Shown here in pieces: positions 1-53,536 of a DNA stretch of 53,536 nt. Origin of the DNA: Peptococcaceae bacterium (lineage in GTDB: Bacteria > Bacillota > UBA994); the NCBI GenBank assembly GCA_018334055.1, contig JAGXSS010000052.1:71612-125147 (forward strand). Reading direction: 5' to 3'. Both the position numbers and the translations under genes were made by a program. Below the pieces are notes generated by a model. The model did no database searches. It saw only the letters and a program-made list of their open reading frames with translations, and was not told the DNA's origin. The stretch's first letter is position 1, and each line of letters starts with the position of its first letter.

Positions 1-352
1 ATACCAGATTTAGATTTCGCACCAGGCGCCCATAGATTGTTTCCGGAGAAATGCCAAGAACTGTGGCCAACTTAGCAGCAGTCTCTTGAGGGTTTACTAT
101 TCGTCTGGGAATGGCGACCACGGTGTCGGCGGTAGCACTAACGGCTAACTCACGCATGTGGCGATCATAGATTACACCACGCTTTGGCGACACGGAAACG
201 TCCCGCGTCCACTGCGCCAATGCCCACCTGCTGAGTTCGGGTCCCCTAATGACCTGCAGGTACCCTAGGCGCAGGATCAAACTCGCGCTACCCAGGAGAA
301 AAATTACGAGCAGGAACCGCATTCTGAGTTTCATACTCATCGGGATAGCCAT
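1..352 (-). CDS. ftsI: Penicillin-binding protein FtsI/SpoVD family, N-terminal part (runs off window)
   Basis: Class B penicillin-binding protein, a transpeptidase for septal (FtsI/PBP2B) or spore-cortex (SpoVD) peptidoglycan. Only the first 117 residues are present; the catalytic domain lies beyond position 1. A short cytoplasmic start is followed by one hydrophobic segment (about residues 12-30) and the dimerisation-domain signature KRGVIYDR, then the usual ELAVS stretch. The ATG at 352 follows an AGGGGGG ribosome site and lies 18 bases after the ftsL stop, so it is in the mraZ-rsmH-ftsL operon. Start codons further in (340, 334) are possible but lack a better site. FtsI and SpoVD cannot be told apart without the C-terminus (a PASTA domain would suggest SpoVD). 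Confidence 0.85.
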   Translation of the reverse strand, partial: MAIPMSMKLRMRFLLVIFLLGSASLILRLGYLQVIRGPELSRWALAQWTRDVSVSPKRGVIYDRHMRELAVSATADTVVAIPRRIVNPQETAAKLATVLGISPETIYGRLVRNLNLV

Positions 353-369
353 GAACTGTCCCCCCCTGT

Positions 370-741
370 CTAGTTGCCGCCTTGCACCCCTACCCGGAGG
401 ATTTGAGGCTCTTTGGGATTGGTCATTCCCAATTCTTGCCGAGCAACTCGCTCAATGCGCGGCAATGAGGATAGCTCAAGCGCAACAACCTGAAGTCTGG
501 CTTTTTGAATTTCCAGCTCGGAGATTTCCGCTACCAGGCGGGCCACTCTATGCTCCCCTACCGCAATTTGGGCATGGCGATGCACTACCGCTCCGGCCAA
601 CAACCCGACCACGCCAAGCAACAGCACCGCTCGCTTCACTAAGTTAAGAACTCTCCTGGGTCTGTTCTTCTTAGCAGTTTTCCTGTTCCTCTCCTGGGCG
701 GGCAGCGACGGAAGGGGAAGAGTCTTCCTTACTGGTATCAC
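370..741 (-). CDS. ftsL: Cell division protein FtsL
   Basis: Small bitopic divisome protein that forms a complex with DivIB/FtsQ and DivIC/FtsB and helps activate septal wall synthesis. The 123 residues show a basic cytoplasmic tail rich in R and K (about 1-36), one transmembrane helix (about 37-55), and an extracytoplasmic coiled-coil segment (about 60-95) ending in the family-typical RIERVARQELGM. It begins with GTG after a GGGAGTGA ribosome site. Position between rsmH and the penicillin-binding protein is the classic dcw order. Primary sequence is poorly conserved in this family, so the call rests on the topology, the C-terminal motif and the context. Confidence 0.85.
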   Translation of the reverse strand: MIPVRKTLPLPSLPAQERNRKTAKKNRPRRVLNLVKRAVLLLGVVGLLAGAVVHRHAQIAVGEHRVARLVAEISELEIQKARLQVVALELSSLPRIERVARQELGMTNPKEPQILRVGVQGGN

Positions 742-760
742 AGCTATTCACTCCCTCATC

Positions 761-1717
761 TTAGTAGAACACCGGCAATTTTTCTGCCACCCTCAAGTGG
801 GCACTGCGGCTACGAGGATTTTCTGCCAATTCCTGTGGAGATGGACCCAAGGGTTTTTTTGTGACAATCCTAAGAGTAGCATGATGCCCACATACGCACT
901 GTGGCAAGCCACTTATACAAATACACCCTCGCGCATGCTTCATGTAAAATTGCTTGACGATGCGATCCTCAAGCGAATGAAAGGTGATACACCCCATCCT
1001 GCCACCCACTTTAAGTGCCCCGAGGGCTTTTTCTAGGCCCTCTCGGAGTGCGCCAAGTTCATCATTGACGGCTATGCGGAGGGCCTGAAAAGTTCGGCGG
1101 GCGGGGTGCTGGTCTTCTGCTTGCCTAACCTCACGCGGAATGGCGGCCTTAATGATCTCGACCAGCTCGGCAGTGGTCTCTATGGATGACCTAGCCCTCG
1201 CGGCCACGATGAACGCCGCGATGCGTCTGGCCCAACGCTCCTCGCCGTACTCCCATAAGATTTTTTCGAGCTCGGCCTCACTGGCCCGAGCTAACAATGT
1301 CCTGGCACTAGTCGTTGCCAGTGGGTCGAGGCGCATGTCGAGGACAGCGTCAAATTTATACGAAAAGCCGCGTTCGGCCTCGTCAAGTTGCGGGCTGGAC
1401 ACTCCAAGGTCGAAAAATACTTTGTCTACTACCGGCAAGGAAAGGTTGCGCAGAGCCACATCTAAATGGCGGAAATTTTGCCGTACAAACCGGAAATTCG
1501 GCGCACAAATTTCTTGGGCGGCTTCTGCCGCAGCCACATCCACATCCATTGCCACTACCAACCCCTGCGGTCCCACTGCTTGAAGGAATCGCCTGGTGTG
1601 ACCCCCGCGACCAAAGGTGCCATCGAGAACCACGTCTCCCTCGCCCACGCCGAGGACGCCCACCGCTTCCTCGAGCAACACCGGCACATGCCGCTTGATG
1701 TCCGCCACCCCACCCAT
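761..1717 (-). CDS. rsmH: 16S rRNA (cytosine(1402)-N(4))-methyltransferase RsmH
   Basis: S-adenosylmethionine-dependent enzyme that methylates N4 of C1402 in the 16S rRNA P-site region (formerly MraW). The 318 residues match family length. The N-terminus reads HVPVLLEEAV, followed by the SAM-binding LDGTFGRGGHTR (about 32-43), VFFDLGVSSPQLD (about 100-112), and the late CITFHSLEDRIVKQF (about 242-256). Its ATG shares one base with the mraZ stop (TAATG), so translation is probably coupled. It is followed 19 bases later by ftsL. Confidence 0.96.
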   Translation of the reverse strand: MGGVADIKRHVPVLLEEAVGVLGVGEGDVVLDGTFGRGGHTRRFLQAVGPQGLVVAMDVDVAAAEAAQEICAPNFRFVRQNFRHLDVALRNLSLPVVDKVFFDLGVSSPQLDEAERGFSYKFDAVLDMRLDPLATTSARTLLARASEAELEKILWEYGEERWARRIAAFIVAARARSSIETTAELVEIIKAAIPREVRQAEDQHPARRTFQALRIAVNDELGALREGLEKALGALKVGGRMGCITFHSLEDRIVKQFYMKHARGCICISGLPQCVCGHHATLRIVTKKPLGPSPQELAENPRSRSAHLRVAEKLPVFY

Positions 1718-2145
1718 TACAGTCTAATTCCCATTTCTTCGGCCATTTGCTCATAATTTTGGAGAGCATTGTTGGAATATTCTTGCCAAATTGCCGTGCT
1801 CCATACTTCGATCTTGCGACCGACGCCGATAATCACGGCATCCTTGGTGAGCTTAGCATGTTGTCTGAGCGGCTCGGGGATGTTAATCCGCCCCTGCTTA
1901 TCGAACTCTAGCTCAACCGCCCATGCTAAAAATTGACGCTCGAAGGCACGAGCATCTCCACGCGAGGTTGTGGCTTCTTGTAAGCGCTGTGCGGTTGCCT
2001 CCCACTCGGGCAAGGGGTAGACAGAGAGGGAGTTATCGAGGCCCCTAGTGACTACAAAAGGCGTCCCTAAGCGCTCGCGAAACTTCGCCGGCATGAACAA
2101 CCTGCCTTTTTCGTCAAGACTGTGCTCATGTTGCCCTAGAAACAT
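1717..2145 (-). CDS. mraZ: Transcriptional regulator MraZ
   Basis: DNA-binding regulator of the division/cell-wall operon, forming a ring of AbrB-like swapped-hairpin folds. The 142 residues contain two tandem repeats: MFLGQHEHSLDEKGRLFMPA at the start, then ELEFDKQGRINIPEPLRQHA in the second half, each with the characteristic D-x-x-G-R core. The start was set at 2145 because it gives the canonical MFLG N-terminus and an AAGGGGAG ribosome site; reading from 2178 would add eleven residues encoded across the operator. A three-copy MraZ box lies directly upstream, so autoregulation is expected. Confidence 0.95.
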   Translation of the reverse strand: MFLGQHEHSLDEKGRLFMPAKFRERLGTPFVVTRGLDNSLSVYPLPEWEATAQRLQEATTSRGDARAFERQFLAWAVELEFDKQGRINIPEPLRQHAKLTKDAVIIGVGRKIEVWSTAIWQEYSNNALQNYEQMAEEMGIRL

Positions 2146-2162
2146 CGCCCTTGCTCCCCTTT

Positions 2163-2187
2163 CCCCACTATACACCACTCTTCCCCA
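2163..2187 (-). promoter_or_regulatory. MraZ operator, three TGGKG repeats
   Basis: On the minus strand the sequence is TGGGG-N5-TGGTG-N5-TGGGG, ending 17 bases before the mraZ ATG. MraZ is known to bind directly repeated TGGGN boxes spaced by five bases upstream of its own gene, and this matches in sequence, number and spacing. The middle box carries T for G at its fourth position. No convincing -35/-10 pair was found around it. Confidence 0.85.
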
Positions 2188-2232
2188 CTAGTATTCTCGG
2201 ACGGGGCAAGAGTTCCTGCAGGTTCAGAAAAA

Positions 2233-2268
2233 ATAAATAAAAAAAAGCGTAAACCAATGGTCTACGCT
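2233..2268 (-). terminator. Rho-independent terminator of the molybdenum-cofactor operon
   Basis: Minus-strand hairpin with arms AGCGTAGACC and GGTTTACGCT (one mismatch), loop ATT, followed by a long T-rich tract. It lies just after the MOSC-Mog stop (2292) and upstream of mraZ, so it separates the two operons. Confidence 0.85.
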
Positions 2269-2291
2269 CGAGAAACGAATGGGCAGGGGAT

Positions 2292-3221
2292 TTATTGCGG
2301 CAGGCGGCCACAGTCGGTGTTCTGCCCCTGCATTACTTCATAGGCATGCGGCAGGACGGGGAGGAGCACTCTCAGGCACTCGAGGGCGCCCTTCTTACTA
2401 CCAGGCAAGTTAATGATCAAGGTTTTCTTCCTTGTGCCCGCTACGGCCCGGCTGAGCATGGCGGCCTGAGTTACCTTGAGACTTTGCGCGCGCATGTTCT
2501 CGGCAATGCCCGGCACTACCCTCTCTATTACAGCAAGCGTGGCTTCCGGAGTTACATCACGCGGGGAGAGGCCGGTTCCTCCTGTCGTCAGTACAATGTC
2601 CGCCGCATTTTGGTCGCAGGTTTCTGTCAAACGCTCTACGAGAGCGTCATAGTCATCAGCGAGGATGACAGTCGCGACCCTGGCGCCGGTCAGGGCAAGC
2701 TCCGCAGCCAAGGCCGGACCGCTTTCGTCTACCGTCTCTTGGCGAGAGCAGCGATCGCTCAAAGTAATGACCAGGATCCTGAGCTTGGGCCAGACTAGCA
2801 CCTCATCACCGGCCTTAACTTGCCCGCCCCGCAAGACCCTCGCAAATACGCCCTCACGCGGCATAACACAATCGCCGGCTTGATAGTAGATAGCGCATCG
2901 TTCATGGCACTCTTTACCTAACTGCGTTATTTCGAGCATGACCCCCTCACCCAGGGATAGGTGTGTACCGACCGCAACTTTGGCCAGGTCAACCCCCTGG
3001 AGAGTGATATTCTCCGCAAAATCACCCGGATGCACGTCTATTCCTAAGGCCTGCATTTTTTTAATGCTCTCTAGGGCCAATAAACTCACCTGCCTATGCC
3101 CCACCCCACCATGGGCGTCCCCCGCGAGCCCATGTTCCAAGACGATATCCACAAAGGGTTGCGGAGACTTGCGCATGCCCTTGTCCTTACTGATGGATAC
3201 TGCATTGACCGCACCTCTCAT
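2292..3221 (-). CDS. MOSC domain-molybdopterin adenylyltransferase (MogA/MoaB) fusion
   Basis: Two-domain molybdenum-cofactor protein of 309 residues. Residues about 1-145 form a MOSC domain (HGLAGDAHGG near the start, then GKECHERCAIY and MPREGVFARV), a fold linked to Moco or sulfur-carrier handling. Residues about 147-309 form a MogA/MoaB-type domain with TTGGTGLSPRDVTPEAT and the late NLPGSKKGALEC, expected to adenylate molybdopterin before metal insertion. The ATG overlaps the moaC stop by four bases (ATGA) after a GGGGGGATG ribosome site. It is the last gene of the operon. The Mog half is a confident call; the substrate of the MOSC half is not known. Confidence 0.9.
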   Translation of the reverse strand: MRGAVNAVSISKDKGMRKSPQPFVDIVLEHGLAGDAHGGVGHRQVSLLALESIKKMQALGIDVHPGDFAENITLQGVDLAKVAVGTHLSLGEGVMLEITQLGKECHERCAIYYQAGDCVMPREGVFARVLRGGQVKAGDEVLVWPKLRILVITLSDRCSRQETVDESGPALAAELALTGARVATVILADDYDALVERLTETCDQNAADIVLTTGGTGLSPRDVTPEATLAVIERVVPGIAENMRAQSLKVTQAAMLSRAVAGTRKKTLIINLPGSKKGALECLRVLLPVLPHAYEVMQGQNTDCGRLPQ

Positions 3222-3694
3222 CTTTCATCCCCCCACACGAAGTCCCCACTCATCCCACCAGACTTAGATAATAGATGGATATCCTTAATCATGAGACCTT
3301 TATCAACCGCTTTGCACATATCAACAACTGTTAGGGCGGACACTGTCACCGCCGTGAGCGCCTCCATCTCCACCCCGGTGCTATCGAAGGCGACCACTTC
3401 GGAGATTATTTCCAGCTCTCGGTCCGACAATACTCTCGAGTCCAGCGTCACCCTAGTCAGGTGCAGGGGATGGCAGAGAAAAATAAGTTCCGCGGTCTTC
3501 TTCGCCGCCATAATCCCCGCTAAGCGCATGGCCGCCAGCACATCCCCCTTAGGAATATCTTGCGCAGTGATGAGCTCCATCGTCTGCGCCTGCATCCACA
3601 CCAGGGCACGGGCCTTGGCCACGCGCCGCGTGGGTGTCTTGTGTGAAACGTCGACCATAGATGCTTTCCCACTGGCGTCTAAATGAGTTAACAC
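3218..3694 (-). CDS. moaC: Cyclic pyranopterin monophosphate synthase MoaC
   Basis: Second enzyme of molybdopterin synthesis; it converts the MoaA product 3',8-cyclo-7,8-dihydro-GTP to cyclic pyranopterin monophosphate. The 158 residues match the family length and carry MVDVSHKTPTRR near the start, IFLCHPLHLT (about 71-80) and the signature GVEMEALTAVTVSALTVVDM, with the conserved MCKAVDK after it. It begins with GTG two bases after the moaA stop, using a GGGGG ribosome site that overlaps the end of moaA, so the two are translationally linked. Confidence 0.96.
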   Translation of the reverse strand: MLTHLDASGKASMVDVSHKTPTRRVAKARALVWMQAQTMELITAQDIPKGDVLAAMRLAGIMAAKKTAELIFLCHPLHLTRVTLDSRVLSDRELEIISEVVAFDSTGVEMEALTAVTVSALTVVDMCKAVDKGLMIKDIHLLSKSGGMSGDFVWGDER

Positions 3695-3696
3695 AA

Positions 3697-4635
3697 CTAT
3701 CCCCCAATCTCTGCCATACGGCGATTATCAATGCTGAGCTCTCGCCTAGGTTTATTGGCTACCGCGAGCTGCAAGGCCGACTGAAGTGCCCCAAATTGAC
3801 GGGTGACGATCAGCTCCGCCACATCTACCTCGACATCCGCAAAGAGGCATGGGCGCACACAGCCCTGGGCAGTGACCCGCAAGCGATTACATCCGCTACA
3901 AAAATATTCACTGGTCCCGCTGATAAAACCTATGGTGCCGCGTGCCCCCGGCAGGCGAAAGACTTTGGCTGGACCCGCACTCTCTTGAACGGCGGCCTCA
4001 AGCGGCCCCAGGGTATCCATTAACTCCCGCATAGTTACCAAGGCTGTAGCAGGAAAGTTAGTCCCCTCGCCAAAAGACATGAGTTCAATGAAACGGACGG
4101 CCACATCTTGATGGCGAGTTAATCCGGCAAAGGCCTCTACCTCGTCATCATTAAACCCGCGAATTACTACACAATTCAATTTAACCGGGTAGAGCCCGGC
4201 GTCAAGCGCAGCAGAAACACCGGCCATGACCCGGTGGAGCTCACCACCTCTGGTCATATAGGCGTAACGCTCTGGATTGAGCGAATCCAGACTAATGTTG
4301 ACGCGCTTAAGTCCCTTTCGCCAAAGGGGCAGAGCCAGGCCAGCTAAAAGGGTCCCATTGGTCGTCAAGGCAATGTCTTGTATGCCCGGAACCCCGGCCA
4401 ATTCGCCTATAAAATCTACTATGCCCGGTTTAAGAAGCGGCTCGCCGCCGGTAAGACGCACTCTAGAAATGCCTAGGGAAGCAGCAACTTGCACGAAAAA
4501 GAGAAAGTCCGCCAAATCTAGCTCCGAGATTTTTACTGACCTTGCCTCTGGCTGACAATAACGGCAACGCAAATCGCACTTTGCGGTCAGAGACAAGCGA
4601 AGATAGTCAATAGAGCGCCCTACCTGGTCACGCAT
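3697..4635 (-). CDS. moaA: GTP 3',8-cyclase MoaA (radical SAM)
   Basis: First enzyme of molybdopterin synthesis. The start at 4635 gives 312 residues beginning MRDQVGRSIDYLRLSLT; a longer reading to 4764 adds 43 residues that overlap the upstream gene and do not look like MoaA. The radical SAM cluster motif is CDLRCRYC (CX3CX2C). A second cluster site is seen near the C-terminus in FCSGCNRLRV and GCVRPCLF. The protein ends in GG, the conserved MoaA tail needed for activity. Its ATG lies eight bases inside the end of the MoeA-PBP gene. It is slightly short because the linker regions are compact. Confidence 0.94.
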   Translation of the reverse strand: MRDQVGRSIDYLRLSLTAKCDLRCRYCQPEARSVKISELDLADFLFFVQVAASLGISRVRLTGGEPLLKPGIVDFIGELAGVPGIQDIALTTNGTLLAGLALPLWRKGLKRVNISLDSLNPERYAYMTRGGELHRVMAGVSAALDAGLYPVKLNCVVIRGFNDDEVEAFAGLTRHQDVAVRFIELMSFGEGTNFPATALVTMRELMDTLGPLEAAVQESAGPAKVFRLPGARGTIGFISGTSEYFCSGCNRLRVTAQGCVRPCLFADVEVDVAELIVTRQFGALQSALQLAVANKPRRELSIDNRRMAEIGG

Positions 4636-6523
4636 TTCCCGACCACACCACCTCGCCGCTCTTGTTTGTCGCGTAGCCACCGAGTTCCCCCACGCGGGAG
4701 GCAAACTCCGCCGAGCGGATAATTGACAGCAGCGCCTGTATTCTAGGGTCAAGCAGCGTAGCACGTCGCATGACTATATCAAACTGCTCCAGACAAATGG
4801 GCACAAAGTCTAACCCAAAAGCATTCGCCGCCGAAAGGATGCCAAGCCCCACCTCAGCACTGCCATTGGCCACCGCACAGGCCACCGCAAGATGGGTGGT
4901 TTCTTCGCGTAGATAGCCATTGATGGCCGAAGACTCTATTCCATACTTGTGCAGGTGGTAATCGAGCAGTGCGCGCGTGCCTGAACCGCGCTGTCGGTTG
5001 ATGAAACGCACCGCGCGCAAATCCTGCCAGTTTTTAACGCCGGTCCCCGCACGGCACATGAAACCCTGCCAGCGCTCTACTAGGTTGATGGCGACCATAT
5101 CTTCACCGGGGAACATGCGCTTAATGAAGGCTGTGTTGTACTCTCCGGTCTCCTCATCGAGGAGATGGGTCGTGCACAGGTGGGCGAACTTGCGCTTGAG
5201 CGACAAGAGCCCCCCCATGCTACCCACGTGACTGGCCTGCAGGCAGAGGTCGTAGCGAAGGCGCATAAAATCGGCTAGTACATCCAGCACGAGGTCATGA
5301 CTGCCGATGCAAACCAATGAACCGGAGATTTCTGCTAAGGGCTTCCGCAGGAGCACGCGCACCGATGCACCCTCGGCGAAACCCTCCGCGGATTGTGGCA
5401 CTATTACTGTGCCGTCGGAGCGCATAAGTGAGGAGACAATGCCTGCACCTCGCGCTAGGGGCGTCACCACTACCTGCCCCTCTACCTGGCCCACTGCCAC
5501 CCGCACAAATTCCTCTACCCCAAAGGGCGAGACGAGACGCCGCGTCAAAAGGCCATCCACCATTTCTGTTTTCGGCAGAGGCCGGTGGTTAAACGCATAG
5601 AGCAAGGGCTTAACAAAGGTCTCGAGGCAATGATGCGCCGATACCGGGTAGCCCGGTAGCCCCACTACCGGGACAAGACCTGCCTTCGCCAGCATCACCG
5701 GCTTTCCCGGGCGCATGGCCACCCCATGCACCAAGATCTCGCCAACCTGCTCCACTACATCGGCAGTGTAGTCACCGCGGCCCGTCGATGAGCCGGCGAT
5801 AATCAGCACCATGTCGCTGGCACGGATCGCCTGTTCTACTACTCGCTGGAGCACCCCGGCATCATCCGATACCGGGGCATGAACCAGGGGCTCGCCGCCC
5901 CAGAGGGATATCTCCGCGGCAATTATCGCCGAGTTAAATTCAACAATATCTCCTCGCTTGAGAGGAGTGCCGGGTAACACCAGTTCATCCCCGGTCGGGA
6001 TGATAGTCACGCGCGGCTTAGCTAAGACAGCGATGGAGTGCACTCCCGCTGCCAAGAGCGCACCTAAATCTACCGGGGCAAGACAGTGGTAGCGGGGCAA
6101 CAAAATCTCACCGGCGATGATATCTTCGCCCACCGGACGCACGTTCTGCCAAGGGGCGACCCCTTGCTCGATATCGCAGGAAGAACCGACCAGAACTACA
6201 TTCTCAATCATAATCACGGCGTCAGTACCGGGAGGCAAAGGGTCACCGGTGTCAACGGCGAAACAATTCGATTGTAGCTCTAGTCTACATGGACGCCCGG
6301 GGGCTACCCCGATGGTATCCTTGGCCTCTACTGCTATCCCATCCATAGCGGATGCGGCATAATGGGGCGACGACTCCCTCGCGACAACAGGAGTAGCCGT
6401 AAGCCTCCCGAGCGTCCGCGACACAGGCAAGACCTCTGTAGCAGCTTCTCGCCCCGAAAAGGCCGCCAGCCACAAGCGAAGAGCGTCATCCTTAGCGATG
6501 CTGTGTAAGAAATGTTGTTTCAC
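4628..6523 (-). CDS. MoeA-like molybdopterin molybdotransferase fused to a periplasmic-binding-protein-like (LysR substrate) domain
   Basis: About 631 residues. The first 400 resemble MoeA, which inserts molybdate into adenylated molybdopterin: SAMDGIAV near residue 65, GDPLPPGTDAVIMIE, PTGDEL and GLPGYPVS are visible. The last 230 residues resemble the ligand-binding part of LysR or ModA proteins (GSMGGLLSLKR, RFINRQRGSGTRALLD). The start is taken as GTG at 6523: it overlaps the upstream moeA stop as GTGA and is preceded by GGAGGT. An alternative GTG at 6535 has no such site. This fusion occurs in other anaerobes; the binding domain may sense or hold an oxyanion such as molybdate or tungstate, which is inference. 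Confidence 0.9.
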   Translation of the reverse strand: MKQHFLHSIAKDDALRLWLAAFSGREAATEVLPVSRTLGRLTATPVVARESSPHYAASAMDGIAVEAKDTIGVAPGRPCRLELQSNCFAVDTGDPLPPGTDAVIMIENVVLVGSSCDIEQGVAPWQNVRPVGEDIIAGEILLPRYHCLAPVDLGALLAAGVHSIAVLAKPRVTIIPTGDELVLPGTPLKRGDIVEFNSAIIAAEISLWGGEPLVHAPVSDDAGVLQRVVEQAIRASDMVLIIAGSSTGRGDYTADVVEQVGEILVHGVAMRPGKPVMLAKAGLVPVVGLPGYPVSAHHCLETFVKPLLYAFNHRPLPKTEMVDGLLTRRLVSPFGVEEFVRVAVGQVEGQVVVTPLARGAGIVSSLMRSDGTVIVPQSAEGFAEGASVRVLLRKPLAEISGSLVCIGSHDLVLDVLADFMRLRYDLCLQASHVGSMGGLLSLKRKFAHLCTTHLLDEETGEYNTAFIKRMFPGEDMVAINLVERWQGFMCRAGTGVKNWQDLRAVRFINRQRGSGTRALLDYHLHKYGIESSAINGYLREETTHLAVACAVANGSAEVGLGILSAANAFGLDFVPICLEQFDIVMRRATLLDPRIQALLSIIRSAEFASRVGELGGYATNKSGEVVWSGNA

Positions 6524-7710
6524 ATTGACCTCCACATTTGCACCACAACCTCGCGGCCAGCGTTGTAGCCCTCACAGTCCTCGGGTACGACCAACAACCC
6601 ATCCGATTGGGCGAGCAACTGTATCGCCGCGGATTTAGCCAGCAAGGGAATCGCTTGCCGACCTTCCAGTCTGATTGGAACAAAGTCCCTGCGCCCGGGG
6701 GCACTGACTAAAGAGCGCGAGAGCTCGGCCACTTGAAGCCTAGGTTGTGGCAAAATGGCACCCGCAGCATGACGCAAAAGTGGCAATGCCACCATCTCGG
6801 CCATAATCGCGCAAGATAAGGGATGCCCCGGCAACCCCACCACCGCCTTGCCCTCCACCACCCCAAGCACAGTTGGCTTACCGGGCTTCACCGCCAGCCC
6901 ATGCACCAAAACCCCCGGCGAGCCAACCTGATTAAGCACTCGCTCCGTATAATCTGCCGCGCCCGCCGAACTTCCTCCAGAGAGCACCACGGCATCATAG
7001 TTCTTTAGTGCTCCCTGCAGTGCAGAGGTCAAAGCATCCGGATCATCAGGGACAATCCCGCAGTTTTGCACCATAAAACCGGCCTCGCGGCAAAGGCTAG
7101 TCAACAGATGCGAATTGATGTCTCGCATCTGCCCCACCTCAGGCCGAGTGGAGGCTGGAACTACTTCATTCCCCGTAGATATTATGGCCACTCTAAAATC
7201 CCTGACCTTGACAGCAGTAACCCCCTGTGCCGCCAATAGTCCGACTTGACGGGGCGATATGTACACCCCACGCCGCAATATGAGGCTACCGGCTGAGATA
7301 TCTTCCCCTTCCTCCATGATGTTCTCGCCCCCTGCTACCGGGCGACTTACCAATAAGGTGCCGTCACTGAGTTCTTCCACATATTCGAGCATAACCACCG
7401 CATCGTAAGCCGAGGGAATAGGGTCTCCTGTAAGCACCCTCGCCCACGAGGCGGGAGCGAGGTCGCAGAGACTGAGCATGGCGGGCATTGTTTCACTCGC
7501 GCCATGGGTGTAACGAGCGACGACAGCATACCCATCCATGGTTGAACGCCTAAAGTGAGGTACGGGACAGCTCGCGTAAAAATCTTCTGCCACAATCTTG
7601 CCGACAGATTCGACCAAGGCAACGCTCATATGCCGCTCCAGGGCAACAATCGACCCTCTTACGACATCTAGAGCTTCGTCTATGCGCCAGATCGCTTTTA
7701 GAATGCTCAT
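6520..7710 (-). CDS. moeA: Molybdopterin molybdenumtransferase MoeA
   Basis: Stand-alone MoeA of 396 residues, the normal length. Motifs in order: STMDGYAVVA (about 56-65), TGDPIPSAYDAVVMLE (about 95-110), STGNEVV (about 178-184), SGGSSAGAADYT (about 245-256), VKPGKPT and GLPGHPLS. It catalyses metal insertion into adenylyl-molybdopterin. It is the first gene of the operon and has a second, fused MoeA paralogue directly downstream, so the pair may divide the work between molybdenum and tungsten (inference). No Moco riboswitch is apparent in the short leader (7711-7790). Confidence 0.94.
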   Translation of the reverse strand: MSILKAIWRIDEALDVVRGSIVALERHMSVALVESVGKIVAEDFYASCPVPHFRRSTMDGYAVVARYTHGASETMPAMLSLCDLAPASWARVLTGDPIPSAYDAVVMLEYVEELSDGTLLVSRPVAGGENIMEEGEDISAGSLILRRGVYISPRQVGLLAAQGVTAVKVRDFRVAIISTGNEVVPASTRPEVGQMRDINSHLLTSLCREAGFMVQNCGIVPDDPDALTSALQGALKNYDAVVLSGGSSAGAADYTERVLNQVGSPGVLVHGLAVKPGKPTVLGVVEGKAVVGLPGHPLSCAIMAEMVALPLLRHAAGAILPQPRLQVAELSRSLVSAPGRRDFVPIRLEGRQAIPLLAKSAAIQLLAQSDGLLVVPEDCEGYNAGREVVVQMWRSM

Positions 7711-7790
7711 CCACTCCTTTTACCGGACAGTATCATACTTCCACAACTAAGGAAGAAATCCTGCTGTCGACACCGCCTCTATTTGTCACT

Positions 7791-7824
7791 CAAAAAAAGA
7801 ACCGCCCCCTTGTTGGGACGGTTC
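7791..7824 (-). terminator. Rho-independent terminator after the SASP gene
   Basis: Minus-strand hairpin with arms GAACCGTCCC and GGGGCGGTTC around a short loop, followed by seven T residues. It lies just after the stop of the small spore protein at 7832. Confidence 0.85.
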
Positions 7825-7831
7825 TCCCTGC

Positions 7832-8008
7832 CTAGCGTTTGCTGCTCATTAGCTGTTCTGCCTTGGCGATAGCAAGTCTGACCATTTCACCAGTGTCTCG
7901 TGTCGACACCGCACCCCATCCGCGTGAGCGAACGGTTTCGGCAAACCCAAGCTCTTGAGCTAGTTGCATCTTCAGCTGTTCTGACATGATTTTGCGTCCA
8001 CGTGCCAC
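7832..8008 (-). CDS. Small acid-soluble spore protein, alpha/beta type, SspF-like
   Basis: Spore-core DNA-binding protein of 58 residues. Its core LAQELGFAETV, then RGWGAVSTRDTG and MVRLAIAKAEQLM, aligns well with what I recall of Bacillus SspF (LAKDLGFYDTV, GGWGEIRARDAG, MVKRAIEIAEQQM). Alpha/beta SASPs coat spore DNA and protect it from UV and hydrolysis. The GTG at 8008 was chosen because AAAGGGGTGA stands eight bases upstream and the resulting N-terminus, ARGRKIMSEQ, resembles SspF; a start at 8047 would add thirteen unmatched residues. It is monocistronic, with its own terminator. A forespore (sigma-G) promoter is expected but I could not place one. Confidence 0.85.
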   Translation of the reverse strand: MARGRKIMSEQLKMQLAQELGFAETVRSRGWGAVSTRDTGEMVRLAIAKAEQLMSSKR

Positions 8009-8115
8009 TACTCCTATCACCCCTTTGCCGCAGTCAAACGCCGGCATTTATAACTTTCGTCAATTTGACGCTTGCTATGTAAGGATTGTAGATGCAAAAT
8101 ATAGGAGGCAAGGAG

Positions 8116-8784
8116 ATGATGATAATGACTAAAGCTGCAATTTTCGATCTTGATGGAACACTATGGGATGCCACACAGGTCGCGCTACCTGCCTTCCGCG
8201 AAGTATTCGCTGCCCTCTGTCTCCCCATTCCTACCGACTCCGTCCTATCCGAGACATTGGGATATCCCCTGCATGAAATATGGCCAATGATTCTCCCTAA
8301 GGACAGGCTCAACCTCATGCCCCAAGCGAACGAAATGATGGCGGAAAAAGAACTTCGCATTTTGCACGAAACCAACCCGCGTCCCTTCCCGGGAGTGGAA
8401 GACACCTTGAAGTACATTCGCGCCCTAGGGTACAAGACCTACATCTGCTCTAATTGCGACGCAGATTACCTCAAGTTCGTACCCGACCACCTAGGACTTA
8501 GCGCTCTTTTCGATGCTCGATACTGTGCAGGGCAGTTTCACAACTTAACAAAGACAGAAATTGTGGCGATTATTAAAACTCGCCATGGCATTACCGAGGG
8601 CTATATGATCGGAGACCGGTTCCACGACATGCAGGCCGGAAAGGCCAATTCCTTGTTCTCCATCGGCTGTACTTTTGGCACCGGTCGACCCGAGGAACTA
8701 CAGGGCGCAAATTATGTCATAACCTCCTTTCCTGCCCTAGTCGACATTTTTGCGCTGGACGGTCAAGTTCCGACAGACAAATAA
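8116..8784 (+). CDS. HAD-superfamily hydrolase, phosphoglycolate phosphatase-like
   Basis: Soluble haloacid-dehalogenase-fold phosphatase of 222 residues. Motif I is FDLDGTLWD (nucleophile Asp near residue 11), motif II is the ICSN stretch, the motif III lysine is in NLTKTEI, and motif IV is MIGDRFHDM. An alpha-helical cap lies between motifs I and II. The start at 8116 has AGGAGG seven bases upstream; the in-frame ATG at 8092 lies before that site. The substrate cannot be told from sequence. Its 3' end overlaps the opposite-strand activase gene by 22 bases. Confidence 0.88.
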   Translation: MMIMTKAAIFDLDGTLWDATQVALPAFREVFAALCLPIPTDSVLSETLGYPLHEIWPMILPKDRLNLMPQANEMMAEKELRILHETNPRPFPGVEDTLKYIRALGYKTYICSNCDADYLKFVPDHLGLSALFDARYCAGQFHNLTKTEIVAIIKTRHGITEGYMIGDRFHDMQAGKANSLFSIGCTFGTGRPEELQGANYVITSFPALVDIFALDGQVPTDK

Positions 8785-9734
8785 TTTTCATGGCTATACT
8801 TGCCGCAACGATCACCCCAGTAGGCCTGCACACGACCGTTGATACTAAAGCCAACTACCTCACAGCGATTACCACATCCATCACAGTCCTCGCCCTTAAC
8901 CTGACAATTAGCGGCAACTACCCCGAAGCCACGAAAACGAGTCTGGCCCGCAATTGGCTGGGCCAGATACGCCACCCCTAAGGCCCCCATGACGTCATAA
9001 TGTTCGGGGACGATGACCGGCAGAGCCAAGGCGCTTTCAAAAGCTCTGAGTATACCCACATTCGCAGCCACCCCACCTTGAAATGAAACCGGCCCAACAA
9101 TTGTCTTGCCCTTGGCCACATTGCTCAGGTAATTGCGCACTAGGGCCTCGCACAGCCCAGCCACGATGTCACTCAGACTGTGCCCGGTCTGTTGCTTGTG
9201 AATCATGTCTGACTCGGCAAATACCGCACAGCGACCGGCAATGCGGGTGGGTGATGTGGCTTGTAACGCTAGTTCGCCGAGCGCGGTGATCGGCACACCC
9301 AGACGATGCGCTTGTCGGTCAAGGAAGGAGCCTGTCCCGGCGGCACAGACAGTGTTCATGGCAAAGTCCGTAACCACGCCGTGATTGAGCAAAATAATCT
9401 TTGAGTCTTGGCCTCCAATTTCGATGATGGTCCGAACTGAGGGCAGGACACGTAATGTGGCCGTGGCGTGGGCAGTGATCTCATTTTTCACCACATCGGC
9501 ACCCACCAAGGCACTCGCCATGACCCGACCACTACCGGTGGTGGCAACCCCGGCGACAGGAACCCCTGGGGGCAATGCCCTGGCGATCTCTCGCAAGGCG
9601 CTTTGAATGGCCGCAATGGGCTGCCCCTGCGTCGGCAAGTAAGAACTGGCAAGTACCTGCCCTAGGGCATCAATGGCCACCACTTTTGTGCTGACTGAGC
9701 CGACATCCAGACCAAGGAAAACCTTACTTGGCAC
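8763..9734 (-). CDS. 2-hydroxyacyl-CoA dehydratase activator-type ATPase (BadF/BcrA family)
   Basis: ASKHA-fold ATPase of 323 residues related to the archerase activators that fire an electron into 2-hydroxyacyl-CoA dehydratases. Visible motifs: FLGLDVGSVSTK (phosphate 1), EIGGQDSKII (about 105-114), the cluster-bridging cysteine region CAAGTGSFLDRQ (about 130-141), GRCAVFAESD with a second cysteine, and FQGGVAANVG. The C-terminal extension contains CDGCGNRC, an added cysteine motif not part of the minimal activator. GTG start two codons inside the end of the upstream partner. Its neighbours look like the companion component, so the three genes probably form one complex. Confidence 0.85.
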   Translation of the reverse strand: MPSKVFLGLDVGSVSTKVVAIDALGQVLASSYLPTQGQPIAAIQSALREIARALPPGVPVAGVATTGSGRVMASALVGADVVKNEITAHATATLRVLPSVRTIIEIGGQDSKIILLNHGVVTDFAMNTVCAAGTGSFLDRQAHRLGVPITALGELALQATSPTRIAGRCAVFAESDMIHKQQTGHSLSDIVAGLCEALVRNYLSNVAKGKTIVGPVSFQGGVAANVGILRAFESALALPVIVPEHYDVMGALGVAYLAQPIAGQTRFRGFGVVAANCQVKGEDCDGCGNRCEVVGFSINGRVQAYWGDRCGKYSHENYLSVGT

Positions 9735-10830
9735 AACTTACACCCCCACCCCGATGGACTCTTCGCGCCCCTACCATGTCCACGAATGCTTCTAACCTCG
9801 TCTGCAGGCCCGCCTCTCCGGCATGCTCATCCAGCACGAGGGTGATGATGGGCACGCCGTATCTTTGACTGATGGATGGCAACAGGCTTTGCGCTACGAT
9901 CTCTGGCATACAGGTCAATGGCAAAACTTGAATTATGCCATCTATGCCTCCCTCGGCAAAGAGCACGCTCTCCCCAATGGTCTCGAGCCCATGCCCACCC
10001 ACAAAGCCACGCAGGTAAGGCTTTGCTGCCTCATGCACCTTCCTCGTGTGCATCCTAGCCCGAGGATTAGGGACGAGATGTCGGGCAACCCAGTCGCTGA
10101 CGGACATGCTGCGGTGCACTTCTACCCCCAAATATCCTAACCTTTCTGCCAAATGAAGATTGACCTTCGGTTCGAGCAACATGTATATTTCCCCAACTAA
10201 GCCGATACGCAGCGGTCGCTTATGTAGATGCAAGGAGAGAGTAGCAATCTCGTGCCTAATCTCTTTTTCGGCCCTCCTTAGCGCGCGGTAAGTCCTAGCT
10301 TGTCCGATACTTTTTTGCGCAGCGTTCCAGATGCGGTCACAGGAACCGGGAACAGTCTCTCTAGCTCGCAGAAGATCCAAGCTTTGCAGTACCCCATCAA
10401 GCCCCTTGCATAAGTGCCAAGCAAAGTAACTCGCCGCGGCAACATGCCAGAGACTCTGCCCCACGGAGAGCTTTGATATCCTAGACCACAGACCGCCATT
10501 GGCACCCTGCGGTGGTTCGAGCACGATCATGTTCACCCGCATGCCCAAGTCCTGCAATATTTCCTGCTGTAACTCGGCATAGTACCCAAAACGACAGGGT
10601 CCTATACCGCCACCCATAACCACTGTATCCGCACCAAGTTCAATTGCCTCGATAAAATTACCAATGTTAACTTTGAAGGGCAGACAAACGCATTCGGGAG
10701 AGTACTTCGCCCCCAGCATCAGCGTCCGATTAGTTATGGGTGGTGGTGGCACGACCTGCAAGCGTAAATTTTCAAGGAGTGCCTGCATGGCGAAACTCAT
10801 GGTCCCCATGTGGGGAAAGGTTACGCGCAT
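9724..10830 (-). CDS. 2-hydroxyacyl-CoA dehydratase-related protein (CoA activase-associated, DUF2229-like), second subunit
   Basis: Soluble protein of 368 residues in the superfamily of the dehydratase D component. Candidate cluster or substrate cysteines occur in YSPECVCLPFK (about 43-53), GGIGPCRFGYY (about 75-85) and LPLTCMPEI (about 308-316); the tail carries LVLDEHAGEAGLQTRLEAFVD, which closely repeats the tail of the upstream gene, so the two are paralogues. The start at 10830 follows AGGGAGGATACTCA; an upstream ATG at 10860 lies inside the previous gene. In many clostridia this module is one long protein fused to the activase; here it is split. Substrate unknown. Confidence 0.75.
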   Translation of the reverse strand: MRVTFPHMGTMSFAMQALLENLRLQVVPPPPITNRTLMLGAKYSPECVCLPFKVNIGNFIEAIELGADTVVMGGGIGPCRFGYYAELQQEILQDLGMRVNMIVLEPPQGANGGLWSRISKLSVGQSLWHVAAASYFAWHLCKGLDGVLQSLDLLRARETVPGSCDRIWNAAQKSIGQARTYRALRRAEKEIRHEIATLSLHLHKRPLRIGLVGEIYMLLEPKVNLHLAERLGYLGVEVHRSMSVSDWVARHLVPNPRARMHTRKVHEAAKPYLRGFVGGHGLETIGESVLFAEGGIDGIIQVLPLTCMPEIVAQSLLPSISQRYGVPIITLVLDEHAGEAGLQTRLEAFVDMVGARRVHRGGGVSCAK

Positions 10831-11782
10831 TGAGTATCCTCCCTTCCACCGTCTCGACAAAGGCCTCGAGCCGGGTGATTAACCCGGCTTCGCCGCTATG
10901 CTCGTCTACAGTAAGCTGCATAAATGGGAATTCTTGGCGTCGAGCATGGCGCTCTAACAGGTCCGCCACGAGGGATTCCAATCCGCAACCAAAGGAACTG
11001 AGGAGTATTATCCCATCGACTTCCGCGGCGTGGTTGACAAAGTACAATCCTGCCCCAAGCACCATCTTGCTAAGTGACCAAAAAAGCTTCTTGCGCAACT
11101 GCGATAGGCCCAAGGATATATGTTCTAACGGTAGCATCTCAGCGGTGATGACATCAATACCCTGAGCGCGCAACCGATCCACGATATTCATGCTCAGGAG
11201 AGGATCGTAAACATTGTAAGGATGCCCAAGCACGGCAATGCGCAGACGTCGACCGGGTTTGCGCCGCCTACTTGTGCCATGAAACGCCTCCTCAGGCGTT
11301 TGCCCGGCGATGAGTTTATGCTTTATGCGCCTCATTTCGGCTAGGGAGTGATGGAATGACCGCACAGTCGACCAGAGCCCTTTTTCTAAGCAGCGACTGG
11401 TATCCATTAGCGCCCTTGCTAACCCGAAATATCCTTTGCTCATGTCGATATCGGGCGCGAGGAGTGGTGGCGTTTTTTGCCCGCTTTGGCGTATCATATC
11501 CGGAAGCCCCATCAATTTTGGGCAAATATACGTCCGCGGCTCGACGCTGACGAACCTGGGCACCAGCACATAATCTACTTCTGGGGCTAGAGCGAGGACG
11601 TGACCCATCGCTATCTTGACGGGAGCGCAGGCCTCATCCACCACTGCTCGTGCCCCGGAGTTCATGATGGCCTCATTGGTGGGCGGTGAAAGTATGCATC
11701 CTACTCCAAGCTCAGCAAAGAATCGTCGCCAGAGCGGATAATAAACGTAGTAGAGCAGCGCCCGTGGTACACCGACTATCAT
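10772..11782 (-). CDS. 2-hydroxyacyl-CoA dehydratase-related protein (CoA activase-associated, DUF2229-like), first subunit
   Basis: First gene of the triad, 336 residues. It opens with VGVPRALLYY and has conserved cysteines in VDEACAPVKIAMG (about 48-60), PRTYICPKLMG (about 82-92) and SSFGCGLESLV, spaced much as in the D-component family, and the tail LTVDEHSGEAGLITRLEAFVE shared with the next gene. The ATG follows GCGGAGGTGTATGC. It overlaps the downstream gene by 59 bases, so expression is coupled. No acyl-CoA transferase or dehydrogenase that would point to amino-acid fermentation is nearby, so the role is open. Confidence 0.75.
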   Translation of the reverse strand: MIVGVPRALLYYVYYPLWRRFFAELGVGCILSPPTNEAIMNSGARAVVDEACAPVKIAMGHVLALAPEVDYVLVPRFVSVEPRTYICPKLMGLPDMIRQSGQKTPPLLAPDIDMSKGYFGLARALMDTSRCLEKGLWSTVRSFHHSLAEMRRIKHKLIAGQTPEEAFHGTSRRRKPGRRLRIAVLGHPYNVYDPLLSMNIVDRLRAQGIDVITAEMLPLEHISLGLSQLRKKLFWSLSKMVLGAGLYFVNHAAEVDGIILLSSFGCGLESLVADLLERHARRQEFPFMQLTVDEHSGEAGLITRLEAFVETVEGRILNARNLSPHGDHEFRHAGTP

Positions 11783-11883
11783 GCATACACCTCCGCGACT
11801 ATATACACCCTAGTATGCACTGCTATGAGCATCTCATACTATTGTATTTTGATCGCGATGGCCATTCCCCTGCCGCGAAATTG

Positions 11884-12594
11884 TTAAGTTTTTGCTACTT
11901 TTTCCATCTGGCGGCCAGAGGTCTCCTGCAGTTGAAATTTGAAGTTACGCTCCGCATCAAGGTAGGCAAAGAGAACGTGGCCTGAGGAGGGTATGCCATG
12001 GGCATCTAGTCGCTGATAAAAAGCCTCCCTGTCCCACCCGACTTTTTGCACCATGTCCCAATGAACGCGTCCATCCGTAACTAGGGTTAGAGGCAACTCC
12101 TCCGGTTCTTTACTTAGCTTGAGGTCAGATAATGTTACCGGCCTTTTTTCGGCAATAGCGATCACGCTGAGAGTCCCAGAGGGCTCGAGCACAGCATATT
12201 CCACTTCAGCCACATCGACTATCCCCTTGTTGCGCAGACCCATGAGCAAGTCATTAATGTTGTAGCGTAGCTTGCGCATCTCGGCCTCCATGATTTTACC
12301 CTTGACCACGACAACACTGGGTCGACCATTCACTAAAGCGCGCAAGGTTTCTGACTTGAGTGCCGCATATGACAGTAGCACCTCAAGACAGAGAAGAATA
12401 ATGAGCGGTACCACACCCATGAGTAGCGGCTTGTCCGTATTTTCTATTGGCAGGACTGCTAACTCCGCAATCATGATCGAAATGACCAGGTCAAAGGGCG
12501 ATATATTGCCTATTTCCCTCTTCCCCATGATGCGCATGATGACAACCACCGCCAAATAGAAGAAGACTGTGCGCAGAGCTATTTGCAGTAGCAT
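11884..12594 (-). CDS. DUF421 (YetF/YcaP-family) membrane protein
   Basis: About 236 residues. Three hydrophobic helices fill the first 85 residues (MLLQIALRTVFFYLAVVVI onward), with the family signature RIMGKREIGNISPFDLVI between the first two, followed by a cytoplasmic YetF-type domain including GRPSVVVVKGKIM and MRKLRYNINDLLMGLR. DUF421 proteins are common in spore formers; a DUF421-containing protein encoded with a mobile spoVA operon in Bacillus affects spore heat resistance, but this one has no assigned function. The start at 12594 follows GAGGTGAGAGAT and puts the first helix at the N-terminus. It lies 70 bases after the CotS-like gene, probably on the same transcript. Confidence 0.85.
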   Translation of the reverse strand: MLLQIALRTVFFYLAVVVIMRIMGKREIGNISPFDLVISIMIAELAVLPIENTDKPLLMGVVPLIILLCLEVLLSYAALKSETLRALVNGRPSVVVVKGKIMEAEMRKLRYNINDLLMGLRNKGIVDVAEVEYAVLEPSGTLSVIAIAEKRPVTLSDLKLSKEPEELPLTLVTDGRVHWDMVQKVGWDREAFYQRLDAHGIPSSGHVLFAYLDAERNFKFQLQETSGRQMEKVAKT

Positions 12595-12664
12595 ATCTCT
12601 CACCTCTAGACTACTGTGCCCTGCTCGGCAAATCCCTATCATGGGCAACCCGGGGAGTTGGGGG

Positions 12665-13780
12665 CTAGGGGCGGTTGCGCGAACCCTTCCCCTTGCCAAT
12701 GGATATTTTTGGGAATAGCGGCCATACTATCTTTTCTAGCCTCGTGGGTTGAGGTTTTTCAGTTGGTGCTGCCGGTAGGGCTATTTCTGGTTGCGGGGGT
12801 GGCACCTCACTTATGGTGGAGCTGTTTACTTCCACACCTGGTAACTTTTGCACCTGTTCCTGCAACCAATCCAGCCACTCGGCCTTATCCTGCAATTGCG
12901 AGAGCACCTCCCTGCCCTTGAGATTAGGGCGCCCTCTGGCCAGTTCATCTAAAGATTCTACCCATTCATGCGGATAGAGAAGGTACGCGAACAACAGCTG
13001 CCATTCGGTAGCATTTAGGGGATGAGCATTCGTATAGGCCGCCAGAAAATGTAATACGCGGTCATTGGGATACCCACCGTCAACGAGCATGTGTCCTACG
13101 CTGATGTAGGACCAATCGACCAGGCAATCATATGCTTGATTGAGGCAGACCTGGTGACCAACACTCATATACACAAACTTATCAAACGTCGGATGCGGGA
13201 ATGTCAGCACTCTCGCCCCGTCATAATACCTTACTAACTCCTCCACCCGATTGAGCGATTCTTCCGCACATCTTAACAGCTGCCTGACCGCTTCGCCACG
13301 GTCACCCTGGCGATAGCGATGACCCGCGAGCCGCCAGTAGGCGGCCCGCTCTCGCGCTACCTCCCGCCAGGCTGGCGCAACCCTGGTGGGCGGGCAGGCT
13401 AGGAGGTAAAGCAACTCTTCAGAGGCAGCATGCACCTGCCCTAGGAGGCGAGCTATGGCCCTCACTTCGAAAATGTTGCTGCTATCGCAGGCGGTACCGG
13501 GAAAGTATTCCGTCAAGAAGAACTTGCTCTGATTGACTTCCGCCGCGAAACTGTCCCCTACTGTTCTAATAAATAGGCTGAGCCCCTTGATCCCCCGCTT
13601 TTTCAACTGCTCTAGACAACTGCCTGCCCAAGTAATTTCTTCGGTGCTGCCTGTATAGTCATGCACTGCCGCTAATCCATCCCTGGTAGCGAGACAGAGC
13701 TCGTTGTCCACAGGCAAAGGGCTAGCCGTTAAGCTATATTGCGCGGCAATCTCGGCCAATCTTGCCATCTTGGTGCTCAT
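12665..13780 (-). CDS. CotS/YutH-family spore coat-associated protein, probable pseudokinase
   Basis: About 371 residues with an aminoglycoside-phosphotransferase-like outline: N-lobe segments around GLAAVHDYTGSTEEITW and FFLTEYFPGTAC, helical C-lobe, and VDWSYISVGHMLVDGG where true kinases have the DFG-like Asp. The catalytic H-x-D-x-x-x-x-N loop is replaced by HPTFDKFVY, so phosphotransfer is unlikely. CotS and YutH are Bacillus coat proteins of this fold. The C-terminal 60 residues are a low-complexity Pro/Lys tail (PPPQPEIALPAAPTEKPQP) ending in basic residues. The start at 13780 follows GGGAGAGG. Coat location is inferred from the fold and the CotE/YheCD neighbours. Confidence 0.62.
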   Translation of the reverse strand: MSTKMARLAEIAAQYSLTASPLPVDNELCLATRDGLAAVHDYTGSTEEITWAGSCLEQLKKRGIKGLSLFIRTVGDSFAAEVNQSKFFLTEYFPGTACDSSNIFEVRAIARLLGQVHAASEELLYLLACPPTRVAPAWREVARERAAYWRLAGHRYRQGDRGEAVRQLLRCAEESLNRVEELVRYYDGARVLTFPHPTFDKFVYMSVGHQVCLNQAYDCLVDWSYISVGHMLVDGGYPNDRVLHFLAAYTNAHPLNATEWQLLFAYLLYPHEWVESLDELARGRPNLKGREVLSQLQDKAEWLDWLQEQVQKLPGVEVNSSTISEVPPPQPEIALPAAPTEKPQPTRLEKIVWPLFPKISIGKGKGSRNRP

Positions 13781-13864
13781 GTTCAATCCTCTCCCCATCT
13801 AGCGGTCATTTATAACCTATTCGGCGCCAGAGAGGAACTATTACTCAAAAGCCCAGAATGTGCT

Positions 13865-14311
13865 TTAGGCGAGCTCAGCGAACGTCTTTAGCTGAATCAC
13901 AACCTGCCCGTTGTCGCGTACGAACGCTCCGTAACCTAGCAATCCACAGGCAAACGCCAACTTAATGCTCGGCACATTGTCCGAGGCGATTTCTACGTGC
14001 AACTTACCGAGCATCTCCAGTGCGGTACGGAGCAATTGCTTACCCACTCCCTTGCTCCTCACGCCAGAGCGCACCACCACTATGGAAAATACCTCTCCAA
14101 AAGATTGGCAAACTAGTATGCCGAGGAATCGCTTCTGGTCTGTGGCCAAGAGTATCAGTGTGCCCGGCTCCTCTAGCGCCCGTTTGTCCAAATTCCTGAG
14201 CTTCTCCCTAGATTCAGGCGTGATGTGTTTATCTTTGTATTTAGCCACAAATTTAATCACTCGCGCCCTAAATTTGACCCATCTCATCGGTGAGACCCTA
14301 GTTACCAGCAT
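13865..14311 (-). CDS. GNAT-family N-acyltransferase
   Basis: 148-residue GCN5-related acyltransferase. The acetyl-CoA pyrophosphate-binding segment is visible as SIVVVRSGVRSKGVGKQLL (about 81-99), followed by the beta-5 region HVEIASDNVPSIKLAFACG typical of the fold. The N-terminal 30 residues are basic. Its ATG lies inside the 3' end of the preceding ATP-grasp gene (14 base overlap) after GGAGCGAGTC, so it is translated with that cluster. Some GNAT-fold proteins act as aminoacyl ligases or modify peptide amines, and that role would fit here, but the substrate is not shown by sequence. Confidence 0.82.
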   Translation of the reverse strand: MLVTRVSPMRWVKFRARVIKFVAKYKDKHITPESREKLRNLDKRALEEPGTLILLATDQKRFLGILVCQSFGEVFSIVVVRSGVRSKGVGKQLLRTALEMLGKLHVEIASDNVPSIKLAFACGLLGYGAFVRDNGQVVIQLKTFAELA

Positions 14312-15623
14312 GACTCGCTCCGTTAGTAACGCGCTTGCCGGCCAAGAAGCTACTGTACTCCACTAGGCGACACAGCGACAAACGCCTGATATGAGGTTCA
14401 TCAAATTTCATAGGTTTGGCATTGGCTTCAAAGAAATAACACTCCCCCTTCTTGGTGATGCCGATGTCCATGGACATCTCACCAAGCTCTTGACGCATGT
14501 GTTTTTCAATAGTCGGTGCGATTGCCAGCGCCAACTTTTTGACTCGCTGGTAAATCCCATCCTTTGTGTCTGGTTTTTCGCCGAAAACATCCCGGAGGAT
14601 TTTTTCGACGGGAGCGATGTAACCCCCGCATGGCACGTGAGTGGTGATCCCCCCACGACCCGCTACCCGAACACCAATGCCGGTGAGGTCCCAGGTGCCC
14701 GCCGCACCTTTCTGCACTAGGACACGCACATCAAAAATCGCCCCCTGGTACATGGCCAACGATAATCCCTGCTGAACTATGTACGTTCCTGGTTGTTTCC
14801 TTAAACTAACAGTTTGGAGAAGGCCACGGAAGTCCACGCAGTGCTCCTCCCGCATCTGTGTTCCTTCACGATAGCGCAGCAGAAAACCATTACCTGTGGT
14901 TCGTAATTGGAAAATCCCCTGCCCGGCGAAGCTGCTGACAGGCTTCAGATACACCATTTGGTGCTCTTTCAGCATGCGCAAGAGGTCTGTAGCCGAGCGT
15001 AACAGCCTCGTACCAGGTAGGTATCGCGCTAAGGCATCGTCTTGGCTGAGCCAAGCGTGAAGTTGCCACTTATTCAGGAAGCCGGGATTGAAGAGGGCGC
15101 CACCTTGTTCGGTGAACCTCCGCTTGGCAAGGGTTACGGTCCGTTTCCCCTCTGACGTTCGATCTGGAACGCGGTTGTAGATAACGTCAGGCCATGGGTA
15201 CTCTCTTGCCACCCACTGCCTAGCGGCATTTCGCCCGTACCCGAGCACCCTCTTTTGCCGGTAGTACATATTTTCGGCAGCGAAAACGAAGACTACTGCC
15301 CCATACTCGCGACCGATGCGAGCTAGCCCATCATAGTTGTCTCGTTTTCCGCTGAGGCTACAAAAACCTCCCCTTGCTGATGGCCGCAGAACAGTCATAA
15401 TCCCTATATATGGGCCTATCCGCCACCCTTCGGCATCTGGCCATAGCGCCACCTGTTGCCCTTCATGGAGCCCGAGGGCAACTATGTCCACCGGCCTCAC
15501 CTGCAGTACCCACTTCTCCCCCTGCGCAATGAGTCTAGCGCGCGCCTCGCTGGCACCACCTCTCACGGTAATGTCCTCTCGCGCACCAGAAGGCGCATCT
15601 ATAGACACTCTCACTACTCGCAA
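14298..15623 (-). CDS. YheC/YheD-family ATP-grasp protein, paralogue 4
   Basis: About 441 residues. An N-terminal beta-rich domain (about 1-85, ending GWRIGPYIGIMTV) precedes an ATP-grasp fold: MVYLKPVSSFAGQGIF (nucleotide-binding lysine and glycine loop), TYIVQQGLSL, AIFDVRVLVQK and the metal-binding FFEANAKP. ATP-grasp enzymes of this type form acyl-phosphate intermediates and amide bonds; YheC and YheD of Bacillus are coat-associated but biochemically uncharacterised. TTG at 15623 is preferred because AGGAGGTGG lies just upstream; a GTG at 15632 overlaps that site. It shares only moderate similarity with its three neighbours, so the paralogues are old. Confidence 0.85.
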   Translation of the reverse strand: MRVVRVSIDAPSGAREDITVRGGASEARARLIAQGEKWVLQVRPVDIVALGLHEGQQVALWPDAEGWRIGPYIGIMTVLRPSARGGFCSLSGKRDNYDGLARIGREYGAVVFVFAAENMYYRQKRVLGYGRNAARQWVAREYPWPDVIYNRVPDRTSEGKRTVTLAKRRFTEQGGALFNPGFLNKWQLHAWLSQDDALARYLPGTRLLRSATDLLRMLKEHQMVYLKPVSSFAGQGIFQLRTTGNGFLLRYREGTQMREEHCVDFRGLLQTVSLRKQPGTYIVQQGLSLAMYQGAIFDVRVLVQKGAAGTWDLTGIGVRVAGRGGITTHVPCGGYIAPVEKILRDVFGEKPDTKDGIYQRVKKLALAIAPTIEKHMRQELGEMSMDIGITKKGECYFFEANAKPMKFDEPHIRRLSLCRLVEYSSFLAGKRVTNGASHAGN

Positions 15624-15635
15624 TGCTTCCACCTC

Positions 15636-16982
15636 CTAACTAATCGGGCCAAAACCGGCAACATAATGGGCAAAGGCGCAGATGTAGTGCAGGGACCGTC
15701 GTCCATCCCTCTTCGCCCAGACGGGGGCAAAGACCATCCTGCCGGGCCGAGCATTCACTTCAAAAAGGTGCACCTCACCTTGAGGTGTAAGACCTAAGTC
15801 TAGCCCCAGCTCTCCCAAGGGGAGGTGACTGGCCTTCTCGATTGCCCGGGCAATTTTGGTACTCGCCTCTAGTACACGTTCATAGACTGCGCTGTCATCC
15901 CGTGGAAAGACTTCACGCAAGACTTTCTTCAACGGATATACCCTTCCCCCACTGTGAACATGCGTAGTAACGGCACCTACCGCGGCAACTTTAGCGGCTG
16001 GCCCAACCACTTCCCAATCGCCTTGACCGTTCCTGTGCAAGGTCACCCGCACGTCAAAGACGCGACCATGGTATCTAGCTATAGTCACACCCTGTTGCAC
16101 CAGGTATCGCCTCCGGTGCTTTGCCAAGTAGACATCGGCTGCTGCCTCGGCAAAATTCGCATGCAGATGTTCAAGGTTGCGCTCACCAAGGCGGTAGGAA
16201 ACCGTATACCCCCCCTCACGCCCCCGCGCGACTCGAACAATGCCCTTGCCAAGACTCCCGCCCAGTGGCTTAACATAGGCCTGACCGTGGCGCAACAAGA
16301 TGCGCTCCATGTCGCGCACACTAGCAAGCAGGCGAGTTTCGGGTAGATATTGCCGCGACTCCTGCATAGCAGACAACCAGCGATGCACCTGCCACTTGTC
16401 AAAAAATCGGGGGTTAAACATGTAGGTGTGTTTTACTTCTGCCAGCTGTCGCAAAAAACGACGGTAATGTAGTGTACGCTCTAGACTACGATTAGGGACC
16501 CGATTATATATGACATCAGGCAGGGGGAGCACCATCCGCTCTGCGCCACCCCTCCTCTCCACCCAGCCACGCACTAAACGCTGCGACCAGTCGACATCAT
16601 GCGGGGCAAAGGCATAGACCATGGCCCCGAGCGCCATCCCCTCGCGCCACAACCCTCGAAAAAGGGAGGCATCATGCGTGCCTTCTTGACCGCTCGCCGC
16701 CACTGTCAAGAGACCGATCAAAGGGCCAACTTGCAGCTCCCCTCTGTTAGCATGGTAGACCAATTTCCCTCGGTAGGAATTTGGAAAATAAAGACGCGCT
16801 CGGAGCATCGGGGACATGCGCACCCCATCTCCCTCCTGCCTGACTAGGACGGTGGCTGTAGCTACCTCACAGCCAAATCTCACCCGGACATCACTTTCAT
16901 GGGCCAAGCCCCACTTCGCTGCTTCCGCACCGGTAACGTAGAACAAACTGCGCTTACGACCTACATCAACCAAGGCTCTCAC
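15636..16982 (-). CDS. YheC/YheD-family ATP-grasp protein, paralogue 3
   Basis: About 448 residues with the same two-part layout: N-terminal domain (about 1-95, ending LQVGPLIGLLTVA), PLPDVIYNRVPNR linker, then ATP-grasp motifs QAYVKPLGGSLGKGI (about 235-249), YLVQQGVTI, VFDVRVTLHR, GELGLDLGL and FEVNARPGR (about 408-416). All ATP and metal ligands expected of an active ATP-grasp ligase are present. Two adjacent GTG codons (16985 and 16982) follow AAAAAAGGAG; the second has better spacing. The start lies inside the end of the upstream paralogue, so the genes are coupled. Confidence 0.86.
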   Translation of the reverse strand: MRALVDVGRKRSLFYVTGAEAAKWGLAHESDVRVRFGCEVATATVLVRQEGDGVRMSPMLRARLYFPNSYRGKLVYHANRGELQVGPLIGLLTVAASGQEGTHDASLFRGLWREGMALGAMVYAFAPHDVDWSQRLVRGWVERRGGAERMVLPLPDVIYNRVPNRSLERTLHYRRFLRQLAEVKHTYMFNPRFFDKWQVHRWLSAMQESRQYLPETRLLASVRDMERILLRHGQAYVKPLGGSLGKGIVRVARGREGGYTVSYRLGERNLEHLHANFAEAAADVYLAKHRRRYLVQQGVTIARYHGRVFDVRVTLHRNGQGDWEVVGPAAKVAAVGAVTTHVHSGGRVYPLKKVLREVFPRDDSAVYERVLEASTKIARAIEKASHLPLGELGLDLGLTPQGEVHLFEVNARPGRMVFAPVWAKRDGRRSLHYICAFAHYVAGFGPIS

Positions 16983-18087
16983 CACCGCTCCTTTTTTCGA
17001 GTGCTAGATACTTGCAGTATTGCATGGGTCTCAGGATACTTACCTGGCGCAAGGACGGGTCCTTAATGTGTAAGAAAATTGTTCGTCCCGGCTTACTGTT
17101 AGCTTCAATTAGCCAGACTTTGCCATCTCGGTCCACACCAAAGTCCAAGCCAAGTTCACCATACCTACCAAGTTCCCTATCCATAAGCTCGGGGATGCTG
17201 ACAGCTAGCCTGCTGAGCACGGCCATTATGTCGGCAGATTTTTCCGCGAACAGATTACGCAAGAGCCCCTCGGTGCGCACAGCACTACCTCCGCCATGTA
17301 AATTAGAAGTCACACTGTTTGGGCGCCCCATCCTGACGGCAGTGCCTGTAACTTGCCATTTTCCCTCATGATCCTTCTGCACAACCGCTCGAATATCAAA
17401 GGTCCTGCCCCGCAAGTGATTAAGGTTGAGCCCCTGCTGTACCAAGAGGCGTTTACGCTGACTGGCAGCTCTCGCCAAGGCGAGAACTGCATTCAAAGAG
17501 GTCACATTTACAGAGAACGGCATGTTTTGATGGTCACGCCCGTGGCAACTGAAGCCATTAGCGATTTCCCTGATCGCAACTACACCCTTGCCCTGACTGC
17601 CCATGTCTGGCTTTACAAACACATATCCATATTTCTTGATCATGAAAGCCAAATCATCAACATGCCGCAAAATCATGGTGTGGGGGATGTGCTCTTTTAA
17701 GTCCGCGTGTTTGAACAGCGCGCGGTAGGTCTCCCACTTCCCCCTCCCCGAGCGTCCAAACAAACGAACATTGCCTTGCCGGCGCAAGCGCTTGGCAGCG
17801 GCGAAAAGGACATTCGCCAGGCGCCCGCGGGGCGGGAACAATCGATCGTAAACCACATCAGGGAAAGGAAACTGTCGCGCAAACCAAGATCCCACGCTAT
17901 TTTGGTAAGCGTATCCATAAATAGTACGATTGTGCCAATTAATATCTAACGGGCAGAAGACGAAGGCCTTTATAGCAAGACTGCTGGCTGCGGCAATCAG
18001 TTGGCGGAAGTAACTCGCCTCGGCGAATGGCATCGTCAGTTTTCGACTACGGTAAGCCATTATTCCAACACTGATAGAGCGAACCAT
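16966..18087 (-). CDS. YheC/YheD-family ATP-grasp protein, paralogue 2 (lacks N-terminal domain)
   Basis: 373 residues; unlike the other three it has no separate N-terminal beta domain and starts directly at the MVRSISVGIMAYR strand. ATP-grasp motifs are complete: YVFVKPDMGSQGKGVV (about 155-170), LLVQQGLNL, TFDIRAVVQK, SVTSNLHGGGS, GELGLDFGVD and LIEANSKPGR (about 326-335). It is the closest of the four to what I recall of canonical YheC/YheD. ATG follows GTGAGGTGAAACC. Product and substrate are unknown; an amide ligase role is inferred from the fold. Confidence 0.87.
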   Translation of the reverse strand: MVRSISVGIMAYRSRKLTMPFAEASYFRQLIAAASSLAIKAFVFCPLDINWHNRTIYGYAYQNSVGSWFARQFPFPDVVYDRLFPPRGRLANVLFAAAKRLRRQGNVRLFGRSGRGKWETYRALFKHADLKEHIPHTMILRHVDDLAFMIKKYGYVFVKPDMGSQGKGVVAIREIANGFSCHGRDHQNMPFSVNVTSLNAVLALARAASQRKRLLVQQGLNLNHLRGRTFDIRAVVQKDHEGKWQVTGTAVRMGRPNSVTSNLHGGGSAVRTEGLLRNLFAEKSADIMAVLSRLAVSIPELMDRELGRYGELGLDFGVDRDGKVWLIEANSKPGRTIFLHIKDPSLRQVSILRPMQYCKYLALEKRSGGESLG

Positions 18088-18107
18088 GGTTTCACCTCAC
18101 AAACTTC

Positions 18108-19508
18108 TTACCGGTAAATCCTACTCCGAGGAATACGAAGGCCCCAGGCACGCCGTATATCTGCTTTTTCCGACCAAGTTCTGCCTGCCAGAATCATCTC
18201 CTCAAGCACCTCTAATACGCGCGCGTAGAGGGCAAAGGTACTCGTAGTTCTAATATCTGCCCACAGCTCACGAAAGTGAGAGGTAAAATATGCCCTATCG
18301 GCGGCCGCAAAAGCCACCTGAGCTTCCGGGCAGGCAAACACGTCATGCCGCAAAACATGGTACTCGCTGGCGATTACCTTCGCTAAGCAAAGTGTTGCCG
18401 TAGCAATTTCAGGGGAAATCAACCAACTGGAGGGAGTACGGTACTCAAAACCTCCGTGTACTTTCATCCTGAAATCCCCCAGATACCCGTACTTGGCGCG
18501 CCGCAATGCTGCGGTATGCCCCTCTTCAATCAGAAGCAAGGGGATGGCCAAGTAATTATCGAACGCCCTAAGCAGTTGACCGCTCACCAGCACTCCGGCA
18601 AAGTGGATGTGTCCGCCAATTGGAAATTTACGGAAGGGCATGCTCCCCCCGCGCCATTCTATATTGCCATACGGGGAAAGCCGCAGCGCCAGTTCCATGG
18701 CCCGACGGATATTATCGGTGAGTTGGAGAGGTGAATAGCTCGGCGCGGGTCGTAGCTCCGCCAAAGGATAGCCGGATACAGTTCCTTTGACAAAGCGAGA
18801 ATCGCAGCCTACCGTCCCTTCACGAGGAAAGAATGTCGAGGCCATGAGCATTTTTCCTGTGCGGTTATCGCGCAACATGAATTCGGGGTCCGCGCCAATG
18901 CTCACTGCTTTGTCCAAGTACGCTGGGTTGGCTCTTTGGAAAATCGACATGGTCTGCCGCAGCTCTACCTCGCGCAATCTCCGCCGTATGGGTTCGACGA
19001 GCGCTTGCGCCAGCAACCGACTATCTCTCGGGGCAACATTGACTGCAGCTACTCCGAGGCGTCCTTGGCTACATAGCCTTATGTCCACCGCGGCAAAATC
19101 AAGGCCGAGCACATGCAAGGCGCGTGCAGCCAGAGCAGTTGCCTCCCTAGTTTCCTTGGAACTGTTGACCCCCACTACGACGGTGGCCCGACTGCCTATC
19201 TCTTGCCGGAGGATGAGCACCGGCAGAAGGTCAAACATGTAGATGCTGTAGCGGCGATAACATGACCTACTGTGAAGGTTGATGTTGTTTTTCTGCCATA
19301 CTTTACGGGCCTCGGGCAAGAGCTGTAGGGCCTTGGCCCGGTTGATGACCACCGCGCAGTCAGGATCAGGACCCTCATTGACCCCCCAGCGAATGAGAAG
19401 CTTGGGGTAGGCACCCAAATCGAGCTTCTTCTCAACTTCTAGCTCGGGCATCTCTTGGCAGAGGTAGCTTAGGCGGCGTGGCTCAGAATGCAAAATGACA
19501 ACTGTCAT
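18108..19508 (-). CDS. Putative amidoligase (COOH-NH2 ligase type 2) with a degenerate ATP-grasp-like N-terminal half
   Basis: 466 residues in two parts. Residues about 200-466 carry the marks of the glutamine-synthetase-like COOH-NH2 ligase family: GADPEFML (205-212), AELRPAPS (250-257), GGHIHFAG (298-305) and FEYRTPSSWL (354-363), which supply metal, ATP and guanidino-type ligands. Residues 1-190 resemble a shortened RimK-like fold (KLLIRWG, LGLDFAAVDIRL), but where an ATP-grasp has E-x-N the sequence reads AAVNVAPR, so the catalytic glutamate is missing. It sits between ATP-grasp paralogues 1 and 2 with short gaps (13 and 20 bases). Probably forms an amide or peptide bond in a coat-related product; substrate unknown. 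Confidence 0.78.
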   Translation of the reverse strand: MTVVILHSEPRRLSYLCQEMPELEVEKKLDLGAYPKLLIRWGVNEGPDPDCAVVINRAKALQLLPEARKVWQKNNINLHSRSCYRRYSIYMFDLLPVLILRQEIGSRATVVVGVNSSKETREATALAARALHVLGLDFAAVDIRLCSQGRLGVAAVNVAPRDSRLLAQALVEPIRRRLREVELRQTMSIFQRANPAYLDKAVSIGADPEFMLRDNRTGKMLMASTFFPREGTVGCDSRFVKGTVSGYPLAELRPAPSYSPLQLTDNIRRAMELALRLSPYGNIEWRGGSMPFRKFPIGGHIHFAGVLVSGQLLRAFDNYLAIPLLLIEEGHTAALRRAKYGYLGDFRMKVHGGFEYRTPSSWLISPEIATATLCLAKVIASEYHVLRHDVFACPEAQVAFAAADRAYFTSHFRELWADIRTTSTFALYARVLEVLEEMILAGRTWSEKADIRRAWGLRIPRSRIYR

Positions 19509-19521
19509 TCACACCTGCCCC

Positions 19522-20874
19522 TTAGCGCAGACCACGACTGCAAAGAAATTTAACCAGCTTCACTACCGAACCCGCCACCAGTTTGGTGGGTAGGTCATTG
19601 GTCTGCCGACCAGGCCTAGAGTTAGCCTCTAGTATCCATATTTTTCCATGAATATCTATGGCCAGATCCACCCCCATTTCGGCAAATTCCATATCCATCC
19701 CCCTTTCGATAGCCCTGGCCACTTTTTTGGCAACTATACTCATGATCTTAACCTGTCTGCCCGCTCCCGCCCGCAGGCCTAAGGCCGACATGATGGCTTG
19801 GCGAGGAGACATAGTCGTCGCTCCGTCCGCAATATTTGAGATAATGTTGCCGGGTTGGGCAACCCTCGCGACTGTGCTTGCAACAAACCACTGGTTACGG
19901 CCATTCTTTTGCAGAAGGATCCTCACATCAAAAGGGCAGCCATTGACGCGAGCCAGGCGTATGCCTCTCTGCACAATGTACTGACCCTGCCTCATCAGTA
20001 CCCGGACCGTGCGGAGAATCTTTTCGCTACTGCAGGTATTTCCGCGTAAATCGGGGCGATTGAAACGTGTCAAACGGTACCCATAGACCGAACCAACTCT
20101 CACCACCCTGAGGATACCAACCCCTAGGGACCCCTCTGCTGGCTTCACAAAAACCGACTGGTATTGCCTCAGGTACTCCAACATTTTTTCGGCCGAGAGC
20201 TCCCCGGTGCTAGGCAGGTATCTTCTTAATTTCACATGGCCACTTAGAATGCGGTGCACTTCCCACTTGTTAAAGAAGCTGCGGTTGTAATACTTGAGAC
20301 GCGGGTACCCTAGCAAGCGCTCCTTCATTTTGACTACGGCACCGTTTTTTTCAACTCGGCGACTGGAGACCTTATCGTAGACGACATCGGGCAACGGACA
20401 ATCGACCCGAGCAACACCACCTTGGTGGTAAACCCACCCTGCGACACTCCCTCTCTCCCAGTCAATGTCGCTCGCCCCGAAGGCATAGGCCATCGCGCCT
20501 TGTCGACTAGCCAGACGCAGGCAGTCCCTCACAATTTCGACATGTACTCCAAGCGATTTGTTACTCTGCCCCCCCACCAAGATGCCCAGCACCGGCCCAA
20601 TCCGCACTCCACCGCCCGCCTTATCGCGCCAAACACAAAGGTGTAAGGACTCTCTAAGATGTAGCGCGAGAAAAAGCGATCTACTGAGATGAATTTTCGA
20701 CAACCTACCCTTGCTGCACCCCGGCTCGACTCTAGCTACGGCCGTAGACTGTCCGACGGAGAACTGAACCGTTGGCGCACTGACTTCTAGGGTCTGCCGG
20801 AGGTTATGCGGTATCACTACGACATGTTCAGTGGTCTCGTCTTCGAGCACGAGCAACTCAATTCGTACAACCAC
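19522..20874 (-). CDS. YheC/YheD-family ATP-grasp protein, paralogue 1 (altered glycine loop)
   Basis: 450 residues, first gene of the block. An N-terminal beta domain (about 1-100, ending VRIGPVLGILVGG) precedes CPLPDVVYDKVSSR and ATP-grasp motifs VFVKPAEGSLGVGIL (about 241-255), YIVQRGIRL, PFDVRILLQK, EMGVDLAID and LEANSRPGR (about 415-423). The loop reads GSLGVG where paralogues 2 and 3 have GKG, so one lysine is lost, and GNIISNIADGA replaces the NLHGGG segment. Other ligands remain. GTG at 20874 follows GGAGGATGTGA. It begins 63 bases after the cotE terminator, so it needs its own promoter. Confidence 0.84.
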   Translation of the reverse strand: MVVRIELLVLEDETTEHVVVIPHNLRQTLEVSAPTVQFSVGQSTAVARVEPGCSKGRLSKIHLSRSLFLALHLRESLHLCVWRDKAGGGVRIGPVLGILVGGQSNKSLGVHVEIVRDCLRLASRQGAMAYAFGASDIDWERGSVAGWVYHQGGVARVDCPLPDVVYDKVSSRRVEKNGAVVKMKERLLGYPRLKYYNRSFFNKWEVHRILSGHVKLRRYLPSTGELSAEKMLEYLRQYQSVFVKPAEGSLGVGILRVVRVGSVYGYRLTRFNRPDLRGNTCSSEKILRTVRVLMRQGQYIVQRGIRLARVNGCPFDVRILLQKNGRNQWFVASTVARVAQPGNIISNIADGATTMSPRQAIMSALGLRAGAGRQVKIMSIVAKKVARAIERGMDMEFAEMGVDLAIDIHGKIWILEANSRPGRQTNDLPTKLVAGSVVKLVKFLCSRGLR

Positions 20875-20905
20875 TCACATCCTCCATTCCTCTGGCGGGT
20901 CACTT

Positions 20906-20935
20906 CAGCATATGAATTGGATGACCCGATGCGTG
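20906..20935 (-). promoter_or_regulatory. Candidate sporulation (sigma-K-like) promoter of the ATP-grasp block
   Basis: Minus strand: CACG, 17 bases, then CATATGCTG, ending about 31 bases before the GTG at 20874. Sigma-K promoters of Bacillus have an AC-rich -35 and CATAnnnTA -10; the match is partial (final TG instead of TA). The geometry suits a late mother-cell promoter, but the evidence is weak. Confidence 0.25.
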
Positions 20936-20936
20936 C

Positions 20937-20959
20937 AAAAAAAACCGCCCTCAGGGCGG
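20937..20959 (-). terminator. Rho-independent terminator after cotE
   Basis: Minus-strand hairpin CCGCCC-TGA-GGGCGG followed by eight T residues, 43 bases past the cotE stop. It separates cotE from the ATP-grasp block. Confidence 0.9.
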
Positions 20960-21001
20960 AGCTAAGTATTTTTCATGCAGTCCTCTTGGCGGCTGCAGCG
21001 T

Positions 21002-21568
21002 TCAGGAGAGCTCGGTGTCCAGGAACTCCTCTTCATTTTCTGAAAAATCGGCAAAGTCCTCGTCGTCGGCGAAATCCTCGCCTTTTTTGTCCTCTACACC
21101 TTCCGGCGGCTCAAAGACCTTGACCCACAACTTGGCCTCGCCGACAATCTCGGCGTAGAACTCAAGCACTGCCGACATTTCGAGCATCCCACGCCGCACA
21201 TGTACGTCAAGGATGCGTGGCTCCTTAACGACAGAGGCTTCTACATACTCACCAACGCAAAGTCGCACTCCTTCGAGGTCGACTACCGGCAAGTGCTCAG
21301 TATAGCAGACGGTCTTCTTCTCGACACAGGTCTGGTTCCCACGATCATAGGCATACCAAACATGCCCATCGTACTGGCCCGTTATGACCACAAAATTGCG
21401 CTCGGGCGAGGCCACGAAGCTGTGGTTGGTTATACGGTAGCCAAGAACCGTGTCGGGGACATGCGTAGCGTGCAACGAAAAACTCTGTTTAAAACGCTTC
21501 TGCCCTTTTGCGCAGGTGGTGCGAGCTATAATATCCCTCAGCCCTTGAGAATCTTGGCGGTTCCACAT
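21002..21568 (-). CDS. cotE: CotE-like outer spore coat morphogenetic protein
   Basis: 188 residues matching the layout of Bacillus CotE, which anchors the outer coat to the inner coat. Shared landmarks: DIIARTTCAKGQKRFKQS at the start, LGYRITNHSF, GQYDGHVWYAYD (CotE has YDVNVWYSY), AVLEFYAEIVGEAKLWVKV (CotE has EFLAEVVGETKVVVEV), and a strongly acidic C-terminal tail (about 158-188, rich in E and D). ATG follows AAAGGGGGTGA. Monocistronic: terminator directly downstream and a candidate promoter directly upstream. Its position next to YheC/YheD and CotS-like genes supports a coat role for that block. Confidence 0.85.
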   Translation of the reverse strand: MWNRQDSQGLRDIIARTTCAKGQKRFKQSFSLHATHVPDTVLGYRITNHSFVASPERNFVVITGQYDGHVWYAYDRGNQTCVEKKTVCYTEHLPVVDLEGVRLCVGEYVEASVVKEPRILDVHVRRGMLEMSAVLEFYAEIVGEAKLWVKVFEPPEGVEDKKGEDFADDEDFADFSENEEEFLDTELS

Positions 21569-21595
21569 AGACTATTCACCCCCTTTGTCTAGACT

Positions 21596-21603
21596 ATAGT
21601 ATG
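21596..21603 (-). promoter_or_regulatory. Candidate sigma-E-type -10 element for cotE
   Basis: Minus strand reads CATACTAT, 27 bases before the cotE ATG and just after the lgt stop. Early mother-cell (sigma-E) promoters have a CATACnnT -10, and Bacillus cotE is transcribed in the mother cell. The -35 region (GTAGCA around 16 bases upstream) is a poor match, so this is tentative. Confidence 0.3.
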
Positions 21604-21621
21604 AACGGGGGTGAAAAGTTG

Positions 21622-22335
21622 CTACCGAAGACGGCGATAATAATACGCTCCGAGCAAGATAAAAAATACACTCATGATCTGGGCTGCCCTGAAGGGGCCA
21701 AGCAGTAGGCTGTCAGCTCGGATCGCTTCAATCCAAAGCCGGCCCAGCGAGTAGCCCATGAGGTACAAGGTCGCTACCTGGCCGATAAACTGCCTGCGCT
21801 GTAGCACCCACATGAGCAACACAAAAACCCCTAGATTCCATAACGATTCATAAAGAAAAGCCGGATGACGGAACTCGCCGGCGATAAACATAGCCCACGG
21901 CAGGCGCGTAGGTATTCCATAAGCCTCCTGGTTAAAATAATTGCCCCACCGACCGATAGCTTGCGCTAAGATCAGGCTTGGTGCGGCGATATCCGCCCAT
22001 TGCCAAAAATTTACTCGGCGATAGCGAACATAAACATAGGCGGCCAGCACTCCGCCCAAGACGCCACCATGTATCGCTAGCCCACCTTCCCGAAAATTTA
22101 GAACCTCTGCCAGGGAATCGTATGCCGTAAAGTTAAAGGCCACAAAGTAAAGTCGCGCCCCCAAGAGACCCATTGGAATGGCGAACAAAAGCATGTCGAG
22201 AAACCAGTTCTCGTTTTCCTGCAGTCGACGCGCCACGCGCAAGGCTAGCATAATGCCTAGGAGCATGCCTGCCGTTATCACAATGCCATACCAACGAACG
22301 GCAAAACCTAAAACCTCAAAGGCTACCGGATCCAC
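21622..22335 (-). CDS. lgt: Phosphatidylglycerol-prolipoprotein diacylglyceryl transferase Lgt
   Basis: Integral membrane enzyme that attaches diacylglycerol to the lipobox cysteine of prolipoproteins. 237 residues with about seven hydrophobic helices. Signature GRWGNYFNQEAYG is at about 127-139, with GLAIHGGVLGG (about 84-94) before it and RHPAFLYESLWN (about 155-166) and GRLWIEAIRAD after it. GTG start after GGGGAGGGGGAGCGTAG. A substrate in this window would be the GerC lipoprotein at 27731. Confidence 0.95.
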   Translation of the reverse strand: MDPVAFEVLGFAVRWYGIVITAGMLLGIMLALRVARRLQENENWFLDMLLFAIPMGLLGARLYFVAFNFTAYDSLAEVLNFREGGLAIHGGVLGGVLAAYVYVRYRRVNFWQWADIAAPSLILAQAIGRWGNYFNQEAYGIPTRLPWAMFIAGEFRHPAFLYESLWNLGVFVLLMWVLQRRQFIGQVATLYLMGYSLGRLWIEAIRADSLLLGPFRAAQIMSVFFILLGAYYYRRLR

Positions 22336-22385
22336 CTACGCTCCCCCTCCCCAATCTATCTCTTATCTTAATACTGAGAGGCCGG

Positions 22386-22442
22386 ATAGACAAGTTATTC
22401 TTGCGCCATGTCTATTGAAGGCTTATTGTGTTACCATAGACA
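22386..22442. repeat. Three ATAGACA heptamers upstream of the cation transporter
   Basis: ATAGACA occurs at 22386-22392, its reverse complement at 22409-22415, and ATAGACA again at 22436-22442, all within the 130-base gap between lgt and the divergently transcribed cation diffusion facilitator. The first two form an inverted repeat with a 16-base centre. It could be an operator, but no cognate regulator is visible here. Confidence 0.35.
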
Positions 22443-22465
22443 GGAATCAGGAGGGATGAAGTCCT

Positions 22466-23434
22466 GTGACGCTATCAGCACGTAACCAGAGCGCCAAGAA
22501 CGTTGCCGTCCTCAGTATGTTATCTAATATAGCGCTCACCATCATCAGAGCAACGGTGGGCATTGTTGCCGGGAGCACCGCGATCCTGGCCGATGCCGCC
22601 AATTCGGCTTCGGACATTTTTGCGACAGCGATAGTCTATGTAGGGTTTAGGCTAGCAGGTAGTCCCCCAGATAAGACGCATCACTATGGGCACGCGAAAT
22701 TAGAGTCGGTGGCGGCAAAAATTGTCGCTTTGATGATCATCGCCACCGCCATTACGCTAGCTATCAATTCCCTCCTCATCCTCAAAAGGGGGCATATCGA
22801 AGCACCTAGTAGCCTCGCCTTGTGGGCGGCAGTTCTTTCTATTGTCGTTAAAGAAAGCATCTACCGTTATGTTCGAGCAGTGGGCCTAAGACTCAAAAGC
22901 ACCCTTTTGCAGGCAGATGCTTGGCATCACCGCAGTGATGCCATCACTTCCTCGGCGGTACTATGTGGAGTAGTCGGGGCCCGACTTGGCTACCCTGTTC
23001 TCGACCCGCTGGCAGGACTCGCGGTTTCTTTGTTGATTGGCCATACCGGAGTGAAAATTTATGCCCAATCCATCAGGGAGCTGATCGACGAGGCCCCCAG
23101 TGAGGCGGTGGTGCAGGAGATTACTCGCGTAGCCGAAACCGCAGAGGGGGTACTCTCCGTAACCGAGGTAAAGGCGCGCCTCGTCGCTTCGCGCATACTA
23201 ATTGATATCAAGATATGCGTCAACCCTCTCCTCACGGTGGCGGAGGGACATCATATCGGTAGCCTCGCTAAAGGAGCGCTACTTAAGCAAATGCCGCAAG
23301 TGGAAAGCGTCCTCGTACATGTCAACCCCTGTCATCATATGCGGGCCAAAGACGAAGTACCCACATGCGCTACATGCCAATTTCACCCGAGCGAACCGAG
23401 CGAGGAGGCCATCCTATGCAACCACTCATCCTAG
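22466..23434 (+). CDS. Cation diffusion facilitator (CDF) metal transporter
   Basis: Proton-coupled divalent-metal efflux protein of 322 residues. Six transmembrane helices occupy about 15-210; metal-site residues are in LADAANSASD (helix 2) and ADAWHHRSDAITS (helix 5), and HHYGHAKLES marks the loop after helix 2. The C-terminal cytoplasmic domain (about 215-290) is ferredoxin-like. The last 30 residues add PCHHMRAKDEVPTCATCQFH, a His/Cys-rich tail that could bind metal. GTG start follows AGGAGGG by about ten bases. Metal specificity (Zn, Fe, Mn or Co) cannot be fixed from sequence alone. Confidence 0.9.
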   Translation: MTLSARNQSAKNVAVLSMLSNIALTIIRATVGIVAGSTAILADAANSASDIFATAIVYVGFRLAGSPPDKTHHYGHAKLESVAAKIVALMIIATAITLAINSLLILKRGHIEAPSSLALWAAVLSIVVKESIYRYVRAVGLRLKSTLLQADAWHHRSDAITSSAVLCGVVGARLGYPVLDPLAGLAVSLLIGHTGVKIYAQSIRELIDEAPSEAVVQEITRVAETAEGVLSVTEVKARLVASRILIDIKICVNPLLTVAEGHHIGSLAKGALLKQMPQVESVLVHVNPCHHMRAKDEVPTCATCQFHPSEPSEEAILCNHSS

Positions 23435-23679
23435 CTCTCTTGATAGGCCTATTATGCGGGAGACTGCTGAAGGGAAGTAGCCTTATCAAACTTATCCCTG
23501 CCGTGGTCTTAGTATCCGTTGCCCTTTTGCTCCTGATCATGGGGGCGAAGATTGGTGGCAACCCCGAAGTAATTTCGTCCCTGCCTCGGTTAGGGGGCAA
23601 GGCGTTAACTTTCGCCATACTCAGTATCGCCGGGGGCATCCTTTTGACACTTCCCCTGCAAAGAAGGAACAATACATGA
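23416..23679 (+). CDS. LysO-family transporter, N-terminal fragment/subunit
   Basis: 87-residue, very hydrophobic protein with about three transmembrane helices, matching the N-terminal DUF340 part of LysO (YbjE), a lysine exporter in E. coli. It begins MQPLILALLIGLLCGRL after GAGGAGGCCATCCT; an upstream in-frame ATG at 23365 lies inside the transporter gene without a ribosome site. It overlaps the C-terminal partner by four bases (ATGA), so the two chains are made together. In E. coli LysO is one polypeptide; two-gene forms are known in clostridia. Confidence 0.75.
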   Translation: MQPLILALLIGLLCGRLLKGSSLIKLIPAVVLVSVALLLLIMGAKIGGNPEVISSLPRLGGKALTFAILSIAGGILLTLPLQRRNNT

Positions 23680-24272
23680 CGATACTTCTCGTCAGCGCGA
23701 CCATAGGCGGAGTATTGCTCGGCCGATTCATCATGCCGGCTACTGTCCTACCCTACCTATCGCAATACGCCCTCTGGCTACTGCTCATTCTTTTGTTTGG
23801 CATTGGGATAGAACTTGGCAGCTCAGATTCTCTCGGCCAGCGCATTCTCAGCATCAAGCCTAGGTCTTTGCTCCTACCCATCACCTCGGCGCTCGGCACG
23901 CTCCTTGGGGCAGGTATTGCCGCTTTCCTCCTCGGGGTTAGAATGCCCCTGGGGCTAGGCATTGGTGCCGGGTTTGGCTGGTACAGCCTGAGTAGTTTGC
24001 TCCTCGCCGAATTAGCGGGACCAGAGATAGCGGCGATAGCATTCTTGGCGAATGTCATCCGCGAACTAATTGCCATCCCCCTCATCCCCTGGCTTTTCCG
24101 ACAAAACTTTGGCCTGGCTGCCATTACTCCGGGCGGAGCTACCACCATGGACGTCACCCTTGCCGTCGTGTCTAGAGTCACCGATGAGGAGACTACCTTG
24201 ATTGCTTTCTATCACGGCGTTGTTCTTTCTGTGCTGTCACCCTTCCTCGTAACATTATTTGGCGGCCGATAG
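23676..24272 (+). CDS. LysO-family transporter, C-terminal subunit
   Basis: 198 residues with about five hydrophobic helices. Landmarks of LysO are present: FGIGIELGSSD, GAGFGWYSLSSLLL, ANVIRELIAIPLIP and ITPGGATTMDVTLAVVSR, the last near the presumed substrate site. It starts inside the end of the N-terminal partner, and the pair totals about 285 residues, close to a full-length LysO. Its 3' end overlaps the end of the convergent prenyltransferase gene by 18 bases. Lysine or another small cation-bearing amino acid is the likely substrate, by family. Confidence 0.82.
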   Translation: MTILLVSATIGGVLLGRFIMPATVLPYLSQYALWLLLILLFGIGIELGSSDSLGQRILSIKPRSLLLPITSALGTLLGAGIAAFLLGVRMPLGLGIGAGFGWYSLSSLLLAELAGPEIAAIAFLANVIRELIAIPLIPWLFRQNFGLAAITPGGATTMDVTLAVVSRVTDEETTLIAFYHGVVLSVLSPFLVTLFGGR

Positions 24273-24926
24273 CCGCGCAACTAGGTCTATAACCCGAACC
24301 GCCAAATTTCTCTTACCGGCAGTGCGGTCCGTCGCCGCATCTTTAAATTCGTTAACGATGAGCACGCCGCCAATCAAGGCTCCCACTACTGCACTAACTG
24401 CGAGTACCGAAATGGAAAAGGACCCCGTCAACACATAGTACGTTCCGAGCATAATGCCGGGACCAAAGCTCATCGCGACCAAGAGCTCGCCCAAGCCACG
24501 GTAGGCGAACTTCATTGGGGGCATGGTGTAACATAATGCCGCCAACACACCCATAATCGCCATGACAAAGGGCCACGCACTGTCTTGTGATAAAAGAAGG
24601 GCCACGATTAATGCCGCGGCTAAGAGATACCTATAAAAAATCTTGGCCTCCCCAACCTCGACTAATCCTTGCGGCAAAATACCACTACCCCCTGAATACC
24701 GCCCGGCGGTATTTTTTTTGTCGGCCCCGAGACAAAAATCATAGCAGTCATTGACCACATTACCTGCTGCGTGTAACAACCCCACCCCGAGTACACACCA
24801 AATTAAGCGATGGACGGGAAGACTACCACCCATCTGCACGATACTCGCTGTGATTACTATCGGAATTACTGATAATGGCAGAAATTTCGGCCTTGTTAAT
24901 GCTAAGAAAGCCGCTGCACGATGCAT
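24255..24926 (-). CDS. UbiA-family prenyltransferase (MenA-like), short form
   Basis: Integral membrane prenyltransferase of 223 residues. The first Asp-rich motif is NVVNDCYDFCLGAD (about 56-69) and the second is NEFKDAATDRTAGKR (about 192-206), so both Mg-diphosphate sites are intact. Family members such as MenA usually run to about 290-300 residues with two or three further helices after the second motif; here the chain stops about 17 residues later, within the tail of the convergent lysO gene. It may therefore be C-terminally truncated. ATG start after GGGGGGCTAGGT. No other menaquinone gene is present to confirm the pathway. Confidence 0.75.
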   Translation of the reverse strand: MHRAAAFLALTRPKFLPLSVIPIVITASIVQMGGSLPVHRLIWCVLGVGLLHAAGNVVNDCYDFCLGADKKNTAGRYSGGSGILPQGLVEVGEAKIFYRYLLAAALIVALLLSQDSAWPFVMAIMGVLAALCYTMPPMKFAYRGLGELLVAMSFGPGIMLGTYYVLTGSFSISVLAVSAVVGALIGGVLIVNEFKDAATDRTAGKRNLAVRVIDLVARLSAAK

Positions 24927-24978
24927 ACCTAGCCCCCCATGTTCTTTTGCCTAAGCTTGCCCTAGGGAGGAAAATAAA

Positions 24979-25146
24979 ATGCCACCTTTGGGAATGATAA
25001 GCGAGAGTCTACAGCGGAGGGCGGTGTTACTGTGCGCAGAAGAAGGGGGAGACGCGAAGAAGAAACAGCCCACAAAGTACCCACCCCCCAGCCCGTCAAG
25101 GAGGAAGAAGACGTTCCTCTCTCCCCAGACATCAGGAAGAACATAG
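24979..25146 (+). CDS. Possible small leader ORF overlapping gerA
   Basis: 55 codons beginning MPPLGMISESLQRR, preceded by a strong AGGGAGG eight bases upstream, and ending 114 bases inside gerA in another frame. The second half is simply Lys/Pro-rich and resembles no family I know. It may be a leader peptide that couples translation into gerA, or the ribosome site may be fortuitous. Confidence 0.2.
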   Translation: MPPLGMISESLQRRAVLLCAEEGGDAKKKQPTKYPPPSPSRRKKTFLSPQTSGRT

Positions 25147-26657
25147 CCCGGCTCAAGGCAACCCTCGGTGGCAGCGATGACATTGTGTTTCGCGAATTTA
25201 AGATCAACAATGCCAGCGAGCTAGAGGCGGCCTTGATTTTCATCGATGGGCTGACCAACAAAGATCACCTGCAGCGTGACCTCCTCGCTCCGCTCATGCT
25301 TTTCGCCAACCAGACTGGGCAGGCCGAGTGGGCATCAGGCCGGCGCGGTTTTGAGGCGCTGAAAAGCCGACTGTTGACGATGACCGAGATTAAGGACGCG
25401 TCCACCCTGCGCGAATGCATAGAGGCGGTACTCGCCGCCGACGCCGTCTTGCTCATCGAGGGCAGTGAACGAGCCATACTCCTCGGGGTGAAGACCTGGG
25501 AGCACCGCCCCGTAATGGAGCCGACTTCGGAGAGAATTGTGCGCGGGCCCAGGGACGGCTTTAACGAACTCTTTAAGAGCAACATTGCTCTCGTCCGGCG
25601 CAGAATTAAGAGCCCCTACTTGCGTGTCAAGTACGCGCGGGTCGGCAGGCGCACCCAGACCGACATAGCCATCATGTTCGAAGAAGCATTGGCAGACCCC
25701 GCCCTCGTGACGGAAGTCTATCGCCGCATGCAGTTTATGGATGTAGATGGCATTCTCGACTCCGGCTACATCGAGCAATATATCGAAGACAGCCCCTACT
25801 CACCCTTCCCCCAGGTGCAGCACACCGAGCGCCCCGATCGAGTGGCGGCAGCCCTCCTCGAGGGTAGGGTCGCTATCCTAGTCGACGGCACCCCATTTGC
25901 CATCATGGTGCCGGCTACGCTGAGTAATTTCTTGCCCACGCCGGAGGACCACTACGAGCGTTGGCTGCTGATGACCGGGGTGAGAGTCATACGGACCGTA
26001 AGCCTCTTTGTCGGCATCTTGCTGCCGGCACTCTATGTCGCCATCACTACCTTTCACCATGAAATGATCCCGAGGCAGCTCGTGCTCACCATCACAGCCG
26101 CCAGAGTGGGCGTACCCTTTCCGGCCATGGTCGAGGCTCTCGTTATGGAAGTTACGTTTGAGCTGCTACGAGAAGGCGGCATACGTGTTCCCGGGCCGAT
26201 TGGCCCCACCATCGGCATCGTGGGAGGTATTATCATCGGCCAAGCGGCCGTCGTGGCGGGACTAGTGAGCCCCATCATGGTGGTGGTGGTAGCGGTCACT
26301 GCCATTGGCTCCTTTGCCGTACCATCTTTCAATGTCGGCTTGGCGCTCCGCTTGCTCCGGTTCCCGCTCATTCTTTTCGCAGGTGCATTTGGCCTCTACG
26401 GGGTTATGGCGGGAGTGATTATCATCTTAATGCACGTGGTCAGCTTGAAGTCCTTTGGTGTACCCTACCTAGCCCCCATTGCACCTTCAAACAGCCAGGC
26501 CCTTAAGGACACCATAGTGCGTGCGCCCTTGTGGTCACTCACCCATCGCCCAAAGCCCTTTCACCCTAGGGAAGAGCGACGCATAGGAAGGCCGCATTTT
26601 ATGCAGCACAAACAAGATCGGGGAGAACAGGATGAACCCAGCGAAGATCCAAATTAG
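25032..26657 (+). CDS. Spore germination receptor protein GerA-type (A subunit)
   Basis: 541-residue A subunit of a germinant receptor in the spore inner membrane. A basic N-terminus is followed by a large soluble domain (about 25-300, with DAVLLIEGSERAILLGVKTW and VRRRIKSPYLRVKYARVGRR), then five or so membrane helices (about 305-480) including SLFVGILLPALYVAITTFHHE and GPIGPTIGIVGGIIIGQAAV, typical of GerAA/GerKA. A short charged tail ends the protein. GTG start after GGAGGGCGG. First gene of gerA-gerB-gerC; gerB begins 26 bases before its end. Confidence 0.95.
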   Translation: MRRRRGRREEETAHKVPTPQPVKEEEDVPLSPDIRKNIARLKATLGGSDDIVFREFKINNASELEAALIFIDGLTNKDHLQRDLLAPLMLFANQTGQAEWASGRRGFEALKSRLLTMTEIKDASTLRECIEAVLAADAVLLIEGSERAILLGVKTWEHRPVMEPTSERIVRGPRDGFNELFKSNIALVRRRIKSPYLRVKYARVGRRTQTDIAIMFEEALADPALVTEVYRRMQFMDVDGILDSGYIEQYIEDSPYSPFPQVQHTERPDRVAAALLEGRVAILVDGTPFAIMVPATLSNFLPTPEDHYERWLLMTGVRVIRTVSLFVGILLPALYVAITTFHHEMIPRQLVLTITAARVGVPFPAMVEALVMEVTFELLREGGIRVPGPIGPTIGIVGGIIIGQAAVVAGLVSPIMVVVVAVTAIGSFAVPSFNVGLALRLLRFPLILFAGAFGLYGVMAGVIIILMHVVSLKSFGVPYLAPIAPSNSQALKDTIVRAPLWSLTHRPKPFHPREERRIGRPHFMQHKQDRGEQDEPSEDPN

Positions 26658-27741
26658 CGCTAGACAACTAATGCTCCTCAAACTTACCGGAATAACGGGA
26701 GTGCTTTTCTTAGGCTCCATCCGCCTGCTCACCATTACCGCCGGGGCCCAAGGCATCATTGCTATTGCCGGCGGAGGAATTATTGGCCTCGTCATTCTCT
26801 ACCTAGCGGTGACTGTGGCTAAAATGTTCCCAGAGCAAACGCCCTTTGAATTCGCCCAAGCGATCTACGGCCGGTGGATGGGATCCCTCATCGCCCTCTC
26901 CCTCATTGTCTATAACCTCATCATCAGTGCCATGTTGCTCCGGGACCTCGGGGACTTCCTCATCACGGCCATACTGCCCGAGACACCAATTAGCGCCAAT
27001 ATTTTGCTCATGCTCGGCTTAGTCTGTTTTGGGGTGTATTTGGGGCTCGAGAGCCTCGCTTATTTTAATGAGGGCTTCTCTCCGCTCATCTTCATCTCGT
27101 GGCTGATTGTCATTGCCTCCGGCCTCCTCAGGGCCGATTTCGGCTGGTTGCAGCCCCTCTTTGTCGTCGAGCCGGGGAGGCTATTGCTGTCCACCGTTCA
27201 CTCGGGGGGCTTAGTAGTCGACGGCCTTATGGTTTTGCTATTCTACAGTTTTGTCACCGACAAACACCAAGTTCTCAAGTACAATGCGTGGGCGATAGTC
27301 ATCGCCACCATCATCATCGGTGCCATCCAGATTGCCGTTGTGGCCAGTTTAAGCCCTAACTTGGCAAAAACGGCACTCTACCCGGTGTTGGAGCTAGCCA
27401 GAAATGCCCCCCTAGGCGTCTTTCTCGAACGAATAGAAGCTCTCTACCTTGCTTTATGGATCATGGCCACTTTTATCAAAATCTCGATACTATTTTATGC
27501 CAACTGCCTCGGTCTTACCGCCATCACCGGAGTCGCTAACTACCGGTACTTCATCCTCCCATTGGCCCTAGTCACTTTGTACCTTTCCTTCCAAGCTGAC
27601 AGTGTCGTGCAGAGCATCCTTTTTGATGCCATTTTTAACCAATACGCGCTCCTGTATGACTTCTCCCTCCTGCTGCTCCTGCTCCTTGGTGGACTGTGGG
27701 TGCGAAAACCGATTAAGAAGCGGGTCGCCCGTGGGTCGTAA
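26632..27741 (+). CDS. Spore germination receptor protein GerB-type (APC-superfamily permease)
   Basis: 369 residues with about ten hydrophobic helices, the B subunit that is thought to bind germinant. The N-terminus ISARQLMLLKLTGITGVLFLG and the SGLLRADFGWLQPLF segment in the middle are family-like. ATG follows GGGGAGAACAGG inside gerA, and the end overlaps the gerC start by eleven bases, so the three receptor subunits are translationally coupled. Ligand specificity cannot be read from sequence. Confidence 0.93.
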   Translation: MNPAKIQISARQLMLLKLTGITGVLFLGSIRLLTITAGAQGIIAIAGGGIIGLVILYLAVTVAKMFPEQTPFEFAQAIYGRWMGSLIALSLIVYNLIISAMLLRDLGDFLITAILPETPISANILLMLGLVCFGVYLGLESLAYFNEGFSPLIFISWLIVIASGLLRADFGWLQPLFVVEPGRLLLSTVHSGGLVVDGLMVLLFYSFVTDKHQVLKYNAWAIVIATIIIGAIQIAVVASLSPNLAKTALYPVLELARNAPLGVFLERIEALYLALWIMATFIKISILFYANCLGLTAITGVANYRYFILPLALVTLYLSFQADSVVQSILFDAIFNQYALLYDFSLLLLLLLGGLWVRKPIKKRVARGS

Positions 27742-28861
27742 AGTAACGCTCATGCTTTTGCTCGCCCTATTACCCCCACTACTCGTCGGCTGCTGGAGCT
27801 CGCGCGAAGTCGAGAGCATGGCCTTTGTTATGGCGCTTGGGGTAGACGTGGCTAAAGAGGGGGTACAACTGACGGTACAAGTGGCTCTCCCAGCAGGCGG
27901 CGGGGGCGGCGGAGGTGGAGCACAAGGCGGAGAGACCCCGGTCTGGGTGACCGGCACTACAGCACCCTCCATAGCGGAAGGTCTCTTTAAAATGCCGGCC
28001 ATGCTGGGCCGGGAGGCCTTCTTGGGGCACCTGCAGGTAGTTGTTGTGGGCGAGGCCTACGCCTTACAAGGCATCGGTCCGCTGATTGATTTTTTGGCGC
28101 GCGAACGCCAAGTGCGCGACACAGTGCACCTGGCTGTAGCACTAGGCAAGGCCGAAGACTTGCTCATGGTGGAACCCAAAGTCGTGCAGATGCCGGCAGA
28201 CTACATGTTTGAACTCCTCAAGCAAGGGGCGCAAAGCGGACTAATCCCTCCCTCTGAATTTCTGCGCACCCGTATCGCCTGGCACAATCGACCGCAACTC
28301 CAGATATTGTTGCCGCTGCTAGAGCCTGAGCCTAATAGCCCTCCGGAGGCCATCTCCCTCAAAGGGTCGGGCGTCTTTGTGGATGACCGCATGGTCGGCA
28401 CCCTTGACACTAAGGAAAGCCGCGGCCTGGCTTGGCTGATGGGGACAGTTTCAAATACCATCATTACTATCCCCAGAGAGGAGGGCAACATCATCCAGCA
28501 TGTCAATTTCGCTTCGGTCAGGTATAAACTGCGGGAGACTGACGAGGGGGCAGGCCTAACCGCAATAGTCAGTCAGGATGGCAATTTGACCCAGTGGCCG
28601 CTCCAGGATGAGGGCATTACTTTCCCCTTACTCAAACAGCTTGAGCAGGACCTATCCGTCGTTATTCTAGGCGAGATTACAGCCGGCCTCGCCGCGATCC
28701 AAGGCGTGTACCGAACAGATGTAATCGGTCTTGGTGAAAGGCTGCGCCGCATAGACCCGAAACAATTCGCCGCCAAGAACTGGGATGAGGCCTTCCCCCA
28801 ATTTGCACTCGACGTGCGGGTGCAGGCAGCATTTCGTCGGGTGGGGCTTATTCTCCGTTGA
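27731..28861 (+). CDS. Spore germination receptor lipoprotein GerC-type (C subunit)
   Basis: 376 residues. A lipoprotein signal peptide (MGRKVTLMLLLALLPPLLVGC) has its lipobox cysteine at about residue 21, followed by WSSREVESMAFVMALGVD, the usual GerC start. Domain landmarks GREAFLGHLQVVVVGEAYA and PPSEFLRTRI are visible. An unusual run of eight glycines (AGGGGGGGGAQGG) interrupts the first domain at about residue 59. GTG at 27731 was chosen because it gives a proper signal peptide; the reading frame stays open back to 27602 but that would bury the signal. A bidirectional terminator follows. Confidence 0.9.
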   Translation: MGRKVTLMLLLALLPPLLVGCWSSREVESMAFVMALGVDVAKEGVQLTVQVALPAGGGGGGGGAQGGETPVWVTGTTAPSIAEGLFKMPAMLGREAFLGHLQVVVVGEAYALQGIGPLIDFLARERQVRDTVHLAVALGKAEDLLMVEPKVVQMPADYMFELLKQGAQSGLIPPSEFLRTRIAWHNRPQLQILLPLLEPEPNSPPEAISLKGSGVFVDDRMVGTLDTKESRGLAWLMGTVSNTIITIPREEGNIIQHVNFASVRYKLRETDEGAGLTAIVSQDGNLTQWPLQDEGITFPLLKQLEQDLSVVILGEITAGLAAIQGVYRTDVIGLGERLRRIDPKQFAAKNWDEAFPQFALDVRVQAAFRRVGLILR

Positions 28862-28876
28862 TGCTCCCCAAAAAGC

Positions 28877-28904
28877 AAAAAAACCCCGCCAAGCGGGGTT
28901 TTTT
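28877..28904. terminator. Bidirectional rho-independent terminator between gerC and rubrerythrin
   Basis: Symmetric hairpin AAAAAACCCCGC-CAA-GCGGGGTTTTTT. It can end the plus-strand gerABC message and the minus-strand rubredoxin-rubrerythrin message. Confidence 0.92.
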
Positions 28905-28905
28905 G

Positions 28906-29442
28906 CTAGTATGGCAGAACAGCCAGTTCAAAATAGCTCTGCCCGTGCGCACAGGCCGGACAAGACTGGGGAGCACTTTTGGCACTATGTACATAGCCAC
29001 AGTTGCGGCACTTCCAGCGCGTGACTTCGTCGCGAGCAAAAACTTTGCCCCCCTCAAGATTCTTAAGCAAGGTCAAGTACCGCTCTTCATGTTCGACTTC
29101 CGCAGCAGCAATCTCGAGAAATACCCCGGCAACCTTGTCGAAGCCCTCCTGCTTAGCGACCTGGGCAAACTCCTTGTACATGGAAGTCCATTCGTAATTT
29201 TCTCCGGCAGCGGCTTCTTTTAAGTTCGACTTAGTTTCACCCACGGCCCCATGCAAAAGCAAGAACAAACGTTTAGCATGCGCTTTTTCGTGTTCCGCGG
29301 TTTCAAGGAAGATGGCGGCCATTTGCTCGTAACCTTCCCGCTTCGCCTGCTCGGCAAAGAAGCTATACTTGTTACGCGCCTGCGATTCTCCTGCGAATGC
29401 GGCTTTTAGGTTAGCCTCGGTTTTTGTTCCTTTGAGATTCAT
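28906..29442 (-). CDS. rbr: Rubrerythrin
   Basis: Cytoplasmic non-haem di-iron peroxidase that reduces hydrogen peroxide in anaerobes. 178 residues: a ferritin-like four-helix domain with iron ligands in [12 protein letters not shown] (about 15-26), ETAEHEKAH (about 47-55) and [11 protein letters not shown] (about 111-121), then a rubredoxin-like domain with CRNCGYVH and CPAC (about 144-164). ATG follows AGGAGGATACGAGGATAC. It lies 36 bases downstream of a rubredoxin gene that probably supplies its electrons, and they share the promoter at 29666-29694. Confidence 0.96.
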
Positions 29443-29478
29443 GTATCCTCGTATCCTCCTACTTGGTTTGTTGATTAT

Positions 29479-29640
29479 TTATTCTACTTCCTCAAACTGA
29501 TCCTTGCCTACGCCACAAAGCGGACACACCCAATCTTCCGGAAGATCTAGAAAGGCCGTACCCGGTGCTATGCCGCTATCATAATCGCCTTGAGCCGGGT
29601 CATACACATAGGCGCACACCACACAAACCCACTTCGCCAT
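29479..29640 (-). CDS. Rubredoxin
   Basis: 53-residue one-iron electron carrier. Ligands are the two CxxC pairs, [12 protein letters not shown] (about 4-15) and [13 protein letters not shown] (about 37-49). The start at 29640 gives the canonical MAKWVC N-terminus and follows GGAGGTGTTAAA; an upstream ATG at 29694 would add an unrelated extension. Immediately upstream of rubrerythrin, forming a peroxide-defence pair. Confidence 0.96.
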
Positions 29641-29665
29641 TTTAACACCTCCTTCCAATGTCAAC

Positions 29666-29694
29666 AATATATCATGTTTCCTCGGCCCTCTCAA
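29666..29694 (-). promoter_or_regulatory. Promoter of the rubredoxin-rubrerythrin operon
   Basis: Minus strand TTGAGA, 17 bases, TATATT, with the -10 about 25 bases before the rubredoxin ATG. It fits a vegetative (sigma-A) promoter. No PerR-like inverted repeat is obvious. Confidence 0.6.
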
Positions 29695-29761
29695 GCTATC
29701 CCTTGCTGATGACGGGGCAAAGTGCTAAGCTTTGCAGGAGACTAGCGAAATGAGGTCGGTC

Positions 29762-30325
29762 ATGAACATCTTAGCCCTTCAGGGCAGTCCGCGCACGAAC
29801 GGTAACACTGCGGCACTCCTCAGCGCTTTGCTCGATGTCCTCGCCTCTCAGCATACCGTACACCAATTCCATGTCGCCCGGCTGGCGCTTAGCCCCTGTC
29901 TATCCTGCTATCGCTGCCAGAAGCAACAAACTTGCCCGACAAATGACGATATGCATCTGCTCTACCCACACTTAGCGCATTGCGACATGGTCATTTTGGC
30001 CTCACCTATCTACTTCTATGGCGTAACAGCTCAACTAAAGAGCGTTATCGACCGCTGCCAACACCTGTGGCTAAACCCCTTGCCCCAGAGACGTGACCGC
30101 ACGGGAGTTTTGGTTTTGACGGCGGGCGCACCCGACCAATATGGGCAAGGAGCACAAATTACTACCGATGCCTGCCGCATTTTCTTTAGCTGCCTAGGCG
30201 CGCCGCTCGCTCACACCTTGTTGGCCACAAATACAGACAGACACCCGGTGACACAACAGCCTGATGCCCTACAGGCCGCCGTCCTACTTGGGGAATTGCT
30301 CCTGACTAAGGCCCGCCCAAACTAG
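29762..30325 (+). CDS. Flavodoxin-fold NAD(P)H-dependent FMN reductase / iron-sulfur flavoprotein-like
   Basis: 187-residue flavodoxin-fold protein. The FMN phosphate loop is LQGSPRTNGNTAAL (about 5-18), followed by CLSCYRCQKQQTCPTNDD (about 46-63), a cysteine cluster seen in iron-sulfur flavoproteins and related reductases, and MVILASPIYFYGVTAQLKS (about 78-96). ATG at 29762 follows ATGAGGT; an ATG at 29732 is possible but lacks a ribosome site. First gene of an apparent operon with birA (20-base gap) and asparaginase. Substrate not known. Confidence 0.85.
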   Translation: MNILALQGSPRTNGNTAALLSALLDVLASQHTVHQFHVARLALSPCLSCYRCQKQQTCPTNDDMHLLYPHLAHCDMVILASPIYFYGVTAQLKSVIDRCQHLWLNPLPQRRDRTGVLVLTAGAPDQYGQGAQITTDACRIFFSCLGAPLAHTLLATNTDRHPVTQQPDALQAAVLLGELLLTKARPN

Positions 30326-30345
30326 AGAACCATGGAGGTGAACTT

Positions 30346-31320
30346 GTGCACCCCACTACTAACCATGTCCTGACCCTGCTCCTCGCGGGCAATTTTTTAT
30401 CCGGTGAAGATCTCGCCCGCACCCACTCCCTTTCGCGGGCGGCTATCTGGAAGCACATAGCAGAGCTCAGGTCACTTGGCTTCACTATAGAAGCCATCAC
30501 CGGCAAAGGCTACAGATTAGTGGCCTGCCCAGACACCATGCATCAGGCACTGGTCCACCGGGAGTATACCCCCCGCCACCTAGGGAGGAACATAGAGTAC
30601 TTAGAGGAATGCGATTCGACCAATGCCCTGCTCAAACAGGTAGCAGAACGCTCCGAGGGGGATTGTGGCGGGTTGGTCATAGCGTCTGACCGCCAGACTG
30701 CCGGCCGCGGGCGCCGGGGCCGCACTTGGAGCGCAGCCTCGGGCGAGGCCCTGCTGTTTTCGGTACTCCTATACCCACCCTTTCCGCCCAGTAGGCTCCA
30801 TGGCATTACCCTCTTGGCTGGAGTGGCCGTAGTGGAGGCGCTCGCCTTTTTCGGGGTGGAAGTGAGCCTAAAATGGCCCAATGATGTGTACTTAGATGGT
30901 CGCAAGCTTTGCGGTATTTTGGCCGAAACAAGCGCCGAATTAGACCACACCAACTATGTCGTCCTCGGCATAGGCCTCAATGTGAGCGGGCACCCCGCGG
31001 CCTTAGACCAAGAGTCCACCGATCTCTCCCGAGCCGGGTTCAAGCCGAAGCGAGCTGCCCTGCTCGCCCGTATCCTCGCTTCTTTAGAGGATAATTATGA
31101 ACTATACTTAGACGAACAGCTGGAGCTAATTCATAGCAAGTGGCGGCGCCACTCCCACACTCTAGGCCGCCGCGTCACCGCCTATACCCTGCAAGGCGAG
31201 TATTCCGGCATCGCCAGGGACATCTCTAGCGAAGGCGCCCTGATAATTACCCTCGATAGCGGAGAAGAAAAAATAGTCACCGCCGGTGACGTCACGGTAA
31301 GACAGCAGGAGGTCAGATAG
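30346..31320 (+). CDS. birA: Bifunctional biotin operon repressor / biotin-[acetyl-CoA-carboxylase] ligase BirA
   Basis: 324 residues. An N-terminal winged helix-turn-helix (about 1-62, SGEDLARTHSLSRAAIWKHI) makes it a repressor as well as a ligase. The ligase domain shows CDSTNALL (about 88-95), the biotinyl-AMP loop TAGRGRRGRTW (about 121-131), KWPNDVYLDGRKLCGIL (about 174-190) and the GIGLNVSG strand; a small SH3-like domain ends the chain. GTG start after GGAGGTGAACTT. A BirA box is found in front of bioY at 33295, so a target lies within 2 kb. Confidence 0.95.
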   Translation: MHPTTNHVLTLLLAGNFLSGEDLARTHSLSRAAIWKHIAELRSLGFTIEAITGKGYRLVACPDTMHQALVHREYTPRHLGRNIEYLEECDSTNALLKQVAERSEGDCGGLVIASDRQTAGRGRRGRTWSAASGEALLFSVLLYPPFPPSRLHGITLLAGVAVVEALAFFGVEVSLKWPNDVYLDGRKLCGILAETSAELDHTNYVVLGIGLNVSGHPAALDQESTDLSRAGFKPKRAALLARILASLEDNYELYLDEQLELIHSKWRRHSHTLGRRVTAYTLQGEYSGIARDISSEGALIITLDSGEEKIVTAGDVTVRQQEVR

Positions 31321-32310
31321 ATGAATATACAACTGCCCAAGGTTCGCATCCTCGCCACAGGTGGCACCATCGCCGGACAAGGCAATTCACCCCTCCAGAC
31401 CATGGGTTACAAAGCGGGTCAGCTGAGCATAGCTGAACTGCTGTCCACCATCCCCAGTATCGAAAACATCGCCACCATAAGCGGCGAACAATTCGCCAAC
31501 CTGCCGAGCTCTGACCTGACGCCGACACACTGGTTAAAACTCGCCAAACGAATCAATACCATGTTTACTGAGGAAAATGATTTAGACGGGCTAGTCATCA
31601 CCCATGGCACCGATACCCTTGAAGAGTCAGCCTATTTCTTAAATCTTGTGGTCAAAACAGAAAAGCCGGTAGTCTTAGTCGGGGCCATGCGCCCTGCCAC
31701 CGCCCTGAGTTCCGACGGCCCGATGAACTTAGTTAACGCCATCCGCGTGGCCGCATCCAAACATGCGGTTGGACTTGGGGTCCTGGTAGTCATGAATGAT
31801 GAGATCTATGCCTCGCGTGATGTCACGAAGACGAACGCGAACCGACTCGACACTTTTGGCGCTCTCGATTTTGGCACCGTAGGCACGATTGACAATGGCA
31901 ACCCAGAAATATACTACCGCCCTACGCGCCGTCACACCGTGCACACCGCCTTTGATATCACGCTGCTTCAGGAACTACCGCGAGTGGATATAGTCCTCGG
32001 CTATGTGGGGGCGGACGAAGTCTTGGTGACGGCCCTGCTAGGGGCGGGGGCCAAGGGCATAATCTTAGCTGGGACAGGCGCGGGTCACATCTCGCCACCT
32101 GCTGAAAGGGTCCTGCGTGAAGCATACCAAAAAGGCACCGTCATAGTCCGTGGCAGTCGCACCGGTACGGGCCGCATTTTGCCCCAACTACCGCATGACT
32201 TCATCGCCGCCGACAACCTCTCCCCGCAAAAAGCCCGCGTCCTGCTCATGCTCGCCCTCACCCTCACCCAGGACCCGGCAAAAATCCAAGAAATGTTCTT
32301 TACGTATTAG
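31321..32310 (+). CDS. L-asparaginase (bacterial type I/II family)
   Basis: 329-residue amidohydrolase converting asparagine to aspartate and ammonia. First active-site motif ILATGGTIAG (about 10-19, nucleophilic Thr), second VITHGTDTLEES (about 92-103), and VVLVGAMRPATALSSDGPMN after it. No signal peptide is visible, so it is probably cytoplasmic. The ATG directly follows the birA stop, with AGGAGGT inside the end of birA. The region downstream to 32702 is a non-coding, hairpin-rich stretch. Confidence 0.93.
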   Translation: MNIQLPKVRILATGGTIAGQGNSPLQTMGYKAGQLSIAELLSTIPSIENIATISGEQFANLPSSDLTPTHWLKLAKRINTMFTEENDLDGLVITHGTDTLEESAYFLNLVVKTEKPVVLVGAMRPATALSSDGPMNLVNAIRVAASKHAVGLGVLVVMNDEIYASRDVTKTNANRLDTFGALDFGTVGTIDNGNPEIYYRPTRRHTVHTAFDITLLQELPRVDIVLGYVGADEVLVTALLGAGAKGIILAGTGAGHISPPAERVLREAYQKGTVIVRGSRTGTGRILPQLPHDFIAADNLSPQKARVLLMLALTLTQDPAKIQEMFFTY

Positions 32311-32473
32311 TAGTAATAGATTTTTTGATTCTACCGCACTAACTCCGGCCCTGCTGCAACAAATCATAAAACAGCCAAGCAATGGTGCCTATAAAGCGTT
32401 CCCAATGGTAATATATTTTAAATATGCTAAAATAACACTCTAATGGCATGTCACTACGACCGATAATCAAGTT

Positions 32474-32629
32474 TTTCGTAGCGATGGTGTATTACACCGT
32501 CGTCCTTGGGGAACACCTTTTCCCGCGGGCTATTCCCGTTTGTTGGTCCAATATGGACAACGCACCATTGGTGCGTTGCTACGGGGGACCCGTCTTTCGT
32601 AGCGACGGTGCCGGTACCGTCGTCCTGGG
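32474..32629. repeat. Intergenic hairpin array with a 36-base imperfect direct repeat
   Basis: The 392-base gap between asparaginase and bioY holds no credible gene. TTTCGTAGCGAYGGTG and ACCGTCGTCCTTGGG-like segments occur together at 32474-32510 and again at 32595-32629. Each copy folds: CGATGGTGT-ATT-ACACCGTCG (32482-32502) and CGACGGT-N6-ACCGTCG (32603-32622). Between them lie GTCCA-ATA-TGGAC (about 32546-32558) and a perfect palindrome CAACGCACCA-T-TGGTGCGTTG (32558-32578), then ACGGG-GGA-CCCGT (32581-32593). A plus-strand terminator follows at 32697. It may be a small structured RNA, a repeat element, or 3' processing structure. Confidence 0.6.
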
Positions 32630-32696
32630 TGCAGGACTAAGGGCAAGAAGAATAAAAAAGGTAAAACTTATTTATTGCAGTGGATTAATTTTTTAT

Positions 32697-32733
32697 GTTT
32701 GCCTAATTCGATATATAAGGCAAACGTTTTTTT
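32697..32733 (+). terminator. Plus-strand rho-independent terminator overlapping the bioY 3' end
   Basis: Arms GTTTGCCT (32697-32704) and AGGCAAAC (32718-32725), then GTTTTTTT. In the minus direction the hairpin is followed by an A-rich tract, so it works mainly for plus-strand transcripts coming from asparaginase or the hairpin array. It includes the bioY stop codon. Confidence 0.75.
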
Positions 32734-33254
32734 ATGGCCCTCGCCAGTAGTACCGCCACAAACACTTTCACAAAGTCTAGCACAATAAAGGGTGCCACTG
32801 CGACTTCAAACGCCCGTTGCCAGGTAAAGGGCCGCCCTAAATAGAAGCGAATTACCGCGACTAAGTACGGCACCCCCACGAGGTATAAAACCGCTACACC
32901 GACGACCATCGCCAAGGCCGCTCCCCGACGAGTGTTAATATCAAACTGGCCCGCAAAGTATGCGGCCACGATAAAGCCGATAATAAAACCAAAAGTAGGC
33001 TGCAACACATAGGTGAGGCCGCCAAACGGCGCCCTAGCGAACACGGGTACTCCCATGAGCCCTAGCAAGGCGTATACAGCCAGACTAAGTGCGCCCAGTC
33101 TGCCGCCCAGGGTAAAGGCGGCCAAAAAAGCCATGAAGGGCACTAGGCTAAACGGCACTACCGCCGGGCCACCATACCGCAACATCATTGCGGCAGCCAC
33201 ATGTAGTGCGGCGAAAATACCGACGCGATTGATCTCTTTTGTGGAGAATTTCAT
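32703..33254 (-). CDS. bioY: Biotin transporter BioY (ECF S component)
   Basis: 183-residue membrane protein with six hydrophobic helices, the substrate-binding S component of biotin uptake. Family marks: FSLVPFMAFLAAFTLGGRLGALSL, YALLGLMGVPVFA and GGLTYVLQPTFGFIIGF, the segments that form the biotin site. ATG at 33254 follows GGGAGGTGGGAGT; a longer reading to 33305 would run through the operator and promoter. No ECF ATPase genes are adjacent, so it may use a shared energising module elsewhere or act alone. Confidence 0.95.
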   Translation of the reverse strand: MKFSTKEINRVGIFAALHVAAAMMLRYGGPAVVPFSLVPFMAFLAAFTLGGRLGALSLAVYALLGLMGVPVFARAPFGGLTYVLQPTFGFIIGFIVAAYFAGQFDINTRRGAALAMVVGVAVLYLVGVPYLVAVIRFYLGRPFTWQRAFEVAVAPFIVLDFVKVFVAVLLARAIKKRLPYISN

Positions 33255-33272
33255 ACTCCCACCTCCCGCCAC

Positions 33273-33301
33273 ATCATAATGGAGGAGATGCTGACTGTCA
33301 A
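33273..33301 (-). promoter_or_regulatory. bioY promoter
   Basis: Minus strand TTGACA, exactly 17 bases, TATGAT: near-consensus sigma-A promoter. The -35 is inside one arm of the BirA box. The predicted message starts about a dozen bases before the ATG. Confidence 0.85.
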
Positions 33302-33326
33302 CCATAAACGTAATTATGGTTTACAG
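33295..33326. promoter_or_regulatory. BirA operator of bioY
   Basis: Inverted repeat CTGTCAACC-N14-GGTTTACAG, close to the Firmicute BirA box (TGTTAACC and GGTTAACA separated by 14-15 bases). It covers the -35 of the bioY promoter, so biotinyl-AMP-bound BirA would block transcription. It also overlaps the last codons of the upstream dehydrogenase gene. Confidence 0.85.
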
Positions 33327-34295
33327 TTGCCAGGGCGCATTGACCGCAAATTGCGGCGCTGTGCCCTGTAAGACAGCGCGCACATCTCGCCCAGTCACTA
33401 GGGCAATGCGCGACAGACACTCTTGTGTAGACCCAGCCATGTGTGGAGTCAGGATCACATTGGGCAGCTTATGAAAAGGACTCTGCGGCGCGAGTGGTTC
33501 TTCATGGAACACATCTAAGGCCGCCCCGGCAAACCACCCCTCGTTTAAGGCCTGCAGCAAATCAGCCTCGACCATAATCGCACCCCGAGCAGTGTTTATG
33601 AGCACCGCATCTTTAGGCATCAAGGACAGCAGCCGCCGCCCTACCAGCCCCTGAGTATCCATTGTCAACGGCAAGTGGATGCTCACCACCTGCGAGAATC
33701 GAAATAGTTCTTCGAGGCTCACCCTGCGCGCCACACTGCTCTCCTTGGGGGCACGACTCCAATAGACGACTTCCATACCAAAGGCCGCGGCCAAGGCCGC
33801 CACCCTCTGTCCTATATGCCCAAAGCCCACTAAACCGAGGCGTTTCCCTGCCAGTTCCCGGCCGACCGTACGGGCCTTTTCCCATTGCCCGAGTCTAACT
33901 AGGTAGTCGGCCTGCGGTATCTGTCGCCAGAGGGATAACAACATGCCAAACACCAGCTCTGCTACCGCCTGGGCATTACTGCCTGGGGCATTAGTGACAT
34001 AAATCCCAGCTTCGGTAGCCGCTCTGACATCTACCTGGTCTACTCCGGCACCATGCACCGCAATAATTTTTAACCTCGAACAACTATTAACTAATTCGTA
34101 GGGGATGATACCGGTCCGCACCAACAAACCATCGGCACGAGCGATAGCTTGCCAGTAGTCCTCCCTATCCCCATAAGACATCTCCCCAAACGGCAAGGGT
34201 ACCACTGCCACGGAAACGCCCTCCCCCACGGCACTACGAAAACTAGGGAGGCAGACGGGCATCTCAGGAGTTGCCGTCACAACGACTTGTTTCAT
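33321..34295 (-). CDS. D-2-hydroxyacid dehydrogenase (NAD-dependent)
   Basis: 324 residues of the D-isomer-specific 2-hydroxyacid dehydrogenase family (phosphoglycerate dehydrogenase-like). NAD-binding Rossmann motif [14 protein letters not shown] (about 154-167), substrate Arg in [11 protein letters not shown], Glu in DVFHEEPL and catalytic His in LTPHMAGST (about 282-290). It lacks ACT or regulatory domains, so it is not a full-length SerA-type enzyme. Alone on its transcript upstream of bioY. Substrate is uncertain: glyoxylate, hydroxypyruvate or other 2-oxoacids. Confidence 0.9.
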
Positions 34296-34421
34296 ATTTC
34301 ATCACTTCGCCCTTACCTTACTTTTTCTTGGTATTTCGCGAAAACACCCCTCTATTCCTGCCCCAGGGGTGCATGTCGGAGCCGCAAAATAGGCACATTA
34401 AGGGGGGAGGAGGTGATCATT

Positions 34422-34589
34422 TTGGACACAACTACTAACCCTATCGGCAGGGTGAAATGTGTAGTGGAAAACTGTCGTCACTGGCACAAGGGCAATCATT
34501 GCGTCGCCTCAAGCATCACCGTGCAGGGACCTCAGGCCACTAGCGTGCAAGGCACGGACTGCTCTACATTTGTCAACAAAACCCACTAA
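34422..34589 (+). CDS. DUF1540 cysteine-rich protein
   Basis: 55 residues with the DUF1540 layout: VKCVVENCRHW, GNHCVASSITV and GTDCSTFV, four cysteines that probably bind a metal. Function unknown; such proteins are frequent in spore-forming Firmicutes. The start is a TTG (34422) preceded by a perfect AGGAGGTGAT, the strongest ribosome site nearby; no ATG is available. Monocistronic between a dehydrogenase and typA. Confidence 0.85.
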   Translation: MDTTTNPIGRVKCVVENCRHWHKGNHCVASSITVQGPQATSVQGTDCSTFVNKTH

Positions 34590-34592
34590 GCA

Positions 34593-34621
34593 TCAGGCGC
34601 AGGCGCTAGGCCTGCGCCTGA
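34593..34621 (+). terminator. Strong hairpin after the DUF1540 gene, possible terminator
   Basis: Arms TCAGGCGCAGGC and GCCTGCGCCTGA, loop GCTAG, four bases after the stop. The following bases (TCAATTATATTT) are only partly T-rich, so termination efficiency is uncertain. Confidence 0.55.
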
Positions 34622-34631
34622 TCAATTATAT

Positions 34632-34661
34632 TTGACTACCTATGGCAGACTAGGCTATAAT
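34632..34661 (+). promoter_or_regulatory. typA promoter
   Basis: TTGACT, 18 bases, TATAAT, with the GTG start 33 bases after the -10. A near-consensus sigma-A promoter. Confidence 0.8.
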
Positions 34662-34694
34662 TTTATGTCTGAGTACAATAAAGGAGCCTGAGAA

Positions 34695-36518
34695 GTGAAA
34701 AGAAATATTGCGATAATCGCCCATGTTGACCACGGGAAGACCACTTTAGTCGATGCGATGCTCAAGCAGAGCCATATTTTCCATGTTAAGGAGCATGTAC
34801 AAGAGCGGGTTATGGACTCGATGGACCTCGAGCGGGAAAGAGGCATCACCATTATGGCTAAAAACACCGGGGTATTCTACCAGGGGACAAAAATCAACAT
34901 AGTAGATACACCCGGGCACGCCGACTTTGGTGGCGAGGTCGAGCGCACTTTGAGCACGGTAGATGGAGTATTGCTCTTAGTCGATGCCGCCGAGGGCCCC
35001 CTCGCGCAGACCAAGTATGTCCTAAAAAAAGCCCTGGCGCAACATTTGCAGCCTATTGTCGTCATCAACAAAATTGATCGGCAGGATGCCCAGCCCTTAG
35101 AAATTCTTGATAAGTGCCTGGACCTTTTCATCGAGCTAGGTGCTACCGAAGACCAGCTAGATTTTCCCGTCCTCTTTGCTTCTTCTCGGGCTGGCATAGC
35201 CAAGTACAACCTCGGCGATCCCGGGGTCGACCTCACTCCCCTCTTTGAAACGATTCTCGCCCGGGTGCCTGCTCCAAGCGGCGACCCCGAGGGTTCTTTT
35301 CAGATGTCGGTAACCACGCTCGATTGGGATGATTACCTTGGGCGCATCGCCATCGGGCGCATCGCGCGGGGGAAGGTGCTTGCCGCGCAGACAGTTGCGG
35401 TCGTTAAGGTTGACGGCACCGTTGTCCCAGGGAAGATCGCTAGATTATACCAGTACATGGGCCTCAAGCGGACCGAACACCCTGAGGCAGTAGCTGGTGA
35501 CATTGTGGCTATAGCCGGCCTGTCCGAGGTTGGGCTAGGTGACACCGTCACCGCACTGGAATGCCCAGAGGCGCTTCCTTTTATGGCTGTCGACGAGCCG
35601 ACTGTCACCATGGATTTTATGATTAACGACAGTCCCTTTGCCGGCCGCGAAGGTCAATTCGTCACCTCGCGCCACCTGCGCGAGCGCCTGCAGAAGGAAG
35701 GCCTAACTAATGTCAGCATGCGCATTGAAGATGGTCCCTCCCCCGACATTTTCCACGTGTCGGGGCGTGGCGAGCTCCACCTGGCCATCCTCATCGAAAC
35801 CATGCGCCGTCAAGGCTATGAATTCGCCGTGTCGCGGCCCAAAGTTATATTCCGTAGAATTGACGGCGAACTGATGGAGCCGGTAGAGTTACTCACCGTC
35901 GACGTGCCCGAGCAATACACGGGCGTAGTCATGGAGAAGCTTGGTGCCCGCAAAGCACGCCTCATCAATATGGAGCACCAAGTAACAGGCTCCGTTCGCC
36001 TCGAATTTGAAATCACCTCGCGCGCCTTACTGGGTTTTCGCAATGACTTGCTCACGGATACCAGAGGGTATGGCATAATGAACACTCTTTTCGACGGTTA
36101 CGGCCCTTATCGCGGCGATATCCCAGGCCGCCCAAGCGGCGTGCTCTTAGCCTATGAGCTGGGCGAGGCCACCGCCTACGGCTTACAAAACGCCGAAGAA
36201 CGCGGAGAACTCTTTATTGGGCCGGGCACAAAAGTCTACGAAGGTATGATTATTGGTGAGTCTTCTCGCGCCAGCGACCTCGATGTCAATGTCTGCAAAC
36301 GCAAACAACTGACCAACATCCGCTCCAGCGCCGCCGACGACGCCATACGCCTGGCCACCCCACGCGACATGGGCCTTGACCGCGCCCTCGAATACATCGC
36401 TGATGATGAGCTGGTGGAGGTAACGCCCAAGAGCATCCGCCTACGCAAGCGCCAGCTTGACCGGCAGGAGCGCCTACGGCAAATCAAGAAACAGCAAGAT
36501 CTAGCCACCCCTAACTAG
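34695..36518 (+). CDS. typA: Ribosome-associated translational GTPase TypA/BipA
   Basis: 607-residue translation-factor GTPase used in ribosome assembly and stress growth. G1 AHVDHGKTT (about 9-17), G2 region [10 protein letters not shown]3 [12 protein letters not shown] (about 74-85), G4 NKIDR (about 128-132), and the EF-G-like domains III and V later on ([14 protein letters not shown], then [12 protein letters not shown]). The basic C-terminal tail ([20 protein letters not shown]) is the usual BipA-specific ending. GTG start after AAAGGAGCC. Own promoter and terminator. Confidence 0.97.
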
Positions 36519-36543
36519 AGTGCCATCCGGCACTCTTTTTTTA
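36517..36543 (+). terminator. Rho-independent terminator of typA
   Basis: AGAGTGCC-ATCC-GGCACTCT followed by six or more T residues, beginning in the typA stop codon. Confidence 0.93.
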
Positions 36544-36548
36544 CGCTG

Positions 36549-36577
36549 TTGACACTCATAACCGGCAATGCTAGACT
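36549..36577 (+). promoter_or_regulatory. copA promoter
   Basis: Perfect TTGACA, 17 bases, TAGACT. The copper operator lies immediately downstream, over the expected transcription start. Confidence 0.85.
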
Positions 36578-36582
36578 TGCAG

Positions 36583-36601
36583 TATACCCCGCTGGGGTAT
36601 T
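36583..36601. promoter_or_regulatory. CsoR-type copper operator
   Basis: Inverted repeat TATACCCC-GCT-GGGGTATT. Firmicute CsoR operators have this ATACCC/GGGTAT symmetry and lie in promoters of copA/copZ genes; Cu(I) releases the repressor. No csoR gene occurs in the window, so the repressor acts from elsewhere. Confidence 0.75.
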
Positions 36602-36626
36602 AAGTACTACTAACGGAAGGTGACGT

Positions 36627-39107
36627 ATGGAAAACTCTCTGACCAAAATATCGCTTAAAATTACCGGCATGACCTGCGCTTCCTGCTCAAGCAAGGTAGA
36701 GCGCGTCCTCCGGCGTGTCAATGGCGTGACCGAAGTCGCGGTCAACTTAGCCACAGAAACCGCGAGCATAACCTACGACTCAACTCTCATCACTCCACAG
36801 TCCATCAGGGAGAAGATTGAGCAAGTCGGCTACAGCGTCAAAGAGGACAAGGAATCTATCTCCTTACTTATCAAGGGCATGACCTGTGCCGCCTGCTCGA
36901 GCCGCATTGAAAGAGGTCTGGGGAAAACAGATGGGGTCTATAGTGCCTCCGTCAACTTGGCCACGGAAAAAGCAGTAGTGGAATACAACCCGCGCGCTTT
37001 GTACCCAGACGATATCATCGAGCGCATTAAGACATTCGGGTACGAGGCCATGCTCGAGGACGATACCTTGCCGGCAGTGGACAACGACCAAGTGCGGCAG
37101 GCTCAGGCTGCCTTGCGCATGTGGGTTTCGTGGGCTTTTACCTTGCCGATAATTCTCTGGATGTTGCCGTCAATGTTCGCTGGTCATAATATGGACGCCA
37201 TGTGGCCGAGCAAAGAAATTTACAACCTCGGTATGTTAGTCTTAGGCGCACCCGTGCTTTTTTGGGCTGGGCTACCAACCTATAAATCTGCCTACAAAGC
37301 CATTAAAGTGCTCTCCCCCAACATGGATGCGCTCATTGCGCTTGGCACCGTTGCCGCCTACCTGAGCGGCTTGGCCGCCTTCTTCATCCATATCGAAAAC
37401 TACGCCGGAGTTGCGGCCATGATTATGGCCTTCCACCTCACCGGCCGCTACCTTGAAGCGAAGGCCAAAGGACGGGCCTCGCAAGCCATCAAGCGTCTGC
37501 TGCAATTGGAAGCGAAGACCGCCACCATCCTGATTAATGGCCAAGAGAAAGAGGTACCTTTAGCCCAGGTGCGCGTTGGCGACATCTATGTCGTGCGCCC
37601 GGGGCAGAAGACCCCGACTGACGGCAAAGTGATTAAGGGCGAGAGCAGCGTCGATGAGTCTATGGCTACGGGTGAAAGCTTGCCGGTCTACAAAACCATC
37701 GGCGACGAGCTCATTGGCGCGACGGTGAATCAAGAAGGCATACTCTACGCCGAGGCTACCCGCGTCGGCAAGGACACCTTTCTCGCTCAAGTGATTAAAT
37801 TAGTGGAAGATGCCCAGGGAACAAAGGTCCCCATTCAAGAATTCGCCGATAAAGTCACCTCCGTCTTTGTACCCATTGTGGTCGGCATCGCCGTCTTCAC
37901 CTTGGCCATCTGGCTAATCTGGCCACACCAACTTGGCGTGGTACTCGAAATGGCTAAGCCCTATATCCCTTGGGTCAACCCTCACCTGTCACCTCTCACG
38001 CTGGCCTTAGTAGCAACGGTGGCCGTACTCGTCATTGCCTGCCCCTGCGCCATGGGGCTAGCCACACCTACCGCCCTCATGGTAGGTAGCGGCATCGGGG
38101 CCGAAAACGGCATCCTCATCAAGCGTGGCGATGCCATTCAGACCTTGCAGTATGTTAAGACTATTGTCTTCGATAAGACCGGCACCATCACCAAGGGTAA
38201 ACCTGCCGTAACCGACTTGTACCCACAGAGAGTTACCGAAGAACGGTTATTGGTTGTGGCCGCCAGTGTTGAGGCTAACTCCGAGCACCCCCTCGGCAAG
38301 GCCATTACCAAGGCCGCAGAAACCCGTGGCCTAGCGCTCCTGGCTAGCGAACGCTTCATCTCGCTCACCGGTCGCGGCGTAAAAGCAGAAGTAGAGGGCC
38401 AAGTGGCCTTAGTTGGTAGCCGCAACCTCCTCCTTGAGCACGGCATAGACCCAAGCCAACTCGAGAGCAAGGTCGTCGAGCTAGAGTCTGAAGGCAAGAC
38501 TTGCATGCTGATCGCTTGGGGCCATGAGTTACTCGGAGCCATCGCCGTGGCCGATACCCTCAAAGACGATTCTTTACAGGCCATCAAAGAACTTAAAAAA
38601 ATGGGGTTGTCACCGGTGATGATTACCGGCGACAACCGCCGCACCGCCGAAGCCATTGGCCGGGCCGTGGGCATCGAGCGCATTTTGGCGGAAGTCTTGC
38701 CGGAAGGCAAGGTGCAAGCCATCAAGGCACTACAGAGTGAAGGCCAGACGGTGGCTATGGTCGGAGATGGCATCAATGACGCCCCCGCCCTCACCCAGGC
38801 CGATGTCGGCATCGCCATCGGCACAGGCACAGATATCGCCATTGAGGCTTCCGACGTGACCTTGGTGCGTGGCAATCTCGGTGCCGTCGTCAGCGCCATC
38901 AAGCTCTCGCGGGCCACTTTTAGAAAAATACGCCAGAACCTCTTTTGGGCTTTTATCTACAACCTGGTGGCCATCCCACTCGCCATACTGGGGCTCCTCC
39001 ATCCGGTCATAGCCGAAGCGGCCATGGCGGCTAGTTCTCTCACCGTCGTCACCAATGCCAACCTCTTACGCAAGGTTCGCATCAAACCGGATTATGAAAA
39101 AGTCTAA
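36627..39107 (+). CDS. copA: Copper-exporting P1B-type ATPase CopA
   Basis: 826 residues. Two N-terminal heavy-metal domains with GMTCASC (14-20) and GMTCAAC (84-90) CxxC pairs, eight membrane helices, actuator motif TGES, the transmembrane CPC metal site (about 472-474), phosphorylation motif DKTGT (about 516-520), SEHPLG nucleotide-binding motif and [13 protein letters not shown] with late NVAL-type features indicates Cu(I)/Ag(I) export. ATG follows GGAAGGTGACGT. Controlled by the CsoR-type operator upstream; no copZ chaperone gene is adjacent. Its end overlaps the convergent radical SAM gene by four bases. Confidence 0.96.
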
Positions 39108-40780
39108 TCGTAATCTAAGAAAACGGCTATGGCCCTCTCTCGCGGAGGGAGGGTGTGGTCAAACAAACAGGCGCTGCGCCCCGCCAGTCCCAGATGCGCC
39201 ATTGTGGCGGGGTTAAAGGTTCCAAGGCGCAGGTGGCGTAAAATTGCCCCCGGCTTTTCGTCCCGACGATGGGGCAAGACCTTGTAGAGATTTTCCTTGT
39301 CTCCATAGACAATCCCCCGGAGCAACCGCCTTTCTTCATCCACACCAAGGATGAGGGAGGGCGGTACTTCTCGATGCGGTTCATGCATTAGAAAGTCAAA
39401 CCGACAAAGCTCCTGTAGTAAGTATCGGTCAGGCACTTTGGTAGCCAGCGCGAAGCAGAGCGCTTCTTCCGGCGACCCCTCGCCCAAGGAACTTCCTAAG
39501 AGTGAGGCAAAGAGCTCATTAGGCTGAGTGTGCTTCAGGGCATACAAGACAGCTTGCCGACTCCGACGAGAGTTGTAGAAACGCTCCAAGGCCTGCTCCA
39601 TTTTCTTGACCCTGAGGAAAGCTTGCGGGGACATACCCGGAGCGCGCAACACCTCGTAGGGTGCATAGGGCAACACCCCATAATCCCCCTCGTCCATGAG
39701 TGAGGACAGCGAAGTGCCGGGCAACACCTTCAAAAAGCCTAGGTGCAGGCGGTCCGGCAGTGCGCCGAGCGCAGCATCGAAGGATTGCATGAAATCCGCC
39801 AAACCCTCCCCGGGCAGCCCACAAATGAGGTCAAGATGCACTTCTACATTTCCGGCGGCAACTAACCGGCGCACATTTTCGAGCACGCGGTCGGCACTCA
39901 TATGACGATGAATCAGTGCTAGAGCCTCCGGGGAAGTAGTCTGCAGCCCCACCTCAAATTGAAAGCGCTTGGCCCGCGGGTCGGCGAGCAGGGCAAAATC
40001 AGCCTCAGTTAAGAGATGAGCGCAGATTTCAAAGTGAAAGCGACAACTCCCGGGCAATTCTAAGAGATACGACCATAGTTCACGCGCTCTCCGCGCGTCC
40101 GCATTGAAAGTGCGATCGACAAATTTTATTAGTCCAACCTTCGCACTGAGGGAGGCCAGGCGCAGCTTCGCCAGGTCAACGGACATAAATCTTACCCCGT
40201 CGCCTCCTGCCGATAAGCAGTAGGCACAGGAGTATGGGCAGCCACGGCTGGTTTCAAAATAATACAACTTGTGCGGGGAATAGCTCTCTTCGCCATCATA
40301 AGGGTCCGGCAACTCGTCTAGATTTTTGACCTGGGCAGACCCTACTTCTAGGTTTTCGCGGGTGCTAATTCCGGTGTGCTTAGGTACCCGCCCCTCGCGC
40401 AGGGCAGTCAGGAGATGTGGCATCAAGAGCTCGCCTTCACCCTGACATAGATAGTCGAGGAAGGACAGTTTAGCGAACAAATTGGCTGGGTTCCCGCTGA
40501 CCTCGGGGCCGCCCCAGACAACAATTAACTCCGGCAGCATAGTGGAGAGACGCGTGCAAACGTCCTCGACTAGGTTGCGATTCCAGATATATACTGAGCA
40601 AAGCAACAAAGCCGGTTCTTCCCCTAGCAAGCGCAAGGCGATGTTTTCGGCACGCTCATTGATATTGGCCTCCACCACGGTTAGAGCTACCCCCTTCTCT
40701 AGGCAAGCAGCAGCCAAGTAGCGGACAGCCAGACTGGTATGAGAAAAACTTGCATTAACCCCGAGGAGCACAGCCTTCAT
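39104..40780 (-). CDS. B12-binding-domain radical SAM protein with DUF4080-type C-terminus
   Basis: 558 residues. An N-terminal cobalamin-binding Rossmann-like domain (about 1-140; lacks a clear D-x-H-x-x-G, so cobalamin is base-off or absent), a radical SAM barrel with [15 protein letters not shown] (about 175-189; CX3CX2C), and a C-terminal domain of about 170 residues ending in a DUF4080-like region. Such proteins are widespread in Firmicutes but without an assigned reaction. ATG start; nothing adjacent suggests a substrate. Confidence 0.85.
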
Positions 40781-40811
40781 TAGTAGACAAACCCTTCCCC
40801 TGCCTGAGATT

Positions 40812-41987
40812 TTATCTATAATTTTGAAGGGCCACTTTGAGCCGTCTCATACCTTCTCTTATGTTGTCCGGGGTGGCATTGCTAAAGTTAAGGCGCATGG
40901 TATGCTTGTGCCCACCTTCCACGAAGAAGCTTTCGCCGGGGATAAACGCGACCTTCTCTTTGATTGCCGCCACAAGCAGTTGCCCAGCATCCATTCCCTG
41001 GGGCAATTCCCCCCAAATGAATAGTCCGCCTGTGGGAGATGTCCACTTAATGTGCGCAGGGAGCTCTTTTAAACAGTCCTGCATCACCTTTAGTTTGTGT
41101 CCGTACTGAGTGCGGATGCTCTGAATGTGCGGCTCAAGATGCCCGCGGCGGCAGAACTCGTAAACCATGGCTTGCGCCAAATTATTGGTGTGCACGTCCG
41201 CACCCTGCTTGCCAATAACCATCTTACGAAGCAATGACGGTTCTCCCACCGCAAACCCTAGGCGGAGTCCGGGAGAAACAAGCTTGGAAAAGCTCCCTAA
41301 ATAAACCACACGCTGACTACTGTCGTAGGCCTTGATAGCCGGCATCACTTCATCGGTAAAAGATAGACGGCCATAGGGGTCATCCTCCACCAGCACCGTA
41401 TTGTGATGAGCCAACAAGGCTCCCACAGCCTTCCTGCGCTCTAAGCTGAGGGTGATGCCGGTTGGATTTTGAAATGTTGGGACTAAGTAGGCTATTTTTG
41501 GGTTTTCCCGGGCAATAGTTTCTTCTAGCTCGTCAACACTTACTCCCTCGTGGTCACCATGGGCGACCGCGAAGTTCGCCTGGTAGGTCTTTAATATTTG
41601 GATAGCCGCCAAGTAGGTGGGGCTCTCCACCACGGCAGTATCTCCTTTGTCAATCATGGCCTTGGCAATGAGGTCTATGCCCTGTTGCGAGCCCGAGGTA
41701 ATCACTACCTCCTCAGTCGTAGCCTCTATGCCAATGCCCTTAACCCACCCGGCGATAAACTCCCGCAAAGGCAGGTACCCCTCCGTGGTACCGTACTGCA
41801 GAATATCGCGTTTATCTAAGATGACCTCCCGGGCAATTTCTGCCAAAACCTCAACCGGAAACGAATCCGGCGAGGGCAAGCCACCGGCAAAAGAAATTAT
41901 ATCTGGCTGCTGGGTTAGCTTTAGTATTTCGCGAATCACATTTCCCTGCATGTTCTTTAGTCGCTCAGCGTACCTAATTTCGCTCAA
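40812..41987 (-). CDS. PLP-dependent aminotransferase (class I/II, 2-aminoadipate aminotransferase-like)
   Basis: About 391 residues, fold type I. Marks in order: ISFAGGLPSPDSFP (about 30-43), TSGSQQGIDLIAK (about 96-108), PTFQNPTGITL (about 164-174), VEDDPYG (about 193-199), PLP-lysine motif SFSKLVSPGLRLGF (about 224-237) and a final Arg in MRLNFSN. It is similar to the KAT/LysN group acting on aromatic, leucine or aminoadipate substrates. TTG at 41987 is preferred: AGGGGGAGGGG lies seven bases upstream and the N-terminus then reads SEIRYAERLKNM, usual for the family. ATGs at 42014 and 42071 would add extra residues. Confidence 0.88.
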   Translation of the reverse strand: MSEIRYAERLKNMQGNVIREILKLTQQPDIISFAGGLPSPDSFPVEVLAEIAREVILDKRDILQYGTTEGYLPLREFIAGWVKGIGIEATTEEVVITSGSQQGIDLIAKAMIDKGDTAVVESPTYLAAIQILKTYQANFAVAHGDHEGVSVDELEETIARENPKIAYLVPTFQNPTGITLSLERRKAVGALLAHHNTVLVEDDPYGRLSFTDEVMPAIKAYDSSQRVVYLGSFSKLVSPGLRLGFAVGEPSLLRKMVIGKQGADVHTNNLAQAMVYEFCRRGHLEPHIQSIRTQYGHKLKVMQDCLKELPAHIKWTSPTGGLFIWGELPQGMDAGQLLVAAIKEKVAFIPGESFFVEGGHKHTMRLNFSNATPDNIREGMRRLKVALQNYR

Positions 41988-42153
41988 ATGTTGACCCCTC
42001 CCCCTCATAATCATATTGTTCTTTTCCTCATTGGCTTGCCCTTTTCCTCTCCGCCGCATATAGTCGCTCATTTCAGACGATAGAATTTACGATTCCTTAC
42101 TTTGTGCAGTGGATTCAAGAATACACCCTAATATACGCTAATACTTATTGTTA

Positions 42154-42172
42154 GCATGCTGCGGTAGCATGC
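42154..42172. repeat. Small inverted repeat upstream of the SpoVB-like gene
   Basis: GCATGCT-GCGGT-AGCATGC, ending eight bases before the AAGGAGGG ribosome site of the gene at 42195. It could be an operator or leader hairpin. Confidence 0.35.
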
Positions 42173-42194
42173 CACCTTCTAAGGAGGGAATGTC

Positions 42195-43682
42195 TTGCGC
42201 CAAAACTCATTGCTTGGTGGAACCGCAGTCTTGGCCGCAGTCGCGCTTATCAACCGCCTGGCTGGGTTTGCCTTTCGTGCCTACCTAGTACGGGCAGTGG
42301 GACAAGAGGCCCTAGGATTGTACCAGATGGCTTTTCCCCTCTACACGGGCATCGCTGGCGTGGCTACCGCAGGGATATCGGTTGGCGTAGCCAAAATTAC
42401 TACTGACCACCGCCAGCGAGGAAACCCGAGTGGTATTATCTCTACCCTTAAATCGGGATGCACTATCGCCCTCCTAACGGGCTTCCTCAGCATGCTGGCA
42501 CTATTTTTGGCTAGGCACCTCATCGCCGTTGACCTACTCAAAGACGAAAGGACCCTTATGCCATTACTGGCTCTCATTCCAGCGCTGCCCATCATCGCGC
42601 TGTGTGGCGCACTGCGTGGCTACTGCCAAGGCATGCGCTACATGTCTCTCGTGGCTATCGGCCTCTTTCTTGAGCAAGCGGCGCACATCGCCTTCTCCAT
42701 ACTAATTATTTCGCGCCTGAGTTCTTCGCCGCTGCCCACCATGGCCGCCGGATTGTCAGTGGGATATACCGGCGGTGAAATGGTGGGCCTAATCAGCATG
42801 GCGATCATGGTCATGCTGACGTTACGGCGGACCAATAAGGCGGCCCCAGTGCAATTGGCTCCGCTAGTAGGAATGGTGCTACCCGTAGCCACCGGGCGTA
42901 TCTTTCTCGCCCTCAGTGCCACCCTCAACAATGTACTTCTCCCCCGCTCGCTGCGGTTCATGGGCTACACAGCCACCGAAGCAGCAATAGCCTACGGACA
43001 ACTGACCGGAATGGCCGTCAGTGCTCTGTTTCTACCGGCTGTGCTGACCTTCCCCCTCGCGAGCAACCTGCTGCCGGCCATTGCCGAGAGCACCCACTCC
43101 TCCCTCCCTACGCAAAAGCAGCAACATTTTCTGCGTGGATTAAGGTATGCCCTGCTCCTCGGCTTCCCAGCCAGCATTCTGTTCGTTGCCGTAGGCCCAG
43201 AATTATGCCAAATTTTATTTGGGGTGCCTGAGGCTGGTCGGTTGCTCTCATTACTCGGATGGGTGGCATGGCTAGTATATCTCCAGCACATCACCACGGC
43301 GACATTACAGGGGCTGGGGAAACCATTTATTCCAACCCGAAATGCGGCTATAAGCACCTTACTCAGTAGTGGTGCAATCGTTGTCCTGTCACGCCTGTTC
43401 CCTTCTTTGGGCATAGTCGCCGCCGTGCTGGCCGTTATTGTCGGCATCAGCAGTGGGGCGATCCTCGGTCTCGTGGCCGTGCTGAAAATAACCGGCGGAA
43501 CTAGGGCCGCTCTTAGCATCATCTTGCGCGGAGCGATGGCAGCAGCCGCAGCACTATTTGCAACTCTAATTGTCCTCGGTCTCGGCATAGAAGGTTCCGT
43601 GGCACGCATTATGGGCGCGGGAGTAAGCACTGCCTTGGTTTTCTACGTGCTCGCCTTCGCCCTCAAGCTGCATCGCCCGTGA
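42195..43682 (+). CDS. spoVB: SpoVB/MurJ-like lipid-linked oligosaccharide flippase (MOP superfamily)
   Basis: 495-residue polytopic protein with about fourteen hydrophobic helices. The N-terminus GLYQMAFPLYTGIAGVATAGISVGVAKI resembles stage V sporulation protein B and related PST exporters, which move cell-wall or spore-cortex precursors across the membrane. TTG start follows AAGGAGGGAATGTC. Firmicutes carry several paralogues, so SpoVB itself is likely but not certain; it is not beside other spo genes here. Confidence 0.7.
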   Translation: MRQNSLLGGTAVLAAVALINRLAGFAFRAYLVRAVGQEALGLYQMAFPLYTGIAGVATAGISVGVAKITTDHRQRGNPSGIISTLKSGCTIALLTGFLSMLALFLARHLIAVDLLKDERTLMPLLALIPALPIIALCGALRGYCQGMRYMSLVAIGLFLEQAAHIAFSILIISRLSSSPLPTMAAGLSVGYTGGEMVGLISMAIMVMLTLRRTNKAAPVQLAPLVGMVLPVATGRIFLALSATLNNVLLPRSLRFMGYTATEAAIAYGQLTGMAVSALFLPAVLTFPLASNLLPAIAESTHSSLPTQKQQHFLRGLRYALLLGFPASILFVAVGPELCQILFGVPEAGRLLSLLGWVAWLVYLQHITTATLQGLGKPFIPTRNAAISTLLSSGAIVVLSRLFPSLGIVAAVLAVIVGISSGAILGLVAVLKITGGTRAALSIILRGAMAAAAALFATLIVLGLGIEGSVARIMGAGVSTALVFYVLAFALKLHRP

Positions 43683-43772
43683 CATGCTCCCACTCAGCCT
43701 TGAATAAAAAGGATTTTAGCAAATGGCGTCGAAGGTCGAAGGAAGATTAAAACCTTTGACAGGAGGACAACC

Positions 43773-44777
43773 ATGGACATACAAGAACTGCTCAGCGCCT
43801 ACTATGTTCTGGTCGTCAAAGAGGCCGAGCTTTTGACCACCGGGCGCATCAATCGCACCTATAAAGTCACCGCGAAAGACGGCTCTTCCTACTGCCTCAA
43901 GGTTTACAGCGATGCCGTTCTTGACAAGCGAATTCGTGACGGTCTCGAGGTGACCAATTACCTCGCTCCCCTCAGTTTTCCGGTGCCGCAAGTCATACCT
44001 ACCAAGGACCAACAAGAGCTACTGTGGCTTGACAACTGTCGCTACTTGCTACTTAAATTCATACCGGGCAGAAACATCCCCCGACGGCTGGTCGGTCAGT
44101 TGGAATGTTACAGCCTAGGGCAAATGCTAGGCAAGCTGCATCAGAACCTGCGCAACTTTCCCACCGCCGACAAGCTCTCGAACACGCTCTGGAAGGGCAG
44201 CCAAGCCACCCTGCCGCGCGTTTTCGATTTGCTAAAGACCGTCCAAGCCAAGGAGAGCCAGGACGAGTTTGATGCTTTCGCCCTCAATTCTTTGACTTAC
44301 CGCATTCAAGCTCTGCAAAGCTTCGACGTTGCGCCTGAGCAATTTTTCCACTTAGCCCGCCAGGCGATTCACGGGGACTACCACCTCGACAACATCATCT
44401 TTAACGAAAACGGCCAGGTCAGCGGGGTGCTTGACTTTGACCAGACCTGCTATGCCTTCCCCTCACTGGAGCTGATGCGAGTGATTAGCTTTACTTGCTT
44501 CGACCAGGGCACTTTCAACTACACACTGGCGGCACAAATCTTACGCGGTTATAAACAAACAGGGGTTAATCTCACCCCTGCCGACTACCTCGAAATGCCT
44601 AGGCTCTGGTATTGCCAACTCCTGCGTGGGCTATTTGGATTAAGTGAGCACTACACCGGTAACGCCGACCCCCGGCAGGACGAGGCCGCCCTAGACAGAC
44701 ACCACACCATGGTCTGGCTAGGCAACAACCTGCAACAAGTTAAGGATTTTGTCTTTGCCACAACTACAGAGCAGTAG
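43773..44777 (+). CDS. Aminoglycoside phosphotransferase-fold (APH) kinase
   Basis: 334 residues. Unlike the CotS-like gene at 12665 it keeps the catalytic machinery: IHGDYHLDNIIF (Brenner motif HxDxxxxN) and VLDFDQTCY, with GRINRTYKVTAKDGSSYCLKVYS as ATP-binding lobe. Resembles homoserine-kinase-like and choline/ethanolamine-like small-molecule kinases, so substrate is open. ATG follows GACAGGAGGACAACC. It sits between the SpoVB-like flippase and a convergent S9 peptidase; a CotS-type coat protein is an alternative. Confidence 0.8.
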   Translation: MDIQELLSAYYVLVVKEAELLTTGRINRTYKVTAKDGSSYCLKVYSDAVLDKRIRDGLEVTNYLAPLSFPVPQVIPTKDQQELLWLDNCRYLLLKFIPGRNIPRRLVGQLECYSLGQMLGKLHQNLRNFPTADKLSNTLWKGSQATLPRVFDLLKTVQAKESQDEFDAFALNSLTYRIQALQSFDVAPEQFFHLARQAIHGDYHLDNIIFNENGQVSGVLDFDQTCYAFPSLELMRVISFTCFDQGTFNYTLAAQILRGYKQTGVNLTPADYLEMPRLWYCQLLRGLFGLSEHYTGNADPRQDEAALDRHHTMVWLGNNLQQVKDFVFATTTEQ

Positions 44778-44778
44778 C

Positions 44779-46788
44779 CTACTTTACTGTTTCCAAGAAC
44801 CAACCGACCACCTGGCGCAAATTCTCAAGGCGCAGCTTTGGCTTCCCACTGCGGGTCAGTTCATGGTTTGACCCCGGAAAGCGAACTAGGCGGGTCTTCA
44901 CGCCGAGCTTCTTGAGGTAGACATAGAACTGCTCCCCTTGCTCAATGGGGCAACGCATGTCTTGCTCAGAATGGAGGACTAAAGTCGGGGTCACTACATT
45001 CTTGACGTAGGTAATCGGCGAATGCTTGAGAAGCAACGCGGCATGATCCCAAGGGTTACCAAGGAGCTCGTACTCCGTAAATGTATACCCAATATCGCTA
45101 ACGCCATAGAAACTCAGCCAGTTAGAAATACTGCGATGGGTCACCGCGCCCTTGAAACGGTTGGTGTGGCCCACTATCCAGTTCGTCATAAAACCACCAT
45201 AGCTGCCCCCAGTCACGCCAAGGCGCTCTTTATCCACCCAGGGCAACTTGACTACATGGTCTACCGCGAGCATAAGATCGGCATAGTCATTGCCGCCGTA
45301 ATCTCCCCGTACAGCATCCACAAAGTCCTGTCCATAACCATGACTGCCGCGGGGGTTAGTAAAGAGCACCCCAAAACCGTTGTTGGCGAGGAGCTGAAAC
45401 TCGTAGAAGAAAGAACAGCCATACTGCGTGTGTGGGCCGCCATGGATTTCGAGAATTACAGGGTACTCCTGCCCTTGGGCAAAGTTAGTCGGCTTCATCA
45501 ACCAGCCTTGCACATCCCATCCGGACACTCCCTTGTACCAGAATTCGTCCGGTTCGCTCAAGTCGACCTCGTCAAGCAAAGCTTGGTTGACGAAGGTGAG
45601 CTGTCTCTCGCTACCATCCGCCAGAAGCACAAAGATCTCGGCCGGCCGCAAGAACGTCGCTGCGCACACGGCGGCAGTCTGGCCCGCTTGATCAAAGGTG
45701 AGACCCTGCACGTGGCGCCTCCCCCGGGTAACTTGGTCCACCGTTTGGGTCGCTATCTCTAGGACGTAGACATGGGTGTCCCCACGGTCACTGGCCAAGA
45801 AGTACAGGCGCTGGCCGTCTGGGGCATAGACCAAGGCATCGCCGCCTTCACCATAACGGCAATCGGAGTTGGTTTGGTCACCTATGCTGCGATCAAAGCC
45901 CCGTGTAAGACAAACAGGCTCTCCCCCCTCAAGCCCTACCAGCCAGATGCGCTGCAGCGTCGCGGAACGATACTCATGCTGGTGGCCTAGATAAGCCACT
46001 TTTTTTCCGTCAGGCGACCATGTTGGGTGAGCCGCCGGACCGGGCGTCCTAGTCAAGCGCAATATGTCTCTAGACTCCACCGTGAGCACATAGATATCGC
46101 TTTGGTAAGGAGAAAACTCTCTATCGGCATCGCAATTACTACTCACGGCCAAATAGGCCCCACAGGGCGACCACTGGGGGTCATGGTAGTCCGCATCGCC
46201 AAATGTCAAGCGGCGCGGGGCACCGCCTTGAATGTTAATGACCCAGACATGGCTTGTTTTGTCATCTAGGAGCCCCATGCTCTCATCCGACTTGTACTTG
46301 ATGCGCTCAACTACCACAGCTTCTTCGCGACGGCTTTTCTCTTCGTTTTCCTTATCTGCAGCTGTGCGGGGCTTACTCAGCCACGCTTCCTCGCCTTGCG
46401 CCGAGCGAGAGACGAAGGCCAGGCTTTGGCCATCAGGAGACCAAGTAGGATTGGCGGCACCATAGCGCATAGTCGTTACCTGTTCTGCCTCTCCGCCGCG
46501 CTTTAAGTTTAACACCCAGACCTGTTTATCTCCGCTACGGTCTGAAACAAAGGCCATCTTTGTGCCGCAAGGAGAAAAACGCGGCGTGGTTTCAACTTTG
46601 CCGCCTGCCGTAAACTGACGTAGCGCACCCCCGTCGGTCGGCACGACAAAGATATGCGAACGATATTCCATCGTCTCGCTGTCAATGTGCGTCTTGACGC
46701 AGGCAATGTCTGCTCCATCGGGGGATATGACCGGAGACGAAAGAAACTGCATTTTTAGCAAGTCGTTCTGTTGCAAGGGTCGCTTCAC
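44779..46788 (-). CDS. S9-family prolyl oligopeptidase-type serine peptidase
   Basis: 669 residues. An N-terminal beta-propeller (WD40/TolB-like repeats such as PTWSPDGQSLAFVS and HPTWSPDGKKVAYLG) is followed by an alpha/beta-hydrolase domain. Catalytic Ser is in GVTGGSYGGFMTNW, Asp in HSEQDMRCPIEQ and His in PGSNHELTRSG. Most like acylaminoacyl-peptidases or dipeptidyl peptidases of the S9C group. No signal peptide, so cytoplasmic. GTG at 46788 follows GGGAGGTAATAAT. Confidence 0.92.
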   Translation of the reverse strand: MKRPLQQNDLLKMQFLSSPVISPDGADIACVKTHIDSETMEYRSHIFVVPTDGGALRQFTAGGKVETTPRFSPCGTKMAFVSDRSGDKQVWVLNLKRGGEAEQVTTMRYGAANPTWSPDGQSLAFVSRSAQGEEAWLSKPRTAADKENEEKSRREEAVVVERIKYKSDESMGLLDDKTSHVWVINIQGGAPRRLTFGDADYHDPQWSPCGAYLAVSSNCDADREFSPYQSDIYVLTVESRDILRLTRTPGPAAHPTWSPDGKKVAYLGHQHEYRSATLQRIWLVGLEGGEPVCLTRGFDRSIGDQTNSDCRYGEGGDALVYAPDGQRLYFLASDRGDTHVYVLEIATQTVDQVTRGRRHVQGLTFDQAGQTAAVCAATFLRPAEIFVLLADGSERQLTFVNQALLDEVDLSEPDEFWYKGVSGWDVQGWLMKPTNFAQGQEYPVILEIHGGPHTQYGCSFFYEFQLLANNGFGVLFTNPRGSHGYGQDFVDAVRGDYGGNDYADLMLAVDHVVKLPWVDKERLGVTGGSYGGFMTNWIVGHTNRFKGAVTHRSISNWLSFYGVSDIGYTFTEYELLGNPWDHAALLLKHSPITYVKNVVTPTLVLHSEQDMRCPIEQGEQFYVYLKKLGVKTRLVRFPGSNHELTRSGKPKLRLENLRQVVGWFLETVK

Positions 46789-46869
46789 ATTATTACCTCC
46801 CAGAATTGTTCTGCCTCACTTAACTTATTAGGCGGCAAGGCCGATTTTCCTTCGTCGGGCGAAAAATAT

Positions 46870-47985
46870 TCATCTCTGTATGCGGTCAATCCAGGGGGTT
46901 ACCCGCAATTGCTGTTTTAACGCCCTGTAGGGGAGTTCTCTCTCTTTGTGCTGGGCTTTCTCGGCGCGGATCATAATGTTTTTGGGGGTGTCCAGTGGGG
47001 AGACATATTCCACCACGCTTACCTTGTACCCCCTTGCCTCGAGCGCTAAAACCCGCAACCCATCGGTGATTGTGTCCGCCAGCCGCTGTTTGAGGACAGG
47101 GTGTAACGCCACATCCTGTAAGAACCCGTAGTCGATTTCCTCGGTCAAGGCCGCTTGGCAGCACGGTACGGCAATAATGAACTGTGCCTGGAGGTAGAGA
47201 CCAAGCGCAATTGCGTGGTCGGTGGCAGTATCGCAGGCATGCAAGCTGAGGACCATGTTGACATTCTTCATGGGCGTGTAATCCGCTAGGTCCGCTACGG
47301 TAAACTCCATATTGCGATAGTTCAGCTGCTGTTGTATGCTTTTTGAGGCCTTAATGACATCTTCATTGCTATCTATGCCCAAGAAGTAGCATTTCTTGCC
47401 GAGTACCTCATGGAGGTAGTAATTGAGGGCAAAAGACAAGTACGACTTACCGCATCCGGAATCAAGCACCACAAGTTCCTCTCCCTGTGGCCAGGATAGC
47501 AGCATATGGGCCAAGAGCTCCACAAAACGATCAACCTGGTAATACTTGCGCCGCTTATCCCCTTTGATTTCGCCGTTTGCGCCCATGATGCCAATAGCGG
47601 TCAGCAATTTTTTCGCCTGCGCCGCCTTGATGAAAGACTGACGCGTGCCAGCCACCACCTTCTCCGCACTCAGAAACTGTTGGGCTTGCGTTTGCAATTT
47701 AAGTTTTCCCCCATGGTAGGTCAAAACAGTGAGGGTGCTGCGCAGGGCGCACTCTAGAGTAATGTTTTGCGACCCATGGAGGGTGGATGTCAAGAAAGCT
47801 AAGAGACTCGAGCCAGGCACTTCCTCTGCCCTTCCCTCCCTAGGGGTGACCATGAAGCTGGCCCTCTCCCACATGGGGCGAATGATTAAGTGCCGCTCAT
47901 CGCTAGCGAGGGTCAGTTGCTGAAAGTCATCGCCACACATTTTTTCAACTAACAAGGCCACCGACGAAACTAGTCGTGCATCCAA
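46870..47985 (-). CDS. SAM-dependent methyltransferase (Methyltransf_32-like)
   Basis: About 371 residues. The C-terminal half is a Rossmann-fold methyltransferase: VVLDSGCGKSYLSFALNYYL (motif I), GIDSNEDVIKAS, and SLHACDTATDHAIALG. The N-terminal half is uncharacterised. TTG at 47985 is preferred because GAGGTGA lies just upstream; the open frame reaches 48075, but starting there would overlap the divergent LemA start and leave no promoter space. Substrate unknown; relatives have been linked to rRNA or protein modification, which I cannot confirm. Confidence 0.72.
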   Translation of the reverse strand: MDARLVSSVALLVEKMCGDDFQQLTLASDERHLIIRPMWERASFMVTPREGRAEEVPGSSLLAFLTSTLHGSQNITLECALRSTLTVLTYHGGKLKLQTQAQQFLSAEKVVAGTRQSFIKAAQAKKLLTAIGIMGANGEIKGDKRRKYYQVDRFVELLAHMLLSWPQGEELVVLDSGCGKSYLSFALNYYLHEVLGKKCYFLGIDSNEDVIKASKSIQQQLNYRNMEFTVADLADYTPMKNVNMVLSLHACDTATDHAIALGLYLQAQFIIAVPCCQAALTEEIDYGFLQDVALHPVLKQRLADTITDGLRVLALEARGYKVSVVEYVSPLDTPKNIMIRAEKAQHKERELPYRALKQQLRVTPWIDRIQR

Positions 47986-48074
47986 ACAATTCACCTCAAA
48001 ATCATCGAAACTTAGGGTCTGTTCCTGCGTAGTATGCTTGTAGCGGCAACAATCATCAATGAGGAGTGAGTACA

Positions 48075-48653
48075 ATGAACCAACAAGGGCGCATTCTCGG
48101 AGTTTTACTGGTTATTGTCGGCTTAATTGCCGTCGCGGGGCTTTTCTTGGCGGGCTCATACAATAGCTTTGTGAGCCTGTCTCAGGGTGTCGACGCCCAG
48201 TATGCAGTCATTGAGAGCAAGTTGCAGCGACGCTTTGACCTCATCCCTAACTTAGTAGAAACAGTAAAGGGACATATGGCGCATGAACAAGAAGTCTTTG
48301 GCAATATTGCCGAGGCTAGAGCCAAAATGGCCGGCGCCCGCACAGTTGACGAGAGGGTCACCGCCGGCAACGAACTCGAAGGAGCCTTAAGCAGACTCCT
48401 CGTCGTTATGGAGAACTACCCCCAACTTAAGGCACAAGAATCCGTCAGCCGCTTGATGGACGAATTAGCCGGCGCAGAAAACCGTATCAGCGTCGAACGC
48501 GACAACTACAATGCGATAGTTCGGCAGTACAACACGCGCATCCTTTCTTTTCCGGCCGTGCTACTCTCCCGCATGTTTGGCTACGCCAGTCGCCCGTACT
48601 TTCAGGCCGCCGATGGCGCTGAGCAAGCCCCTCGTGTCAATCTTGGCAACTAA
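48075..48653 (+). CDS. lemA: LemA family protein
   Basis: 192 residues with one N-terminal transmembrane helix (about 7-28) and a helical domain showing YNSFVSLSQGVDAQYAVIES, QRRFDLIPNLVETVKG and NYPQLKAQESVSRLMDEL, the LemA signature set. Function unknown, membrane anchored. ATG at 48075 follows GAGGAGTGAGTACA. It is 18 bases upstream of a TPM-domain protein; LemA and TPM-domain genes are paired in many bacteria. Confidence 0.93.
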   Translation: MNQQGRILGVLLVIVGLIAVAGLFLAGSYNSFVSLSQGVDAQYAVIESKLQRRFDLIPNLVETVKGHMAHEQEVFGNIAEARAKMAGARTVDERVTAGNELEGALSRLLVVMENYPQLKAQESVSRLMDELAGAENRISVERDNYNAIVRQYNTRILSFPAVLLSRMFGYASRPYFQAADGAEQAPRVNLGN

Positions 48654-48671
48654 TTTCTGGGGGAGATGACC

Positions 48672-49436
48672 ATGAAAAGAGCCTTGGCTTTGGCCTTAAT
48701 GGTGCTGTTCTTAGTTCTCTTGCCCAGTGCGGCAGTGGGACAAGTTCCGGCACGGCCACCTCAACTGACCTTCGTCAATGACTATGCCAACTTGCTATCT
48801 GCCTCCCAAAGAGATGCCCTCACCCAGGTGCTGCAAGGCATCGAACAGGCGACCACCGCCGAGATGGTCGTGGTCACTGTGCCTGACCTCGGCGGAGCAG
48901 ATGCCTTTACTTTCTCCCAGCAACTTTTCACTGAGTGGGGCCTCGGTAAGAAAGACAAGAACAACGGATTGCTCATTATGGTCAGCCTGCGCGAGCGCGA
49001 GTTTCGTTTTCACACGGGCTATGGCCTCGAGGGTTTGCTGCCCGATAGCTACCTCGGCGGTCTCATACGGCAGTACATCACCCCCGCCTTTGGCGAAGGC
49101 CGCTTCTATGATGGCTTAGCGCTGGCACTCCTAAGTGCCGACGGCATTGTGCCACGCCTAGAGCGCGAGTACAATGTCAAAATAGATGCCACGGGCGTCG
49201 CCCTACCGGGAACAGGTGAGGCTTCTTTGACGAACATGCTCGGGGGTGCTGCCTTCTTCGTCATCTTCCTTTTGCTCATGATGACGAGGGGAGGGCGCGG
49301 CATGCTCTGGTTTCTCCTTGGGCACAGCATGGGTCGGAGCTCGCGTGGCTTTGGCGGCAACAACCGCGGTGGCTTTGGTGGCGGTGGCTTTGGTGGCGGG
49401 CGCTCGGGCGGCGGCGGTGCCGGCGGCAGGTGGTAG
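48672..49436 (+). CDS. TPM-domain (YgcG-like) membrane protein
   Basis: 254 residues. A signal peptide (MKRALALALMVLFLVLLPS) precedes a TPM domain (about 33-150, with FVNDYANLLS, ATTAEMVVVTVPDLGG and FRFHTGYGLEGLLPDSYLG), a transmembrane helix (about 190-215) and a Gly-rich C-tail (RGGFGGGGFGGGRSGGGG). ATG at 48672 follows GGGGGAG by six bases; ATG at 48666 is too near that site. Encoded with LemA. Linked in other bacteria to photosystem or membrane-protein maintenance; here the role is unknown. Confidence 0.9.
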   Translation: MKRALALALMVLFLVLLPSAAVGQVPARPPQLTFVNDYANLLSASQRDALTQVLQGIEQATTAEMVVVTVPDLGGADAFTFSQQLFTEWGLGKKDKNNGLLIMVSLREREFRFHTGYGLEGLLPDSYLGGLIRQYITPAFGEGRFYDGLALALLSADGIVPRLEREYNVKIDATGVALPGTGEASLTNMLGGAAFFVIFLLLMMTRGGRGMLWFLLGHSMGRSSRGFGGNNRGGFGGGGFGGGRSGGGGAGGRW

Positions 49437-49439
49437 CCC

Positions 49440-50417
49440 CTACCGCACGCCCATGGCCTCTTGCACACGGCGCAGCGTAACGCTGGCCACCGCGCGGGCC
49501 TTGGCAGCCCCCTCGGCTAGCACCGCGTCCAAATCAGTGGACTGCAGAATGTTGTAGACCTCGCGACGAATGGGTTCTAGCACGGCGATAACCACGCTCG
49601 CGGTGTCTTTCTTCAAATCGCCGTAGCCCCGGCCCGCAAAAATCTCCTCTAACACGGCCATCGAACGGCCACTAGACAAGGAGTTTATAACTAAGAGATT
49701 GGACACCCCGGGCTTGTGCTCGGGGTCATACTTTATCTCTGACCCGACGTCGGTCACCGCCCGCATAATCTTTTTCTGGATCTGCTCAGGGGTGTCTAGC
49801 AGGCTAATGTAACTCGCCGGTACCGGGTTTGACTTACTCATCTTCTTCGTCGGCTCATCTAAGGACATGATGCGCGCCCCTAACTTGGCGACCTGATGCT
49901 CAGGCACCACGAACACATCCCCAAATCTTTGGTTAAAACGCAAGGCAATATCGCGGCAGAGCTCAATGTGTTGCCTTTGGTCCTCCCCCACCGGCACCAG
50001 TGAAGTGTCGTAGAGCAAGATGTCCGCCGCCTGCAAGACCGGATATGTATAAAGGCCAACGGCAACGCTGTCCTTGCCCTCCGCCTTTTCTTTGAACTGA
50101 ACCATGCGGCTAAGCTCACCTAAGTAACTCATGCACTGCAGGAGCCACGCCAGCTCACTATGCTCGGGCACCTGCGACTGCACAAACAAAGTCGCCCTTT
50201 GCGGGTCAATCCCTGCCGCCAGATACACCGCAGCCAGAATTTTCACCTGTTCGCGTAGCACCGCTGGGTCCTTGGGGAGAGTGAGGGCGTGCAAATCTAC
50301 TATGCAGTAAAAGGCCTCGTGCTCATACTGTCTCGCCACGAAGTGCTGTAATGCCCCAAGATAGTTGCCCAAGGTGATAACTCCCGAAGGCTGAATGCCG
50401 GAAAATACTCTGGCCAT
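49440..50417 (-). CDS. trpS: Tryptophanyl-tRNA synthetase
   Basis: 325 residues, class Ic. SGIQPSGVITLGNYLGAL (about 6-23) holds the HIGH-like T/HxGN region, and KKMSKSNP (about 194-201) the KMSKS loop. VQFKEKAEG and YPVLQAADILLYD are typical of TrpRS. It joins tryptophan to tRNA(Trp). ATG after AAAGGGGCATAAACC. It lies 22 bases after glyS, so both are likely on one transcript; no T-box fits in that gap. Confidence 0.97.
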   Translation of the reverse strand: MARVFSGIQPSGVITLGNYLGALQHFVARQYEHEAFYCIVDLHALTLPKDPAVLREQVKILAAVYLAAGIDPQRATLFVQSQVPEHSELAWLLQCMSYLGELSRMVQFKEKAEGKDSVAVGLYTYPVLQAADILLYDTSLVPVGEDQRQHIELCRDIALRFNQRFGDVFVVPEHQVAKLGARIMSLDEPTKKMSKSNPVPASYISLLDTPEQIQKKIMRAVTDVGSEIKYDPEHKPGVSNLLVINSLSSGRSMAVLEEIFAGRGYGDLKKDTASVVIAVLEPIRREVYNILQSTDLDAVLAEGAAKARAVASVTLRRVQEAMGVR

Positions 50418-50439
50418 GGTTTATGCCCCTTTCTCGAAC

Positions 50440-51825
50440 TCACCCGACTGACGGCGAAGATGCCTGCATGCTGGCCAAGATGTAGGCCGCAATTTCTGCG
50501 ATGGGTAGACGCACCTGGCTCATACTGTCGCGTTCGCGCACGGTAACTGCGCCATCGTTAAGTGTCTCAAAATCGACAGTGACGCAGTAAGGCGTACCGA
50601 TTTCATCTTGACGGCGATAGCGCTTGCCGATGCTACCGGCATCATCATACTCCACCATGAATTGCTTGGCGAGGCTGTGGTAAACCTTCTCGGCTTCGCC
50701 GCTTAATTTCTTACTGAGCGGTAAAATAGCGGCCTTGATCGGGGCAATGGTCGGGTGTAATCGCAACACCACACGAGAATCGCCTTCGGAAAGCTGTTCT
50801 TCATCGTAAGCATCGACCAAGAGAGCTAGGGCCAAACGCTCCACCCCCAGGGAAGGCTCAATGACATAGGGCACGAACTTCTCGTTGGTTTCTGGGTCAA
50901 GAAAGCGCAAGTCCTCCTTGGACCGCTCCATATGTGCCTTTAAGTCGAAGTCCGTGCGGTCGGCAATCCCCCAGAGTTCTCCCCACCCAAAGGGGAAACG
51001 GTACTCGATGTCGGTCGTGGCCGCGCTGTAGTGGCTTAGCTCCTCCTTGGCATGGTCGCGCAGGCGGACACTCTCTGTTTTGAGGCCAATCATCAGCAAC
51101 CACTCATGACAAAACGCACGCCAGTAGGCGAACCACTCCAAATCTGTGCCCGGCCGGCAGAAAAATTCGAGCTCCATCTGCTCAAACTCGCGCGTACGAA
51201 AAATAAAATTGCCGGGGGTAATTTCGTTGCGAAAGGACTTGCCGATTTGTCCTACGCCAAAAGGCAATTTGCGCCGCGTGGTACGTGCGATATTGCGGAA
51301 GTTTACAAAAATTCCTTGGGCAGTTTCGGGGCGCAGGTAGATCTCAGCGCGAGAATCATCTGTAACCCCTTGATAGGTCTTAAACATAAGGTTGAACTGC
51401 CTTATGTCCGTAAAATCATGCGCACCGCACTTCGGGCACTTTATGCCCTCGGAGACTATATAGGCCCGTAATTCCGCTTGCGACCACCCATCGACACTCC
51501 TCTTGGCAACTTCCTCAATGAGGTGGTCCGCCCGAAAACGACTTTTGCAGGCCCGACAATCGATGAGGGGGTCAGAAAAACCACCCACGTGACCACTGGC
51601 CACCCAAGTCTCGGGGTTCATGAGAATGGCCGAGTCGAGGCCAACATTGTAGGGCGATTCTTGGACGAACTTTTGCCACCAGAGTTTCTTAATATTATTC
51701 TTTAGTTCGACACCTAAGGGGCCGTAGTCCCAGGTGTTGGCGAGCCCCCCATAAATCTCAGACCCGGCAAAAATATAGCCTCGGCCCTTGCACAGCGCAA
51801 CTATTTTTTCCATGGTTACCGACAT
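50440..51825 (-). CDS. glyS: Glycyl-tRNA synthetase, single-chain (eukaryote-like) type
   Basis: 461 residues, class II homodimer form (not the GlyQ/GlyS heterotetramer). Motifs: [25 protein letters not shown] at the start, motif 2 [20 protein letters not shown], motif 3 [17 protein letters not shown], plus the two CxxC pairs CRACKSRF and CPKCGAHD of the zinc site. ATG after AAAGGGGATTTTTT. A promoter is seen at 51852-51880. Confidence 0.97.
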
Positions 51826-51851
51826 AAAAAATCCCCTTTCCTCTTGTCGGG

Positions 51852-51880
51852 ATTATAGCAGAGCCAGGGCACGCGCGCAA
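51852..51880 (-). promoter_or_regulatory. glyS promoter with overlapping inverted repeat
   Basis: Minus strand TTGCGC, 17 bases, TATAAT, 27 bases before the glyS ATG. A perfect 9-base inverted repeat (AGGGCACGC at 51866-51874 and GCGTGCCCT at 51906-51914) includes part of the spacer, so it could bind a regulator or form a hairpin after hisS. No T-tract follows, so it is not a normal terminator. Confidence 0.6.
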
Positions 51881-51928
51881 TCACAACGCGGCTACCTACC
51901 CAGCAGCGTGCCCTTTCTCGCTCGGACT

Positions 51929-53179
51929 TTATCTCGAACCCATAAACCAGTTAACCTCCACCCCGCCGCTAAGAAAGTAACCGTCATAGCCGGTGGATTC
52001 TAGCTGGCTGAGCTGCTTGCCTAGTTTTTTGTGGAGGGGTAGCACGTTGACGTTATGGCCTTCGCGCCGCAGCGTGTCCGCGCCGGTGATGACAGCATCA
52101 ATTGGGTCGAGGTCTTTCTGATATAAATAAGCAATCGAGCGGTTCATCTTAGGTGGAACAAAGCCCTTTTCTTGCAACAGAAGAAGAATCCTTTCAAAAC
52201 CTATGGAAAAACCCACTGCGGGGACGTCGTGACCTAGCCATTGACCGATCATGCGGTCATAGCGTCCACCACCGGCAATGGCCAGGCCGAGTTCGGTAGC
52301 TTCAATTTCAAAGACCGTGCCCGTATAGTACCCCATGCCACGGACCAAAGTAGGGCAAAAGGCGGATTCATAGCTACCGCCGGCTTGCTCGGTGATGACC
52401 GAGATGACTTGCCGCATGGCGAGGCAGGTGTCGCTAGGGACGCCGACTGCCCCAAGTTTATCAATGGTCAGTTCGGATATGGTCGTCAGCAATGCCTTAA
52501 CTTCTTCCTCCGGCAGACCAAGCTTGACCATTTCTTCTTCTACTGCCGGCCAGCCGATCTTATCGGCCTTGTCAAGAATTACAGCAATTTCTGCTAGGCT
52601 ACTTTCTGGCAAGCCAAAGTGGTGGACAACTGCGGCAAGGATGCGCCGGTCACTAATTTTGACTTTAAAGTCGCGCAAACCCAACGCCAGCAAGGCCTTA
52701 ATGGTGGACAGAATTACCTCGCACTCGGCCATAGTGCTGCTGTCCCCGATGATATCTACGTCACATTGGGTGAACGCGCGATACCGCCCCCTCTGTTGCC
52801 GCTCGGCCCGAAAAACAGTGCCGATTTGCAGAGCCTTGAAGGGACTTGGTAGCTTGTCCTGATTTTTGGCATAAAAACGCGACAACGGCAGAGTCAGGTC
52901 ATAGCGAAGCCCGAGGTCGGTGAGGTCAGCCTCACACAGCTCCTTGGTGTCTAGGCGCAGTTTGTCGCGTCGTTTGAGCACTTTGAAAATTAACTGCAGG
53001 TTTTCGCCGCCCTCGCTCTTAGTGAGCATTTCGATATTCTCTAAGACCGGGGTCTCAATGTGAGCAAAGCCCTGCCGCTCATAGACGTCGGCAATGGTCG
53101 TTTCGAGGTGTTTTCTTAACCGCACCTCGCTGGGCAAAAAATCTCTCATACCTTTGGCTGGGTTAGCATTAACTTTCAT
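51929..53179 (-). CDS. hisS: Histidyl-tRNA synthetase
   Basis: 416 residues, class II. N-terminus NPAKGMRDFLPSEVRLRKH, motif 2 FRAERQQRGRYRAFTQCDVD, HisA/B signatures LVRGMGYYTGTVFEIEA and GGGRYDRMIGQW, motif 3 AVGFSIGFERILLLL, and a C-terminal anticodon-binding domain. ATG after GGAGAGGGCACATA. Located between rnpB and glyS. Confidence 0.97.
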   Translation of the reverse strand: MKVNANPAKGMRDFLPSEVRLRKHLETTIADVYERQGFAHIETPVLENIEMLTKSEGGENLQLIFKVLKRRDKLRLDTKELCEADLTDLGLRYDLTLPLSRFYAKNQDKLPSPFKALQIGTVFRAERQQRGRYRAFTQCDVDIIGDSSTMAECEVILSTIKALLALGLRDFKVKISDRRILAAVVHHFGLPESSLAEIAVILDKADKIGWPAVEEEMVKLGLPEEEVKALLTTISELTIDKLGAVGVPSDTCLAMRQVISVITEQAGGSYESAFCPTLVRGMGYYTGTVFEIEATELGLAIAGGGRYDRMIGQWLGHDVPAVGFSIGFERILLLLQEKGFVPPKMNRSIAYLYQKDLDPIDAVITGADTLRREGHNVNVLPLHKKLGKQLSQLESTGYDGYFLSGGVEVNWFMGSR

Positions 53180-53270
53180 TATGTGCCCTCTCCTTCAATC
53201 CGTACAGCAAGACTGGACGCAGACGATAGCAGCTGCTTACGTTGTATTTTACCATATTGCGCAGAGAAGA

Positions 53271-53307
53271 ATATAAAAGCTGACTCCTAATATCAGAGTC
53301 AGCTTTT
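53271..53307 (-). terminator. Rho-independent terminator of rnpB
   Basis: Minus-strand AAAAGCTGACTC-N9-GAGTCAGCTTTT hairpin just after the end of RNase P RNA. Confidence 0.88.
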
Positions 53308-53536
53308 GTCGAGTGAATCTATAAGCCGGGTTCTGTACCGCTTGCGCGGCAGCAGTCATCTGTCTAGGGCCACTGTTGCCAGGGGCCTCGTCCGCACCGC
53401 AGTGCGCATAGCGACCAACCCGGGAGAACGAGCGGGCAGCTCTTAACTCTCCCCTATTAGGTCTTGCTCCGGGTGGGGTTTACCTAGCCGTACCTGTCAC
53501 CAGGCCGCTGGTGAGCTCTTACCTCACCTTTTCACC
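53308..53536 (-). ncRNA. rnpB: RNase P RNA, 3' portion (5' part beyond window)
   Basis: Minus strand carries the conserved 3' domain: ACAGAACCCGGCTTATAGA near the end (53317-53335), and upstream AGACCTAATAGGGGAGAGTT plus GGTAAACCCCACC, which are bacterial RNase P RNA core elements (J- and P-helices of the catalytic domain). It processes the 5' ends of tRNA precursors. The 5' part lies past 53536. The exact 3' end is approximate. Confidence 0.93.

Follow-up and report, generated by a model that had tools for sequence, protein, structure and literature searches.

A spore-coat-cluster amidoligase with a probable degenerate RimK-like ATP-grasp half

The window, i.e. the whole 53,536-nucleotide stretch of Peptococcaceae DNA analysed here, encodes within a spore-coat gene cluster an amidoligase that appears to combine two ligases in one polypeptide, one intact and one dead. 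On the sequence level, it is well supported that the protein is a variant of the known PF14395 family, preceded by a module that descends from RimK-like ATP-grasp enzymes. We consider it probable that it serves as a late mother-cell coat ligase in which the dead ATP-grasp half has become a docking or substrate-holding domain. The features on which this reading is based are collected in Table 1.

Table 1. Features of the window and of related loci (residue numbers are those of the window protein)
Feature	Position	Strand	Basis or remark
Amidoligase gene	18108..19508	-	ORF, 466 aa, ATG start
Probable degenerate RimK-like ATP-grasp module, residues 1-203	18900..19508	-	profile, hhalign and fold matches
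Approximate point of the missing RimK ATP-binding subdomain (Lys, Gly-rich loop), residues ~76-84	19257..19283	-	alignments to 5zct/4iwx and L083
AAVNVAPR, residues 154-161, ATP-grasp E-x-N site	19026..19049	-	Glu position is Ala155; Asn157 kept
PF14395 COOH-NH2 ligase domain, glutamine-synthetase-like fold, residues 204-457	18138..18899	-	E 4.6e-98
GADPEF catalytic motif, residues 205-210	18879..18896	-	invariant or near-invariant in homologue alignment
GGHIHF catalytic motif, residues 298-303	18600..18617	-	homologue alignment
GGFEYR catalytic motif, residues 352-357	18438..18455	-	homologue alignment
Sigma-K-like promoter AGCA-N16-CATACTAT	21596..21623	-	upstream of cotE
CotE, first cluster gene	21002..21568	-	PF10628 2.1e-27
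YheC/D ATP-grasp 1	19522..20874	-	PF14398 1.9e-66; intact E-x-N
YheC/D ATP-grasp 2	16966..18087	-	PF14398 3.2e-78
YheC/D ATP-grasp 3	15636..16985	-	PF14398 3e-71
YheC/D ATP-grasp 4	14298..15632	-	PF14398 2e-72
GNAT acetyltransferase	13865..14311	-	PF00583 1.4e-6
CotS-like spore-coat protein	12665..13798	-	TIGR02906 3.3e-14, below curated cut-off
Triple fusions	L079 8067-10886 (-), L080 910-3792 (+), L081 11467-14433 (+)		one open frame each
Split amidoligase loci	L088 6989-13733 (-), L089 3608-10212 (+)		genomes G008, G010

Domain composition of the amidoligase

The C-terminal match to PF14395 covers the whole model (1-254 of 254) with 327.9 bits against a cut-off of 25. Each of the conserved sets of the family, i.e. 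GxDPEF, AExRP (here AELRP), GGHxH (GGHIH), RR..YG and GFEYR, was found in the window protein, which keeps the family-invariant residues D207, P208, E209, F210, A250, E251, R253 and P254 as well as G298, G299, H300, H302, R336, R337, G341, R347 and G353-R357. An alignment of 23 homologues revealed 36 invariant columns, 33 of them within the C-terminal domain, and these 33 are present in the window protein. A full-length AlphaFold model from a four-row alignment, usable for the C-terminal half only (the N-terminal part has a pLDDT of 30-50), matched PafA, glutamine synthetase and glutamate-cysteine ligase in fold. Considering the whole-model match, the invariant residues and these glutamine-synthetase-type fold matches, the catalytic half looks intact.

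Whereas PF14395 accounts for the C-terminal half only, the N-terminal module is without a family model. Residues 1-203 gave no match to any Pfam or NCBIfam model, PF14398 of YheC/D included, and a PDB search with the single sequence retrieved nothing. Homologues were drawn from 52 of 398 genomes of the phylum and, within one class that often has the gene, from 48 of 63; 46 N-terminal halves, mostly of the phylum set, were aligned. A Pfam scan of all 46 returned chance-level matches only, two of them to D-Ala ligases (best 0.0025). When the profile of this alignment was run against all ORFs of 23 loci, the sole match outside the family was a RimK-like ATP-grasp protein (L083; E 1.3e-6) encoded in a related amidoligase cluster, which itself matches PF08443 at 5.4e-25 and has an intact LEVNVCPG. 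Comparison by hhalign with eight RimK-like proteins yielded P 2.9e-6, as against 0.098-0.64 for five unrelated control families (CotE, GNAT, CotS, LGT and the amidoligase domain). The top 50 Foldseek matches of a weak model of residues 1-200 (mean pLDDT 50.6) were all ATP-grasp proteins, the best at E 1.0e-4. Against the PDB, the profile matched RimK weakly (E 0.12), and a profile of the long clade reached D-Ala ligases at 0.02. Two other PDB matches were judged to be due to chance, namely a KAS III chain that topped the search with the whole N-terminal profile (0.0018) by a short helix match, and DNMT3A chains found with the long-clade profile (0.04) through a WGN stretch in an unrelated fold.

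With RimK-like (PF08443) and D-Ala-D-Ala ligases the module shares the pre-ATP-grasp R-x-G and N motifs, the hinge helix, the GLD..VD strand and the x-x-N-x-x-P end. The YheC/YheD proteins (PF14398) of the same operon are more distant ATP-grasp relatives, with hhalign P values of about 1e-3 when the full set of halves is used and 2e-5 with the long clade. Since the YheC/D proteins of the window match the N-terminal profile with P 9e-4 only, RimK is the closer relative. We regard the homology of residues 1-203 to RimK-like ATP-grasp enzymes as well supported. The initial annotation had described a resemblance to a shortened RimK-like fold. The ATP-grasp kinship agrees with the profile, hhalign and Foldseek results, but the fold as such is predicted only with low confidence.

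The window module differs from RimK-like ligases in having neither an ATP-binding subdomain nor the catalytic Glu, and in its fusion to another ligase. The spacing from the hinge helix to the C-lobe helix is about 117 residues in RimK chains versus about 43 in the window protein, and in the alignment with L083 the gap falls over yplvaKppqGaggdGvqrv, by analogy the ATP-holding Lys and the Gly-rich loop. At the E-x-N site of the 46 homologues, the first position is Glu in a single case (L062, LEIDRVP) and Asp in about eight, while the Asn position is occupied by Asn in 8 and by Asp in 21. The four neighbouring YheC/D proteins, by contrast, keep both the Lys/Gly loop and E-x-N (LEANSRPG, IEANSKPG, FEVNARPG and FEANAKPM). 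From the letters of the window it had been annotated that the C-terminal half retains all amidoligase motifs and that AAVNVAPR replaces the catalytic E-x-N. The former is borne out by the PF14395 match and the invariant residues; the latter holds as well, with the refinement that an entire subdomain has gone along with the Glu. Whether the Glu is always missing had been left to an alignment of homologues: it is absent in 45 of the 46, L062 being the exception. An intact ATP site in the N-terminal half of a homologue would have spoken against the annotation; none of the homologues examined has one, though some longer ones keep remnants.

This longer N-terminal form, with the remnants YPLIGK, GRTYGHHQG and D-x-N, occurs in nine homologues of the set and in three fusion proteins. 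Some of the long homologues retain D-x-N together with a loop resembling GRTYGHHQG, so parts of the family may not be dead. In the domain tree, the root of which is arbitrary, the long form is not monophyletic; it is RimK as outgroup, and not the tree, that suggests that the short form arose by deleting the subdomain. Given the loss of both the ATP-binding subdomain and the catalytic Glu, the view that the short-form N-terminal half would be incapable of ATP-grasp chemistry is well supported. A search of the available literature for dead or inactive ATP-grasp domains found none. Only few residues are conserved among the 46 halves (N56, Y87, A127, G135, L136, V141 and P160). As A127, G135, L136, V141 and P160 persist while the Glu is absent, the N-terminal fold seems to be under selection.

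The spore-coat gene cluster and its relatives

In the family and class to which the window belongs, the genes are arranged in the order lgt, cotE, yheC/D, amidoligase, three further yheC/D genes, GNAT and cotS. YheC/D adjoins the amidoligase in 19 of 23 loci and is fused to it in three more, and CotE is encoded nearby in 14 of the 23. The window protein resembles the PF14395 family (phage phiEco32-like COOH.NH2 ligase type 2) not only in its C-terminal 254 residues, which fit the whole model, but also in the recurrence of a cluster with YheC/D and CotE; the family's entry in Pfam, which follows Iyer et al. 2009, reportedly already links it to both in firmicutes. An operonic linkage of ATP-grasp and COOH-NH2 ligase genes has been noted earlier (PMC4431377, citing Iyer et al. 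2009). For B. subtilis YheD, PMC7911427 describes a shell round the spore and self-interaction, the function being not known.

In three genomes, the pseudo-ATP-grasp module, the amidoligase and YheC/D are encoded as a single ORF of 940-989 residues. All clustered homologues examined have the N-terminal module. Phage homologues on viral contigs match from about residue 190-300 onwards, i.e. in the C-terminal domain only, so the catalytic domain can apparently exist without the module.

The sigma-K consensus of B. subtilis promoters is mACm-N16-CATAnnAT, and we searched for this pattern (mACm, 16 bases, CATAnnAT). The sole relaxed match in the window lies 27 bases ahead of cotE and departs from the strict consensus at a single base (AGCA for AACA). 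Strict matches number 15 in 22 loci, where about three would be expected; 13 of them immediately precede cotE and one precedes yheC/D, and 11 of the 22 loci are without one. Sigma-K-like sites upstream of cotE were found in the window and in L001, L002, L070-L073, L075, L076, L084 and L087, with nearly none elsewhere in those loci. We infer, with this B. subtilis-based consensus, that the cluster is under sigma-K control.

Several further features of these loci were recorded. An intact RimK-like ATP-grasp gene (L083 12096-14021, minus strand) shares its cluster with several yheC/D genes and a pair of amidoligases, and two amidoligase genes lie near each other within one cluster in L002 (3840-7305), L059 and L054. 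Close to the coat cluster of the window, three consecutive genes (25032-28861, plus strand) resemble, by their translations, a germination operon of the gerA/gerB/gerC type. The amidoligases of one family (L012, L022, L023, L024, L030, L031 and L033) bear a long Ser/Asn/Arg-rich C-terminal tail with R-[IV]-[IV]-x-P-x-x-[IV]-R-R as its common end motif; this tail may serve as a self-substrate or for targeting. The amidoligase gene of L005 (genome G003, 5.3 kb contig) has an in-frame TAA close to its 3' end, which may reflect either an assembly error or decay.

A split amidoligase gene in a related genus

In G008 and G010, two genomes belonging to a single genus, the amidoligase gene is interrupted at the same codon, beside the GGHIHF motif, by elements of 5,347 bp and 5,210 bp, respectively. 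Each element encodes a 504-aa large serine recombinase (PF00239, PF07508 and PF13408) and an epimerase-like protein in the same order, and the remaining cargo differs. Direct repeats are found at both junctions (10 bp in L088, 14 bp in L089). Computed joining at the repeat restores the GGHIHF motif and one stop-free frame of 465 aa (G008) or 464 aa (G010), and the joined proteins align to residues 79-462 of the window protein. The recombinases are 62% identical, similar to the 58-73% of the flanking host proteins, which fits an element inherited together with its host from a time before the two species diverged. At E 1e-20, no match to the recombinase was found in the eleven other genomes searched.

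By analogy, the element is a candidate sporulation intervening element of the sigK/skin type. In the portions available of PMC5595907, PMC4191935 and PMC10747680, such elements are described for sigK (skin), spsM (SPbeta), spoVFB (vfbin), spoVR (vrin), gerE (gin) and yabG (yin). Like the G008/G010 element, they have a large serine recombinase and junctions marked by a short direct repeat, and they lie in a sporulation-associated target gene that would be restored by joining; they differ in that the target here is a spore-coat amidoligase, which is not among the targets named in those passages, the element spans only about 5.2-5.3 kb and the joining is computed from the sequence. A search of the available literature for an amidoligase gene carrying an intervening element found none.

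Possible role of the N-terminal half

For the substrate, the docking role and the order of the reactions we infer the following scheme. The ligase would be produced late, in the mother cell, under sigma-K control. Its C-terminal glutamine-synthetase-like domain would activate a carboxylate at the expense of ATP and then couple this carboxylate to an amine. The N-terminal half, a former RimK-like ligase that would no longer perform ATP-grasp chemistry after losing its ATP-binding subdomain and catalytic Glu, would hold the acceptor peptide or coat protein, or dock the active YheC/D enzymes of the same operon, and successive ligations would take place on one scaffold. Docking or substrate holding is suggested by the persistence of the module, its absence from the phage matches and the fusions with YheC/D. 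A positioning of the product of the neighbouring ATP-grasp enzymes, as put forward in the initial annotation, is consistent with the conserved cluster and the triple fusions.

Outside a handful of structural residues conservation is low, with a mean column identity of 19%, as would also be expected if the N-terminal half were a structural or oligomerisation leftover without a substrate role, the link to the cluster being due to the amidoligase alone. We consider this unlikely: the module is found in every clustered homologue examined, and, judging by the phage homologues, the catalytic domain can exist without it. Another conceivable function is that of an allosteric sensor, in which the half still binds nucleotide or metal and regulates the amidoligase. 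Asn157 of the window protein and, in long homologues, D-x-N and a loop remnant with Arg for Lys would suit such a sensor, but the short form, that of the window included, is devoid of the entire Lys/Gly-loop subdomain and the N-equivalent position is Asn in just 8 of 46, which makes it improbable. That the likeness to ATP-grasp enzymes is nothing but a chance beta-alpha-beta pattern appears very improbable: the missing Pfam and NCBIfam matches, the RimK PDB value and the low pLDDT could be cited in its favour, yet the RimK-specific profile match, the hhalign value with its clean controls, the colinear N, hinge, GLD..VD and N-x-x-P motifs and the exclusively ATP-grasp Foldseek matches all argue against it.

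Returning to the docking or substrate-holding role, a more far-reaching proposal may be ventured, which we hold to be tentative and rather doubtful as a whole. In spore-forming Bacillota, the pseudo-ATP-grasp domain fused to the amidoligase would be a scaffold on which the amidoligase and active YheC/D ligases build, under sigma-K, a coat-linked peptide or isopeptide polymer, and one genus would gate production of the ligase through a small recombinase element whose programmed excision frees the catalytic centre.

Coat enzymes of the YheC/D type have been known for years, while a function for them has been lacking. A two-ligase scaffold in a sigma-K-type operon would indicate the chemistry to look for, namely amide or isopeptide bonds in the coat. 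Unlike its phage relatives, which match at the catalytic domain only, the clustered enzyme would always be accompanied by a dead second ligase. The split gene is a candidate new target of sporulation-time gene rearrangement, and as such it may provide independent evidence for an action of the amidoligase gene in the mother cell, which differentiates terminally.
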